Virus record (IMG/VR): IMGVR_UViG_3300032116_008492
Location: 1 to 36,313 of that record
Reading direction: 5' to 3' (one strand)
Length of the DNA stretch: 36,313 nucleotides
Origin: a virus
Shown: positions 1-36,313 of the stretch, piece after piece
Numbering within the stretch: the stretch's first letter is position 1
Layout of the letters: every line of letters starts with the position of its first letter
Notes under the pieces: generated by a model
The model's database searches: none
Told to the model about the DNA's origin: nothing
The model's input: the letters and a program-made list of their open reading frames with translations, nothing else
Program-made: the position numbers and the translations under genes

Positions 1-2
1 CA

Positions 3-2630
3 GAGCCGGATCAACAGGAAAAAGATTGGCGAGTTATGGCCAACGATCCTGAATTAGCCAAACTGGACATAGAGTTTACGGGTGTTATCAGTCAACGAGA
101 GATTGCTGATATATTGACCAAAGCAAACTTTATGCTGTATCCAGCAGCGTTTCCTGAAACATATGGCATCTCCTCTATGGAGAGTCTGTGTTACAATACT
201 CCTATCATAACTTGCCGATTTGGCGCACTTGAAGAAATTGCAGTAGAAGGCGCTTGCTATCTAATCGACTATGCTATAGAACCCAACAGCCTATTCGCAG
301 ATATAAATGTTCCGCAACAAGTTGAACAGTTTGTCAAAACTACAGTGGAAGCATATCACAACACCTATCTACATCAACAGAAACAATACTACTGCAACAT
401 CGTTAAAGACATTGCAGGCTGGAATAGTGTAGCACTACAATGGAAACAGCACTTTTATAAAAAGGCAGGTCACTATCTTAACAAACAAGACTATCGTGCT
501 GCAAGCAAAATCAATCATAGATTGCATAAGATATACAATCGCAAGTTTCACAACACAGTTGAGTTGGAAAACTACAAAGTAGGCAAAGAACAGCAGATTG
601 TGGTGATCAGTCCTTTTTACAATTGCAGCAAGTATATTGAAAAATGTATAGCCAGTGTAGCTGCACAAGATTACGACAACTATCTACATTACCTGATCAA
701 CGATGCCAGCACCGACGATTCTGCCGATGTGGTCAAAATAGTATTAAGTAATTTACCGGAAGAACTTAAAGGCAAATTTCTACTGATCAACAACAAAGAA
801 AATAAAGGTGCGGTGCGTAATCAAATAGAAAACATTAAGCCATTAGACGATGCTGCCATTGTGATGTTGCTAGATGGCGATGACAGTTTGATCAACGACA
901 ATACTGTGTTCAGCTATTACAATACTATCTATGATAGCACAACAGAATTTACCTACGGAAGCTGTTGGAGCATGGCGGACAATATTCCATTGATTAGTCA
1001 ACCGTATCCTGAGTCGATCAAACAGAACAAAACTTATAGACAGCATCACTTCAATTGGATCTTGCCCTATACACATTTGAGAACATTTAAAAAGCATTTG
1101 TTAAACAGTTGTGATGATGCGCAGTTTAAAGATGCAGATGGCAAATGGTACAAGGCAGGAGGAGATGGTTCAGTATTCTACGCACTGATTGAAGCAGCTG
1201 ATCCTCTCAAGGTAAAATGCCTGCAAGATGTTGTTTACAACTACAATGACATCAATCCGTTAAACGATTATAAAGTCAACGCAGCAGAACAAAATAAAAA
1301 CGCACGAGAAATAGTGAACATGTCAACCGAAAAAAAAAGAATATTAATAGCCATACCCACAGCGAGGAACATAGAGCCCGAGACGTTCAAGAGCATCTAC
1401 GACCTACAAGTGCCCGAAGGTTACCAAACCACATTTCAATACTTCTACGGCTATAACATTGACCAAGTGCGTAACTTGATAGCTGACTGGGCTGTTAAAG
1501 GATACGACTATCTATTTAGCGTAGACAGCGACATCAGCTTTGCACCCGACACATTGGTAAAACTATTAGCCCATGACAAACCTGTAGTGTCAGGCTTGTA
1601 TATACAGCGCAAGCCCGGTCAACACATTTTAGAAATATACGAACACAATGCAAACGGCGGTGTGTCTAATGTTCCTTATGGCAAAATCAAAGGGCGTGGT
1701 CTAGTAGAAATTGCAGGATGTGGATTTGGTTGCGTATTGGTCAAATCTGAAGTGTTGAAGTCTGTAGGATACCCTCAGTTTAAATATTACAGTGCGCTGG
1801 ATCACAATCACACTGTTAGTGAAGATGTAGACTTTTGTCGTAAGGCTCTGGGCAAAGGATTTAAAATCTATGCTGACACTACAATACAATGCAGACACAC
1901 TGGCAGTTTTACTTTTGCAGTGGACAACAACATTCCTGCCGCAGCACCAGCTGAAGCACCTGACATCAAAGCAAGACTTAGAGAATTGGGCAGTCAGCGA
2001 TTAATCCCTAAAGATCATGTCGACTACTTGACTGCATTAAAAGCACAGGGCTTCGAACCGAGAGTGATCTATGACATAGGCGCCTGTGTACTGCACTGGA
2101 CTAATGAATCTAAACGTATATGGCCCAATGCTGAAACTGTAGCATTTGAAGCCATGGACTCTAGTGAGTTCTTGTATAAAGAACAGGGCTTGAAATATCA
2201 CATAGGTGTGTTGAGCAATGAAACTGGCAAAACTGTGGATTTTTATCAAAACGATTGGCATCCAGGCGGCAACAGCTATTACAAAGAAAATGAAGTTGTC
2301 AACCCTAATGCACCCGACTACTTTAACGAGCAACACAAGCGAACACTAAAAACTGTTACGCTAAATGCTGTAGTTAATTTGAAACAATTTCCTTTGCCAG
2401 ATTTAATAAAAATGGATGTGCAAGGAGCAGAAATGGATGTGTTGCAAGGTGCAAGCGAAGTATTAAAAACTGTTAAGCATGTAATATTGGAGTTGCAAAC
2501 TGTAGAATACAACAAAGGTGCACCTTTAAAAGATACAGTGATTGAATATATGGATAGTATAGGTTTTGATTGTAAGGGCTTGTTCAGCAATAACGGTCCA
2601 GACGGTGATTATCACTTTGTTAAACGCTAA
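3..2630 (+). CDS. Multi-domain glycosyltransferase / FkbM methyltransferase, 5' partial
   Basis: The reading frame is open to the left edge, so the true start lies outside; the first internal ATG is at 36. Numbering from that ATG, four modules are visible. Residues 1-150 are the C-terminal half of a GT4 (GT-B) glycosyltransferase with the E-x7-E pair E41/E49. Residues about 187-400 are a GT2 (GT-A) domain with a DGDD metal motif near 280. Residues about 430-640 are a second GT-A-like domain with a DSD motif near 496. Residues about 650-864 are an FkbM-type SAM methyltransferase (YDIGAC; KMDVQGAE). The third module begins NMSTEKKRILIAIP at an internal ATG (1320), which looks like a former free N-terminus left by gene fusion. 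The likely role is making or modifying a glycan on virion or host surface. Fold calls are good; the sugar substrates are unknown. Confidence 0.85.
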   Translation, partial: EPDQQEKDWRVMANDPELAKLDIEFTGVISQREIADILTKANFMLYPAAFPETYGISSMESLCYNTPIITCRFGALEEIAVEGACYLIDYAIEPNSLFADINVPQQVEQFVKTTVEAYHNTYLHQQKQYYCNIVKDIAGWNSVALQWKQHFYKKAGHYLNKQDYRAASKINHRLHKIYNRKFHNTVELENYKVGKEQQIVVISPFYNCSKYIEKCIASVAAQDYDNYLHYLINDASTDDSADVVKIVLSNLPEELKGKFLLINNKENKGAVRNQIENIKPLDDAAIVMLLDGDDSLINDNTVFSYYNTIYDSTTEFTYGSCWSMADNIPLISQPYPESIKQNKTYRQHHFNWILPYTHLRTFKKHLLNSCDDAQFKDADGKWYKAGGDGSVFYALIEAADPLKVKCLQDVVYNYNDINPLNDYKVNAAEQNKNAREIVNMSTEKKRILIAIPTARNIEPETFKSIYDLQVPEGYQTTFQYFYGYNIDQVRNLIADWAVKGYDYLFSVDSDISFAPDTLVKLLAHDKPVVSGLYIQRKPGQHILEIYEHNANGGVSNVPYGKIKGRGLVEIAGCGFGCVLVKSEVLKSVGYPQFKYYSALDHNHTVSEDVDFCRKALGKGFKIYADTTIQCRHTGSFTFAVDNNIPAAAPAEAPDIKARLRELGSQRLIPKDHVDYLTALKAQGFEPRVIYDIGACVLHWTNESKRIWPNAETVAFEAMDSSEFLYKEQGLKYHIGVLSNETGKTVDFYQNDWHPGGNSYYKENEVVNPNAPDYFNEQHKRTLKTVTLNAVVNLKQFPLPDLIKMDVQGAEMDVLQGASEVLKTVKHVILELQTVEYNKGAPLKDTVIEYMDSIGFDCKGLFSNNGPDGDYHFVKR

Positions 2631-2633
2631 ATA
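2627..2633 (+). promoter_or_regulatory. Late promoter CTAAATA, 5 nt before ATG 2639
   Basis: CTAAATA matches the T4-type late promoter core recognised by the phage sigma factor (gp55 family). It overlaps the stop of the upstream gene and ends 5 nt before the next ATG, so the transcript would begin at or near the start codon. No Shine-Dalgarno sequence fits in between. Confidence 0.55.
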
Positions 2634-2638
2634 TTATC

Positions 2639-2938
2639 ATGAGAGCACAAGAAATAATCAGAGCTGTTTTAAACATGCTCGACCAATCAGAACAACCTGA
2701 CAGCAGACCTGAAGAAATGAGTCCGTTGGCCAACGGTGATGACACTAATCGGTTTAAACAGATAATGGATTTAATTGCCCAAGAACGTCGGGGCGAATTG
2801 CAAAATACTCCTCAAGAAGAATACGCAGACATTGACAGTGTTACTATTCATGCAGGTGGCGGAGTTAATGGTCCAAAACATCCTCACGATCTACGTGTAA
2901 AAGATCCAAGTCAGCACCCTGGCCAACAGGAGTATTAA
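2639..2938 (+). CDS. Hypothetical phage protein with CTS-like N-terminus
   Basis: Ninety-nine residues, acidic and polar, with no domain I recognise. The N-terminus MRAQEIIRAVLNML is an amphipathic helix resembling the N-termini of several other late genes here (MRANEFLKE, MKVNEIISE, MKRNEIIGE), which recall T4 capsid-targeting sequences. The rest is low in hydrophobics and probably disordered, with a GGGVNGPKHPHDLR stretch near residue 75. It is preceded by a late promoter with almost no leader and followed at 1 bp by the next gene, so it belongs to the 2639-6062 late operon. A small virion or internal protein is a guess. Confidence 0.6.
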   Translation: MRAQEIIRAVLNMLDQSEQPDSRPEEMSPLANGDDTNRFKQIMDLIAQERRGELQNTPQEEYADIDSVTIHAGGGVNGPKHPHDLRVKDPSQHPGQQEY

Positions 2939-2939
2939 T

Positions 2940-3197
2940 ATGTCATTAAACGGAATAGCGCACTTGCCCACAAGACAAGAACGACAAGATGCCAAGTTAG
3001 CAATCGCCGAAGCAAAACGCCAAGGCAAAACAGTAGCACCAGATGGTACTATAAGCGGGTCAGTAGATCCTACTGCTCCTTGGTACAGAGACAATAACGT
3101 ATTAGATAAAAATCAACTACCAAACCCTTATAACGGTAATGAAATTGCTCCAGACGACGGCGCATCAACCTTAGTTCAAGGTAGGCCATGGGCGTAA
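2940..3197 (+). CDS. Hypothetical conserved small phage protein
   Basis: Eighty-five residues starting MSLNGIAHLPTRQERQDAKL, a helical K/R/E-rich N-terminus followed by a Pro/Asn/Gly-rich tail ending GRPWA. It resembles small proteins I remember from marine T4-like phages next to a large structural gene, but no function is known to me. An AGGAG box sits 6 nt upstream of the start, inside the end of the preceding gene. The 3' end overlaps the next gene by 10 bp, suggesting translational coupling with the large virion protein. Confidence 0.65.
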   Translation: MSLNGIAHLPTRQERQDAKLAIAEAKRQGKTVAPDGTISGSVDPTAPWYRDNNVLDKNQLPNPYNGNEIAPDDGASTLVQGRPWA

Positions 3198-5101
3198 GAA
3201 ATCAAAATTCGACAGGCTACGTTCATCCAGACGAACCCAACCTGTTAAATCTGCATAAGTCGATGAAGTACAATGCTTCAGGCGAGCCGCAAGTGCGTGT
3301 TCACGTTGACGGCATCAGCTTGGAAGGCGATGTCATTGTAGACAGAGTTAAACTATGGGATGGCACCAACGAGCTAACATTTGACTCTTCAGTCAATGAC
3401 GGCGAAGCATCTCCTACTGTAGTGTTGCCCACAGAAAATCACAACATGGTATTCAACGGTTCAACCTGGGACCGTATGCGTGGCACGATTGCAGATGGAG
3501 TGCTTACGCAGATATCCAATGATCGTATTGCTATTAGCAAAGACAATAACGCCAACGCCGCAGACAATCCTATCTATGTAAATGTAACTAACGGATCACT
3601 AACTGTTAGTGGTAGTGTTAGTATAATCAGTCTACCAGAAGTTGAAATTAAAAACGATATAGACAATCCTATACCTATTAGTAAAAACACCACTGCTAAC
3701 TCTAGCAGCAATCCAATAGACGTTACTGGTTCAGTTGACGCTACTATTAATGGCGAAGTGTCAGTAGCAGGTATGAATCCAGATGCGTTCGGTCGTCAGC
3801 GTGTTAGTGAACTGTTTACACTAGGTGACTACAAACATCTTTATGCTATAGATCCTAACTTTCTAGACAGCGTAAGCAATGGCGGTACTGTGACTTTTGA
3901 TGCTAATCAGGCAGCGGCTGTGTTAGCCACTAGTAGTAACACAAACTCTGTAGCTATACATCAAACTAAGTTCTATCACCACTACCAGCCTGGTAAGAGC
4001 CAATTAATCTATACAAGTGTTGTATTCCACGAACCAGATCGTAATGTGACTAAACGCACGGGTTATTTTGATGATCGTGATGGTATTTACTTTGAACAGG
4101 TAGGCAGCAATACAGCAGATGGATCAACAGTTAGCCCAACTACGCAAACTCTTAACTGGGTGATAAGAACTTACGTAGGCGGATCACCAAATGAAAGCGA
4201 TTATGTAACTACTATCAACGGAACACCTTATACTTATAAACGCCGTGTACCACAGACAGAGTGGAATAGAGATCGCTGTGATGGCACAGGCGGAGAAAAT
4301 AACCCTAGTGGATTTAAACTTGATGTTACTAAGACACAATTGTCTTGGATTGACTTTCAGTGGTTAGGTGTAGGCCGTGTTCGTTGCGGCTTTGTACATA
4401 ATGGTGAGTTGATTACGGCACACGAATACTATCACAGTAATGTATTACCCACAGTTTATATGAGTAATCCTAACTTGCCTGTTCGCTGTGAAATACGCAA
4501 TACAGGAACGACACCCGGCGGCGAAATGGATCAGATTTGTTCATCTGTAATGAGCGAAGGTGGATATATTGAATCAGGTATTGATTGGAGCGTTTATTCG
4601 ACAGAACGAGCAACACCTACACCAGGACGCACTAAGTTACCTGTTATTGCTATTAGATTGAAAAACAGTTTTCAAGGATACCCTAACAGATTGAGTGTAC
4701 GTCCGTTAACCCTGAGTTTATTTGCTAGAACAGAACCTATTGTGTTTGAATTTGTTAAACTACGTAGTGTGGCTGACCTCAGTACAGCATTGAACGACGG
4801 AGTATTAACTTGGACGTCAGCAGACTCGGATAGCGGTGTTGAGTATTGTACCAATGCTACTGCCTATGTAGAAGCCAATGCTGATCGATTTGCTTCAGGT
4901 TATGTACCAGCAGGCTCCAGCCAAAACAGTCTAAGTCCAGTGTCTACAGGCACACTGACTTCTGCTAAGAAGAACATTATTAGTCAAAATATAGACAGTA
5001 CTGGTAGTGAAATATTTGTAGTAGTAGCCAGCACTGTGTTTGCTGGTAATAATTTAACTGCTGATGTAGCTTGTAGTATTCAGTGGCGGGAGATTTATTA
5101 A
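3188..5101 (+). CDS. Large virion structural protein
   Basis: A 637-residue, beta-rich, Ser/Thr/Asn/Gly-rich protein without signal peptide or membrane segment. The N-terminal 200 residues contain repeated short beta units (DNPIPISKN / DNPIYVNV / SSNPIDVTG), typical of phage fibre or baseplate-periphery proteins. Residues about 200-510 look like a compact domain rich in Trp, Tyr and Arg, with GMNPDAFGRQRVSE at its start. The arrangement resembles a conserved cyanomyophage structural protein. It overlaps the upstream gene by 10 bp, and its stop codon overlaps the next ATG (TAATG at 5099-5103). Virion location is inferred from composition and neighbours; the exact position in the particle is unknown. 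Confidence 0.7.
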   Translation: MGVRNQNSTGYVHPDEPNLLNLHKSMKYNASGEPQVRVHVDGISLEGDVIVDRVKLWDGTNELTFDSSVNDGEASPTVVLPTENHNMVFNGSTWDRMRGTIADGVLTQISNDRIAISKDNNANAADNPIYVNVTNGSLTVSGSVSIISLPEVEIKNDIDNPIPISKNTTANSSSNPIDVTGSVDATINGEVSVAGMNPDAFGRQRVSELFTLGDYKHLYAIDPNFLDSVSNGGTVTFDANQAAAVLATSSNTNSVAIHQTKFYHHYQPGKSQLIYTSVVFHEPDRNVTKRTGYFDDRDGIYFEQVGSNTADGSTVSPTTQTLNWVIRTYVGGSPNESDYVTTINGTPYTYKRRVPQTEWNRDRCDGTGGENNPSGFKLDVTKTQLSWIDFQWLGVGRVRCGFVHNGELITAHEYYHSNVLPTVYMSNPNLPVRCEIRNTGTTPGGEMDQICSSVMSEGGYIESGIDWSVYSTERATPTPGRTKLPVIAIRLKNSFQGYPNRLSVRPLTLSLFARTEPIVFEFVKLRSVADLSTALNDGVLTWTSADSDSGVEYCTNATAYVEANADRFASGYVPAGSSQNSLSPVSTGTLTSAKKNIISQNIDSTGSEIFVVVASTVFAGNNLTADVACSIQWREIY

Positions 5102-5532
5102 TGTATCGCAAGTATATCCGCATAGTAGAAGCAGCCAACAAGGGCTGTCCTATTGCCACACATGACATCGATGTTAACTTAAAGAATCGTCAAAAGGCCA
5201 TTAATGAGTATCACTATGGACCTGCCAATCCTGATCAAGCTGGAGACTATTGGAGCAAGAGCGCAAAGATATTCAACGTAACCTCAACCACTGCTAAAAC
5301 AATGTTATGTGGAAACTGTGCGGCATTTGATGTTAGCGACAGTATGAGAGAGTGTATAAGCACAGGCATAAAGGGCGATGAAACAGCAATAGATGCTAAT
5401 GCAACTATTAACTTATCAGATTTAGGATATTGCAACTTTCTACACTTTAAATGTGCTGGCACACGTTCATGCAAGGCCTGGGTCACTGGTGGACCAATCA
5501 CTGAAAAAGATAAAAATAAATCTGCTGATTAA
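5101..5532 (+). CDS. Cysteine-rich phage protein, possible metal or Fe-S binding
   Basis: The start at 5101 is chosen because it overlaps the preceding stop as TAATG; an in-frame ATG at 5083 would lie inside the upstream gene. The 143-residue product has a C-G-N-C pair (MLCGNCAAF) followed by single cysteines in RECIST, LGYCNF, FKCAG and RSCKAW, and ends with a WVTGGPI-containing tail. The spacing suggests a metal or iron-sulfur site, reminiscent of small HiPIP-like proteins in cyanophage genomes. No catalytic motif is seen. It lies between a virion protein and a methyltransferase-like protein in the same operon. Confidence 0.65.
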   Translation: MYRKYIRIVEAANKGCPIATHDIDVNLKNRQKAINEYHYGPANPDQAGDYWSKSAKIFNVTSTTAKTMLCGNCAAFDVSDSMRECISTGIKGDETAIDANATINLSDLGYCNFLHFKCAGTRSCKAWVTGGPITEKDKNKSAD

Positions 5533-5537
5533 CGCCT

Positions 5538-6062
5538 ATGATATTAGAGTCAAGTCCGTTAACGTTGAGGGGTAGTTGTTCAGATGACCTGCTTATAAGT
5601 AAGCTGCATCTTGCAAGAGAACTTAAACGACTCAAATACGATCGTCATGATAAGATCTACAACTTGGGCAGTTGGTATGGTAATATAGGACCAGCGTTGG
5701 TTAATCAGGGAATCAAGTTTAATCAACTATTAAACGTGGACATAGATCCCGGGGTTGTTGATGATGCAGCTCGAGTAGCAGATCATTTTGATATAACACA
5801 TTTAGTAAAGCATCTAACTGGTGATGCTAATAAGTTGAACTATAAAAATCCAAGTCTGATAATCAATACCAGTTGCAACAACATTGAGGGCAGTAATTGG
5901 TTTGATCGTATACCTAAAGGCACCCTGGTAGCACTACAAACAAGAGATATGCCTGATTTTAAAACGCTGTTTCCATTAAGTGAGACCATGCATTTTAGTA
6001 GAATGCACCTTAAAGACCCAGAAGAACGATATACACGACTGACCTGGATAGGAATAAAATAA
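5538..6062 (+). CDS. SAM-dependent methyltransferase-like protein
   Basis: A 174-residue protein with a Rossmann-type methyltransferase pattern: LGSWYGNIG near residue 42 as motif I, LLNVDIDP near 66 as the acidic end of beta-2, GDANKLNY near 97, and LIINTSCNNIEGSNWFDRIPKG near 107-127 as the beta-4 region. It resembles a class of methyltransferase-like proteins common in T4-like marine phages. The catalytic base and target are not evident. It starts 5 bp after the preceding gene and is the last gene before the terminator at 6066. Confidence 0.7.
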   Translation: MILESSPLTLRGSCSDDLLISKLHLARELKRLKYDRHDKIYNLGSWYGNIGPALVNQGIKFNQLLNVDIDPGVVDDAARVADHFDITHLVKHLTGDANKLNYKNPSLIINTSCNNIEGSNWFDRIPKGTLVALQTRDMPDFKTLFPLSETMHFSRMHLKDPEERYTRLTWIGIK

Positions 6063-6065
6063 TAG

Positions 6066-6091
6066 AAAAGGACTCCGAAGAGTCCTTTTTT
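6066..6091. terminator. Bidirectional intrinsic terminator
   Basis: A perfect 10-bp stem, AAAAGGACTC / GAGTCCTTTT, with loop CGAA on the plus strand and TTCG on the minus strand. A T-run follows on both sides. It ends the plus-strand operon (stop at 6062) and the minus-strand phasin-like gene (stop at 6123). The C(UUCG)G tetraloop on the minus strand is the very stable type used in T4 terminators. Confidence 0.9.
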
Positions 6092-6122
6092 ATATTATAA
6101 TGGCTCTATGAGCGATATATTA

Positions 6123-6419
6123 TTATTTTTTTGTATTCTGATTAACGAATGCGTAAAATTTTTCAGCAGCTTCAAGAACCTTCTCAACTCCTGGTACTGT
6201 TGGCATTTCTACCTTGGTAATAACTTCCTGACCTTCTTTGCTAACGCTAGTGCTAAATGCACCCCAATTAGCATGATAGTCATTCCATACTTGGCTCTGT
6301 GCCATTTCTAGCATTTGAGCACGGATCTCGTATCCATTCTTATTGAAACTAACTTGTGGAACAAACTGTTTCATTTTGTCAGCTGCTTCTGTAAATTGTT
6401 TTGTAAATTGTTCTGTCAT
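6123..6419 (-). CDS. Phasin-like small helical protein
   Basis: Ninety-eight residues, almost entirely amphipathic helix, with segments TEAADKMKQFVPQ, EIRAQMLEMAQSQVW and PGVEKVLEAAEKFYAFVNQ. Helix pattern, length and composition are those of the phasin family, which coats polyhydroxyalkanoate granules in proteobacteria, or of small phasin-like chaperones. The AGGAG box lies 5 nt before ATG. It is encoded opposite to all neighbours, has its own probable sigma70 promoter (6473-6501) and 5' hairpin, and ends at the shared terminator. It looks host-derived. Family assignment is by pattern only; the function in infection is unknown. Confidence 0.65.
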   Translation of the reverse strand: MTEQFTKQFTEAADKMKQFVPQVSFNKNGYEIRAQMLEMAQSQVWNDYHANWGAFSTSVSKEGQEVITKVEMPTVPGVEKVLEAAEKFYAFVNQNTKK

Positions 6420-6450
6420 AATATTCTCCTATGTGTATGTGTATGACTAT

Positions 6451-6465
6451 CAGCAACCTTTGCTG
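6451..6465 (-). promoter_or_regulatory. 5'-terminal hairpin of the phasin-like mRNA
   Basis: CAGCAA / TTGCTG forms a 6-bp stem with a 3-nt loop. It sits directly at the transcription start predicted from the promoter at 6473-6501, where a 5'-terminal stem commonly protects mRNA from decay. Confidence 0.5.
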
Positions 6466-6472
6466 ATGTAAT

Positions 6473-6501
6473 ATTATATATCTTTTTTAGATATAAAGCA
6501 A
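6473..6501 (-). promoter_or_regulatory. Sigma70 promoter for the phasin-like gene
   Basis: On the minus strand TTGCTT, a 17-bp spacer and TATAAT (plus-strand ATTATA at 6473-6478) form a near-consensus promoter. The predicted start is near 6466, about 45 nt before ATG at 6419. Confidence 0.6.
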
Positions 6502-6528
6502 TAATTTGTGGCAATATTAAAGAAGATT

Positions 6529-6627
6529 TCAGTAATAATGTCTAGATGATTGACTTTGGCGATATTCAGCGATGACTTCTGCCCAACTGATCAATCCTTC
6601 GTAGATAGTGTTAATAATTTTTTTCAT
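6529..6627 (-). CDS. Small 32-residue protein MKKIINTIYEG...
   Basis: A 32-residue minus-strand frame starting at 6627, with core WAEVIAEYRQ and an end rich in Ser, Arg, His and Tyr (SRHYY). An AGGAAGGA ribosome-binding site lies just upstream, inside the end of the preceding gene. Its ATG overlaps the TGA of that gene (ATGA), which argues for coupled translation and a real gene. It resembles short proteins with a WAE-x-x-x-EYR core in proteobacteria, but I cannot name a family firmly. It ends about 110 bp before the phasin-like start. Confidence 0.6.
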   Translation of the reverse strand: MKKIINTIYEGLISWAEVIAEYRQSQSSRHYY

Positions 6628-6800
6628 AGGTATCCTTCCTTTTGGGAGTTAAATTGTCGGATGTAGTTTTCCAACTGTGCGGCATCGGTAATGCCTTTGG
6701 TGTTTAGATATGCATCTAAACGGCTTTGGTAACTAGAACCTGGGAACATTTCGGATAGACGTTCCATGATCCTAATCATTTGCTCTGATAGATATTTCAT
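6624..6800 (-). CDS. DUF3563-like 58-residue protein
   Basis: A 58-residue frame, MKYLSEQMIRIMERLSEMFP at the start, then YQSRLDAYLNTKGITDAAQLENYIRQF. The second half (R-x-x-AYL-x(5)-D-x-x-x-LE-x-x-I/R) is close to the DUF3563 pattern of small Burkholderiales and other proteobacterial proteins. An AGGA box lies 7 nt before ATG (6798-6800). The stop overlaps the start of the 32-residue gene downstream. Both small genes and the phasin-like gene lie on the minus strand within a plus-strand genome, consistent with a host-derived accessory cassette. Family assignment is from memory of the pattern. Confidence 0.6.
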   Translation of the reverse strand: MKYLSEQMIRIMERLSEMFPGSSYQSRLDAYLNTKGITDAAQLENYIRQFNSQKEGYL

Positions 6801-6852
6801 GTTATAATCCTAGTGTAAGTGTGTATAGAAACATATCATGGTTTCTACTGAG

Positions 6853-6859
6853 TATTTAT
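6853..6859 (-). promoter_or_regulatory. Possible late promoter for the minus-strand cluster
   Basis: On the minus strand this reads ATAAATA, the late-promoter core, about 52 nt upstream of ATG 6800. No convincing sigma70 promoter was found for these small genes, so this is the best candidate. It could be chance in AT-rich DNA. Confidence 0.3.
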
Positions 6860-6907
6860 GTTCTAGTAAATTAAGTACTAGGAAAAGTTATAAGCAAAGT
6901 AAAAACG

Positions 6908-6914
6908 GTAAATA
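6908..6914 (+). promoter_or_regulatory. Possible late promoter GTAAATA
   Basis: GTAAATA lies 22 nt before ATG 6937 with an AAGGAAG ribosome-binding site in between, matching the layout of the stronger late promoters nearby. The G in the first position is less typical. Confidence 0.4.
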
Positions 6915-6936
6915 TACAAAAGGAAGTGTCGCTAAG

Positions 6937-7197
6937 ATGAAAAAGAGCACAAGATCAATACTGCAAGAACTCAGCGAGATGGGCGTAAATCGTAATAAGG
7001 ATTTAGTCATCGAGAGCCGAGGATCAAACCTCATCGAAAGTGCTATCAATCTACTCAGTTTGATAAAAGAAAACTACGACATTGAAACCGCGGCAGAACT
7101 AGAGCGCAGATTTATTAACGCTATACGCACAGCAGAGCCTGCTAAATTCAAACGCGGCATTAAAAAGATACAGGAATCAAGAGATGATACTCAATGA
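6937..7197 (+). CDS. Hypothetical conserved small phage protein
   Basis: The start at 6937 is preferred over an in-frame ATG at 6838 because an AAGGAAG ribosome-binding site and a late-type promoter lie between them. The extra N-terminus (K/S/T-rich, 33 residues) looks non-coding. The 86-residue product, MKKSTRSILQELSEMGVNRN, has a central LIESAINLLSLIKENYDIETAAELERRFINAI helical region typical of a small conserved protein of marine T4-like phages. No function is known to me. It overlaps the nucleotidyltransferase-like gene by 14 bp and probably feeds the same late operon. Confidence 0.65.
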   Translation: MKKSTRSILQELSEMGVNRNKDLVIESRGSNLIESAINLLSLIKENYDIETAAELERRFINAIRTAEPAKFKRGIKKIQESRDDTQ

Positions 7198-8308
7198 AGG
7201 AGGCAACGTATTTGCCAATGCAGAACCATTTGATCACAAAGATGTTCCGTCAATACTAAAAACAATTAACAGTGCCCTACAAGGTACAGGAATTGAAGCT
7301 ATTCCTGTAGGTTCTGCAGCAACTCCTCGTCCTGGACAACAAAGCGGCGATATGGATGTTATTGTAGATGAGAAAACAGTATTAGACTTTTTCAAAGCTA
7401 AAGATGCTAAAAGTGCTCGAAAAGCTCTAAATGACTATATCACCGGTAAAGGTTTAGAAACAGCGCAAAGCGGCATTAATGTACACGTTAATGTGCCAGT
7501 AGGTGATCAGCATCATCAAGTTGATATTATGGTAACCGGTAATGCTCCTCGTGTAGCAAAGTTTCATACACACGACATACCGCAAGGCAGTCCGTACAAG
7601 GGTGTTAACAAACAATTGATGCTGTCTATACTGGCTAAGCAAAAAGGCTACATGTGGTCAGCTTGGCAAGGACTGTTTGATCGTACTCCAGAAGGTAAAA
7701 AAGGTAACTTTGTATCTGATGATTTAGATGAGATTGCAAAAGTACTAATGGGACCGCAGGCTAATTCTTCAAATTTAAGCAGTGTAGAAGGTATCATGAA
7801 AGGGCTTCCTGATGATCAAGCAGCAGCATTGTTAGATCGTGCTCGTCAAGATCCTAACTGGGTAGAAAAGAAACCAGCAGAAAGTATGAACACTGAATCT
7901 ATCAATCGAATGAAAAAGTTAGCAGGCATGAAAGAAGCAGATGTAGTTAGTCCTCGCTTTGCAGGTGTACAACAAACTAAACATGCCGACGGTAGTCAAA
8001 CTACAGACTATCAACAAGGTCCTTTGCAAACTACTAACAAGGTAGATGCTCAAGGACGCCCTATTACATCTAAATCAAAATATGATTTAGGTGTAGGTAC
8101 TGTAGATACAGAGTTAGATCATGCATCGGGTATTAGATCAAATGCTGTTACTGCACGTGGCGGAATGGATCCTAACAAACTAGCACCTACAGCAGACATT
8201 GCCGCGGCTCGAGGTGTTGATCCTAAAAAGTTTTCTAGATTTCAAAAGCAAAACACAGCAGCAACTGAAGCACTAGATGCTATGTTAACTATTGCGAGAC
8301 TAAGATGA
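7184..8308 (+). CDS. Pol-beta-type nucleotidyltransferase-like protein
   Basis: The 374-residue protein has the signature of the pol-beta/nucleotidyltransferase fold: a G-S pair in PVGSAATPRPGQQSGDMDVIVD (residues about 41-62) with the D-x-D metal pair, and a third acidic residue in HHQVDIMV near residue 111. The fold would transfer a nucleotide to RNA, DNA, protein or a small molecule. The C-terminal 150 residues are low-complexity and Gln/Asp/Thr-rich. The N-terminus MILNEGG carries an L-x-E-G site like those cut by the T4 prohead protease gp21. Downstream come a K/R-rich protein and a ligase-like adenylyltransferase, all translationally coupled, suggesting a packaged nucleic-acid processing set. 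The substrate is unknown. Confidence 0.7.
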   Translation: MILNEGGNVFANAEPFDHKDVPSILKTINSALQGTGIEAIPVGSAATPRPGQQSGDMDVIVDEKTVLDFFKAKDAKSARKALNDYITGKGLETAQSGINVHVNVPVGDQHHQVDIMVTGNAPRVAKFHTHDIPQGSPYKGVNKQLMLSILAKQKGYMWSAWQGLFDRTPEGKKGNFVSDDLDEIAKVLMGPQANSSNLSSVEGIMKGLPDDQAAALLDRARQDPNWVEKKPAESMNTESINRMKKLAGMKEADVVSPRFAGVQQTKHADGSQTTDYQQGPLQTTNKVDAQGRPITSKSKYDLGVGTVDTELDHASGIRSNAVTARGGMDPNKLAPTADIAAARGVDPKKFSRFQKQNTAATEALDAMLTIARLR

Positions 8309-8589
8309 AAGTAAACGAAATAATAAGCGAAGACTGGAACAAAGTCAATAAGCAAGATAAAACAGATGGCTTAAGTCAAAAGGCAGTCAATGCCTATCGA
8401 CGTGAGAATCCAGGCAGCAAATTAAAGACTGCGGTCACTACTAAACCAAGTAAGCTCAAAGCAGGCAGCAAGGATGCAAAGCGCCGTAAGAGTTTCTGTG
8501 CTAGGATGAGTGGAAATAAAGGTCCTATGAAAGATGAGAAGGGTCGCCCTACTCCAAAAGCAAAAGCATTAAATCGTTGGAACTGTTAA
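8305..8589 (+). CDS. Basic DUF6321-like phage protein
   Basis: Ninety-four residues, strongly basic. The C-terminal part KLKAGSKDAKRRKSFCARM, then GPMKDEKGRPTPKAKALNRWNC, is a conserved module of T4-like phages (DUF6321, from memory) with two fixed cysteines. The N-terminus MKVNEIISED matches the CTS-like pattern shared by several genes here. High Lys/Arg content suggests nucleic-acid binding. ATG overlaps the upstream TGA (ATGA at 8305-8308), and its stop overlaps the next ATG (TAATG at 8587-8591). Likely a small internal or DNA-associated protein; unproven. Confidence 0.7.
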   Translation: MKVNEIISEDWNKVNKQDKTDGLSQKAVNAYRRENPGSKLKTAVTTKPSKLKAGSKDAKRRKSFCARMSGNKGPMKDEKGRPTPKAKALNRWNC

Positions 8590-9740
8590 TGAGAGCAAAT
8601 GAATTTTTAAAAGAAGCAGAAGCTGCCGTTCAAAAAAAGCTAGGTCGTGCATTTAATCACTTAGAAGACCTAGTGTTCTTTCACGGCAGTCGAGGAACTA
8701 TCGAAGCACTTGATCATATTAGAGAAATTGCAACCATTGAAGGCGCACAAAGCGTTCGTATGAAATGGGACGGCAATCCTCAAATCTATTGGGGTCGTGA
8801 GAAAGCATTTGGTCCTTTGATCTTAGCAGGACATAATGGATGGAGTAAAGGTTACAAGACTGACAATCCTAAAGACCTTATTGATTTTATTGCCAACAAA
8901 AGCGGAAGTCCTAAGACTCCCGAAGAGCAAGCTGCTCGTAACGAGTTTGCAAAACAGTTTGCCAGCCTATATCCGCTGTTTGACAAGGCAACGCCTAAAG
9001 ACTTTGTGGGCTTTGTCTACGCAGATGGACTGTTCTTACAAAGGCCGGAAGTCGATGCAGAGGGAGTTTACAACTTTTGCCCTAATCCCAAGAGTCAAAC
9101 TTGCTATCATGTAACAGCAGATAGCCAATTAGGAAAACGTATAAGCCAAGCACAGGTAATGGTTGTTGGACATGCGTTCTTTCCAGAGTTTGGCATGGAT
9201 GATAGTGATCAGCAACCTATTGATGACTTTAGTCAGTTTAACAGTAATCCTCAACTGATAGTTCAAGGTCCTGTGTACAACAGTCAACCTGTAGAAGTTG
9301 CAGCTAATGATATAAACCAAGTGGAAAATTATCTAAAGAAACATGCTATTGAAATTGACAGCTTTCTGCAGGGAGCTCCGGGTCTAGGTGATTTAAAAAA
9401 TATATTGTATACCTATGTTAATCAAACAGCCAAGGCAAAAGCTTTGGACCAACTAGGTGTACCTCAGTTTTTTAACTGGCTAAAGACTAGCAAAGTTAGC
9501 ACAAACAAACAGGCTAAGATTCAAGAGCTTGCACAGAAAAGTCAACATGCACTAAGTGCCATTTTTGGATTAGTGAAACAAATTATGGATCTCAAAGACA
9601 CAGTCATTGATCAAATTGAAAGCGGTGCAAAGGGAGAAATTTGGGATACACAAGGTGAAGGCAGAGTTAGATATGCTCCGCAAGGAAAAGAATTTGGAAA
9701 CGTAAAACTAGTACCAAGGAAACGCTGGACACCTCAATGA
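8589..9740 (+). CDS. ATP-dependent ligase-like adenylyltransferase (DUF6267-like)
   Basis: The start at 8589 overlaps the upstream stop (TAATG) and gives MRANEFLKEAEAA; an ATG at 8577 would add only four residues within the previous gene. The 383-residue product carries the covalent nucleotidyltransferase motif I K-x-D-G in MKWDGNPQIYWGR (residues about 62-74). A motif III-like FVGFVYADGLF lies near 140, and C-terminal EGRVRYAP and NVKLVP resemble motifs IV and V. A complete set implies activity: nucleotidyl-lysine formation, as in DNA/RNA ligases or capping enzymes. The N-terminus fits a capsid-targeting sequence with an FLKE-A gp21-type cleavage site. The nucleic-acid substrate is unknown. 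Confidence 0.75.
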   Translation: MRANEFLKEAEAAVQKKLGRAFNHLEDLVFFHGSRGTIEALDHIREIATIEGAQSVRMKWDGNPQIYWGREKAFGPLILAGHNGWSKGYKTDNPKDLIDFIANKSGSPKTPEEQAARNEFAKQFASLYPLFDKATPKDFVGFVYADGLFLQRPEVDAEGVYNFCPNPKSQTCYHVTADSQLGKRISQAQVMVVGHAFFPEFGMDDSDQQPIDDFSQFNSNPQLIVQGPVYNSQPVEVAANDINQVENYLKKHAIEIDSFLQGAPGLGDLKNILYTYVNQTAKAKALDQLGVPQFFNWLKTSKVSTNKQAKIQELAQKSQHALSAIFGLVKQIMDLKDTVIDQIESGAKGEIWDTQGEGRVRYAPQGKEFGNVKLVPRKRWTPQ

Positions 9741-10402
9741 TATTTTCAGATATGCAACGAGCCTTGATGGAGGGCGGACACAGTTTAGAAGGTTATACTA
9801 TACCTAAGCATCTTCAATTTATTAGAGAGTTAAAAGAAGCTCGATTGATTAAAACAAAAAATGATTTAAAGTTTTCTTACAGTGAAGTATGCGAACATTT
9901 ATACTTGATAATCTTAGCATTAGATTTTTTAAGCAGACTAAAACAAGGAAAACCTTTAGCAAAGAAATATGCAGCAGCTACTGCAAGTTACATTAATTAT
10001 ACAGAGTTTAAAGTTAACGGCACTGACTTGTATAACTTAGTATATTTTGTTACTGAAAAGCCCGAGTTTATTGAAAAGATTTTTGGCTCAGCTGATGCTA
10101 AAAAACTTAGAGAAAAAACCCAACTTCCTCAAATGGAGTTAAATCGTTGGTTGCTTAAAATTGACAAAGACGAAAGCAGGGACATGTACTTTTTAATGCG
10201 TTTAGAACAGGCATTGAATGTAACCAGTACTGAAAGCAGAGATATACGCAGAATGCTCAGCTTTAAAACTCCTACACAGCAAGATTTACATCTAATATCA
10301 GCTAGATTGCTAAATGCATTTAGACAAAAGACTCCTTTACTAGATCTAAGACAGGATTTAGAACAAGTTTTATCTGGCGGAAAATATACCTATATTGGGT
10401 GA
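9737..10402 (+). CDS. Hypothetical late protein coupled to the ligase-like gene
   Basis: A 221-residue, largely helical protein with no family I recognise. The N-terminus MIFSDMQRALMEGGHSLEGY contains L-M-E-G, a possible gp21 prohead-protease site. The middle has KLREKTQLPQMELNRWLLKI and the end is LLDLRQDLEQVLSGGKYTYIG. Its ATG overlaps the ligase-like gene stop (ATGA at 9737-9740), so the two products are probably made together and may act together. AT content is higher than in its upstream neighbours. Confidence 0.65.
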   Translation: MIFSDMQRALMEGGHSLEGYTIPKHLQFIRELKEARLIKTKNDLKFSYSEVCEHLYLIILALDFLSRLKQGKPLAKKYAAATASYINYTEFKVNGTDLYNLVYFVTEKPEFIEKIFGSADAKKLREKTQLPQMELNRWLLKIDKDESRDMYFLMRLEQALNVTSTESRDIRRMLSFKTPTQQDLHLISARLLNAFRQKTPLLDLRQDLEQVLSGGKYTYIG

Positions 10403-10417
10403 TTTTTTCCAAAGAGA

Positions 10418-10424
10418 CTAAATA
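10418..10424 (+). promoter_or_regulatory. Late promoter CTAAATA for the virion gene at 10474
   Basis: GACTAAATAATTATA matches the late promoter core. A leader of about 45 nt follows, with a hairpin and an AAGGAG ribosome-binding site, the classic arrangement for a highly made virion protein. Confidence 0.75.
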
Positions 10425-10434
10425 ATTATACAAA

Positions 10435-10451
10435 GCTCACAGAGTGTGAGC
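10435..10451 (+). promoter_or_regulatory. 5' leader hairpin of the late virion mRNA
   Basis: GCTCAC / GTGAGC makes a 6-bp stem with a 5-nt loop. It starts roughly 10 nt after the late promoter, so it would sit at the 5' end of the mRNA and leaves the ribosome-binding site at 10461 free. Probably a stability element. Confidence 0.5.
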
Positions 10452-10473
10452 GGCAAAATTAAGGAGAATTATT

Positions 10474-10929
10474 ATGCCAAGTTTAATCGGAACAGACGTA
10501 GCAGCAAACTACCTACGTGTATTACCAAGCCCAGGCGCAGCTCTAACAGGCGTTGCAAACGGTGCTCCATTGTTGACTTTCAACACACCTAACCTACAAA
10601 TGTTCAAAGTTGTAGTTACAGGTGAAGACCTAACAGCAACACCAGAAGCAGCTAACAGCAGCTGGTCTAAAGTTATTCGTGCAGTTCAAGTAACTAGCGA
10701 AGTATTTGCAATTTTTGCTCCATCCGTTTCTGGCGGCGACAGCACATTCTGCTTCTTAGCTCCAGACTTCAACACCAACACTGGTGCTGCATCTGTAGCA
10801 GGCAGCGCACAAACAGCTATTGCTGAAAGCGGTGGTGGATCTAGCATTTTAGAAGCAGCTATCGTTGACGCAGTTGGCGGTACAGCTACAGTTACTCGTG
10901 TTGCTTTAACAGGTGTTTCAGTAGCTTAA
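10474..10929 (+). CDS. Virion structural protein, likely abundant
   Basis: A 151-residue Ala/Thr/Gly/Val-rich, Lys-poor protein beginning MPSLIGTDVAANYLRVL. It resembles small virion proteins of marine T4-like phages. The signals are those of a highly expressed gene: its own late promoter, 5' hairpin, strong AAGGAG box, monocistronic layout and a strong terminator at 10952. Codon use is smoother (GCA, ACA, CCA, AAC) than in its neighbours. Composition suggests a compact beta-fold with a flexible Gly/Ser/Ala linker around residues 108-122. Head decoration or tail component cannot be decided. Confidence 0.7.
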   Translation: MPSLIGTDVAANYLRVLPSPGAALTGVANGAPLLTFNTPNLQMFKVVVTGEDLTATPEAANSSWSKVIRAVQVTSEVFAIFAPSVSGGDSTFCFLAPDFNTNTGAASVAGSAQTAIAESGGGSSILEAAIVDAVGGTATVTRVALTGVSVA

Positions 10930-10951
10930 TCTACGTTTTAATAAAAACACT

Positions 10952-10975
10952 AAGCACTCTTCGGAGTGCTTTTTT
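10952..10975 (+). terminator. Intrinsic terminator with UUCG loop
   Basis: AAGCACTC, TTCG, GAGTGCTT followed by a T-run: an 8-bp stem closed by the extra-stable C(UUCG)G tetraloop. It ends the monocistronic virion gene, 9 nt before the next late promoter. Confidence 0.9.
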
Positions 10976-10983
10976 ACGGCTAT

Positions 10984-10991
10984 GATAAATA
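10984..10991 (+). promoter_or_regulatory. Late promoter GATAAATA
   Basis: GATAAATA lies directly after the terminator at 10952-10975 and upstream of the coiled-coil membrane protein gene, giving a self-contained late transcription unit. Confidence 0.7.
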
Positions 10992-11078
10992 GTTTACTAG
11001 GCAAATCAAGGCATTCAATCATATATTAGGCACATGGCTCTGAGCGAGCACTTGACTTATCACATTGGAGACAGCCTG

Positions 11079-11399
11079 ATGGCCACAACAGCAGAACGAC
11101 TTGGTATAGTAGAGACCAAGGTAGCAAACTTAGATGAAAAATTAGACGACATTAAAGTCGATGTTAAAGACATGCATGACTGTCTGGATAAAACTCGCGA
11201 CGGAGTAATGTCAAAGTTAGATGAAATGTACGGCGCAAGTTGCGATCAACATGACCAACTGGCAAAAAAGATTACAGAATTAGAAAAAATCAAAACAAAA
11301 TATACTACCTATGCCATGATGACAATGGCATTTGTAGCAGGTGCAGGATGGATTGGAAACCCTAGTGCTGCGGCACTGTTAAAGTTCTTAGGGTTGTAA
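11079..11399 (+). CDS. Coiled-coil, C-terminally anchored membrane protein (XhlA-like)
   Basis: The start at 11079 has a GGAG box 8 nt upstream; an in-frame ATG at 11034 with only a weak AGG would add 15 residues. The 106-residue product begins MATTAERLGIVETKVANLDEKL, a heptad coiled coil up to about residue 80, then a single hydrophobic segment TTYAMMTMAFVAGAGWIG and a short LLKFLGL tail. This is the layout of haemolysin XhlA-like phage proteins, which sit in the inner membrane and assist lysis. A holin accessory role is possible but not shown. It lies alone between a late promoter and a terminator. Confidence 0.65.
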   Translation: MATTAERLGIVETKVANLDEKLDDIKVDVKDMHDCLDKTRDGVMSKLDEMYGASCDQHDQLAKKITELEKIKTKYTTYAMMTMAFVAGAGWIGNPSAAALLKFLGL

Positions 11400-11414
11400 A
11401 ATATTAAAATTATC

Positions 11415-11439
11415 AAAAGGCTCTTAGGAGCCTTTTTTT
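11415..11439 (+). terminator. Intrinsic terminator
   Basis: AAAAGGCTC, loop TTAG, GAGCCTTTT plus further T residues: a 9-bp stem ending the unit at 11399, followed within 6 nt by the next late promoter. Confidence 0.9.
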
Positions 11440-11444
11440 ACGAC

Positions 11445-11451
11445 TTAAATA
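11445..11451 (+). promoter_or_regulatory. Late promoter TTAAATA, 4 nt before ATG 11456
   Basis: CTTAAATA ends 4 nt before the start codon. There is no room for a Shine-Dalgarno sequence and the preceding terminator blocks read-through, so the message should be leaderless or nearly so. Confidence 0.6.
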
Positions 11452-11455
11452 CGCT

Positions 11456-11860
11456 ATGGATTACAAATTATACACACTAGTGGACATAACACACACTGGG
11501 CAACATAGAAATGAAGCTGGCAAAGAACAGCTTAGATACAAAGAACAAAATTTTAACACAGTGTTGCAAACTCTAGGTCTTAGAAGCAACATATGGTACG
11601 ATCGCGGCCCTCAGATGTTAGAAGTAAGCGGCAAGCTTGTTGGATTCGACACGGACGATGTTATCCGTGTATGGCGTTTTGATTGGCGGGTAGAACAGCC
11701 TAATGTATATGAAGAAAACAGTGATGCACTTAGTTTTTTAAAACAAGATTTCCATCTGGTTCCTTATATACGTGGATTGAGCGAAGCAATGGAGCAGAGA
11801 TATGCAGTATTCAATACTGCTGATCCAGGAGCCAATATTGTTTTCCACGTAAAGCAATAA
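11456..11860 (+). CDS. Hypothetical conserved phage protein
   Basis: A 134-residue protein beginning MDYKLYTLVDITHTGQHRNE. It resembles a conserved T4-like marine phage protein that starts YTLVDIT-x-TG and carries an N-F-x-T-V-x-Q-x-LGLR segment, here NFNTVLQTLGLRSN. Later DDVIRVWRFDWRVEQPNVYE and LVPYIRGLSE look like alternating strands and loops. No catalytic motif is visible. It sits directly between a terminator plus late promoter and the next late unit, so it is a late gene of unknown role. Confidence 0.7.
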   Translation: MDYKLYTLVDITHTGQHRNEAGKEQLRYKEQNFNTVLQTLGLRSNIWYDRGPQMLEVSGKLVGFDTDDVIRVWRFDWRVEQPNVYEENSDALSFLKQDFHLVPYIRGLSEAMEQRYAVFNTADPGANIVFHVKQ

Positions 11861-11863
11861 ATA
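11857..11863 (+). promoter_or_regulatory. Late promoter ATAAATA
   Basis: AATAAATATACT overlaps the stop of the preceding gene and lies 17 nt before ATG 11881, with an AAAGGAA ribosome-binding site between them. Confidence 0.65.
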
Positions 11864-11880
11864 TACTAAAGGAATCTGTC

Positions 11881-12786
11881 ATGAAACGTAACGAAATTAT
11901 AGGCGAAGTTAGTTTAGGAGACTATCGTAAAAAAGCTGGTATGCAAAAGGCACTAAGTCAAATGGGTGCAATGTTTGCTCGTGACCCGGCTGAACGTGAA
12001 AAAAATCTTGCCACGTTTAACAAGCGTGAAAAAGGTTTGAACCGTTTGAAAGCTCGTGACGAAAAAGCTCGCAAAGCAGCCGCTGATAAAGACATGGCAG
12101 ACACTATTGCTCAATTACCGCAACTGAGAGATGAACTTGATCAAATGAAGGCCAAGTATAAATCCTTAGGCGGAAGCAATTGGCAGTATGCTGATAGAGA
12201 ACAAAACTTAACTGACCGTGAACGTGAAGCACGTTCAATGGAAGGCCCAATTAACAACCTATGGCGTAGAATTAATGCTGCTGAGAAAGCACAAAAAAGC
12301 GAAGGTGTAGTGGAAAGCTTGGAAGAAGGTCGCAGTGACTATGTAGGCAACGCTATTGAAGGCTTGAAAATGTATAAACCAGGCCTAGAAAAAGAAGACT
12401 TCTTAGATGAACTTTACAGCTACATTGATGCCGAAATGGGCATGAATGCAGCAGAAGCAGCATTTGCTGATGAAGATGCATACGATGAGTGGTTTGACAA
12501 GTATAGTGATTTAGAAGAAACTACCGGGATGTTAAAAGTTGCAAAAGATGATGAAAAGCAAACTATCCTACAGAATCCTACTACAGGCGTACAAACACAA
12601 ATTGATAAAACCAATCCCAATGCTCCTAGATTGGCTCAAGATGATAAAGGTAAGCTAAGTTTACAAATGCCACAAGGTGCCCAAGCTGGAGGATTAGGTG
12701 ATAAGCCGCAAACTTTAGTAGGTAAAGAAGTTCAAGTAGATCAAATGCCCGAAATGTTGGATATTAAGAAACTAGCAGGTCTATGA
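11881..12786 (+). CDS. Coiled-coil late protein with CTS-like N-terminus
   Basis: A 301-residue, highly charged protein. Residues 1-12 (MKRNEIIGEVSL) follow the capsid-targeting-like pattern. Residues about 30-140 are Arg/Lys/Glu/Ala-rich coiled coil (NKREKGLNRLKARDEKARKA). An internal SLEEGRSDY contains an L-x-E-G site like those cut by gp21. The C-terminal third is Gln/Asp/Gly-rich and probably flexible, ending MLDIKKLAGL. The composition resembles T4 prohead core or internal proteins. It heads a three-gene coupled set before the scaffold-like gene. Confidence 0.65.
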   Translation: MKRNEIIGEVSLGDYRKKAGMQKALSQMGAMFARDPAEREKNLATFNKREKGLNRLKARDEKARKAAADKDMADTIAQLPQLRDELDQMKAKYKSLGGSNWQYADREQNLTDREREARSMEGPINNLWRRINAAEKAQKSEGVVESLEEGRSDYVGNAIEGLKMYKPGLEKEDFLDELYSYIDAEMGMNAAEAAFADEDAYDEWFDKYSDLEETTGMLKVAKDDEKQTILQNPTTGVQTQIDKTNPNAPRLAQDDKGKLSLQMPQGAQAGGLGDKPQTLVGKEVQVDQMPEMLDIKKLAGL

Positions 12787-12983
12787 AAATAAATGAAATG
12801 TTAAAAAGCTTCAGTATCTATACTAGTATAGAAGAAGAAGCTATGTTGAAAAAGCTTCAAGGGCCTGTATTTCTAAATACGTTCGATGAAAGAGATCGTT
12901 TCATAATTGAGGGTATGATTCGTAAAAGTCTGGTAATTAAAATAGGACACACAAATCCTAGGGTAATCGCCAATGAATTTTAA
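12783..12983 (+). CDS. Hypothetical small late protein
   Basis: A 66-residue protein, MKINEMLKSFSIYTSIEEEAM, with the same CTS-like first residues. The core ERDRFIIEGMIRKSLVIKIGH resembles the C-terminal end of small conserved proteins in cyanomyophages. Its ATG overlaps the upstream TGA (ATGA at 12783-12786) and its end overlaps the next gene by 11 bp, so translation is coupled on both sides. No function is recognised. Confidence 0.6.
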   Translation: MKINEMLKSFSIYTSIEEEAMLKKLQGPVFLNTFDERDRFIIEGMIRKSLVIKIGHTNPRVIANEF

Positions 12984-13404
12984 AAAACAAGCCAAACAGT
13001 TAGAACAGTTTCTAGACGAAGAGTTTAAGGACAAAATACCTTTAGCACTTTTACCTAACGGTACCATAGCTTACGGTAACTTTCTTATTAAGCAGACTAA
13101 AAATAAAGAATGGCATTTAACTAGGTCAAACGGCACTTACCTAGATACTTTTAATGTAAAAAGTTCAGCTATTATAGCTGCAAAATTGTATGGTGTGAAT
13201 AATTTCGTTAAATACAGCGAACTTAAAATTTTAGATCAACTTTATTATAAAAATAATACAGATGCTGAAATTTTTAAATGTAAATATAAAACTACTAAAG
13301 ATACAGATAAACGTGATCTTTATCTAGCTAGATTTTTATACTCATCACAATATGCAACTTATGCTAAAGAGCAAATAGCTAGTAGGTTTAAAATGCTGTT
13401 TTGA
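12973..13404 (+). CDS. Hypothetical conserved phage protein
   Basis: A 143-residue, Lys/Tyr-rich protein. LALLPNGTIAYGNFLIKQTKNKEW, then DTFNVKSSAIIAAKLYGVNN and a C-terminal helix with LYLARFLYSSQYATYAKEQI, make it similar to a conserved hypothetical protein of marine T4-like phages whose core is LPNG-x-I-x-Y-x-NF-x-IK. AT content is high. It lies immediately upstream of the late promoter of the scaffold-like gene, in a block of head-assembly genes. Function unknown. Confidence 0.65.
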   Translation: MNFKKQAKQLEQFLDEEFKDKIPLALLPNGTIAYGNFLIKQTKNKEWHLTRSNGTYLDTFNVKSSAIIAAKLYGVNNFVKYSELKILDQLYYKNNTDAEIFKCKYKTTKDTDKRDLYLARFLYSSQYATYAKEQIASRFKMLF

Positions 13405-13410
13405 TAAATA
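13403..13410 (+). promoter_or_regulatory. Late promoter GATAAATA for the scaffold-like gene
   Basis: TTGATAAATAATAATAAC overlaps the upstream stop and lies 27 nt before ATG 13438, with a TAGGA box in the leader. Confidence 0.7.
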
Positions 13411-13437
13411 ATAATAACAAGTCATTAGGATTCTAAT

Positions 13438-14358
13438 ATGCAAATCAGAGATTTATCTAACAAGATTACAAGCGAAAAGTTAAACGAAAGTCTAGCTAAA
13501 AAGTTTGGATACCGTCTATCACTAGACAAGTTTTCAGAAGGCCAACTAGCTGAGGCAAATCGTCAACTATCCACAAAAGTTTATGAGTTTGAAAAAACAA
13601 ACGACTTTAACAGCGTACTAGAAAATCACGATTATCAAAAGAATCGTGCTATGCTAGATGTTGTTCGTCAAGCTATCAAAGAACGTACTCTTTCAGATGA
13701 TGAAAAGTCTAAGAAAGAAAAGTATGTTAAAGGCATGAAAAAAACCAGCGGCGAATTTAAAAAGCGTTATGGCGAAAAAGGCGAAGAAGTCATGCACGCC
13801 ACAGCTACTAAAATGGCTAAGAAAGAATCTGTCGAAGAGGCAATGGAAGTGTTGCGCGGTGTATTAAGCGAGCGCACATTGACAGAAGGCGAAGAAGAAA
13901 AGGCAGCATTGATCATGTCTTCAAGAGACATGGTAGATAAAATTACTGGATGGTTGGAAGACGTTTCCAGTATGAAAACAGAAACAATGTTAGATCTAAT
14001 TGACTCTATAAGAGACGAACTAGGCAGCGATGTTGCAGAACAGTTCTCGAGCACTGTTAAGCCAGCATTAGACGATTTATATGCAAACTTAGAAGGCCAT
14101 AGAACTACAATGGCACAGGCAGTTAGCATTCTAACAGGCGAAGAAGGTCCAGGCGCTGGCGCAGCATCTGCAATGGGAGACATGGGCGGGGCTGAAATGC
14201 CTGCTACTATGGGTGCTCCAGATGCAGAAATGGGCGGAGATGAATTTGCAGCTAGTGAACCTGCAACAGGCGGAGAAGCTCCTGCAGGTCGAATGAAGCG
14301 TGAAAGCATTGAATACAGCCGCAAACTAGGCACTATCCTAAGCTCAAAAAAAAAGTAA
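13438..14358 (+). CDS. Scaffold/internal head-type virion protein, zero-frame product
   Basis: The 306-residue zero-frame product resembles a conserved marine T4-like virion protein. The start, MQIRDLSNKITSEKLNESLAK, is followed by KFGYRLSLDKFSEGQL. A Lys-rich KYVKGMKKTSGEFKKRYGEKG, then EEVMHATATKMAKKE, module found in several phage internal proteins lies near residues 98-128. The middle is helical and acidic. Residues about 235-290 are a Met/Gly/Ala/Glu-rich flexible linker. The frame ends SSKKK-stop at an A9 run, with a slippery heptamer and hairpin; the -1 frame stays open for another 110 codons (see 14350-14687). A shorter and a longer product are both expected. Confidence 0.75.
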   Translation: MQIRDLSNKITSEKLNESLAKKFGYRLSLDKFSEGQLAEANRQLSTKVYEFEKTNDFNSVLENHDYQKNRAMLDVVRQAIKERTLSDDEKSKKEKYVKGMKKTSGEFKKRYGEKGEEVMHATATKMAKKESVEEAMEVLRGVLSERTLTEGEEEKAALIMSSRDMVDKITGWLEDVSSMKTETMLDLIDSIRDELGSDVAEQFSSTVKPALDDLYANLEGHRTTMAQAVSILTGEEGPGAGAASAMGDMGGAEMPATMGAPDAEMGGDEFAASEPATGGEAPAGRMKRESIEYSRKLGTILSSKKK

Positions 14359-14387
14359 ATGAAGATGCGGATACACTTATCCGCATC
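14346..14387 (+). promoter_or_regulatory. Programmed -1 frameshift signal (A AAA AAG plus hairpin)
   Basis: An A9-G run at 14346-14355 contains A AAA AAG in the correct phase (AAA 14350, AAG 14353), the heptamer used by E. coli dnaX. The zero-frame TAA follows at 14356. Eight nt after the heptamer begins a perfect 10-bp stem (GATGCGGATA 14364-14373, TATCCGCATC 14378-14387) with a CACT loop. Heptamer, spacing and stem are the standard -1 signal. The T-poor tract after the stem makes a terminator less likely. The open -1 frame downstream is the strongest support. Confidence 0.75.
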
Positions 14388-14687
14388 CTTTCTAATCTAA
14401 AAGGCAGAGCTGATAGCAAAGGGGCTAGCGGAACATTTAGTTGGTCTGCTATCAGCAGTATGTTACAAAACGTAGGCGGCCAAGAATTGGACTACGATGC
14501 TTTTAAAGCAGCCTTTGACAGCAATCCATCGTTTCAAAACTTAGTTGATAAGTTTGATGCTGACGGTGTAACAATCAAAACTAAAAATCAAGCCCAACCT
14601 CCCGGAGTGCCAGGTGATAAAGCCAAAAGCCAAGCTAATGTAATTAGCAGTGCAAAAAAAGCAGCAGCAAAGGCATTGAACAAATAA
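14350..14687 (+). CDS. C-terminal frameshift extension of the scaffold/internal head protein
   Basis: Entered by -1 slippage at 14350-14355, the frame reads KKVNEDADTLIRILSNLKGR, then a Gly/Ser linker and FSWSAISSMLQNVGGQELDYDAFKAAFD, and ends KKAAAKALNK at 14687. It adds about 110 residues, giving a fusion of about 416. No good ribosome-binding site precedes the only internal ATG (14460), and the 34 coding-like codons upstream of it argue against an independent 75-residue gene. The helical domain followed by a basic Ala/Lys tail resembles C-terminal domains I recall from related cyanophage proteins. An assembly error is the main alternative explanation. Confidence 0.7.
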
Positions 14688-14690
14688 AAG

Positions 14691-14719
14691 TTGACATAGT
14701 GACAAAAATACTACATAAT
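14691..14719 (+). promoter_or_regulatory. Sigma70 early promoter TTGACA-N17-CATAAT
   Basis: A consensus -35, a 17-bp spacer and a good -10 end 5 nt before ATG 14725. The predicted start site is the start codon itself, so the exonuclease message should be leaderless. Confidence 0.8.
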
Positions 14720-14724
14720 AGTAT

Positions 14725-15411
14725 ATGTCACTTTTAATCAACAAATTTAATTACGAAAAACTCTCTAGGGACGAGTCCACTGGCAAGCGTTTATATGCTA
14801 CGCCAGATGGGCATAAAGTCCCTAGTGTCACGACTATACTGGACAAAACTAAACCAGAAGAAAGTCGTATAGCATTAGCCAATTGGCGCAAAGCAGTTGG
14901 CGAAGCTAAAGCACAAGCTATTACTACAGAAGCAGCTAATCGCGGCACACGAATGCACAAGTTCTTAGAAGACTATGTCAAAGGTGAGCCGATGAATGAA
15001 AGCATTACTAATCCATTTGCACAGCAAAGTCAGAAAATGGCTAAGATTGTAATTGCACAAGGGCTGTGTAATGTAAGCGAAGTATGGGGCAGTGAAGTAC
15101 CCTTATACTTTCCAGAACTATATGCGGGAACTACTGACTGTGTAGGTGTGCATAACGGTGACGAAAGCATCCTGGACTTTAAACAGACTAACAAGCCCAA
15201 GAAGCGTGAGCACATCGACGATTACTTTATTCAGCTAACTGCTTATGCTATGGCTCACAACGAAGTACACAAAACTAACATTCGCAAGGGTGTTATTCTA
15301 ATGTGTTCAAAAGACTACGAATATCAAGAGTTTATCCTAGAACCAGCAGATTTTGACTACTGGACTGAACGCTGGTGCAAGCGTGTGGAAGAATACTACC
15401 GCCTAAACTGA
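14725..15411 (+). CDS. PD-(D/E)XK exonuclease, MGME1/RecB-like
   Basis: The 228-residue protein has the RecB/MGME1-type nuclease order: a His-containing helix HKFLEDYVKGE near residue 78, then GTTDCVGVHNGDESILDFKQT (residues about 136-156) with the D and D-x-K catalytic signature, then YFIQLTAYAMAH with the Q-x-x-x-Y of this clade. The N-terminal VPSVTTIL strand and WRKAVGEAKA are typical of the phage family. It should degrade or process single-stranded DNA ends in replication or recombination. It has its own sigma70 promoter with almost no leader, so it is probably early, unlike its late neighbours. Confidence 0.8.
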   Translation: MSLLINKFNYEKLSRDESTGKRLYATPDGHKVPSVTTILDKTKPEESRIALANWRKAVGEAKAQAITTEAANRGTRMHKFLEDYVKGEPMNESITNPFAQQSQKMAKIVIAQGLCNVSEVWGSEVPLYFPELYAGTTDCVGVHNGDESILDFKQTNKPKKREHIDDYFIQLTAYAMAHNEVHKTNIRKGVILMCSKDYEYQEFILEPADFDYWTERWCKRVEEYYRLN

Positions 15412-15417
15412 TAAATA
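15410..15417 (+). promoter_or_regulatory. Late promoter GATAAATA for the tail fibre
   Basis: CTGATAAATATCC overlaps the upstream stop. A 20-nt leader with an AAGAGGA box follows before ATG 15438. Confidence 0.7.
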
Positions 15418-15437
15418 TCCTATAAAGAGGATATTCT

Positions 15438-16982
15438 ATGGCCGTAGTGCAAATTTCAAAAATTCAGTTAAGAAGAGGTAAGAAAAACTCTGGAACAGGA
15501 TTACCGCAATTAGCCAGCGGAGAATTGGCGTGGGCAATTGATACTCAAGAATTATTTGTAGGTAATGGTGCTGTAGGAGAAGGTGCTCCCTATGTTGGCA
15601 ATACTAAAATCCTAACAGAACACGACAGTATTCTAGAGTTAATAGCTAATTATACTTACAAGTATGATTCTGCACTGGGACAAAGCTTAATAGACGGCAC
15701 TGTAACTAGAACATTACAAGCAAGACTAGATGACGGTGTTGTAAACGCAAGAAGCTTTGGTATTGTTAGTTCAAAAGAATGGCCTGCTGGAACATTAATT
15801 GCAGACCAAACTGAAAAAATTCAACAGGCTATTGACAGTATAACTAGAGACGATCTAAGTCCTAATGTAACTATTGAATTTGAACCTGGAGAATATTATT
15901 TCTCCGACACAATTTCTTTGCCTAGCAATGTTAAAATTTCAGGATACGGTAAAGATCAAACAGTATTCACATATACTGGAACTCCAGAAGTTTTGTTTTC
16001 TACTGAAACTGATGCTACTAAAATAAGACTTGGAAATTTTACTATCAAAACAATTGCTAACAATAAAACTCTATTAAAGATAGATGGTGCAAAAGATTGT
16101 GAATTTGTTAATCTTAAATTAGTCTATGAAAGCGGGACTGATGCTGCGGGCACTGTGGCTAACGACAGAATAGGAATAGATCTAGCAGGAAATGGAACTA
16201 TCAGCTATAATAGATTTATAGGGTTAGAGTTTAAAAATTTAACCTACGGTGTTCATGCAGGAAGCAATGCTTCGTTTAACAAGTTTGAAGATTGTCTGTT
16301 AGAATATCTGTATCAAGGATTTAATCTAGGAACAGGTAGTTCTAGTGGAGCAAACTATAATATAATTGAAAACTGTATCTTTGATAAAGTTACTCGTCAA
16401 GGGTTATTTGTTCAAAAGGGCACAGGTAATAGAAGCAGAGGAAACACTTACAAAGATGTAGGAAGTACCAATTCTGGAACATTCTCAGCATATAGTGTTA
16501 TCAAGTTTGTCACTGATGGTAACAGCAGTATGCATGACGTATTTGAAAGACAACGTTATCTAGAACCTAATGATCCTGCCTTTAACAACAATCCCTATAT
16601 ATCAGAGATTGACGGGGTATCTTACAGAGAAAAAATTGAACCAAGGCAAATTAGTTTAAACTTCACAGCTATACCAGTTATGGCGTTTAAAGTAGGAATT
16701 GGTGCAGGAAGCGGACTGGTAGTAAATTATGTGTTTAGAAGTACTGCTTATGATCAAACAAGAAGAGGAACTCTTACTGTTGTTGTAGACAAAGATTTAA
16801 GCACTACCCAATTGTCTGACGAGTACGAATACATAGGAACTAATCCGGCTGGAGAAGATGCTGTGATATTTACTGCTACTCTACAGACTTCTGGAGGTGA
16901 GAAAGTTCTTCGAATTAACTATACCAATATTAATCCAGGTGACAGCAGTACATTTACCTACACCTACTCGTTAATGAGTTAA
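15438..16982 (+). CDS. Tail fibre/tailspike with beta-helix domain
   Basis: The 514-residue protein starts with a phage fibre attachment module: QLRRGKKNSGTG, LASGELAWAIDTQELFVGNG (residues about 10-46), the pattern of Mtd/gp-type virion-binding domains. Residues about 105-350 form a right-handed parallel beta-helix of the pectate-lyase/tailspike type, with IEFEPGEYYFSDTISLPSNVKISGYGKDQ as the entry and repeated N-x-F/I-x-x-C/L-x-F turns. The C-terminal 130 residues are a beta-rich domain. A receptor-binding fibre or glycan-degrading spike is likely; no catalytic residues could be assigned. The late promoter fits a virion role. Confidence 0.8.
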   Translation: MAVVQISKIQLRRGKKNSGTGLPQLASGELAWAIDTQELFVGNGAVGEGAPYVGNTKILTEHDSILELIANYTYKYDSALGQSLIDGTVTRTLQARLDDGVVNARSFGIVSSKEWPAGTLIADQTEKIQQAIDSITRDDLSPNVTIEFEPGEYYFSDTISLPSNVKISGYGKDQTVFTYTGTPEVLFSTETDATKIRLGNFTIKTIANNKTLLKIDGAKDCEFVNLKLVYESGTDAAGTVANDRIGIDLAGNGTISYNRFIGLEFKNLTYGVHAGSNASFNKFEDCLLEYLYQGFNLGTGSSSGANYNIIENCIFDKVTRQGLFVQKGTGNRSRGNTYKDVGSTNSGTFSAYSVIKFVTDGNSSMHDVFERQRYLEPNDPAFNNNPYISEIDGVSYREKIEPRQISLNFTAIPVMAFKVGIGAGSGLVVNYVFRSTAYDQTRRGTLTVVVDKDLSTTQLSDEYEYIGTNPAGEDAVIFTATLQTSGGEKVLRINYTNINPGDSSTFTYTYSLMS

Positions 16983-17416
16983 TGTATAAGACATTTGATC
17001 AAAAAACAGAACTAAGATTTTCTGCTTGGAGAGAAATAAGGCAGAAATTAGAAGAATCAATTACACCTTTAGAGAATGTAGTTGATTTTTTTCAAACGTT
17101 TCCAAAAGTTAAAGTTTATACAGATCCCTATGATCAATCCACTTGGCCTACAGCTTGGGAACTGATAGAAGAAAACGAGTTTTGCCCGTTCAATCTTATC
17201 TTAGGTATATGCTATACTCTCCAACTATGTGATCGCTTTAGTCATATACACCCTAAAATAACCATATCAATAGACATTGTAACTAAATCAGTGTATTATA
17301 TGTTATTCATAGACGACTATGTCTATGGATTCGAAGACGGCGCTTGGATTCCAACGAAAAGATTGCCTAAGTCATTGAAAAATATAAAGATCTACGACAT
17401 GCCGCCTCTTCACTAA
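16982..17416 (+). CDS. Hypothetical protein coupled to the tail fibre
   Basis: A 144-residue protein starting at a TAATG overlap with the fibre gene (16980-16984). It has DPYDQSTWPTAWELIEENEFCPFNLILGICYTLQL, a Trp/Pro-rich then hydrophobic helical region, and SVYYMLFIDDYVYGF strands. A similar small protein with a D-P-W-x-L-x-x-x-x-x-W/F core accompanies fibre genes in T4-like marine phages. The coupling suggests a fibre-assembly chaperone or partner, which is inference. Confidence 0.65.
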   Translation: MYKTFDQKTELRFSAWREIRQKLEESITPLENVVDFFQTFPKVKVYTDPYDQSTWPTAWELIEENEFCPFNLILGICYTLQLCDRFSHIHPKITISIDIVTKSVYYMLFIDDYVYGFEDGAWIPTKRLPKSLKNIKIYDMPPLH

Positions 17417-17419
17417 ATA
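17413..17419 (+). promoter_or_regulatory. Late-type promoter CTAAATA before nrdA
   Basis: CACTAAATACTACT lies 39 nt before ATG 17459 and overlaps the stop of the previous gene. nrdA is normally expressed before late time, so a late-type element here may prolong expression. No good sigma70 promoter was found just upstream. Confidence 0.5.
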
Positions 17420-17458
17420 CTACTCCGCATTTTAGAAAAGTTTAAAAAATAAGAAAAT

Positions 17459-19792
17459 ATGATTAACATTACAGTAACCAAACGGAGCGGTGAACGAGAA
17501 CCGCTAACTATTGAAAAATGGCAGGCGCAAATCCTAAAGGTATGTAGTGGCATAGCAGATGTTAGTCAGTCAATGATTGAGATCAAAGCACAACCTCATT
17601 TCTATGACGGTATCACAACAAGAGAAATTGATGAGATTACTCTACGTGCTATTGTAGATCTTATTGACACAGAATCTAACCCAGACATCGGACATACCAA
17701 CTATCAATACGTAGCAGGTAAGCAACGTGTTAGCATGTTACGTAAAGATGTGTATGGTGACTACCAACCCCCTTGCCTTTACGAAATCGTTAAAAAGAAT
17801 GTAGCAACAGGATTGTATACTGCTGAACTTCTTGAATGGTATTCAGAAGAAGACTGGCACAAAATGGAAGACATGATTGATCATGAAAAAGATGAGCAAT
17901 ATGGTTACGCTTCTATTGAACAGTTAATTGAAAAGTATCTTGTACGTAATCGTGCTACAAAGGAAATTTATGAAACTCCACAGGTTAGATATATGGTCGC
18001 GGCCGCTACTGTATTTCACAAAGAAGAACCGAACAGCGCGAGAATGCGCTACATCAAGGAATACTACAATGCTGCGAGTGATGGTCTATTTACTCTTGCT
18101 ACTCCCGTGCTTGCTGGTCTTGGAACTCCTACTAAACAATTCAGTAGTTGCGTTCTTATTCGCAGTGATGATGATTTGGACTCTATATTTGCTAGTGGAG
18201 AGATGATGGCCAAGTATGCTAGCAAACGTGCTGGCATCGGACTTGAGATTGGACGCCTACGCCCGTTGGGATCCCCTATTAGGGGAGGTGAGATAATGCA
18301 CACCGGCATGATTCCCTTCTTAAAGAAATGGTTCGGTGACCTACGTAGTTGTTCGCAAGGAGGTATTCGTAATGCAAGTGCTACTGTTTTTTATCCTATT
18401 TGGCATCATCAGTTTGATGATCTTATTGTCCTTAAGAACAACCAAGGAACAGAAGAAACCCGAGTCCGTTTTATGGATTATGGGGTTGTGCTTAGTGCCT
18501 TCTTCTGGAGACGATTTAAAAACAAAGAAGACATAACCTTCTTTGATCCTAACGAAGTTCCTGATCTTTACGAAGCTTTCTATAAAGACACTGCTCTATT
18601 TGAAGAGTTGTATGTCAAATACGAAAAACAAAAAGGTCTACGTAAAAAGACTATGAGTGCCGAGGAAGTATTCAAGTCAGGCATTTTAAAAGAACGTACA
18701 GATACAGGACGTATCTATCTAGTGTTTATTGACAATGTAATGAACCAGGGTCCGTTTGATCCTGAGTACCATACCATTTACCAGAGCAACCTTTGCTGTG
18801 AAATCCTATTACCTACTCGCTCTTTTAAACGTCTTGATGATCCCGATGGTCGTATCGCTTTATGTACACTTGGTAGCATCAACTGGGGAGCTTTCCGCAA
18901 CCCAGAAGATATGCGTAGGGCTTGCCGTATTCTTCACCGCAGCCTTAACAATATTCTCGATTACCAAGATTTTCTTTCTATCCAATCCAAGTTGAGCAAT
19001 GACGAGATTCGTCCGTTAGGTATTGGTGTAACTAACCTAGCTTACTGGCATGCCAAGCGTGGCATAAAATATGGTGATAAGGATGCTCTAGCAGAAGTTA
19101 AAAGCTGGATGGAACATCAAGCTTATTACTTAACAGAGTCTAGTGTTGAGTTAGCTAAAGAACGTGGCAAGTGCATAGGTAGTGACCAGACTCGTTATGG
19201 GCAAGGAATCTTTCCTTGGGAAACTCGTGCTCTTGGGTCTAATGAGCTTGCTGACTTTACTCCTGAGCTTGATTGGGAAACACTTCGTGTTCAAATGAAA
19301 CAACACGGAGTACGTAATGCTACACAAATGGCTATTGCTCCTGTAGAGTCTAGCTCAGTTGTTATTAATTCAACTAACGGTATTGAAATGCCAATGAGCC
19401 TGATTAGCGTAAAAGAATCTAAGGCTGGATCTTTTGTACAAGTTGTTCCTGAGTATCAGAATGCAAAAGTTCGTAAGAACTACCAACTGATGTGGGAACA
19501 AACAGATTGTGTACCCTACTTAAAAACCAGTGCAGTGCTACAAGTCTACATTGATCAAAGTATTTCAACAAACACATTTTATAATCCTGCACACTTTGAA
19601 GGCCGTAAAGTTCCTACAACACTAATTGCTAAGAACTTGATGCAAGCACAGATGTGGGGTATTAAAACATTCTATTACAGCTTGATCAATAAAGCTGGCG
19701 CTAAAGCACCTCAAGAAACTTCTATGGATGCTGTAGCATTAGCGCCTATAGATTTTGACGATGCTGATGATTGCGAGGCATGTAAACTATGA
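17459..19792 (+). CDS. nrdA: Class Ia ribonucleotide reductase large subunit
   Basis: The 777-residue alpha subunit reduces ribonucleoside diphosphates for phage DNA synthesis together with NrdB. An ATP-cone-like region occupies residues about 1-95. Active-site features are in place: C231 in [10 protein letters not shown]444-x-C446-x-E448 in SNLCCEI and C469 in [10 protein letters not shown], corresponding to C225, N437/C439/E441 and C462 of E. coli. The radical-transfer Tyr pair is in KTFYYS, and the C-terminal redox shuttle CEAC is at residues 772-775. Length is close to the E. coli 761. The stop overlaps the next ATG (ATGA at 19789-19792), coupling it to an Fe-S carrier. Glutaredoxin at 22235 is the likely reductant. 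Confidence 0.95.
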
Positions 19793-20115
19793 TTACTATA
19801 ACCGACTCTGCAAAGTCTAAAATTGTTGATTTGTTATTAGAGGAAAATAATCCTAACTTAAAGCTACGTACATTTGTACAAGGCGGAGGTTGCTCTGGTT
19901 TTCAATATGGCTTTACTTTTGATGAAGTTACTAACGAAGACGATTTTGAACTCGACGTTGACCAAACTTACAAAGTATTAGTAGATGCTATGAGTATGCA
20001 ATACTTGACAGGTGCAGTTATAGATTATAAAGAAGACTTGATGGGTTCTAATTTTAGTATTAGCAATCCCCAAGCACAATCAACTTGCGGTTGCGGCAGC
20101 AGTTTTTCAGTTTAA
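19789..20115 (+). CDS. erpA: ErpA-like A-type Fe-S cluster carrier
   Basis: The 108-residue protein carries the A-type carrier cysteines C35, C100 and C102 in [11 protein letters not shown] and [28 protein letters not shown] and the A-V/E-IDYKEDL-x-G segment are typical of ErpA of beta/gamma-proteobacteria rather than IscA. It should accept Fe-S clusters and deliver them to target proteins. It overlaps nrdA by 4 bp and is followed by a small membrane protein, IscU and a second A-type carrier, so the operon holds two distinct carriers and a scaffold. Distinguishing ErpA from SufA/IscA rests on motif resemblance. Confidence 0.85.
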
Positions 20116-20126
20116 AGGAAATAATC

Positions 20127-20243
20127 ATGTTAGAAACTTTATTTTGGTTAGCAGTAGGTGCTTTTGTTGGATGGAACTTTCCTCAACCTCAGTTTGCTAA
20201 AAACTTACAAACAAAGATACTTGATATGTTTAGGAAAAAGTAA
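20127..20243 (+). CDS. Small 38-residue membrane-associated protein
   Basis: The frame MLETLFWLAVGAFVGWNFPQPQFAK... is 38 residues. One hydrophobic segment (LFWLAVGAFVGW) is followed by a Lys/Gln-rich amphipathic tail ending MFRKK. An AAAGGAA box lies 6 nt before ATG and the next gene starts 2 nt after the stop, so it is packed into the operon. Very similar small proteins occur beside nucleotide-metabolism genes in marine T4-like phages, from memory. Function unknown. Confidence 0.7.
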   Translation: MLETLFWLAVGAFVGWNFPQPQFAKNLQTKILDMFRKK

Positions 20244-20245
20244 GA

Positions 20246-20635
20246 ATGGCTTACTCTAGTCAAGTTATTGATCATTACGAAAATCCTCGTAATGTAGGAA
20301 GTTTTGATAAAACTGACACTGATGTTGGTACAGGTATGGTTGGTGCGCCTGCGTGTGGCGATGTTATGAAACTCCAAATCAAAGTAAATACAGATGGAGT
20401 CATTACAGATGCTAAATTCAAAACGTATGGTTGCGGCAGCGCGATTGCGTCGAGTTCGCTTGTTACTGAATGGGTCAAAGGACGGACACTTGACGAAGCG
20501 GCGCAGATTAAAAATAGCGAGATTGCTTCTGAGCTTGCCCTCCCCCCTGTTAAAATTCATTGTTCGATACTTGCGGAAGATGCAATCAAAGCGGCAGTAG
20601 AAGATTATCGTAAAAAGCATGATCTCAATAACTGA
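20246..20635 (+). CDS. iscU: Fe-S cluster scaffold protein IscU
   Basis: The 129-residue protein is a full-length IscU. The ligands are C37 (APACGD), D39, C63 (YGCGSAIASSS) and H105/C106 (KIHCS), in the same numbering as the E. coli protein. The LPPVK motif (99-103) recognised by the HscA/HscB chaperones is intact. It builds [2Fe-2S] clusters from cysteine-desulfurase sulfur. No iscS, hscA/B or fdx gene is in the window, so it must borrow the host desulfurase and chaperones. The A-type carrier downstream overlaps it by 17 bp. Confidence 0.95.
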   Translation: MAYSSQVIDHYENPRNVGSFDKTDTDVGTGMVGAPACGDVMKLQIKVNTDGVITDAKFKTYGCGSAIASSSLVTEWVKGRTLDEAAQIKNSEIASELALPPVKIHCSILAEDAIKAAVEDYRKKHDLNN

Positions 20636-20945
20636 AAAGGCTGCTGAAAAAATCAATCAGCAACTTAAACGCAGAGGCAAGGGATTAGGAATACGAGTTG
20701 GGGTAAAAACAACTGGTTGCTCAGGTCTTGCATATGTGTTAGAATATGTAGACGAATACAAAGCTGAAGTAGGTGTTATAAATTATGCCCAACAAGATTT
20801 TGTAGTTTTAGTAGATGCTAAAAGTCAAGTCTATCTCGATGGATTAACAATAGATTGGATTCGCAACGGATTGAATGAAGGATTTGAATTTAAAAATCCA
20901 AATGAACGTGACCGCTGCGGTTGCGGGGAAAGTTTTAGAATATAA
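20619..20945 (+). CDS. iscA: IscA-type Fe-S cluster carrier
   Basis: A second A-type carrier of 108 residues, with C34 in TTGCSGLAYVLEYVD and C100/C102 in RCGCGESFRI. The GCSGLAY segment is of IscA type, unlike the ErpA-like protein at 19789, so the two are not a recent duplication. It overlaps iscU by 17 bp. NrdB follows after 8 bp. Delivery of clusters or iron to phage or host Fe-S enzymes is the inferred role; candidates in this window are the radical SAM enzyme at 25611 and the host ferredoxin that feeds the bilin reductase. Confidence 0.9.
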   Translation: MISITEKAAEKINQQLKRRGKGLGIRVGVKTTGCSGLAYVLEYVDEYKAEVGVINYAQQDFVVLVDAKSQVYLDGLTIDWIRNGLNEGFEFKNPNERDRCGCGESFRI

Positions 20946-20953
20946 AGAGCACT

Positions 20954-22054
20954 ATGTCAAAAAAACAATATAACTTATCAACAAAGACAGACTATCTAAA
21001 TCGTAAGATGTTTCTAGATCCAGCGGGTCCAGTTACTATACAACGCTTTGAAGAAGTCAAATACAATAAAATTGCAGACTTTGAAAAAACTGCAAGGGGT
21101 TTCTTCTGGGTCCCAGAAGAAGTAAGTCTTACAAAAGACGCACAAGATTTTAAGGATGCCAGCGATGCGGTTAAACATATCTTCACTAGCAACTTGCTTA
21201 GGCAAACTGCTCTTGACAGTTTGCAAGGCCGTGGCCCAAGTCAAATCTTTACTCCGGTCGTGAGTCTACCAGAGCTAGAAGCATTAGTTTACAATTGGAC
21301 ATTCTTTGAAACTAATATTCACAGTCGTAGTTACAGCCACATCATTCGTAATATCTATAATGTGCCTAAGGAAGTTTTTAGTACTATCCATGACACTAAA
21401 GAAATTGTTGAAATGGCTTCAAGCGTAGGCAAGTACTACGATGATCTCCATGTAATCAACTGCCGAAAAGAAACAGGTGAAATTATTGATGAACATGAGC
21501 ACATCAAAGCAATCTATCTAGCACTACATGCAAGTTATGCCTTAGAAGCATTCCGATTCATGGTTAGTTTTGCTACTAGCTTGGCAATGGTAGAGAACAA
21601 GATCTTTATTGGTAATGGTAACATTATCAGCCTGATTCTACAAGACGAGCTATTGCACAAAGGTTGGACAGCCTTCTTGATTAATCAAGTGGTTAAAGAA
21701 GATCAACGTTTTGCCAAAGTAAAGCTAGAGTGCGAAGCTGAAGTTTATCAAATTTACATGGATGTTATTTGTGAAGAAAAAGAATGGGCAGATTATTTGT
21801 TTAAGCTAGGTCCTGTAATTGGTCTTAATGCTAACATTCTAAAAGACTTTGTTGATTACACCGCAGTGGGCGCACTGAAAGATATCGGTATCAAGTATCT
21901 TGCACACGCACCAAAATCAACTCCTATTCCGTGGTTCAACAAGCACAGTGACACAAGTAAGAAACAAACTGCACTGCAAGAGAACGAATCGACTAACTAT
22001 GTTATAGGCGTTATGAGTGATCAATTAGACTACGACGCTCTACCAAGCATTTAA
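20954..22054 (+). CDS. nrdB: Class Ia ribonucleotide reductase small subunit
   Basis: The 366-residue beta subunit holds the diiron-tyrosyl radical cofactor. Probable ligands are D88 (LDSLQGR), E119 and H123, then E in YALEAFRF, and E and H in LQDELLHKG; the radical Tyr is Y127 in HSRSYSH. The usual first-helix motif E-T-I-H is here E-T-N-I-H, one residue longer, which changes the register between Glu and His. The C-terminus is Asp- and hydrophobic-rich, as needed to bind NrdA. It is separated from nrdA by the Fe-S genes, an unusual order. Confidence 0.93.
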   Translation: MSKKQYNLSTKTDYLNRKMFLDPAGPVTIQRFEEVKYNKIADFEKTARGFFWVPEEVSLTKDAQDFKDASDAVKHIFTSNLLRQTALDSLQGRGPSQIFTPVVSLPELEALVYNWTFFETNIHSRSYSHIIRNIYNVPKEVFSTIHDTKEIVEMASSVGKYYDDLHVINCRKETGEIIDEHEHIKAIYLALHASYALEAFRFMVSFATSLAMVENKIFIGNGNIISLILQDELLHKGWTAFLINQVVKEDQRFAKVKLECEAEVYQIYMDVICEEKEWADYLFKLGPVIGLNANILKDFVDYTAVGALKDIGIKYLAHAPKSTPIPWFNKHSDTSKKQTALQENESTNYVIGVMSDQLDYDALPSI

Positions 22055-22064
22055 GGAAATAAAG

Positions 22065-22232
22065 ATGGCAAAATTACATGAAGAAGTAGTTATCTTAAAA
22101 TTAAGTAAACTAGTAAAAGAAAACAGTTCAGAACAAGCGACCCTAGCAGACAACGATTTTTGCACAGCAATTGAAGAAGTTGCACAGCAACTGATAGGCG
22201 AAAATATTATTGTAGAAGTAGAAAGAGCATAA
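22065..22232 (+). CDS. Small protein downstream of nrdB
   Basis: A 55-residue acidic frame, MAKLHEEVVILKLSKLVKEN, ending ENIIVEVERA, with a central helix AIEEVAQQL. An AAGGAAA box sits 6 nt upstream. Gene spacing is 10 bp from nrdB and 2 bp to the glutaredoxin gene. A similar short HEE-V-V-I-KLS protein follows nrdB in cyanomyophages, from memory. Unknown function, but operon position and conservation make it a real gene. Confidence 0.7.
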   Translation: MAKLHEEVVILKLSKLVKENSSEQATLADNDFCTAIEEVAQQLIGENIIVEVERA

Positions 22233-22234
22233 AA

Positions 22235-22465
22235 ATGAAAGCTATTGTATGGAGCAAATACAATTGCCCTTATTGCGATCAAGCAAAGGCATTATTAACA
22301 CAAAAAGGTTACACCATCGAAGAACGTAAAATTGGAGATGGATATACTAAAGAGGATTTGCTGGAGGCAGTTCCAACAGCACGTACAGTACCGCAGATTT
22401 TTATCAATGAAGAATTAATCGGTGGATTTACTGAATTAAAGAAAAAACTAACAGAAGAGGCATAA
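22235..22465 (+). CDS. grx: Glutaredoxin
   Basis: The 76-residue protein has the dithiol active site CPYC at residues 11-14 (KYNCPYCDQAKALL), the cis-Pro TVPQIF loop near residue 51 and the GGFTEL glutathione-binding turn near 63. It is a compact glutaredoxin like T4 NrdC, which reduces ribonucleotide reductase. Placement between nrdB and the end of the nucleotide operon supports that role. The stop is directly followed by the next ATG (22466). Confidence 0.92.
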   Translation: MKAIVWSKYNCPYCDQAKALLTQKGYTIEERKIGDGYTKEDLLEAVPTARTVPQIFINEELIGGFTELKKKLTEEA

Positions 22466-22783
22466 ATGTTTTTAGAAAAATCAAAGTTCGCAGAAGGCGA
22501 TATTATCAGTTTGAAATTAATCTCAGGCGAAGAAATCATTGGCAAGATGGTCAAAGAAGAAATGACTTCGATCACTATTGCAAGACCTTTGAGTATTGCA
22601 ATGACTCCAAAAGGACCAGGACTTGCACCTGTAATGTTTACAGTAAGTCCTGATGCAGAATACACTATAAATAAAAGTGTAATTGTATTCCAAGGAGAAA
22701 CTGTTAAAGAAATCGGTGAGCAGTATCTATTTCAAACAACAGGAATACAACCTGTAAGCGCAGGAAGCATTGTAACAGGATAA
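22466..22783 (+). CDS. Sm-like (LSM/SH3-type barrel) phage protein
   Basis: A 105-residue beta-rich protein. The pattern FAEGDIISLKLISGEEIIGKMVKEE resembles the Sm1 strand set (a hydrophobic strand, L-x-x-G-E-E-I-I-G-K), followed by ITIARPLSIAMTPKGPG. A similar conserved protein follows glutaredoxin or RNR genes in cyanomyophages. RNA binding is possible by fold but no Sm2 motif is seen. It begins immediately after the glutaredoxin stop (TAA-ATG) and ends 5 bp before the collagen-like fibre gene. Confidence 0.65.
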   Translation: MFLEKSKFAEGDIISLKLISGEEIIGKMVKEEMTSITIARPLSIAMTPKGPGLAPVMFTVSPDAEYTINKSVIVFQGETVKEIGEQYLFQTTGIQPVSAGSIVTG

Positions 22784-22787
22784 TAAA

Positions 22788-23906
22788 ATGGCATTAGTAC
22801 AGAGCATAGTTTACGACAACACAGTCAATCAGTGGAAGGTAACTCTTGATAGTCCTACTATCACTGTACAATCTTTTCCTGTAACTGTTTCCTATGATGG
22901 CACCTTAGGATCTACTTATATTGTTCCAACTGACGGTGTTCTTTACTCTGCAAATAACAATACCTTAATAGTTCCAGCAGGCATTAGAGAGTTTGCTGTT
23001 ATAATTGGGGTATTCTCTACTGTTTACAATATTTTCTTAGATGATTACACTATTGAATTAACTATCGGTACTGTAACAACATCTAAATTTTTCGATGTAC
23101 AAGATCCTCAAGGAACTCCTGGACCAAAAGGTGATCCTGGTGCCCTTGGTCCTAAAGGTGACAAAGGGGATATTGGTTTAACAGGACCAATAGGACCGAT
23201 TGGTCCTAAAGGTGATCGCGGAGATCAAGGTCTACCTGGCGCTAAAGGTGACCAAGGTGAGAAAGGCGAAAAAGGTGAAAAAGGCGATCGTGGCGAACAA
23301 GGTCTGCAGGGAGATCAAGGTGTACCTGGAATACAAGGGATACAAGGATTTAGGGGAGACACAGGCGCCGACGGAGCTCCTGGTCCTAGAGGATTTAATG
23401 GACCTCCTGGTCCCCAAGGCCCTTCTGGCCCTAAAGGTGAAGATGGTGTATTAGTCTGCCAAGGAGAAGAAGAACTTCCTGAATTAGATTTAACTATTCC
23501 GGGTGCGCCAGGTGCTGCACCTAAAGTAACTGAAGAACTTAAAGGCGTAGCATTTGACTATAGTGCTATACTAGGTAGAGCTGTAACTGCTTTAGAAACA
23601 ATGGCAGAAACACAAAAGTTTATTGCACAGAACGTAGCCAGTATTCGTCAAAGTCAACTTGTTATTCGTATGCTGGCCTGCGGTCCGGGTATTAGGAATA
23701 GAGGTCCATATGACTGGGCTGGATTTGCATCTATCTATAGACAGTATGTACAGCAAGGTGAAGTACTTGATACTAGTAGACAAGTAACTGAAGAAGAACA
23801 ACAACGTGCTTGGGCTGAATACATTTCTCTATTCAATGCTGTCAAAACTTTAGCAGCGTTTGACGATCCTCCAGTTGACAACCCGTTTGTTTCAGGACCA
23901 ACCTGA
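22788..23906 (+). CDS. Collagen-like fibre protein
   Basis: The 372-residue protein contains 37 uninterrupted Gly-X-Y triplets at residues about 109-219 (DNA 23112-23444), rich in GPK, GDK, GEK and GDQ, so a trimeric collagen-like rod. The N-terminal 105 residues are beta-rich (attachment domain). The C-terminal 150 residues are helical, with ETMAETQKFIAQNVASIRQ and a Cys-containing CGPGIRNRGPYDWAGF segment, perhaps a trimerisation or tip domain. Phage collagen-like rods form fibre shafts. It sits between the RNR operon and the PAAR gene, possibly sharing a late transcript with PAAR. Confidence 0.85.
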   Translation: MALVQSIVYDNTVNQWKVTLDSPTITVQSFPVTVSYDGTLGSTYIVPTDGVLYSANNNTLIVPAGIREFAVIIGVFSTVYNIFLDDYTIELTIGTVTTSKFFDVQDPQGTPGPKGDPGALGPKGDKGDIGLTGPIGPIGPKGDRGDQGLPGAKGDQGEKGEKGEKGDRGEQGLQGDQGVPGIQGIQGFRGDTGADGAPGPRGFNGPPGPQGPSGPKGEDGVLVCQGEEELPELDLTIPGAPGAAPKVTEELKGVAFDYSAILGRAVTALETMAETQKFIAQNVASIRQSQLVIRMLACGPGIRNRGPYDWAGFASIYRQYVQQGEVLDTSRQVTEEEQQRAWAEYISLFNAVKTLAAFDDPPVDNPFVSGPT

Positions 23907-23907
23907 T

Positions 23908-24171
23908 ATGCCAGGAGTATCAAGAGCAAGCGCAGACATTGCAGGATCTACGATTGTTAAAGGATCGAGTAATGTCTTTACTAACAATCTACCTACTGCA
24001 CGTATAGGTGATCCTGTAGCAGGGCACGGTAAAGCACCGCACTCTGCACCGGTAATGTCTACCGGAAGTCCAAACGTTTTTGCAAACAACATACCAGTAT
24101 GTAGAGCCGGAGATATTGCAACATGCGGGCATCCAGCAACCGGTTCGTCAAATGTGTTTGCTAACGGTTGA
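23908..24171 (+). CDS. PAAR-motif spike-tip protein (gp5.4-like)
   Basis: The start at 23908 is chosen because it follows the preceding TGA by 1 bp; upstream in-frame codons lie inside the fibre gene. The 87-residue product is Gly/Pro/Ala/Asn-rich with repeated PAAR-like turns: ARIGDPVAGHG, VMSTGSPNVFANNIPVCRAGD and CGHPATGSSNVF. Paired His and Cys residues are available for the metal at the cone tip. This is the expected size of the T4 gp5.4 family that sharpens the gp5 spike for membrane piercing. Confidence 0.88.
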   Translation: MPGVSRASADIAGSTIVKGSSNVFTNNLPTARIGDPVAGHGKAPHSAPVMSTGSPNVFANNIPVCRAGDIATCGHPATGSSNVFANG

Positions 24172-24196
24172 CAAACGTTAAAAAATATAGTATTAT
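24168..24196 (+). promoter_or_regulatory. Sigma70 early promoter TTGACA-N17-TATTAT
   Basis: A consensus -35 overlapping the PAAR stop, a 17-bp spacer, and TATTAT. The -10 ends 6 nt before ATG 24203, so transcription should start at the start codon. Confidence 0.8.
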
Positions 24197-24202
24197 GTGA
24201 GT

Positions 24203-24793
24203 ATGACAAATAAACTTATACTCACAGACGCAGACGGAGTGTTATTGGATTGGGAATGGGCTTTCAAAGTTTGGATGACTGAACGAGGTTATCAGTTTGA
24301 AGAATCTGGAAAAACAACCTATTACCTACATCATCACTATAAAGGTACTACTAAAGAAGAAATCAAAAAGCTAGTTAAAATTTTTAACGAATCAGCCGCT
24401 ATTGGATTTCTTCCTGCACTTCGTGACAGTGTTTACTATGTAAAACGACTACACGAAGAACACGGTTATCAATTCCGTGTAATTACAAGTCTTAGCTTAG
24501 ATAAAAATGCCGCAAAACTTCGTGAAATGAACTTACGTAAGATTTTTGGCGATGCTATCGAAAGTGTCATTTGCCTAGACACTGGAGCAGACAAAGATAC
24601 AGCATTAGAACCTTACAAAGATTCTGGTATGTGGTGGATTGAGGATAAACCAGAAAATGCTGATGTTGGGCAACGACTAGGACTAAAATCTATTCTAGTA
24701 GAGCACGGTCATAATATGCATTATCTTTGCACTTATCACCTAGTAAAAAATTGGAAACAAATTTATAGCATCGTAGTAGATGCTGATATATAA
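24203..24793 (+). CDS. HAD-superfamily phosphatase (5'-nucleotidase-like)
   Basis: ATG 24203 is preferred to GTG 24197, which lies before the predicted transcription start. The 196-residue product begins MTNKLILTDADGVLLDWEWAF, HAD motif I with nucleophile and acid/base Asp (D-A-D-G-V). Motif II is FRVITSLS near residue 92, and motif III/IV is GMWWIEDKPENADVG near 145. Such phage proteins resemble 5'(3')-deoxyribonucleotidases or other small phosphatases; the substrate is not visible. A dedicated early-type promoter suggests action in nucleotide metabolism. Confidence 0.8.
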   Translation: MTNKLILTDADGVLLDWEWAFKVWMTERGYQFEESGKTTYYLHHHYKGTTKEEIKKLVKIFNESAAIGFLPALRDSVYYVKRLHEEHGYQFRVITSLSLDKNAAKLREMNLRKIFGDAIESVICLDTGADKDTALEPYKDSGMWWIEDKPENADVGQRLGLKSILVEHGHNMHYLCTYHLVKNWKQIYSIVVDADI

Positions 24794-24811
24794 TATAAAG
24801 GAGACCATAAC

Positions 24812-25009
24812 ATGGCACAAAACAAATATCAAGAGTTCACAAAAATCGTAGAAGCAATGGAGTCAGACTTCGAAAAGTTCTACGACAAAGAAGTTGGTGC
24901 TGCTGGCACTCGAGTTCGTAAAGCTTGCCAAGATTTAGCAAAGCTTTGCAAAGAAACTCGTAACGATGTTACAGCAGTTAAGAATGCACGTAAAGAAACT
25001 AAAGAATAA
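24812..25009 (+). CDS. Histone H1-like (Hc1-type) DNA-binding protein
   Basis: A 65-residue basic helical protein, MAQNKYQEFTKIVEAMESDF, with GAAGTRVRKACQDLAKLCKETR. This is close to the Hc1/HctA N-terminal domain (A/G-AAGTRVRK-x-x-Q-x-L-x-x-L), found as nucleoid proteins in Chlamydia and Bacteroidetes. Unlike chlamydial Hc1 it lacks the long Lys/Ala tail. A strong AAAGGAG box lies 7 nt before ATG. A DNA-condensing or host-nucleoid role is inferred. Confidence 0.75.
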   Translation: MAQNKYQEFTKIVEAMESDFEKFYDKEVGAAGTRVRKACQDLAKLCKETRNDVTAVKNARKETKE

Positions 25010-25017
25010 TTTCTTAC

Positions 25018-25044
25018 TTCATGCAAACTAAATATTTGCATGAA
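25018..25044. promoter_or_regulatory. 10-bp inverted repeat with late promoter CTAAATA in its loop
   Basis: TTCATGCAAA (25018-25027) and TTTGCATGAA (25035-25044) are perfect inverted repeats. The 7 bases between them, CTAAATA (25028-25034), are exactly the late promoter core. The right arm contains ATG 25040. As DNA this could be an operator on the promoter; as RNA from the upstream gene it would fold into a stem-loop after the Hc1 stop. Confidence 0.6.
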
Positions 25045-25618
25045 ACTAGTTTACATTCACGGAGCAAGTGCTACAGGTGAGAGCTTTAATTATATAAGAG
25101 AACATTTAAATCATAATAATGATATTGTAATCGAATATAATAGCAAAAATGGATTTGAAGAAAATCTAGCGCAGATGAAAGATATGCTTGTCAATTTTGA
25201 CAATATGTTTTTCGTTTGCCACAGCCTGGGCGGCATCTATGCTCTGCACTTGGCAAATCATTTTAAAAATCAAGTTATTGGCGCTGTTACAATAAGTACC
25301 CCTTATGGAGGAAGTTCAGTAGCAGACTATGCTAGATATTTTCTTCCTTTCAGTAGGCTACTTAGGGACATAGGTCCTAATAGTAAGCCTATGAGGACAA
25401 CTAGTAAACTTAAAGTTCTACATCCCTGGCTTAACATTGTTACCGTTAGGGGAGACAGTCCTTGGATGGTTGAACCCAACGACGGCGTAGTTACTATTGA
25501 CAGTATGAAAACTCGTAGTGACATGGAGTTTATTGAATTAGAACTCAATCACTACGAAGTTGTAATAAGTCCAAAAACTGTAGAAATTTTAAAAGAAAAA
25601 ATAAAAACTCATGTCTAA
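25040..25618 (+). CDS. Alpha/beta hydrolase (lipase/esterase-like)
   Basis: The 192-residue serine hydrolase begins MKLVYIHGASATG, with the oxyanion HG loop. The nucleophile elbow is CHSLGG (G-x-S-x-G type with Cys in the first position) near residue 62. An acid residue lies in EPNDGVVT near 148, and the catalytic His is probably in ELNHYEVV near 171, so a triad is available. Length is near the minimum for the fold, with a small STPYGGSSVADYARYF lid. The predicted mRNA begins at or near its ATG. It overlaps the radical SAM gene by 8 bp, so the two may act in one pathway; the substrate is unknown. Confidence 0.82.
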   Translation: MKLVYIHGASATGESFNYIREHLNHNNDIVIEYNSKNGFEENLAQMKDMLVNFDNMFFVCHSLGGIYALHLANHFKNQVIGAVTISTPYGGSSVADYARYFLPFSRLLRDIGPNSKPMRTTSKLKVLHPWLNIVTVRGDSPWMVEPNDGVVTIDSMKTRSDMEFIELELNHYEVVISPKTVEILKEKIKTHV

Positions 25619-26720
25619 CCAGTTTTGCAGATTCTTAGGCAATCAATATAGATTCGATCTAGCTGGAACATCTCCTTGCTGTTGGTATTCAACAAGAATA
25701 AACCTTTCAACTAAAGAAGAGTTTCATTCTCTAAATGAAAAACTAACTGCACAAGACACCTGGACAGACGAATGTGCTTTTTGTTTTAACAAAGAGAAAA
25801 AAGGATTAACTTCTCCAAGACAAGGATCAATGGAGAAATTTAATTTAAAAGGGTTAAATGCAACACACGAGCCGGATGAAATAACATCATTGGAAATACA
25901 GACTGATGCTGATTGCAATGGTGCTTGCCTTATTTGCGGAGTTCATAGTAGTAGCACTTGGCAAAAACACGAAGCAAAATTTAACAAATATATAAGATTA
26001 GAAAACTTTAAAGACAAAGCTCAAGAAAGATTAGATTTTATAAAAGAAGTCATAGATCTTTCTAAACTTAAAAAATTAGGATTTTCCAACGGAGGAGAAC
26101 CGTTAAGAACTAAAACTCATCTGCTGTTTCTAAGAGAATTAGAAAAGATTGGAAATCTAGGAAACGTACATGTACACTATGTTACCAATGGAAGTGTTAA
26201 ACCTTGTGAAGAAACTGTTAAACTTTGGCGCAAGGCCAAAACTGTTGACATTTATGTTAGCATAGATGGAATACAAGAACACTTTGATTATCTAAGATGG
26301 CCAATGGTATTCTCTCAAGTTGAAGATAATCTAAAATTTATATTAGATCTAGATATTCCAGGAGTTCTTGGAACAAGTTACGCAGTAACTCCCTTTAGTG
26401 CATTCTATCACGATAGATACGAAGAATGGGCCAAACAGTTTTTCCAGTACTACAAAGATAATCCTAAAAAAATGAAGATTTTTGATTTTTTCTCAAATCC
26501 TTTTTCAGCAACTGGTACAGTGAATATGTCAGCAATTCCATCTAAGCTGAGATTTTTAATACTTAACAAATTCGGTCCAACACACAGCATATCTAAATTA
26601 ACAATGCCTTTTGAAAGAGAACGTTATAATGTCTTTATGGAATATATAAAAGATCAAGATCAAAAGAGAAATTTAGATTTTAGAACAGTGTTCCCAGAAG
26701 TACAAGAATATTTTATATAA
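25611..26720 (+). CDS. Radical SAM 'twitch' domain protein
   Basis: The 369-residue protein carries the radical SAM cluster motif C-x3-C-x2-C in DADCNGACLICG (near residue 98-106), followed by the SAM-binding GGEPL (near 160) and a YVSIDG strand. Upstream cysteines (C6, the CC in PCCWY, and DECAFCF) could hold an auxiliary cluster of the kind found in twitch/SPASM-like proteins. Phage relatives are annotated as twitch-domain radical SAM enzymes. It likely modifies a peptide, protein or small molecule. It overlaps the hydrolase by 8 bp. Its Fe-S cluster could be supplied by the phage IscU/IscA set. Confidence 0.85.
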   Translation: MSNQFCRFLGNQYRFDLAGTSPCCWYSTRINLSTKEEFHSLNEKLTAQDTWTDECAFCFNKEKKGLTSPRQGSMEKFNLKGLNATHEPDEITSLEIQTDADCNGACLICGVHSSSTWQKHEAKFNKYIRLENFKDKAQERLDFIKEVIDLSKLKKLGFSNGGEPLRTKTHLLFLRELEKIGNLGNVHVHYVTNGSVKPCEETVKLWRKAKTVDIYVSIDGIQEHFDYLRWPMVFSQVEDNLKFILDLDIPGVLGTSYAVTPFSAFYHDRYEEWAKQFFQYYKDNPKKMKIFDFFSNPFSATGTVNMSAIPSKLRFLILNKFGPTHSISKLTMPFERERYNVFMEYIKDQDQKRNLDFRTVFPEVQEYFI

Positions 26721-26727
26721 CAGATTT

Positions 26728-27054
26728 ATGAAATATTGGTCTAGAGAGGATACTAAAAGTTGGATTGCTCAACTTGAGCATCGAATAGAAGATATCGAAT
26801 ACTATCTTAAAAAGACAGTCCAATGGTGCGAACAAAATGAAGTGTATGATGATAGGTTAATTTTTGTCTGTTTAATAATGACTGCATCCTGGGTTAGTTA
26901 TATGCGTCATGAACCTTTAAGCAAACAAGAAATTTTTGAAATTTTGGGTGTTGACGGTTGGGAAAATATTGAAGACGCCATTTTTGAATTTAACGGTGAT
27001 TATGACTTTATGGAACATGAAGAACTATTGGAAATGATTGTAAGCTCATTCTAA
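26728..27054 (+). CDS. Hypothetical acidic protein
   Basis: A 108-residue protein, MKYWSREDTKSWIAQLEHRI, helical and acidic, with ENIEDAIFEFNGDYDFMEHEE near the C-terminus. No family is recognised. It begins 7 bp after the radical SAM gene and ends exactly where the -35 box of the next promoter begins, so it closes the hydrolase/radical SAM unit. It could be a partner or peptide substrate-binding protein for the SAM enzyme, but nothing in the sequence shows this. Confidence 0.55.
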   Translation: MKYWSREDTKSWIAQLEHRIEDIEYYLKKTVQWCEQNEVYDDRLIFVCLIMTASWVSYMRHEPLSKQEIFEILGVDGWENIEDAIFEFNGDYDFMEHEELLEMIVSSF

Positions 27055-27083
27055 TTGACACGTTTCCAAAAAGGCTATATAAT
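27055..27083 (+). promoter_or_regulatory. Consensus sigma70 promoter TTGACA-N17-TATAAT
   Basis: A perfect consensus in both boxes and spacing. Predicted start near 27090, about 24 nt before ATG 27114. It is the strongest host-type promoter in the window. Confidence 0.88.
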
Positions 27084-27113
27084 AGTGCTTGTGTATATAA
27101 CTTTGGACTAAGA

Positions 27114-27503
27114 ATGACCATGCACTTGCATCACCCTAGTTTGAGCCTTAATGGTAAAAAGAAGGGTAAAAAGAAATTCCGTAATGCAGATGAAGCTCAA
27201 AAAGCTCGTGACTTAGATGCAGATTGGAAAGAACTTCAAAAGAAGTGGGGTGTTGAAGCTGAAGAAAAAAAGCGTAAACGTGCCTTAACTTCGGAAGTTT
27301 GGACGCCGGGTCCTGCTACACATCGTGGCGCACAGGATCCTAAAATTGCCAGCGTAGACACTGGTTGGGCACCTTGCGTAAAGGCACCTGACAAAGTTTA
27401 CACTGGTACCGAAATGCTGGGCATTGGACAGTTGCACAAAAGTAACGCTATCCCAGTCTTTAGGCAACAAGATGCCGAAGATCTAGCTAAAATGCGTAGA
27501 TAA
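27114..27503 (+). CDS. Hypothetical conserved phage protein
   Basis: A 129-residue protein, MTMHLHHPSLSLNGKKKGKKK, with Lys-rich stretches (KKKGKKKFRNADEAQKARDLD) and a C-terminal LHKSNAIPVFRQQDAEDLAKMRR. Close relatives are widespread in marine T4-like phages (HLHHPSLSLNGKKKGK start, from memory). The leading ATG-ACC-ATG means the start may be 27120. It is driven by the consensus sigma70 promoter at 27055, so it is probably early and strongly expressed. Function unknown; a basic, partly unfolded protein that may contact nucleic acid. Confidence 0.72.
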   Translation: MTMHLHHPSLSLNGKKKGKKKFRNADEAQKARDLDADWKELQKKWGVEAEEKKRKRALTSEVWTPGPATHRGAQDPKIASVDTGWAPCVKAPDKVYTGTEMLGIGQLHKSNAIPVFRQQDAEDLAKMRR

Positions 27504-27573
27504 TTAACTCTACATTTTAACTAATTAAATTACTAGCCTAAAAAACTAGCAATCCCGCGTAAAGGAGGAAAAA

Positions 27574-28104
27574 ATGATACGCTTTATTAAATTTTTACTT
27601 GTAGTACTTGGACTAGCATTAGTCGCAATAATAGGCTACAAAGCTGTCAAGTTCAAACTTGATCCTAATAAGGAAATCAATATCAAGATGAGCTCTGTGA
27701 CTGCAGAAGTTCGTAACAAACAATTAGAGTGCCTTGCTCGTAATATCTATTACGAAGCAGGCAGTGAACCGTTTGAAGGTAAAGTTGCTGTAGCACAGGT
27801 TACTATAAACCGCGCCGAAAGTGGAAAATTCCCTTCAGATATTTGTCAAGTTGTTTATCAAAAGAATGTAGTGTATAGTAAAGTACTGTGCCAATTTAGT
27901 TGGTACTGCGAAGGCCCTAGTAAGGTGCCGCCAAAACATGTGGCAGCTTTCAAAGAAAGTGAAATCGTTGCTCGACAAGTTTTACTAGAAGGCTTTAGAT
28001 TGCCTTCGATTACAGATGCGCTTTATTTTCATGGAGATTATATTAATCCCGGATGGAAACGAGAAAAAGTAGCTAAAATTGGCCGTCACATTTTTTACAA
28101 ATAA
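27574..28104 (+). CDS. SleB-type cell-wall hydrolase with N-terminal membrane anchor (endolysin)
   Basis: The 176-residue protein starts with a signal-anchor helix, MIRFIKFLLVVLGLALVAIIGY, then a SleB/CwlJ hydrolase domain (PF07486 type): CLARNIYYEAGSEPFEGKVAVAQVTINR, with the catalytic Glu in YYEA, a QFSWYCEG segment near residue 107 and a YFHGDYINPGW end. The anchor without a clear cleavage site suggests a SAR endolysin. AAAGGAGG is a strong ribosome-binding site. The next gene, 9 nt downstream, encodes a three-helix membrane protein, giving a lysis-like pair. Confidence 0.85.
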   Translation: MIRFIKFLLVVLGLALVAIIGYKAVKFKLDPNKEINIKMSSVTAEVRNKQLECLARNIYYEAGSEPFEGKVAVAQVTINRAESGKFPSDICQVVYQKNVVYSKVLCQFSWYCEGPSKVPPKHVAAFKESEIVARQVLLEGFRLPSITDALYFHGDYINPGWKREKVAKIGRHIFYK

Positions 28105-28113
28105 AGGATTGAA

Positions 28114-28437
28114 ATGAATATCAGTACACTTCGCAATTTGGTTAGTATCCGTCACATGATGGATGGCATCAAAGAAAATATTGCTCACTTGTCTGCAGAG
28201 ACGTTAGGATGGATTGGTGTTATTCTTATTCATCTAGCAACAATTCCTACATTAGTAGCTGTTTTAACTGGGCTCACTGAAAAAATGCCGCCTGTTGATA
28301 TCGTATTGCTAATGTGGTTAGGTTTGTTTATGTTCTTTGTTAAGAGCGTAATTAGCAAAGATCTGCTCAATATCATTACTATTGGATTTGGATTCTTTGT
28401 TCAAGCTGTGTTATTAGCTTTGATCGTCTTTAAATGA
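28114..28437 (+). CDS. Three-helix membrane protein, possible holin
   Basis: A 107-residue protein with hydrophobic segments around residues 32-51 (LGWIGVILIHLATIPTLVAV), 59-80 (PPVDIVLLMWLGLFMFFVKSV) and 85-106. The topology and size fit a class I holin. It begins 9 nt after the SleB-type endolysin stop. A similar membrane protein occurs in cyanomyophages without assigned function, and the longer membrane protein at 29087 is another candidate. Holin is therefore inference. Confidence 0.6.
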   Translation: MNISTLRNLVSIRHMMDGIKENIAHLSAETLGWIGVILIHLATIPTLVAVLTGLTEKMPPVDIVLLMWLGLFMFFVKSVISKDLLNIITIGFGFFVQAVLLALIVFK

Positions 28438-28444
28438 ATAAATA
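28437..28444 (+). promoter_or_regulatory. Late promoter AATAAATA
   Basis: ATGAATAAATACTAC overlaps the stop of the membrane protein gene and lies 24 nt before ATG 28469, with an AAGGA box between. Confidence 0.68.
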
Positions 28445-28468
28445 CTACAATAACATAAGGAATGGATT

Positions 28469-29083
28469 ATGCCATCAGGATTTCAACAAGACGCAAACCA
28501 ATTAAGCCCAGACTTCTACCGTGTAGTATTAACACTTAGCGGCGGTACTGGCAACTACGGCGGAGCGGCGCCAGCAAACGGTGCAGTTAACCCATACGAC
28601 TGGAACAGTTTCACTACTGCTCCTACTAGCCTTGCAAATGCACAACGTTTAGCACGTGGCAATATGCGTTGGCAAGCTATTATTGAAGAATTAACTAAAC
28701 ATGCAGATGCACAAGTTATGGACGTAGAAGTTACTAGTGCCAACAATGCATTAGCTGACAGTGTACCTACTGCCATTAGTTTTACAGTTAAGTATGACCG
28801 TGATGACTTTGTATTAGGTGCAGTTCAAAAAATTGCTACTAGCTTTGCTCCAACAACTGGTGCGGCAATAACTATTGACACTACAGCTAAAGCTATTCGT
28901 TACTTAGTAGGCACTGCTATTGCTCGCAATGCATACACTCGAACCTACAGAGTTTATGACCCAAGTGACTTGTCCGAGACCCAAGTAAGTGTTACAATCA
29001 ACACACCCGATACACAAGCTGATATCTTCGACGATGTTAGTGTTAGCTTGATTGACGGAACTGAACTTACTTCAACAGTCTAA
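28469..29083 (+). CDS. Virion structural protein
   Basis: A 204-residue Ala/Thr/Ser/Asp-rich protein, MPSGFQQDANQLSPDFYRVVLTL, with a long polar middle and acidic end. It resembles virion proteins of marine T4-like phages, and its own late promoter with a good ribosome-binding site supports a structural role. Residues about 30-70 (NAQRLARGNMRWQAIIEEL) form the only clear helix; the rest is beta-rich. Start MPS and composition recall the protein at 10474, but alignable similarity is weak. The next gene starts 3 bp after its stop. Confidence 0.68.
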   Translation: MPSGFQQDANQLSPDFYRVVLTLSGGTGNYGGAAPANGAVNPYDWNSFTTAPTSLANAQRLARGNMRWQAIIEELTKHADAQVMDVEVTSANNALADSVPTAISFTVKYDRDDFVLGAVQKIATSFAPTTGAAITIDTTAKAIRYLVGTAIARNAYTRTYRVYDPSDLSETQVSVTINTPDTQADIFDDVSVSLIDGTELTSTV

Positions 29084-29086
29084 TAC

Positions 29087-30610
29087 ATGATACTTGCTTG
29101 GTTACTGCTACTTACTGGCCTCACCATTTCAGCAGTCGCAATCTATTACAGCGTAATAGGTTTGGCTGCTATTTTTGCCGCGGCAACTATTCCCATTTAT
29201 ATCATGGGCGGAAGTTTAGAAGTAGCCAAATTAGTATGTGCTAGTTGGCTTAAAGCTAATTGGGATAAAACGCCGGGCTTCATGAAGCTGTATATGACTA
29301 CAGCAGTAGTCGTGTTAATGTTTATTACTAGCATGGGTATTTTTGGTTTCCTATCAAAAGCTCATACAGATCAAAGTTTAGTCAGTGGCGATGTTATATC
29401 AAAGATTGCCGTTTATGATGAGAAGATCAAAACAGAGAAGGAGAATATCGATGCTGCCCGAAAATCTCTTAAACAGATGGATGAAGCTGTTGACCAAGTC
29501 ATGTCTAGATCAAACGACGAACGTGGTGCAGACAAAGCTACGCAAATTCGACGAGCTCAACAACGAGAACGAGCTCAACTCCAGCGTGATATTAACAACG
29601 CACAGAGTAATATTGCTAAACTCCAAGCAGAAAGATCTCCCATTGCAGCCGAAGTCCGTAAAGTTGAAGCAGAAGTAGGGCCGATCAAATACATTGCCAA
29701 ACTAATCTACGGCGACGACCCTGATACTAACTTACTTGAAAAAGCTGTAACATGGGTTATCATATTAATTGTAGCAGTGTTTGATCCTTTAGCTGTTATC
29801 ATGTTGTTGGCTGCTCAAATGACATTCCAATGGTTGCGAGAACAGAAGCAACAAGACAGTACTGTATTACCTGTAGGAGAAGAGCCTACTAAAGAAGACT
29901 TAGATGATGACGGGATTAAAGAACCTTGCCCAAAGTGCGGAACGTCAATGTTAGACGCACCTGGCATTGGCGTGTATTGTCCAAATAAAGAATGTGATGT
30001 ACTAGACGGTCCAAAAAGTTATATAGCTGAGAAAGAAGATAAAGATGCAGTATGGCCGTTTCCAACTTACGATGAAATAACTCCTAAAGAAGAATCTAAA
30101 TCTCATCATCCTGACACACATCCTTATCTTAAACAAGGATTTGCATATCCGGCAGATTGGGTATTTCATCCTCCTATGGTTAGTAAAGAACCAGAGGTAA
30201 GCACTCCTACTGTTGACAGCACCGAAATAAAAATAGACGAAGTTAAAGACAACACTTTTCAAATTCTTCCTGAACTAGAGGAAGAGTCAAAAAAAAAAGT
30301 TTATGATCAAGGAGAGGGGCCGACAGATAGTCAGGACCAAGCCTTAAATTATATCCAAAATGGAGAGCAAAACGAAGAAACTCTTTGGCAAAGGTTGCAA
30401 AAGAAAAAAGATCAAATGCGTCCCAAGGATAGACTATATAAAGAGTATAGTGATCATGAATTTAAAAATATCACTGTAGACAAAGAGTTAGAACCCGAGC
30501 TTTATGAATTTGTTGAAGAAACAAAAAACAAAGGCACTAAATTTAGCAACTACGATAACGACAAATTAGAATATTTCGCAAGAAGGATATATGAACTTAG
30601 GAAAGATTAA
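29087..30610 (+). CDS. Membrane protein with coiled coil and zinc-ribbon
   Basis: A 507-residue protein. The N-terminus has hydrophobic segments at about 1-50 and 68-90. Residues about 105-205 form a long charged coiled coil (DEKIKTEKENIDAARKSLKQ). A further membrane segment WVIILIVAVFDPLAVIMLLAA lies near 223-243, with a zinc-ribbon CPKCG...YCPNKEC near 284-305. The remaining 200 residues are acidic and disordered. This resembles a conserved cyanomyophage membrane protein of unknown role. It has a 10-A run at 30289-30298 and overlaps the next gene by 20 bp. An envelope function in infection or lysis is possible. Confidence 0.7.
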   Translation: MILAWLLLLTGLTISAVAIYYSVIGLAAIFAAATIPIYIMGGSLEVAKLVCASWLKANWDKTPGFMKLYMTTAVVVLMFITSMGIFGFLSKAHTDQSLVSGDVISKIAVYDEKIKTEKENIDAARKSLKQMDEAVDQVMSRSNDERGADKATQIRRAQQRERAQLQRDINNAQSNIAKLQAERSPIAAEVRKVEAEVGPIKYIAKLIYGDDPDTNLLEKAVTWVIILIVAVFDPLAVIMLLAAQMTFQWLREQKQQDSTVLPVGEEPTKEDLDDDGIKEPCPKCGTSMLDAPGIGVYCPNKECDVLDGPKSYIAEKEDKDAVWPFPTYDEITPKEESKSHHPDTHPYLKQGFAYPADWVFHPPMVSKEPEVSTPTVDSTEIKIDEVKDNTFQILPELEEESKKKVYDQGEGPTDSQDQALNYIQNGEQNEETLWQRLQKKKDQMRPKDRLYKEYSDHEFKNITVDKELEPELYEFVEETKNKGTKFSNYDNDKLEYFARRIYELRKD

Positions 30611-31019
30611 TCTAATCACACCTCCTGATACACTGTTTAACAGTAACATCGGATACTTGCTAGTCAAGCCTAGCACTAGACTTAAATTACAGTTTCAAAC
30701 AATACTAAGTGTTATAGATGAAGAAATTAATGTGTACATCTATGACTCTGAAGAAGTAGACATTGCATGGTTGCTTAACGCAGCCAATAATGTAGATATA
30801 ATTATTATTGATGTGGATAATTGTGATCCAATCACTAAAAATTTCTTAAGTATTTTATTGGCAAATGCCAATGCACATTATATAACCAGTGACGAAATCA
30901 CTCCTTGGGGATTGTTAAGTAGAAACAGGATATATAACTTAGACTGGCTTGTAGAACAAATTAATCAAGCCAAAGCCGCAGGCGAAGAAAACAACGAAAG
31001 TGACGAGGAAGACGAATGA
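30591..31019 (+). CDS. Hypothetical conserved phage protein
   Basis: A 142-residue protein beginning MNLGKINLITPPDTLFNSN. EINVYIYDSEEVDIAWLLNAANNVDIIIIDVDNCD resembles a Rossmann-like alternation seen in a conserved cyanomyophage protein with a Y-D-x-E-x-x-D-I-x-WLL core. The end is acidic (EENNESDEEDE). It starts 20 bp inside the membrane protein gene, with an AAGGA box, and its stop overlaps the bS21 start by 4 bp (ATGA). Function unknown. Confidence 0.68.
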   Translation: MNLGKINLITPPDTLFNSNIGYLLVKPSTRLKLQFQTILSVIDEEINVYIYDSEEVDIAWLLNAANNVDIIIIDVDNCDPITKNFLSILLANANAHYITSDEITPWGLLSRNRIYNLDWLVEQINQAKAAGEENNESDEEDE

Positions 31020-31255
31020 GAGAGACAAATAAAAAACCAAGAGGTACAGTAGTATTTTTGCGTGACGGAGACGATGTAGGTCGTGCCCTTCGTAAATTCA
31101 AAAATAAGATTGAGGACAGCAACAAATTGAAGGACCTTCAAAAGAAGGAATTCTATGAGAAGCCTACTACTATGCGTAAACGTAAAGCAGGCGCTGCCAA
31201 AGCTCGTTGGAAGAAAAAGTTGAAAGATCAACAACTTCCGCAGAAAATGTATTAA
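31016..31255 (+). CDS. rpsU: Ribosomal protein bS21 homologue
   Basis: The 79-residue protein aligns with bS21: RGTVVFLRDGDDVGRALRKFKNKIEDS at the N-terminus and KKEFYEKPTTMRKRKAGAAKARWKKKL in the diagnostic C-terminal half (E. coli KREFYEKPTTERKR). It is basic, with an extra QLPQKMY tail. bS21 helps 30S subunits select mRNA starts, and phage copies are known in several marine and large phages. It is coupled to the upstream gene (ATGA at 31016-31019). It may replace host S21 and favour phage messages. Its stop overlaps that of the minus-strand gene at 31252. Confidence 0.88.
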   Translation: MRETNKKPRGTVVFLRDGDDVGRALRKFKNKIEDSNKLKDLQKKEFYEKPTTMRKRKAGAAKARWKKKLKDQQLPQKMY

Positions 31256-31506
31256 TACTCTACTTTGCCCGCTCTGGCAGCAACTAACGACAACGCCCGT
31301 CTTTCGATGGGCTTAAGATAGATAGCTACTTCCGGAATACTGTCTGCGGATTCGTCCTCAGTAGTTTCCGGATCGTCTTCTACCGCAGGTACAAATGGAC
31401 TAACTATCCATTTTGTTCCACGCACTTCATTTGGATTGTCAACACCTTTAGCAAAGACTGCATTAAAAAAGTTTAGATAAATTGGTATTGGTACTAGTGT
31501 TGGCAT
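31252..31506 (-). CDS. Small minus-strand acidic protein
   Basis: An 84-residue frame, MPTLVPIPIYLNFFNAVFAKGVDNPNEVRG, followed by TKWIVSPFVPAVEDDPETTED and a basic end (RRALSLVAARAGKVEY). It has no recognised family. A late promoter core (minus-strand GATAAATA, plus 31512-31519) lies 5 nt upstream of its ATG, the same geometry as several plus-strand leaderless genes. It fills the gap between bS21 and the DEDD exonuclease and converges on bS21 with overlapping stops. Amino-acid composition is protein-like, not that of a random antisense frame. Confidence 0.6.
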   Translation of the reverse strand: MPTLVPIPIYLNFFNAVFAKGVDNPNEVRGTKWIVSPFVPAVEDDPETTEDESADSIPEVAIYLKPIERRALSLVAARAGKVEY

Positions 31507-31511
31507 AAAAA

Positions 31512-31519
31512 TATTTATC
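31512..31519 (-). promoter_or_regulatory. Minus-strand late promoter GATAAATA, 5 nt before ATG 31506
   Basis: Reads GATAAATA followed by TTTTT and ATG on the minus strand. It lies 5 bp from the divergent sigma70 promoter at 31525-31553. Confidence 0.6.
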
Positions 31520-31524
31520 GAGAC

Positions 31525-31553
31525 TTGACACTAACTGTTTTATCTGTTACAAT
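31525..31553 (+). promoter_or_regulatory. Sigma70 early promoter TTGACA-N17-TACAAT
   Basis: A consensus -35, a 17-bp spacer and TACAAT ending 6 nt before ATG 31560. The predicted start site equals the start codon, giving a leaderless exonuclease message. Confidence 0.82.
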
Positions 31554-31559
31554 TGCAGT

Positions 31560-32126
31560 ATGAAAACTGATATTATGATCGACTTAGAAACATTAGCAAC
31601 CAGTCCAGACGCTAGTGTTTTATCAATAGGTGCAGTTAAGTTTGATCCGTTTGGAGACGAACTTAACGACCAACAAATGGACAGCTTTTATGTTCGAGTA
31701 GATTTAGATAGCTGTGATAGACTCGGTCTTGTCACTAGTGACTCTACAATTGCTTGGTGGGCGCAACAAAGCCAAGAAGCACAAGACGAAGCATTTAACC
31801 CAGAAGGTAGAGTTGACATTGTAGATGCAATGAATCAACTGTACAAATTCTGTTGGGGTGCCAAACGTGTATGGTCAAACGGTGCAGGCTTCGACATTGT
31901 GATTATGGAACATATCTTCCGTAAAATTGAAAAAGCATATCCTTGGAGCTATTGGGCTGTGAGAGATTGCAGAACTATATACGACTTAGGTATTGAAGCC
32001 AATCGTCCTCCTGTACTAAAACATCACGCATTGGAAGATGCTTGGAATCAAGCAGTAGGTGTACAAAACGTACTTAAAGAACTACGCAATCGCGGAGTTG
32101 AACCATTTAAAGATTTACGCAAATGA
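31560..32126 (+). CDS. DEDD-type 3'-5' exonuclease (DexA/Rv2179c-like)
   Basis: The 188-residue protein shows the DEDD (RNase T/DnaQ) nuclease motifs: MIDLETLATSPDASVLSIGAV (Exo I, D-x-E), WSNGAGFDIVIMEHIF near residue 102 (Exo II, D) and KHHALEDAWNQAVG near 157 (Exo III, H-x-(4)-D). The phage/Rv2179c-like branch contains 3'-5' exoribonucleases and the T4 exonuclease DexA. Host DNA/RNA breakdown or phage DNA processing are both possible. It is under an early promoter and overlaps the MazG-like gene by 4 bp. Confidence 0.82.
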   Translation: MKTDIMIDLETLATSPDASVLSIGAVKFDPFGDELNDQQMDSFYVRVDLDSCDRLGLVTSDSTIAWWAQQSQEAQDEAFNPEGRVDIVDAMNQLYKFCWGAKRVWSNGAGFDIVIMEHIFRKIEKAYPWSYWAVRDCRTIYDLGIEANRPPVLKHHALEDAWNQAVGVQNVLKELRNRGVEPFKDLRK

Positions 32127-32407
32127 CTGAAGACAACAATGAAGTAATGGACATTGCACAAGAAGAATGTGCAGAAGTAATTCAAGCTATTAGCAAAATT
32201 CGGCGCTTTGGCATCGACAATGCTAAACCAGGAAAAGATCAAACCAATAGAGAACATTTAGAAGAAGAGTTAGGTGATGTTCTTGCCATGGTAGATATCC
32301 TAATGGTCAACGGTGTAGTAAGCTGGGGCAACTTACACAAGGCCAAACGTGCTAAGATCGAAAAACTGAAAACATGGTCCAGTATTCCAAATCTCGATAA
32401 AATCTGA
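32123..32407 (+). CDS. MazG-like NTP pyrophosphohydrolase
   Basis: A 94-residue all-helical protein with the MazG-type acidic signature EECAEVIQAISKI (E-E-x-x-E) and HLEEELGDVLAMVD (E-E-x-x-D), which together bind the Mg-nucleotide. It resembles small MazG/HisE-like phage proteins that hydrolyse (d)NTPs, often discussed as modifying alarmone or dNTP pools. The start overlaps the upstream stop as ATGA. It ends 1 bp before the late promoter that precedes hsp20. Confidence 0.82.
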   Translation: MTEDNNEVMDIAQEECAEVIQAISKIRRFGIDNAKPGKDQTNREHLEEELGDVLAMVDILMVNGVVSWGNLHKAKRAKIEKLKTWSSIPNLDKI

Positions 32408-32415
32408 GATAAATA
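32408..32415 (+). promoter_or_regulatory. Late promoter GATAAATA for hsp20
   Basis: TGAGATAAATAAATTTG overlaps the MazG-like stop. It lies 78 nt before ATG 32494, which leaves a long structured 5' leader. Confidence 0.68.
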
Positions 32416-32422
32416 AATTTGT

Positions 32423-32489
32423 AGAACGCCGTTAGGGTTTTACAAACTGGAGCATGGTGCTCCGAAACGTTCTTGCTTATTAAGGAGAA
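32423..32489 (+). promoter_or_regulatory. ROSE-like RNA thermometer candidate in the hsp20 leader
   Basis: The leader has three pairing options. GGAGCA / TGCTCC (32449-32463) makes a 6-bp stem. AGAACG (32423) can pair with CGTTCT (32468). Most telling, TTCTTGCTT (32470-32478) pairs with AAGGAGAA (32482-32489), burying the ribosome-binding site in a stem with one bulged G and a U-G pair. UUGCU opposite the Shine-Dalgarno, with a bulged G, is the hallmark of ROSE thermometers, which occur upstream of small heat-shock genes. Pairing was worked out by eye. Confidence 0.6.
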
Positions 32490-32493
32490 AACT

Positions 32494-32919
32494 ATGAACG
32501 CATTAACACGATTTGACACTCAAGCTCTAAACAGAGCACTTATTGGATTTGACAGCCTTTTCAACGATGTTGAAAAGCGATTTGCAAACTCCGTACAAAC
32601 TAACTATCCTCCATACAACGTACTAAAACATGATGACGATCACTTTGAGATCGAAATCGCTGTGGCAGGCTTTGACAAAGAGGATGTTACTATTGAGGTT
32701 GATCAAAATTTGCTGACTATCAAAGGCACTCGTTTAAAAGATGACAATGCTAGCAAATACCTACACCGAGGTCTTGCTGCTCGCGACTTTGAACGATCAT
32801 TTACACTTGCAGAACACATGGTTGTGGGCGATGCAGAGTTGACTAATGGTATCTTAAGTGTTAAACTAACACGTGAAGTACCTGAAGCACTCAAGCCTCG
32901 TTTGATTGCAATTAAGTAA
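32494..32919 (+). CDS. ibpA: Hsp20/IbpA-type small heat-shock protein
   Basis: The start is 32494, after AAGGAG at 32482; an upstream in-frame ATG at 32473 lies in the leader stem. The 141-residue product is an alpha-crystallin protein of IbpA type: a short N-terminus (MNALTRFDTQALNRALIGFDSLF), core strands YNVLKHDDDHFEIEIAVAGFDKEDVTIEVD and LLTIKGT, and LSVKLTREVPE near the end. The C-terminal I-x-I/V-like tail is PRLIAIK. It holds unfolding proteins for refolding. A late promoter and a structured leader precede it; a terminator follows. Confidence 0.88.
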   Translation: MNALTRFDTQALNRALIGFDSLFNDVEKRFANSVQTNYPPYNVLKHDDDHFEIEIAVAGFDKEDVTIEVDQNLLTIKGTRLKDDNASKYLHRGLAARDFERSFTLAEHMVVGDAELTNGILSVKLTREVPEALKPRLIAIK

Positions 32920-32928
32920 ATATTATTA

Positions 32929-32953
32929 GGGGGAGGCAACTCCCCCACTTTTT
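32929..32953 (+). terminator. Intrinsic terminator between hsp20 and clpS
   Basis: GGGGGAG, loop GCAA (a GNRA tetraloop), CTCCCCC, then ACTTTTT: a 7-bp GC-rich stem plus a T-run. It follows the hsp20 stop by 9 nt and ends 11 nt before ATG 32964 of clpS. Read-through past it would feed clpS, heme oxygenase and bilin reductase. It may act as an attenuator. Confidence 0.8.
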
Positions 32954-32963
32954 GGAGTATATT

Positions 32964-33266
32964 ATGTCAGCAACTGATGTTCAAATTGACGAAAAAATTA
33001 AACAAAAATTAGAAGAACCTAAGCGTTGGAAGGTTGTATTTTTAAACGATGATTCGACTCCTATTGATTTTGTAGTGGGGTTGCTAACAGAAACTTTTAA
33101 GCACACTCAAGAAACAGCAAAACAAATTACTTTAGAGATACATAATGAAGGTAGTGGAATTGCTGGTGTTTATAGTTTTGAAATTGCTGAAGCAAAAGCA
33201 GTTGAAGCAACACAGTTAGCTAGAGGCAACGGATTTCCATTACAAATTAAAATGGAAGAAGAATGA
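32964..33266 (+). CDS. clpS: ClpS-like adaptor of ClpAP protease
   Basis: ATG 32964 is chosen, with GGAG 7 nt upstream; an in-frame ATG at 32952 lies inside the terminator. The 100-residue product has the N-degron pocket: N28-D29-D30 and T32 (FLNDDSTPIDFV), with H60 in EIHNEGSGIAGVY matching H66 of E. coli ClpS. The gate residue, Met in E. coli, is Ile34. ClpS delivers N-end-rule proteins to ClpA. A phage copy might redirect host proteolysis or compete for ClpA. It overlaps the heme oxygenase gene by 4 bp (ATGA). Confidence 0.88.
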   Translation: MSATDVQIDEKIKQKLEEPKRWKVVFLNDDSTPIDFVVGLLTETFKHTQETAKQITLEIHNEGSGIAGVYSFEIAEAKAVEATQLARGNGFPLQIKMEEE

Positions 33267-33808
33267 GTTTAAAAGAAATCACAAAAGATCTGCATCACGA
33301 AGCAGAAACTACAACATTTGCCAAGATGTTACTCAGTGGTAAAATTGGCAAGCAAGAGTATAAGAACTATTTGTACAACTTGTTGGCAATTTACGATCCA
33401 ATAGAATGGTATTGTAAACGTCAAGGATTTTTTGATACAGTTCCAGACTTGCCTAGACTCAAAGGCATATTAGCAGACTTTATGGAATTAGACGATGGCA
33501 CATACTGCTATCTAACTCCTGCAACACTTGATTATCAGGCGTATCTACATGCACTAGGTAATGACCCCGACAATAGGCACTTAGTAAAAGCTCATCTATA
33601 TGTAAGACATATGGGTGATTTATTCGGAGGCCAAATTATCAAAAAACAAGTGGCACATATTTCAAGCGGCAAGTTCTATGAATTTGACAATGCTGATGCT
33701 ATGAAGATGTCTATCCGCAGTATGTTGACAGACGACTTAGGCGAAGAAGCCAAGATGGCGTTTGAGTATGCCATCGCTATGATGAGAGATCTATATGACG
33801 GCGAGTAA
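33263..33808 (+). CDS. ho1: Heme oxygenase
   Basis: The 181-residue protein is a full heme oxygenase, somewhat shorter than cyanobacterial HO-1. The proximal ligand motif H-x-x-A-E is DLHHEAE (probably H11), and the signature YVRHMGDLFGGQIIKK near residues 113-128 matches the distal helix with its flexible glycines. It cleaves heme to biliverdin IX-alpha, CO and iron. It is translationally coupled to clpS and overlaps the bilin reductase by 14 bp, giving a complete heme-to-bilin module. The released iron could also feed the phage Fe-S or diiron enzymes. Confidence 0.92.
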   Translation: MSLKEITKDLHHEAETTTFAKMLLSGKIGKQEYKNYLYNLLAIYDPIEWYCKRQGFFDTVPDLPRLKGILADFMELDDGTYCYLTPATLDYQAYLHALGNDPDNRHLVKAHLYVRHMGDLFGGQIIKKQVAHISSGKFYEFDNADAMKMSIRSMLTDDLGEEAKMAFEYAIAMMRDLYDGE

Positions 33809-34487
33809 AGTTTGGGATACATTAATTGAAATTGAAAAGCGGCTCGAGGCCGCTTTTTATGCCACTGGTAGTATTATACATGAACCTGGAATGGATCGTT
33901 TTAATCAACCAGGTTGGATTAACAAAGTTTGGGCCAGCAGCCAGTATCGACGAGCGCATATTGATGTAGTAGATGCCCGTGAAACTAAAGGACTTTGGAT
34001 GATGCACTGCTGTGTATTTCCTCATCTAGATAACCCTGCTCCAATTTTTGGATTCGATGTTGTAGCAGGCAAAAACAAAATCACTGGATGTTTTATTGAT
34101 TACAGCCCATCTGGCAATACTACTCACCCTATGATAGAATACTTCGGAGAAGAAGTCAGTAGATATGACTGGCACAAACCTCGTGCATTGCCTGAATGGG
34201 CACAACGTATTTTTAGCAAACATATGGTTGCAGCTGGTAATGTCAGTGATGAAAATGAACTAGCCCAGATTTCCAGTCTTGCTTCTATATTAGTTAACCA
34301 TTACTTAGAAACAGTAGGCGAAACTAAAGGAACTGCTGATCTTGTTACGGTAAAAGCAGCACAGAACTTTTACGCACAAAATCAAAAGCAAAATCCGCAC
34401 ACTCCCAAAGTTATGGTAAGTCTCGGACTAAGTGAAGAGGATGTTACAGCATTCGTTCAAGAATGTCTGTTCCCTGAAATAGCATAA
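33795..34487 (+). CDS. pcyX: Ferredoxin-dependent bilin reductase (PcyA/PcyX family)
   Basis: The 230-residue protein resembles PcyA throughout: RRAHIDVVDA, then MMHCCVFPHLDNPAPIFGFDVVAG and ITGCFIDYSPSG, and RALPEWAQRIFS. By eye-alignment to Synechocystis PcyA, H71 matches His88 and D88 matches Asp105, both catalytic. PcyA Glu76, needed for exovinyl reduction, is Asp57 here, so the product is more likely phycoerythrobilin than phycocyanobilin. PcyX reductases beside a heme oxygenase are known from uncultured marine phages thought not to infect cyanobacteria; this gene fits that type. It overlaps ho1 by 14 bp. The PcyX name is a family-level judgement. Confidence 0.8.
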   Translation: MTASKVWDTLIEIEKRLEAAFYATGSIIHEPGMDRFNQPGWINKVWASSQYRRAHIDVVDARETKGLWMMHCCVFPHLDNPAPIFGFDVVAGKNKITGCFIDYSPSGNTTHPMIEYFGEEVSRYDWHKPRALPEWAQRIFSKHMVAAGNVSDENELAQISSLASILVNHYLETVGETKGTADLVTVKAAQNFYAQNQKQNPHTPKVMVSLGLSEEDVTAFVQECLFPEIA

Positions 34488-34490
34488 ATA
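34484..34490 (+). promoter_or_regulatory. Late promoter ATAAATA, 7 nt before ATG 34498
   Basis: GCATAAATACTCTACTATG overlaps the bilin reductase stop. No ribosome-binding site fits before ATG, so this is another leaderless-type late promoter. Confidence 0.62.
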
Positions 34491-34497
34491 CTCTACT

Positions 34498-36228
34498 ATG
34501 AGATTTCGTGAATTTAAAACCCCACTATATGAGTTTGCGCCGCCTAAGAGCGTTAGCGTAGATCTAGTTGGTAGATTAGAAACTATTCTAAAATCTACTG
34601 ATGAAACTAGCCCTGAACATTTAGAAGCAATTAAGTTATTACAAGACATTATTGTTTCTGCTAGAGAAGAGTCTACACCACAGCCTGCACCGATACAGCC
34701 TGCACCACCGCAACAAGCTGCGCCGCCACAAGCCGAAACACAGCCAGTAGAATCAATTGCTACACAAGATCAACTACCTTTAGCAGAGTCTAATGCTTCA
34801 GTTTCAAAATTAATAACTCAAGCTAGTAAGTCTCAAGCAAAATTGTCATCTGCAACTAAGCAAGAACTGCTTGCTAGGATTTTTGAATTAGAAGCAGCAG
34901 TAGCCAACGCAGAAGAAGAAAAGATTAAATACGGACAAAGTCAATACAAAAAAGGCCAGAAAAAAGAATTTGCAACAAACAAAGCGGCCTTTGAGAAAAT
35001 TGCTACACTTGCCGAAGAACTAGCATACAAAGTTAGCGGAACGCTCAACGCAATGAAAAAAGCATACGATGAGCAGATGGCAAGGGGAGACTTTAACAAA
35101 AAAGAAATGCAGAGCACAGATGTCGCTCCTATTAGACCGCCAGTGAAGGCTCCTACTACAGCAGCTAAACAAGAGTTAATTAATCTAATTCAAGACATGT
35201 TTAGCCGTCCATTAGGCTCTGCTGAAACTATTGCTGACAGAAACGCAAAGCTAAGAAATTTAAGCAATTTTATGTCGCGTTGTATTATAGGTATAGTAGA
35301 TTTTGAAGAATTACTTTCTTCCAAACGTGGAAACGTCTTGAATACATTAGACGAAGAAGCACAAGAGATTATAAAGATAATTGGAAACTTATTGTTAATT
35401 AAACCTAGCGCCACAGCAGGCAACTGGGGTCCAGGTGAACTAGGTTTGGCAATCTTAGGAACTCCTGTACATAAAGGTGGCAAAGGCGACTTACAGGTTA
35501 ACGGTAGAGATATCGAATTAAAAGCCAGCCAGAATCCAGAGAAAGGCGGCAGGCTTGGTACTGTTGCACTTGCTAGGGGTGTCGACGGATACGATAAGTA
35601 CAAAGGTGCGCTAGTTGAACTATTCAATAATGCCGGTTACGGAAAAAACGAATTAGACTATAGTTTAAAAAAGAAAGAAGAAGTAACAGAAGCAAGGGCT
35701 AAAGCAGTTAAAGAACCTAAAAAGTCTGTATTACCAAGCAATAATGTCGGTGTTTATCTGGATGATAAGGGAAACGAAAAAGATATCAAATGGACATCAT
35801 TTGGAAGAACCTTTGTCGTAAATGCACTTAATCCTAAGATTCAAGATCGTGTTGGTAAAGTAACGACTCAGAAATTCTTAGCGACTGTCGCTACAAGTTG
35901 CTTACTTTCTAAATTTGAAAAGAAAGCAGGCGGATACGACACTAGTTTTGTTAAACAGTGCGTTAACAGTGATGGAACAATTGATTATGATGCTTTTTCG
36001 TCAGGTTACGCAAAAATGTTATACGATATCTATCAAACAGTGGACGGCAAAGGCGAAATTATGGTGTTGAATCCCCTTACCGGCTCTTACTACGTGATGC
36101 TAGACTCAAGCGAGTTTGATGAAGCTACAACTGCTGGCGGAGACTATCAACCTATTAGGATTGGTTCTGTTGCTATTGATTTTACAGATAGCCAAGGTAA
36201 AGCAAGTCCACAAATTGGCATTGCTTAA
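34498..36228 (+). CDS. Large late protein with PD-(D/E)XK-like nuclease core
   Basis: A 576-residue protein. The N-terminus MRFREFKTPLYEFAPP resembles the capsid-targeting-like starts of other late genes. Residues about 58-100 are a Pro/Gln/Ala-rich linker. Residues about 120-200 are coiled coil (RIFELEAAVANAEEEKIKYG). The core at about 310-345 reads GPGELGLAILG, KGDLQVNGRDIELKAS, giving the E, D and E-x-K order of PD-(D/E)XK nucleases. The C-terminal 180 residues are a mixed domain. A packaged or late nuclease acting on host or phage DNA is plausible. Fold assignment rests on the motif only. Confidence 0.68.
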   Translation: MRFREFKTPLYEFAPPKSVSVDLVGRLETILKSTDETSPEHLEAIKLLQDIIVSAREESTPQPAPIQPAPPQQAAPPQAETQPVESIATQDQLPLAESNASVSKLITQASKSQAKLSSATKQELLARIFELEAAVANAEEEKIKYGQSQYKKGQKKEFATNKAAFEKIATLAEELAYKVSGTLNAMKKAYDEQMARGDFNKKEMQSTDVAPIRPPVKAPTTAAKQELINLIQDMFSRPLGSAETIADRNAKLRNLSNFMSRCIIGIVDFEELLSSKRGNVLNTLDEEAQEIIKIIGNLLLIKPSATAGNWGPGELGLAILGTPVHKGGKGDLQVNGRDIELKASQNPEKGGRLGTVALARGVDGYDKYKGALVELFNNAGYGKNELDYSLKKKEEVTEARAKAVKEPKKSVLPSNNVGVYLDDKGNEKDIKWTSFGRTFVVNALNPKIQDRVGKVTTQKFLATVATSCLLSKFEKKAGGYDTSFVKQCVNSDGTIDYDAFSSGYAKMLYDIYQTVDGKGEIMVLNPLTGSYYVMLDSSEFDEATTAGGDYQPIRIGSVAIDFTDSQGKASPQIGIA

Positions 36229-36252
36229 TTTCGAGTAATTTAACCGTTCTTC

Positions 36253-36281
36253 TTTACTAAAGTTTCCGTGTGTGCTATACT
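36253..36281 (+). promoter_or_regulatory. Sigma70 promoter TTTACT-N17-TATACT
   Basis: A near-consensus -35 and -10 with a 17-bp spacer. It ends 11 nt before ATG 36293, and its -10 box overlaps the late promoter core at 36280-36286. Confidence 0.55.
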
Positions 36282-36286
36282 AAATA
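36280..36286 (+). promoter_or_regulatory. Late promoter CTAAATA, 6 nt before ATG 36293
   Basis: ATACTAAATAAAACAC precedes ATG 36293 with a 6-nt gap, overlapping the sigma70 -10. The overlap could let early and late polymerase forms use the same site. Confidence 0.6.
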
Positions 36287-36292
36287 AAACAC

Positions 36293-36313
36293 ATGGAAAT
36301 ACTAGCACTTTTA
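36293..36313 (+). CDS. Start of a further gene (partial, runs off the right edge)
   Basis: Seven codons, MEILALL, remain before the window ends. The ATG is preceded by the early/late promoter pair with a 6-nt gap, as for other starts here. Nothing else can be said. Confidence 0.45.

Follow-up and report, generated by a model that had tools for sequence, protein, structure and literature searches.

The frameshift site of E. coli dnaX consists of the heptamer A_AAA_AAG and a downstream stem, together with a Shine-Dalgarno-like sequence that precedes the slip by about 10 nt, and its frameshift product is shorter than the standard product. The dnaX stem-loop is named in a reference of PMC4066793, excerpts of which place ribosomal stimulators generally 5-8 nt downstream. 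Among phages, the capsid proteins of T7/T3 (gene 10), Lactobacillus phage A2 and Listeria phages A118/A500 carry frameshift extensions (excerpts of PMC5009743). Frameshifting of the tail chaperones is described in the same excerpts as widely conserved, with T4 as an exception (PMC5009743). The locus described here appears to hold a site for programmed -1 recoding in a family of virion genes where none was found described, as literature searches of open-licence papers returned no earlier description of the slip site.

The window, by which is meant the whole stretch of DNA analysed, is an IMG/VR record of 36,313 bases (IMGVR_UViG_3300032116_008492) that is classed as linear and is possibly a fragment. 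A zero-frame coding sequence on its plus strand (13438-14358) specifies a helical protein of 306 aa that matches phrog_14154, for which an AF2 model was made, and whose C-terminus is S-S-K-K-K-stop. An A9 homopolymer (14346-14354, plus strand) contains two overlapping in-phase slippery heptamers and is followed by G 14355. The slippery heptamer A_AAA_AAG (14349-14355, plus strand) is in zero-frame phase, with AAA and AAG as the P- and A-site codons, and the zero-frame stop TAA (14356-14358, plus strand) lies immediately 3' of it, so that the preliminary description, which had placed TAA 14356 right after an in-phase A_AAA_AAG, is correct base for base. The -1 frame extension (14355-14687, plus strand) is open for 110 codons from 14355 to 14684 and closes with a stop at 14685-14687; it had been described as open to 14687, as it is, and the two forms of 306 and 416 residues that had been predicted are of the right sizes, the fusion having 306+110 = 416 aa. 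The claim of a full dnaX-type layout did not hold, because the Shine-Dalgarno-like element is absent upstream of the slip: none was seen by eye in the window, where 14330-14345 reads gcactatcctaagctc. Scans of the window for tRNAs and Rfam families gave no matches.

On the 3' side of the slip site, a spacer of 8 nt (TAAATGAA) leads into a putative stimulatory hairpin (14364-14387, plus strand) with a 10-bp stem, in which GATGCGGATA (14364-14373) pairs with TATCCGCATC (14378-14387) around the 4-nt loop CACT. That this stem is perfect and begins 8 nt past the slip had been noted from the letters, and both complementarity and folding agree; the segment 14346-14400 folds at -15.3 kcal/mol (z -5.7), which 0 of 200 shuffles equalled. 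The 8-nt spacing falls within the range of about 5-8 nt, and the structure is a candidate stimulator. The stem covaries in the window's clade, from which 34 of 55 loci were kept after dropping those more than 95% identical. Across these 34 sequences pairing holds in 90.5% of cells over the ten stem pairs, with two-sided changes at 8 of the 10. None of 500 shuffles reached the observed covariation score or the observed numbers of paired cells and two-sided pairs, and the number of pair types was above that in 496 of them; the pair that closes the loop is not formed in 20 of the 34. The 32 sequences of a second clade have a different hairpin, in which 75.7% of cells are paired and 6 of 14 pairs have two-sided changes. 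Its covariation score exceeded all 500 shuffles, but its count of two-sided pairs exceeded no more than 463 of them, and a shift of the structure by one column raised that count to 8; the stem begins about 11-23 nt from the slip, beyond the usual distance. When 114 of 120 non-redundant loci were folded, with a wrong A-run used in a few rows, z was below -1.5 in 60% of them, and many marine members were without a simple hairpin.

Relatives were collected from viral contigs in scans with the window protein (best 80 of 183 relatives), with an alignment of 48 members (best 80 of at least 503) and with two distant members (best 80 of 512 and best 80 of at least 483). This gave 269 places, the window and 268 IMG/VR loci, which are samples only; many are near-identical, and some contigs are entered twice, such as L079/L202, L121/L122 and L140/L211. 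L080, the 5' end of which is cut, was left out of counts after the first scan, L082-L087, mostly repeat contigs, were left out as well, and L118 and L166 were left out of the 120-member non-redundant sets. All 80 loci of the first scan show the arrangement of zero frame, slip site and -1 frame. With an extension profile, the C-terminal domain was found beside the zero frame in each of the 269 places; it lies in the -1 frame in 260, in frame 0 in 5 and in +1 in 4. Most of the -1 places (256 of 260) have a run of eight to ten A in the overlap (A9 in 217, A10 in 32, A8 in 7), and L266 has a bare A_AAA_AAG with no longer run. The preliminary description had proposed a search of homologues for slippery sites and -1 extensions, and the outcome supports the frameshift reading: 257 of the 269 places have the site, with the extension in -1 and without an own start like that of the separate-ATG group (L222 is uncounted), and the -1 extension itself is present in 260 of 269. 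No place among the 269 has an unbroken single frame.

A run of nine A is prone to error, and it could be supposed that a sequencing or assembly error in the homopolymer has split one continuous ORF. The chance of this is negligible, given that contigs from many metagenomes share the arrangement despite their divergence and that the unbroken frame it calls for occurs in 0 of 269 places. An assembly error is also rejected on the grounds that L002, L003 and L080 have the same junction as the window, and that the C-terminal domain is present in 269 of 269 places, 260 times in -1.

Two loci depart from the common pattern in other ways. L118 has an A11 run before position 5972 and its extension in +1, which requires a shift of +1 or -2; the A11 may be a real variant, an assembly error or a slippage-tolerant site. 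L275 has, at 6094-7295, a second copy of the 3' part of the gene with an A10 slip site and then a second copy of the extension; the ORF concerned has matches to the nuclease as well as to this gene, and either a duplication or faulty assembly could account for it.

Selection on the extension was gauged from 30 close pairs, in which each sequence was used once and some pairs share a lineage. The -1 frame has a dN/dS of 0.107, with substitutions by codon position of 213/106/686, and 1.66 is obtained when the zero frame of this extension DNA is used instead. These values indicate that the -1 frame is under purifying selection. A run of at least eight A within 30 nt of the stop is found in 111 of 120 members versus 3 of 1197 other ORFs, and of these 3 one is the second gene copy in L275. 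The control ORFs were those with an ATG start and at least 100 aa on the same strand of the same loci (260,535 codons in all). In 1.26 Mb of coding strand there are 118 runs of nine or more A, of which 3 lie inside control ORFs.

The long A-run has been lost in 11 places (L219, L221, L222, L223, L226, L246, L250, L263, L264, L270 and L272), and each of these has an ATG for the domain 8-16 nt past the first base of the stop. Of 8 distinct junctions compared, most have an AAGG-, AGGA- or GGA-type element 5' of the ATG, which is weak in L223. L222, L263 and L272 have their own ATG though the extension is in -1, and L263 and L272 are without a slip site. Homologues with an unbroken single frame and no slip site had been named in the preliminary description as evidence that would speak against a frameshift; homologues lacking a slip site are found in 10 places, to which L222 with only A6G may be added, and they have a stop and a separate start, never an unbroken frame, which fits recoding. 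The pairing of long A-run loss with start-codon gain supports reading the junction as a recoding site. L222 (5940-5970) has the appearance of an intermediate, since it combines an in-phase A6G heptamer with an AGGA-ATG start for the extension.

In a quick tree of 124 rows, which was rooted on named phages by assumption and has a long outgroup branch, there are 3 changes between the separate and frameshift modes versus 11.6 with shuffled labels, and the well-supported branches alone require only 1. This fits an ancestry in which two adjacent genes came under a frameshift once and twice returned to being separate genes.

The 11 of 269 uncultured places with their own ATG, and the four named relatives in which the similar small neighbour has its own gene, raise the possibility that the extension is an independent downstream gene in all members, translated by its own initiation or by stop-start coupling. 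An ATG does occur by codon 12 of the -1 ORF in 18 of 112 non-redundant frameshift loci, in 6 of them as a TAATG overlap. Nevertheless, 80 of the 112 have no ATG, GTG or TTG through codon 12, and the first such codon in the -1 ORF of the window is an ATG at codon 36, within the folded domain. An independent gene, which would also leave the conserved slip site and hairpin unexplained, is therefore very unlikely.

Because the slip site is conserved, the hairpin covaries, the -1 frame is selected and the loci without the long run carry an ATG, programmed recoding is strongly supported by comparative sequence evidence. The preliminary description had called the site a programmed -1 frameshift, and of that claim the recoding stands and the ribosomal mechanism is only likely, as an A9 run also suits transcriptional slippage. 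Ribosomal frameshifting by -1 is nonetheless the probable mechanism. Most ribosomes would read 13438-14358 and stop at the TAA to give the 306-aa helical virion protein. A minority, delayed by the hairpin 8 nt downstream, would slip one base back on A_AAA_AAG, bypass the stop in the -1 frame and add the 110-aa winged-helix-like domain to form the 416-aa fusion. Two proteins would be made from one start, with an N-terminal part common to the 306- and 416-aa forms, and the most likely purpose would be to equip a small and constant share of the virion protein with an extra domain that is anchored through this common part. We infer the ribosomal shift, its efficiency, the incorporation of the fusion and the importance of the ratio.

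The main rival, which is less likely than a ribosomal shift and on the whole improbable, is transcriptional slippage, in which the polymerase would add an A (or drop two) on the A9-A10 run so that some mRNAs encode the fusion in one frame. The preference for A9-A10, seen in 249 of the 257 places with a slip site (9 in 217 and 10 in 32), exceeds the need of ribosomal slipping and suits transcriptional slippage. Runs of nine or more A are nearly absent elsewhere (3 in 260,535 codons of other ORFs), the A11 of L118 with its extension in +1 would be easily served by indel-type slippage, and a clear hairpin is missing from some members. Set against these points are L266, which has only A6G, and the 7 places with A8. 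The run in A_AAA_AAG is shorter than polymerase slippage usually needs. Downstream covarying hairpins, present in two clades, have no known role in transcriptional slippage; the hairpins that aid RNA polymerase slippage sit in RNA already made (PMC5009743, Figure 18 legend, in excerpt), and so a hairpin 3' of the run is not expected to do so. The A6G member and the hairpins thus favour the ribosome, and the A9-A10 preference and the A11 run favour transcriptional slippage, or both may act together.

With ribosomal frameshifting retained as the preferred reading, the nature of the two protein parts can be considered. The zero-frame protein has a conserved helical core (residues 147-242; 13876-14163, plus strand) that gives the match to phrog_14154 and is common to Rak2-like jumbo phages. 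This family, annotated 'virion structural protein', is matched by 110 of 120 members at E <= 0.01. In mass spectrometry of CBB virions, the homologue CBB_298 was detected with 10 unique peptides (35.81% coverage) and its neighbour CBB_299 with 2 peptides (20.00% coverage), as given in the excerpted Table 4 of PMC5259590, and both are therefore particle-associated in a cultured relative that encodes them separately. The excerpts on Atu_ph07 (PMC6102473) and RaK2 (PMC3622015) do not name the proteins of the pair. A virion-structural role is supported by the phrog_14154 matches and by the CBB data on homologue and neighbour. The T4 scaffold and internal core genes (gp22, gp67 and gp68) are located in the gp20-gp21-gp22-gp23 head cluster. 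The preliminary description had proposed a scaffold or internal head protein, and this is not supported as such, the gene being 130-228 kb from gp23 by contig coordinates on five large contigs (the distance in G005 could be about 42 kb if that contig is circular). The gene product was also considered as the major capsid protein and rejected, since each of the 5 large contigs encodes gp23 in a gene of its own and the zero-frame model is helical.

The AF2 model of the zero-frame protein (mean pLDDT 80, pTM 0.46) is mainly helical. Its Gly/Ala/Met-rich linker, at about residues 238-287, is of low confidence, and a last short conserved helix (289-302) precedes SSKKK. The model of the extension has a mean pLDDT of 76 overall and a pTM of 0.61. 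Its residues 1-80 are modelled with confidence as helix, strand, helix, two helices and a strand pair, which is a winged-helix-like order, and residues 81-110 form a basic tail of low confidence. According to these models, the fusion would carry the extension domain on a flexible arm. A sequence search of the PDB gave no match to the zero-frame protein and only chance-level matches to the extension. Fold comparison of the extension brings up winged-helix domains of a generic kind (best Z 6.9, at 2.7 A across 70 residues), with no Foldseek match at E < 0.001. The fold matches of the zero-frame protein in the PDB resemble common helical bundles (Z up to 10.1), and its model matches 9 viral models at E <= 0.001, none of which has a named function. 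Any function of the extension domain is one that we infer.

The phages that carry the site can be placed from five large contigs, of 259-383 kb, that belong to the family; each encodes a T4-type major capsid protein (PF07068) and portal (PF07230), and they hence come from jumbo T4-like phages. The window is assigned to this group by kinship, at 80% identity to L005. The genes after the junction in the window are a PD-(D/E)XK exonuclease (phrog_298; 14725-15411, plus strand) and then a tail-spike-like gene. The G/GT genes of the lambda type directly precede that for the tape measure; no tape measure was found among the families of 18 other window proteins, which make up part of its ORFs. An 864-aa ORF at 36-2630 matches glycosyltransferase families and has an FkbM methyltransferase domain. 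On the minus strand, opposite the gene, there is a 188-aa antisense ORF (13767-14333); similar ORFs lie opposite the gene in relatives and are probably a by-product of codon use.

Named relatives of the zero-frame protein were reached by profiles and missed by plain tblastn. The zero-frame profile matched AUZ94856 of Atu_ph07 (3e-15), CBB_298 (9e-14), GAP32_293 (5e-13), NVP2275O_025 of Vibrio 2.275.O (1.5e-10) and RaK2 ORF135 (7e-8), and hhalign gave an E of 1.4e-11 between the protein and its Rak2-like homologues. RaK2, CBB, GAP32 and Vibrio 2.275.O have the gene order of the window: behind the homologue comes a small protein (111-118 aa), and behind that the exonuclease, a conserved neighbour that adjoins the pair. 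The exonuclease was recognised in RaK2 and CBB by matching phrog_298, in Vibrio 2.275.O by its annotation and in GAP32 by its position. The small neighbour aligns with the extension by hhalign at E 1.6e-4 (probability 51%, 91 of 117 columns; the control gave 0.28), and as single sequences at E 0.007 and 0.004. Foldseek matches of the extension to A0A2I7S9L4 (E 0.28) and A0A345MN64 (E 0.63) are weak, and their accessions are near those matched by the zero-frame model, A0A2I7S9N4 (E 9e-6) and A0A345MN63 (E 7e-4). The extension profile gave no match at E <= 1 in three named jumbo phages, and in Atu_ph07 the small neighbour AUZ94855 does not match the extension and the exonuclease is not adjacent. 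These comparisons point to a clear kinship with the Rak2-like pair for the first protein and, from synteny, the modest hhalign result and weak Foldseek matches, to a moderately supported one for the second. In RaK2 (L302, 3000-3040), ORF135 has six A before its stop, and ORF136 follows 8 nt further on, with its own ATG and in -1 relative to ORF135, which may be chance or a relic.

Plain tblastn of named phages found short common motifs only, mostly in cyanophages, with none in the conserved core, and for the extension a single chance-level match. Residues of about 92-159 (13711-13914 of the window) include a motif of the type KKxSGxFKKRYGxxGEEVMxATATKMAKK that is common to otherwise unrelated cyanophage proteins; some of the proteins with the KKxSGxFKKRYG-like motif are annotated as virion protein or cytidyltransferase. 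PHROG 14154 and the zero-frame profile found nothing in two cyanophage genomes, and 94 pattern matches in prokaryote genomes yielded no relative.

These results suggest a new gene family among the phage virion proteins that are apparently made in two lengths by frameshifting, hosted by uncultured giant T4-like phages that are represented by hundreds of contigs from lakes and the sea. Gene callers that look for ORFs with an ATG would miss or shorten the extension, so a second virion protein has likely been overlooked. The separate genes in 11 places indicate that tethering is not indispensable, and the natural switches between fused and separate forms offer a ready comparison for asking why phages set protein ratios by frameshifting. 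As a tentative extrapolation that is less likely than not, a whole clade of T4-like jumbo phages might have placed two once-separate virion genes under one start and a frameshift, with the ribosome setting the ratio of short to extended protein and so a small, counted number of winged-helix domains per particle. If that were true, a ratio device like that of gpG/gpGT would serve a permanent part of the virion in a type of phage thought to be free of frameshifting. The title of a 2022 paper on the chaperones of T4-like phages reportedly points to another mechanism.

Compared with dnaX, the window has the same A_AAA_AAG heptamer and a downstream stem, but it is without the upstream Shine-Dalgarno-like element, has A9 instead of A6G, and its frameshift product is longer than the standard one. 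The pairs CBB_298/299, RaK2 ORF135/136, GAP32_293/294 and NVP2275O_025/026 resemble it in having a homologous first protein, a small second protein of similar layout and an exonuclease or a stand-in gene, but they are two genes separated by a gap of 3-12 nt, with no run of eight or more A at the junction. Like lambda gpG/gpGT, the locus would yield a short protein and a minority -1 fusion with the N-terminal part in common (excerpts of PMC5009743). The lambda chaperones, however, leave the assembly (PMC5009743), whereas the window's relatives CBB_298 and CBB_299 are in the virion (excerpts of PMC5259590), and judged by these relatives the locus does not fit a lambda-type chaperone, which would be absent from the finished virion. 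The phage capsid extensions are alike in that one start gives a short virion protein and a C-terminally extended form through a shift near the stop (excerpts of PMC5009743). They differ in that theirs are capsid or coat proteins, often with an Ig-like extra domain, whereas the window would join a helical non-capsid protein to a winged-helix-like domain.

Follow-up and report, generated by a model that had tools for sequence, protein, structure and literature searches.

Cassettes that join a heme oxygenase (HO) gene to a gene for a ferredoxin-dependent bilin reductase (FDBR) are known from aquatic phages. Wegner et al. 2024 described phages of marine and fresh waters whose hemO-pcyA/X cassettes, akin to that of Mosig, frequently include a viral 5-aminolevulinate synthase; they called the purpose of these cassettes "enigmatic" and raised iron supply and photoreceptors (PMC11480375). 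In Mosig EXVC030M, whose host is not a cyanobacterium, and in the uncultured marine viruses represented by PcyX_EBK42635 (PDB 5owg), the HO and FDBR genes are adjacent and overlapping. The Mosig pair is preceded by 2OG-Fe(II) oxygenases, endonuclease V and ferrochelatase, with no adjoining clpS, hsp20 or dnaK; clpS, hsp20 and DnaK were likewise not found in the main text of the 2024 paper. PcyX produces phycoerythrobilin (PEB), whereas a freshwater phage enzyme lacking Asp55 of PcyX yields phycocyanobilin (PCB) (PMC11480375). Cyanophages P-SSM2 and P-SSM4 (PebS, PcyA) also carry an FDBR, but outside the PcyX clade, and in P-SSM2 the HO gene is far from pebS, with psbA near HO. The 2024 paper leaves the question of why phages of non-photosynthetic bacteria make bilins.

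Here we analyse a viral DNA of 36,313 nucleotides (IMG/VR record IMGVR_UViG_3300032116_008492; hereafter the window), together with related loci from IMG/VR and public assemblies.

A heme oxygenase overlapping a PcyX-type bilin reductase

An earlier note, made from the sequence, had placed an HO and a bilin reductase at 33263-34487, likened the reductase to PcyX-type enzymes and located Asp57 at the position of PcyA Glu76. Open reading frames, domain searches, structure comparison and alignment bear out all three points:

33263..33808 (+), heme oxygenase, 181 aa
33795..34487 (+), PcyX-type FDBR, 230 aa

The two reading frames share 14 bases. The compact HO matches Pfam Heme_oxygenase (PF01126, E 1.2e-21), and its AlphaFold model (pLDDT 91) has the HO fold, with rat HO-1 and HmuO as matches (Foldseek E ~1e-8, TM ~0.8-0.86). 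The proximal His11 and the residues of the distal-helix GD..GG motif (Gly118, Asp119, Gly122, Gly123) are unchanged in 83/83 sequences. On sequence and model, the protein is predicted to convert heme to biliverdin as an enzyme of the HO-1/HmuO type. It is just 31% identical to the Mosig HO.

The reductase matches Pfam Fe_bilin_red (PF05996, E 9.1e-16). Its best PDB match is 5owg (E 6.5e-67), PcyA following only at E 1.8e-14. Besides Asp57, alignment identifies His71 and Asp88 as the retained counterparts of PcyA His88 and Asp105. Each of the 82 PcyX-type sequences in the first alignment has Asp at the Glu76 position, where the Acetobacteraceae and cyanobacterial enzymes have Glu. The FDBRs of Mosig and 5owg are 46-47% identical to that of the window and have the Asp/His/Asp active site in common with it. 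In a tree of 58 rows, which we read for its major split only because branches are long and the bootstrap had not settled, the window groups with 5owg and pelagiphage Mosig (support 97/99). This PcyX clade is sister to alphaproteobacterial PcyA and distant from cyanobacterial PcyA. The earlier note had named placement among cyanobacterial PcyA or PebS as grounds for giving up its reading; the window falls outside both. A divergent reductase (33%) on a Shewanella surugensis contig (L088:360-1130) has Asn at the Glu76 position.

We conclude that the family-level identity of both enzymes is settled. An intact stretch and relatives encoded on hundreds of other viral contigs rule out a chance match or annotation artefact, as do the Pfam hits, the 5owg match and the HO fold. 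A PcyA or PebS identity is excluded by Asp57 in place of Glu76 and by the tree. Since the enzyme keeps the Asp that accompanies PEB formation in PcyX (rule from PMC11480375), its product, judged from this residue and from the clade, is most likely PEB.

The pair lies in a conserved block with clpS and chaperone genes

Directly upstream of the pair, on the same strand, are three further elements:

32494..32919 (+), hsp20, small heat-shock protein (PF00011, E 8.6e-19; phrog_432, E 3.4e-39), its ATG following AAGGAG
32929..32946 (+), hairpin GGGGGAG-GCAA-CTCCCCC between hsp20 and clpS
32964..33266 (+), clpS, adaptor of ClpAP (PF02617, E 2.9e-27), its stop overlapping the HO start as ATGA

A MazG-like gene and a 3'-5' exonuclease gene also lie upstream of the pair, beside those for ClpS and Hsp20.

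A search of IMG/VR with the reductase gave 340 stretches encoding a relative, and we examined the neighbourhoods of the best 80 of these 340. The order hsp20-clpS-HO-FDBR recurs around them, with dnaK 5' of hsp20 in about 60 of the 80. Because these loci had been picked by their reductase, the search was repeated with the HO alignment alone. Among the HO-anchored loci, clpS was present in 78/79, FDBR in 75/75 of those with room for it, and the exact order dnaK-hsp20-clpS-HO-FDBR in 67/79. These counts are not independent events, because many contigs are closely related and some occur in both sets; at 88% identity the reductases, counted together with the reference rows, form about 39 groups. 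The window holds the whole recurrent set (hsp20, hairpin, clpS, HO, FDBR) save dnaK, of which there is none in this 36 kb fragment. The dnaK genes of the lineage (L043:2549-4444 and most related loci) are mostly full length and 60-89% identical to one another.

The four-base ATGA overlap of clpS and HO occurs in 52/71 loci, including the window; in most loci HO also overlaps FDBR, as it does in the window. With clpS and HO usually overlapping by four bases, clpS-HO-pcyX looks like a coupled trio, and that of the window, behind hsp20, is probably translationally coupled. The residues of the ClpS N-degron pocket, which we take to correspond to N34, D35 and H66 of E. coli, are unchanged in 71/71 loci. 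The pair does not depend on ClpS, since Mosig and several loci of our set (for example L013-L032) have HO-FDBR with no adjoining clpS. Phage ClpP is encoded on 6/13 contigs, so some members of the lineage may supply their own peptidase.

The spacer that separates the hsp20 stop from the clpS start holds a stem of 7 bp or more in 46/46 distinct sequences; among shuffled spacers, a stem of at least 6 bp arose in 242/920. The loop is often of the GNRA type and a T run seldom follows the stem. In the 27 sequences with a loop-fixed register, both partners of a pair are seen to change together, as from G-C to A-T. An Rfam search returned no match. The hairpin may terminate the hsp20 transcript or shield a clpS-HO-pcyX message at its 5' end.

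Within the block, HO and reductase do not diverge in step. For reductase pairs that are 80-90% alike, HO identity spans 32-86% (5th-95th percentile), and at 60% identity the HOs fall into nine groups versus three for the reductases. HO is either fast-diverging or exchanged within the block.

The HO-PcyX pair itself is not new: it has been published for the isolated pelagiphage Mosig as well as for further aquatic phages, and that work likewise concluded that its role is not yet known (PMC11480375). New is the occurrence of HO-PcyX in one block with clpS and chaperone genes across dozens of relatives; a search of the openly licensed literature found no report of clpS or chaperone coupling to HO-PcyX. 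The fuller genomic setting that the note had drawn from clpS and hsp20 stands, but the note missed clpS as part of the unit, as well as dnaK and the 5-aminolevulinate synthase and Fe-S proteins of relatives.

Iron, heme synthesis and electron donors in the lineage

Elsewhere in the window, Fe-S assembly genes lie between ribonucleotide reductase genes:

19789..20115 (+), A-type Fe-S carrier, IscA-like (PF01521, E 5.8e-18), putative iron acceptor
20246..20635 (+), IscU/NifU-like Fe-S scaffold (PF01592, E 5e-53; phrog_8429), putative iron acceptor
20619..20945 (+), second A-type Fe-S carrier (PF01521, E 4e-17), putative iron acceptor
20954..22054 (+), class I ribonucleotide reductase small subunit (phrog_86, E 2.2e-112), putative user of the iron

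IscU is encoded on 15/28 related contigs. 5-Aminolevulinate synthase is encoded on 11/28, including 5/6 of those longer than 100 kb, at sites not adjacent to HO-FDBR; it is not among the ORFs adjoining the pair in the window fragment. Large contigs of the lineage therefore carry HO, FDBR and 5-aminolevulinate synthase, as do the valaS-hemO-pcyA/X phages of Wegner et al. Ferrochelatase, present in Mosig, was found on 0/13 phage contigs, its sole match being in the genome that holds L086.

None of the 28 related contigs encodes a Fer2 ferredoxin (positive controls were recovered), a phytochrome domain or psbA, nor, above the cut-off, a phycobilisome-family protein (PF00502). A phage-encoded donor of the Fer2 type was accordingly rejected for these 28 contigs. 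Given relatives that lack this ferredoxin, we infer that host ferredoxin most likely feeds electrons to both HO and PcyX.

Hosts and habitat

The earlier note had hinted at a non-cyanobacterial host and remarked on the lack of photosystem genes. The latter observation covered a 36 kb fragment only and now extends to the 28 related contigs, which lack psbA as well. PmoC/AmoC is encoded on two cassette contigs of 188 and 259 kb, in a 29-record set to which large HO-anchored contigs had been added. DnaK from locus L043 reaches 77% identity with Pseudomonadota homologues, which points to a host no finer than "Pseudomonadota-like". VP_1254, a Lake Baikal phage assigned to the methanotroph Methyloglobulus, is a freshwater phage that has DnaK and curli genes in common with the lineage of the window, but it is a fragment of about 17 kb and heme, bilin and Clp are unmentioned in its description (PMC7678222). 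From these observations, the hosts of the lineage are probably non-phototrophic proteobacteria, and the hint of the note is supported to that extent. Some phages with the block probably infect methane- or ammonia-oxidising bacteria, and pmoC/amoC on cassette contigs links the block to hosts some of whose relatives can be cultured.

Loci of relatives come from lake and freshwater datasets such as 3300009164 (Lake Simoncouche) and 3300020160 (a freshwater bacterioplankton study), and the phage of the window is itself probably a freshwater phage. PcyX has so far been marine in PMC11480375; the lake datasets take PcyX-type enzymes beyond the sea. A 24 kb megablast against phage records gave no match.

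Three loci (L085, L086 and L087) lie on public metagenome-assembled contigs, one of them 335 kb long, labelled Halobacteroidaceae, Neomarinimicrobiota and Rickettsiales. We rejected a bacterial origin because the neighbours of the block belong to this phage lineage; the labels most likely reflect misbinning.

A possible role in heme turnover and its alternatives

As a whole, the clpS-HO-pcyX block would best be explained by heme turnover in the infected cell with electrons from host ferredoxin, a reading that we hold with slightly better than even confidence. HO would open heme to biliverdin, setting free Fe(II) and CO, and the PcyX-type FDBR would carry out a four-electron reduction of biliverdin, most likely to PEB. 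By removing biliverdin, the reductase would relieve the hold of the product on HO. ClpS would direct host ClpAP to N-degron substrates, while unfolded proteins would fall to Hsp20, joined in most relatives by a DnaK of the phage. Hemoproteins and excess heme would in this way be dismantled in a non-phototrophic, probably proteobacterial host. The freed iron could pass to ribonucleotide reductase and to the Fe-S assembly proteins that the phage encodes, and heme, a pro-oxidant, would be turned into a less harmful bilin. The benefit to the phage may be iron, heme removal or the bilin. In a large set of loci the pair is coupled to ClpS downstream of Hsp20 and, as a rule, DnaK, an arrangement that suggests turnover of heme and protein and not light harvesting. 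That the block acts on heme and protein turnover jointly is a tentative proposal, to which we give rather less than even weight; the substrates of ClpAP offer a concrete, testable partner.

The genes could instead form a general stress kit in which DnaK, Hsp20 and ClpS deal with proteins, HO and PcyX deal with heme and oxidants, and all are co-expressed with no mutual action. The fixed order with chaperone genes in 67/79 loci speaks for such a kit, as do the moraphages, large aquatic phages some of which carry DnaK and Hsp20; heme oxygenase, bilin, ClpS and curli are unmentioned in their description (PMC12619734). Most predicted hosts of moraphages are Bacteroidota. Against such a kit, the overlap of clpS and HO is closer than co-expression requires, and the HO-PcyX pair of Mosig adjoins iron and heme genes, not chaperones. 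We regard a mere stress kit as unlikely.

Heme turnover for the sake of iron must also be weighed against the bilin itself as the goal. The strongest objection to the favoured reading is that heme made by way of 5-aminolevulinate synthase and then broken yields zero net iron, which points to the bilin, or to the flux of heme, as the aim. 5-Aminolevulinate synthase would push, HO and PcyX would pull, and PEB would load a host photoreceptor or bilin-binding globin, or shield it from biliverdin. The frequency of the synthase on contigs above 100 kb fits this account, a Bradyrhizobium hemO-pcyA-alaS island includes a phytochrome gene (PMC11480375), and pre-PcyA enzymes are accompanied by bilin-binding globins (PMC10151467). 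The cassette itself, however, has no visible photoreceptor or globin gene, and the 28 related contigs revealed neither a phytochrome domain nor an above-cut-off phycobilisome-family protein. Its probability is similarly low.

In the boldest alternative, the phage would take control of tetrapyrrole metabolism, with ClpS as the regulatory arm of this takeover. ClpS would deliver a host heme-pathway enzyme (for example glutamyl-tRNA reductase) or hemoproteins to ClpAP, and phage 5-aminolevulinate synthase, HO and PcyX would replace synthesis and breakdown. The overlap of clpS with HO would suit such an arrangement, and relatives encode a potential replacement for glutamyl-tRNA reductase in 5-aminolevulinate synthase. 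According to PMC6597238, binding of ClpS to glutamyl-tRNA reductase in plants brings about proteolysis of the reductase by Clp, and the bacterial enzyme is degraded by Clp and Lon; the passage on bacteria names these two and not ClpS. Large phages of other lineages likewise encode ClpS, which may thus be of general use to phages. We consider this takeover distinctly doubtful.

As to the product, the window reductase could work as a PcyA and yield PCB. The enzyme of the freshwater phage CB_2, formerly put between PcyX and PcyA, produces PCB (PMC11480375), but it lacks the PcyX Asp, unlike the window and all aligned phage relatives, which have it and cluster with PcyX. PCB is thus a very unlikely product. 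Least credible is a cyanophage supplying the phycobilisomes of its host: cyanophage S-RIM32 matches part of a virion protein at 64% identity and PcyX engineered into Synechococcus can provide PEB to phycobilisomes (PMC13197396), but the lack of psbA and of above-cut-off phycobiliproteins on the 28 related contigs, pmoC/amoC on two contigs and the Pseudomonadota-like DnaK of a relative all speak against it.

Additional features of the lineage

In two relatives from metagenome-assembled genomes, a nitrilase-like gene splits HO from the reductase (L086:8916-9971 and L087:8467-9977), in L087 together with a 2OG-oxygenase-like gene, and at L078:7369-8001 a class II aldolase-like gene lies between the two (all named by eye). 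At 34483-34490 of the window, CATAAATA resembles a T4 late-promoter box, directly 5' of the gene for a 576-aa protein downstream of the reductase. The virion protein encoded at 3188-5101 is 64% identical to that of cyanophage S-RIM32 over residues 199-637, against 33-35% for the other relatives listed, which suggests exchange.

The contig of L001, identical to the window over their shared stretch, runs beyond the window end. At L001:10933-16690 it encodes CsgF- and CsgG-like proteins, followed by two curlin-repeat-like proteins, one FecR-like and one CHASE2-like protein (named by eye). Pelagimyophages reportedly lack CsgA and CsgB (PMC7029224), and the curlin-repeat-like proteins of L001 thus make a fuller phage curli system possible.
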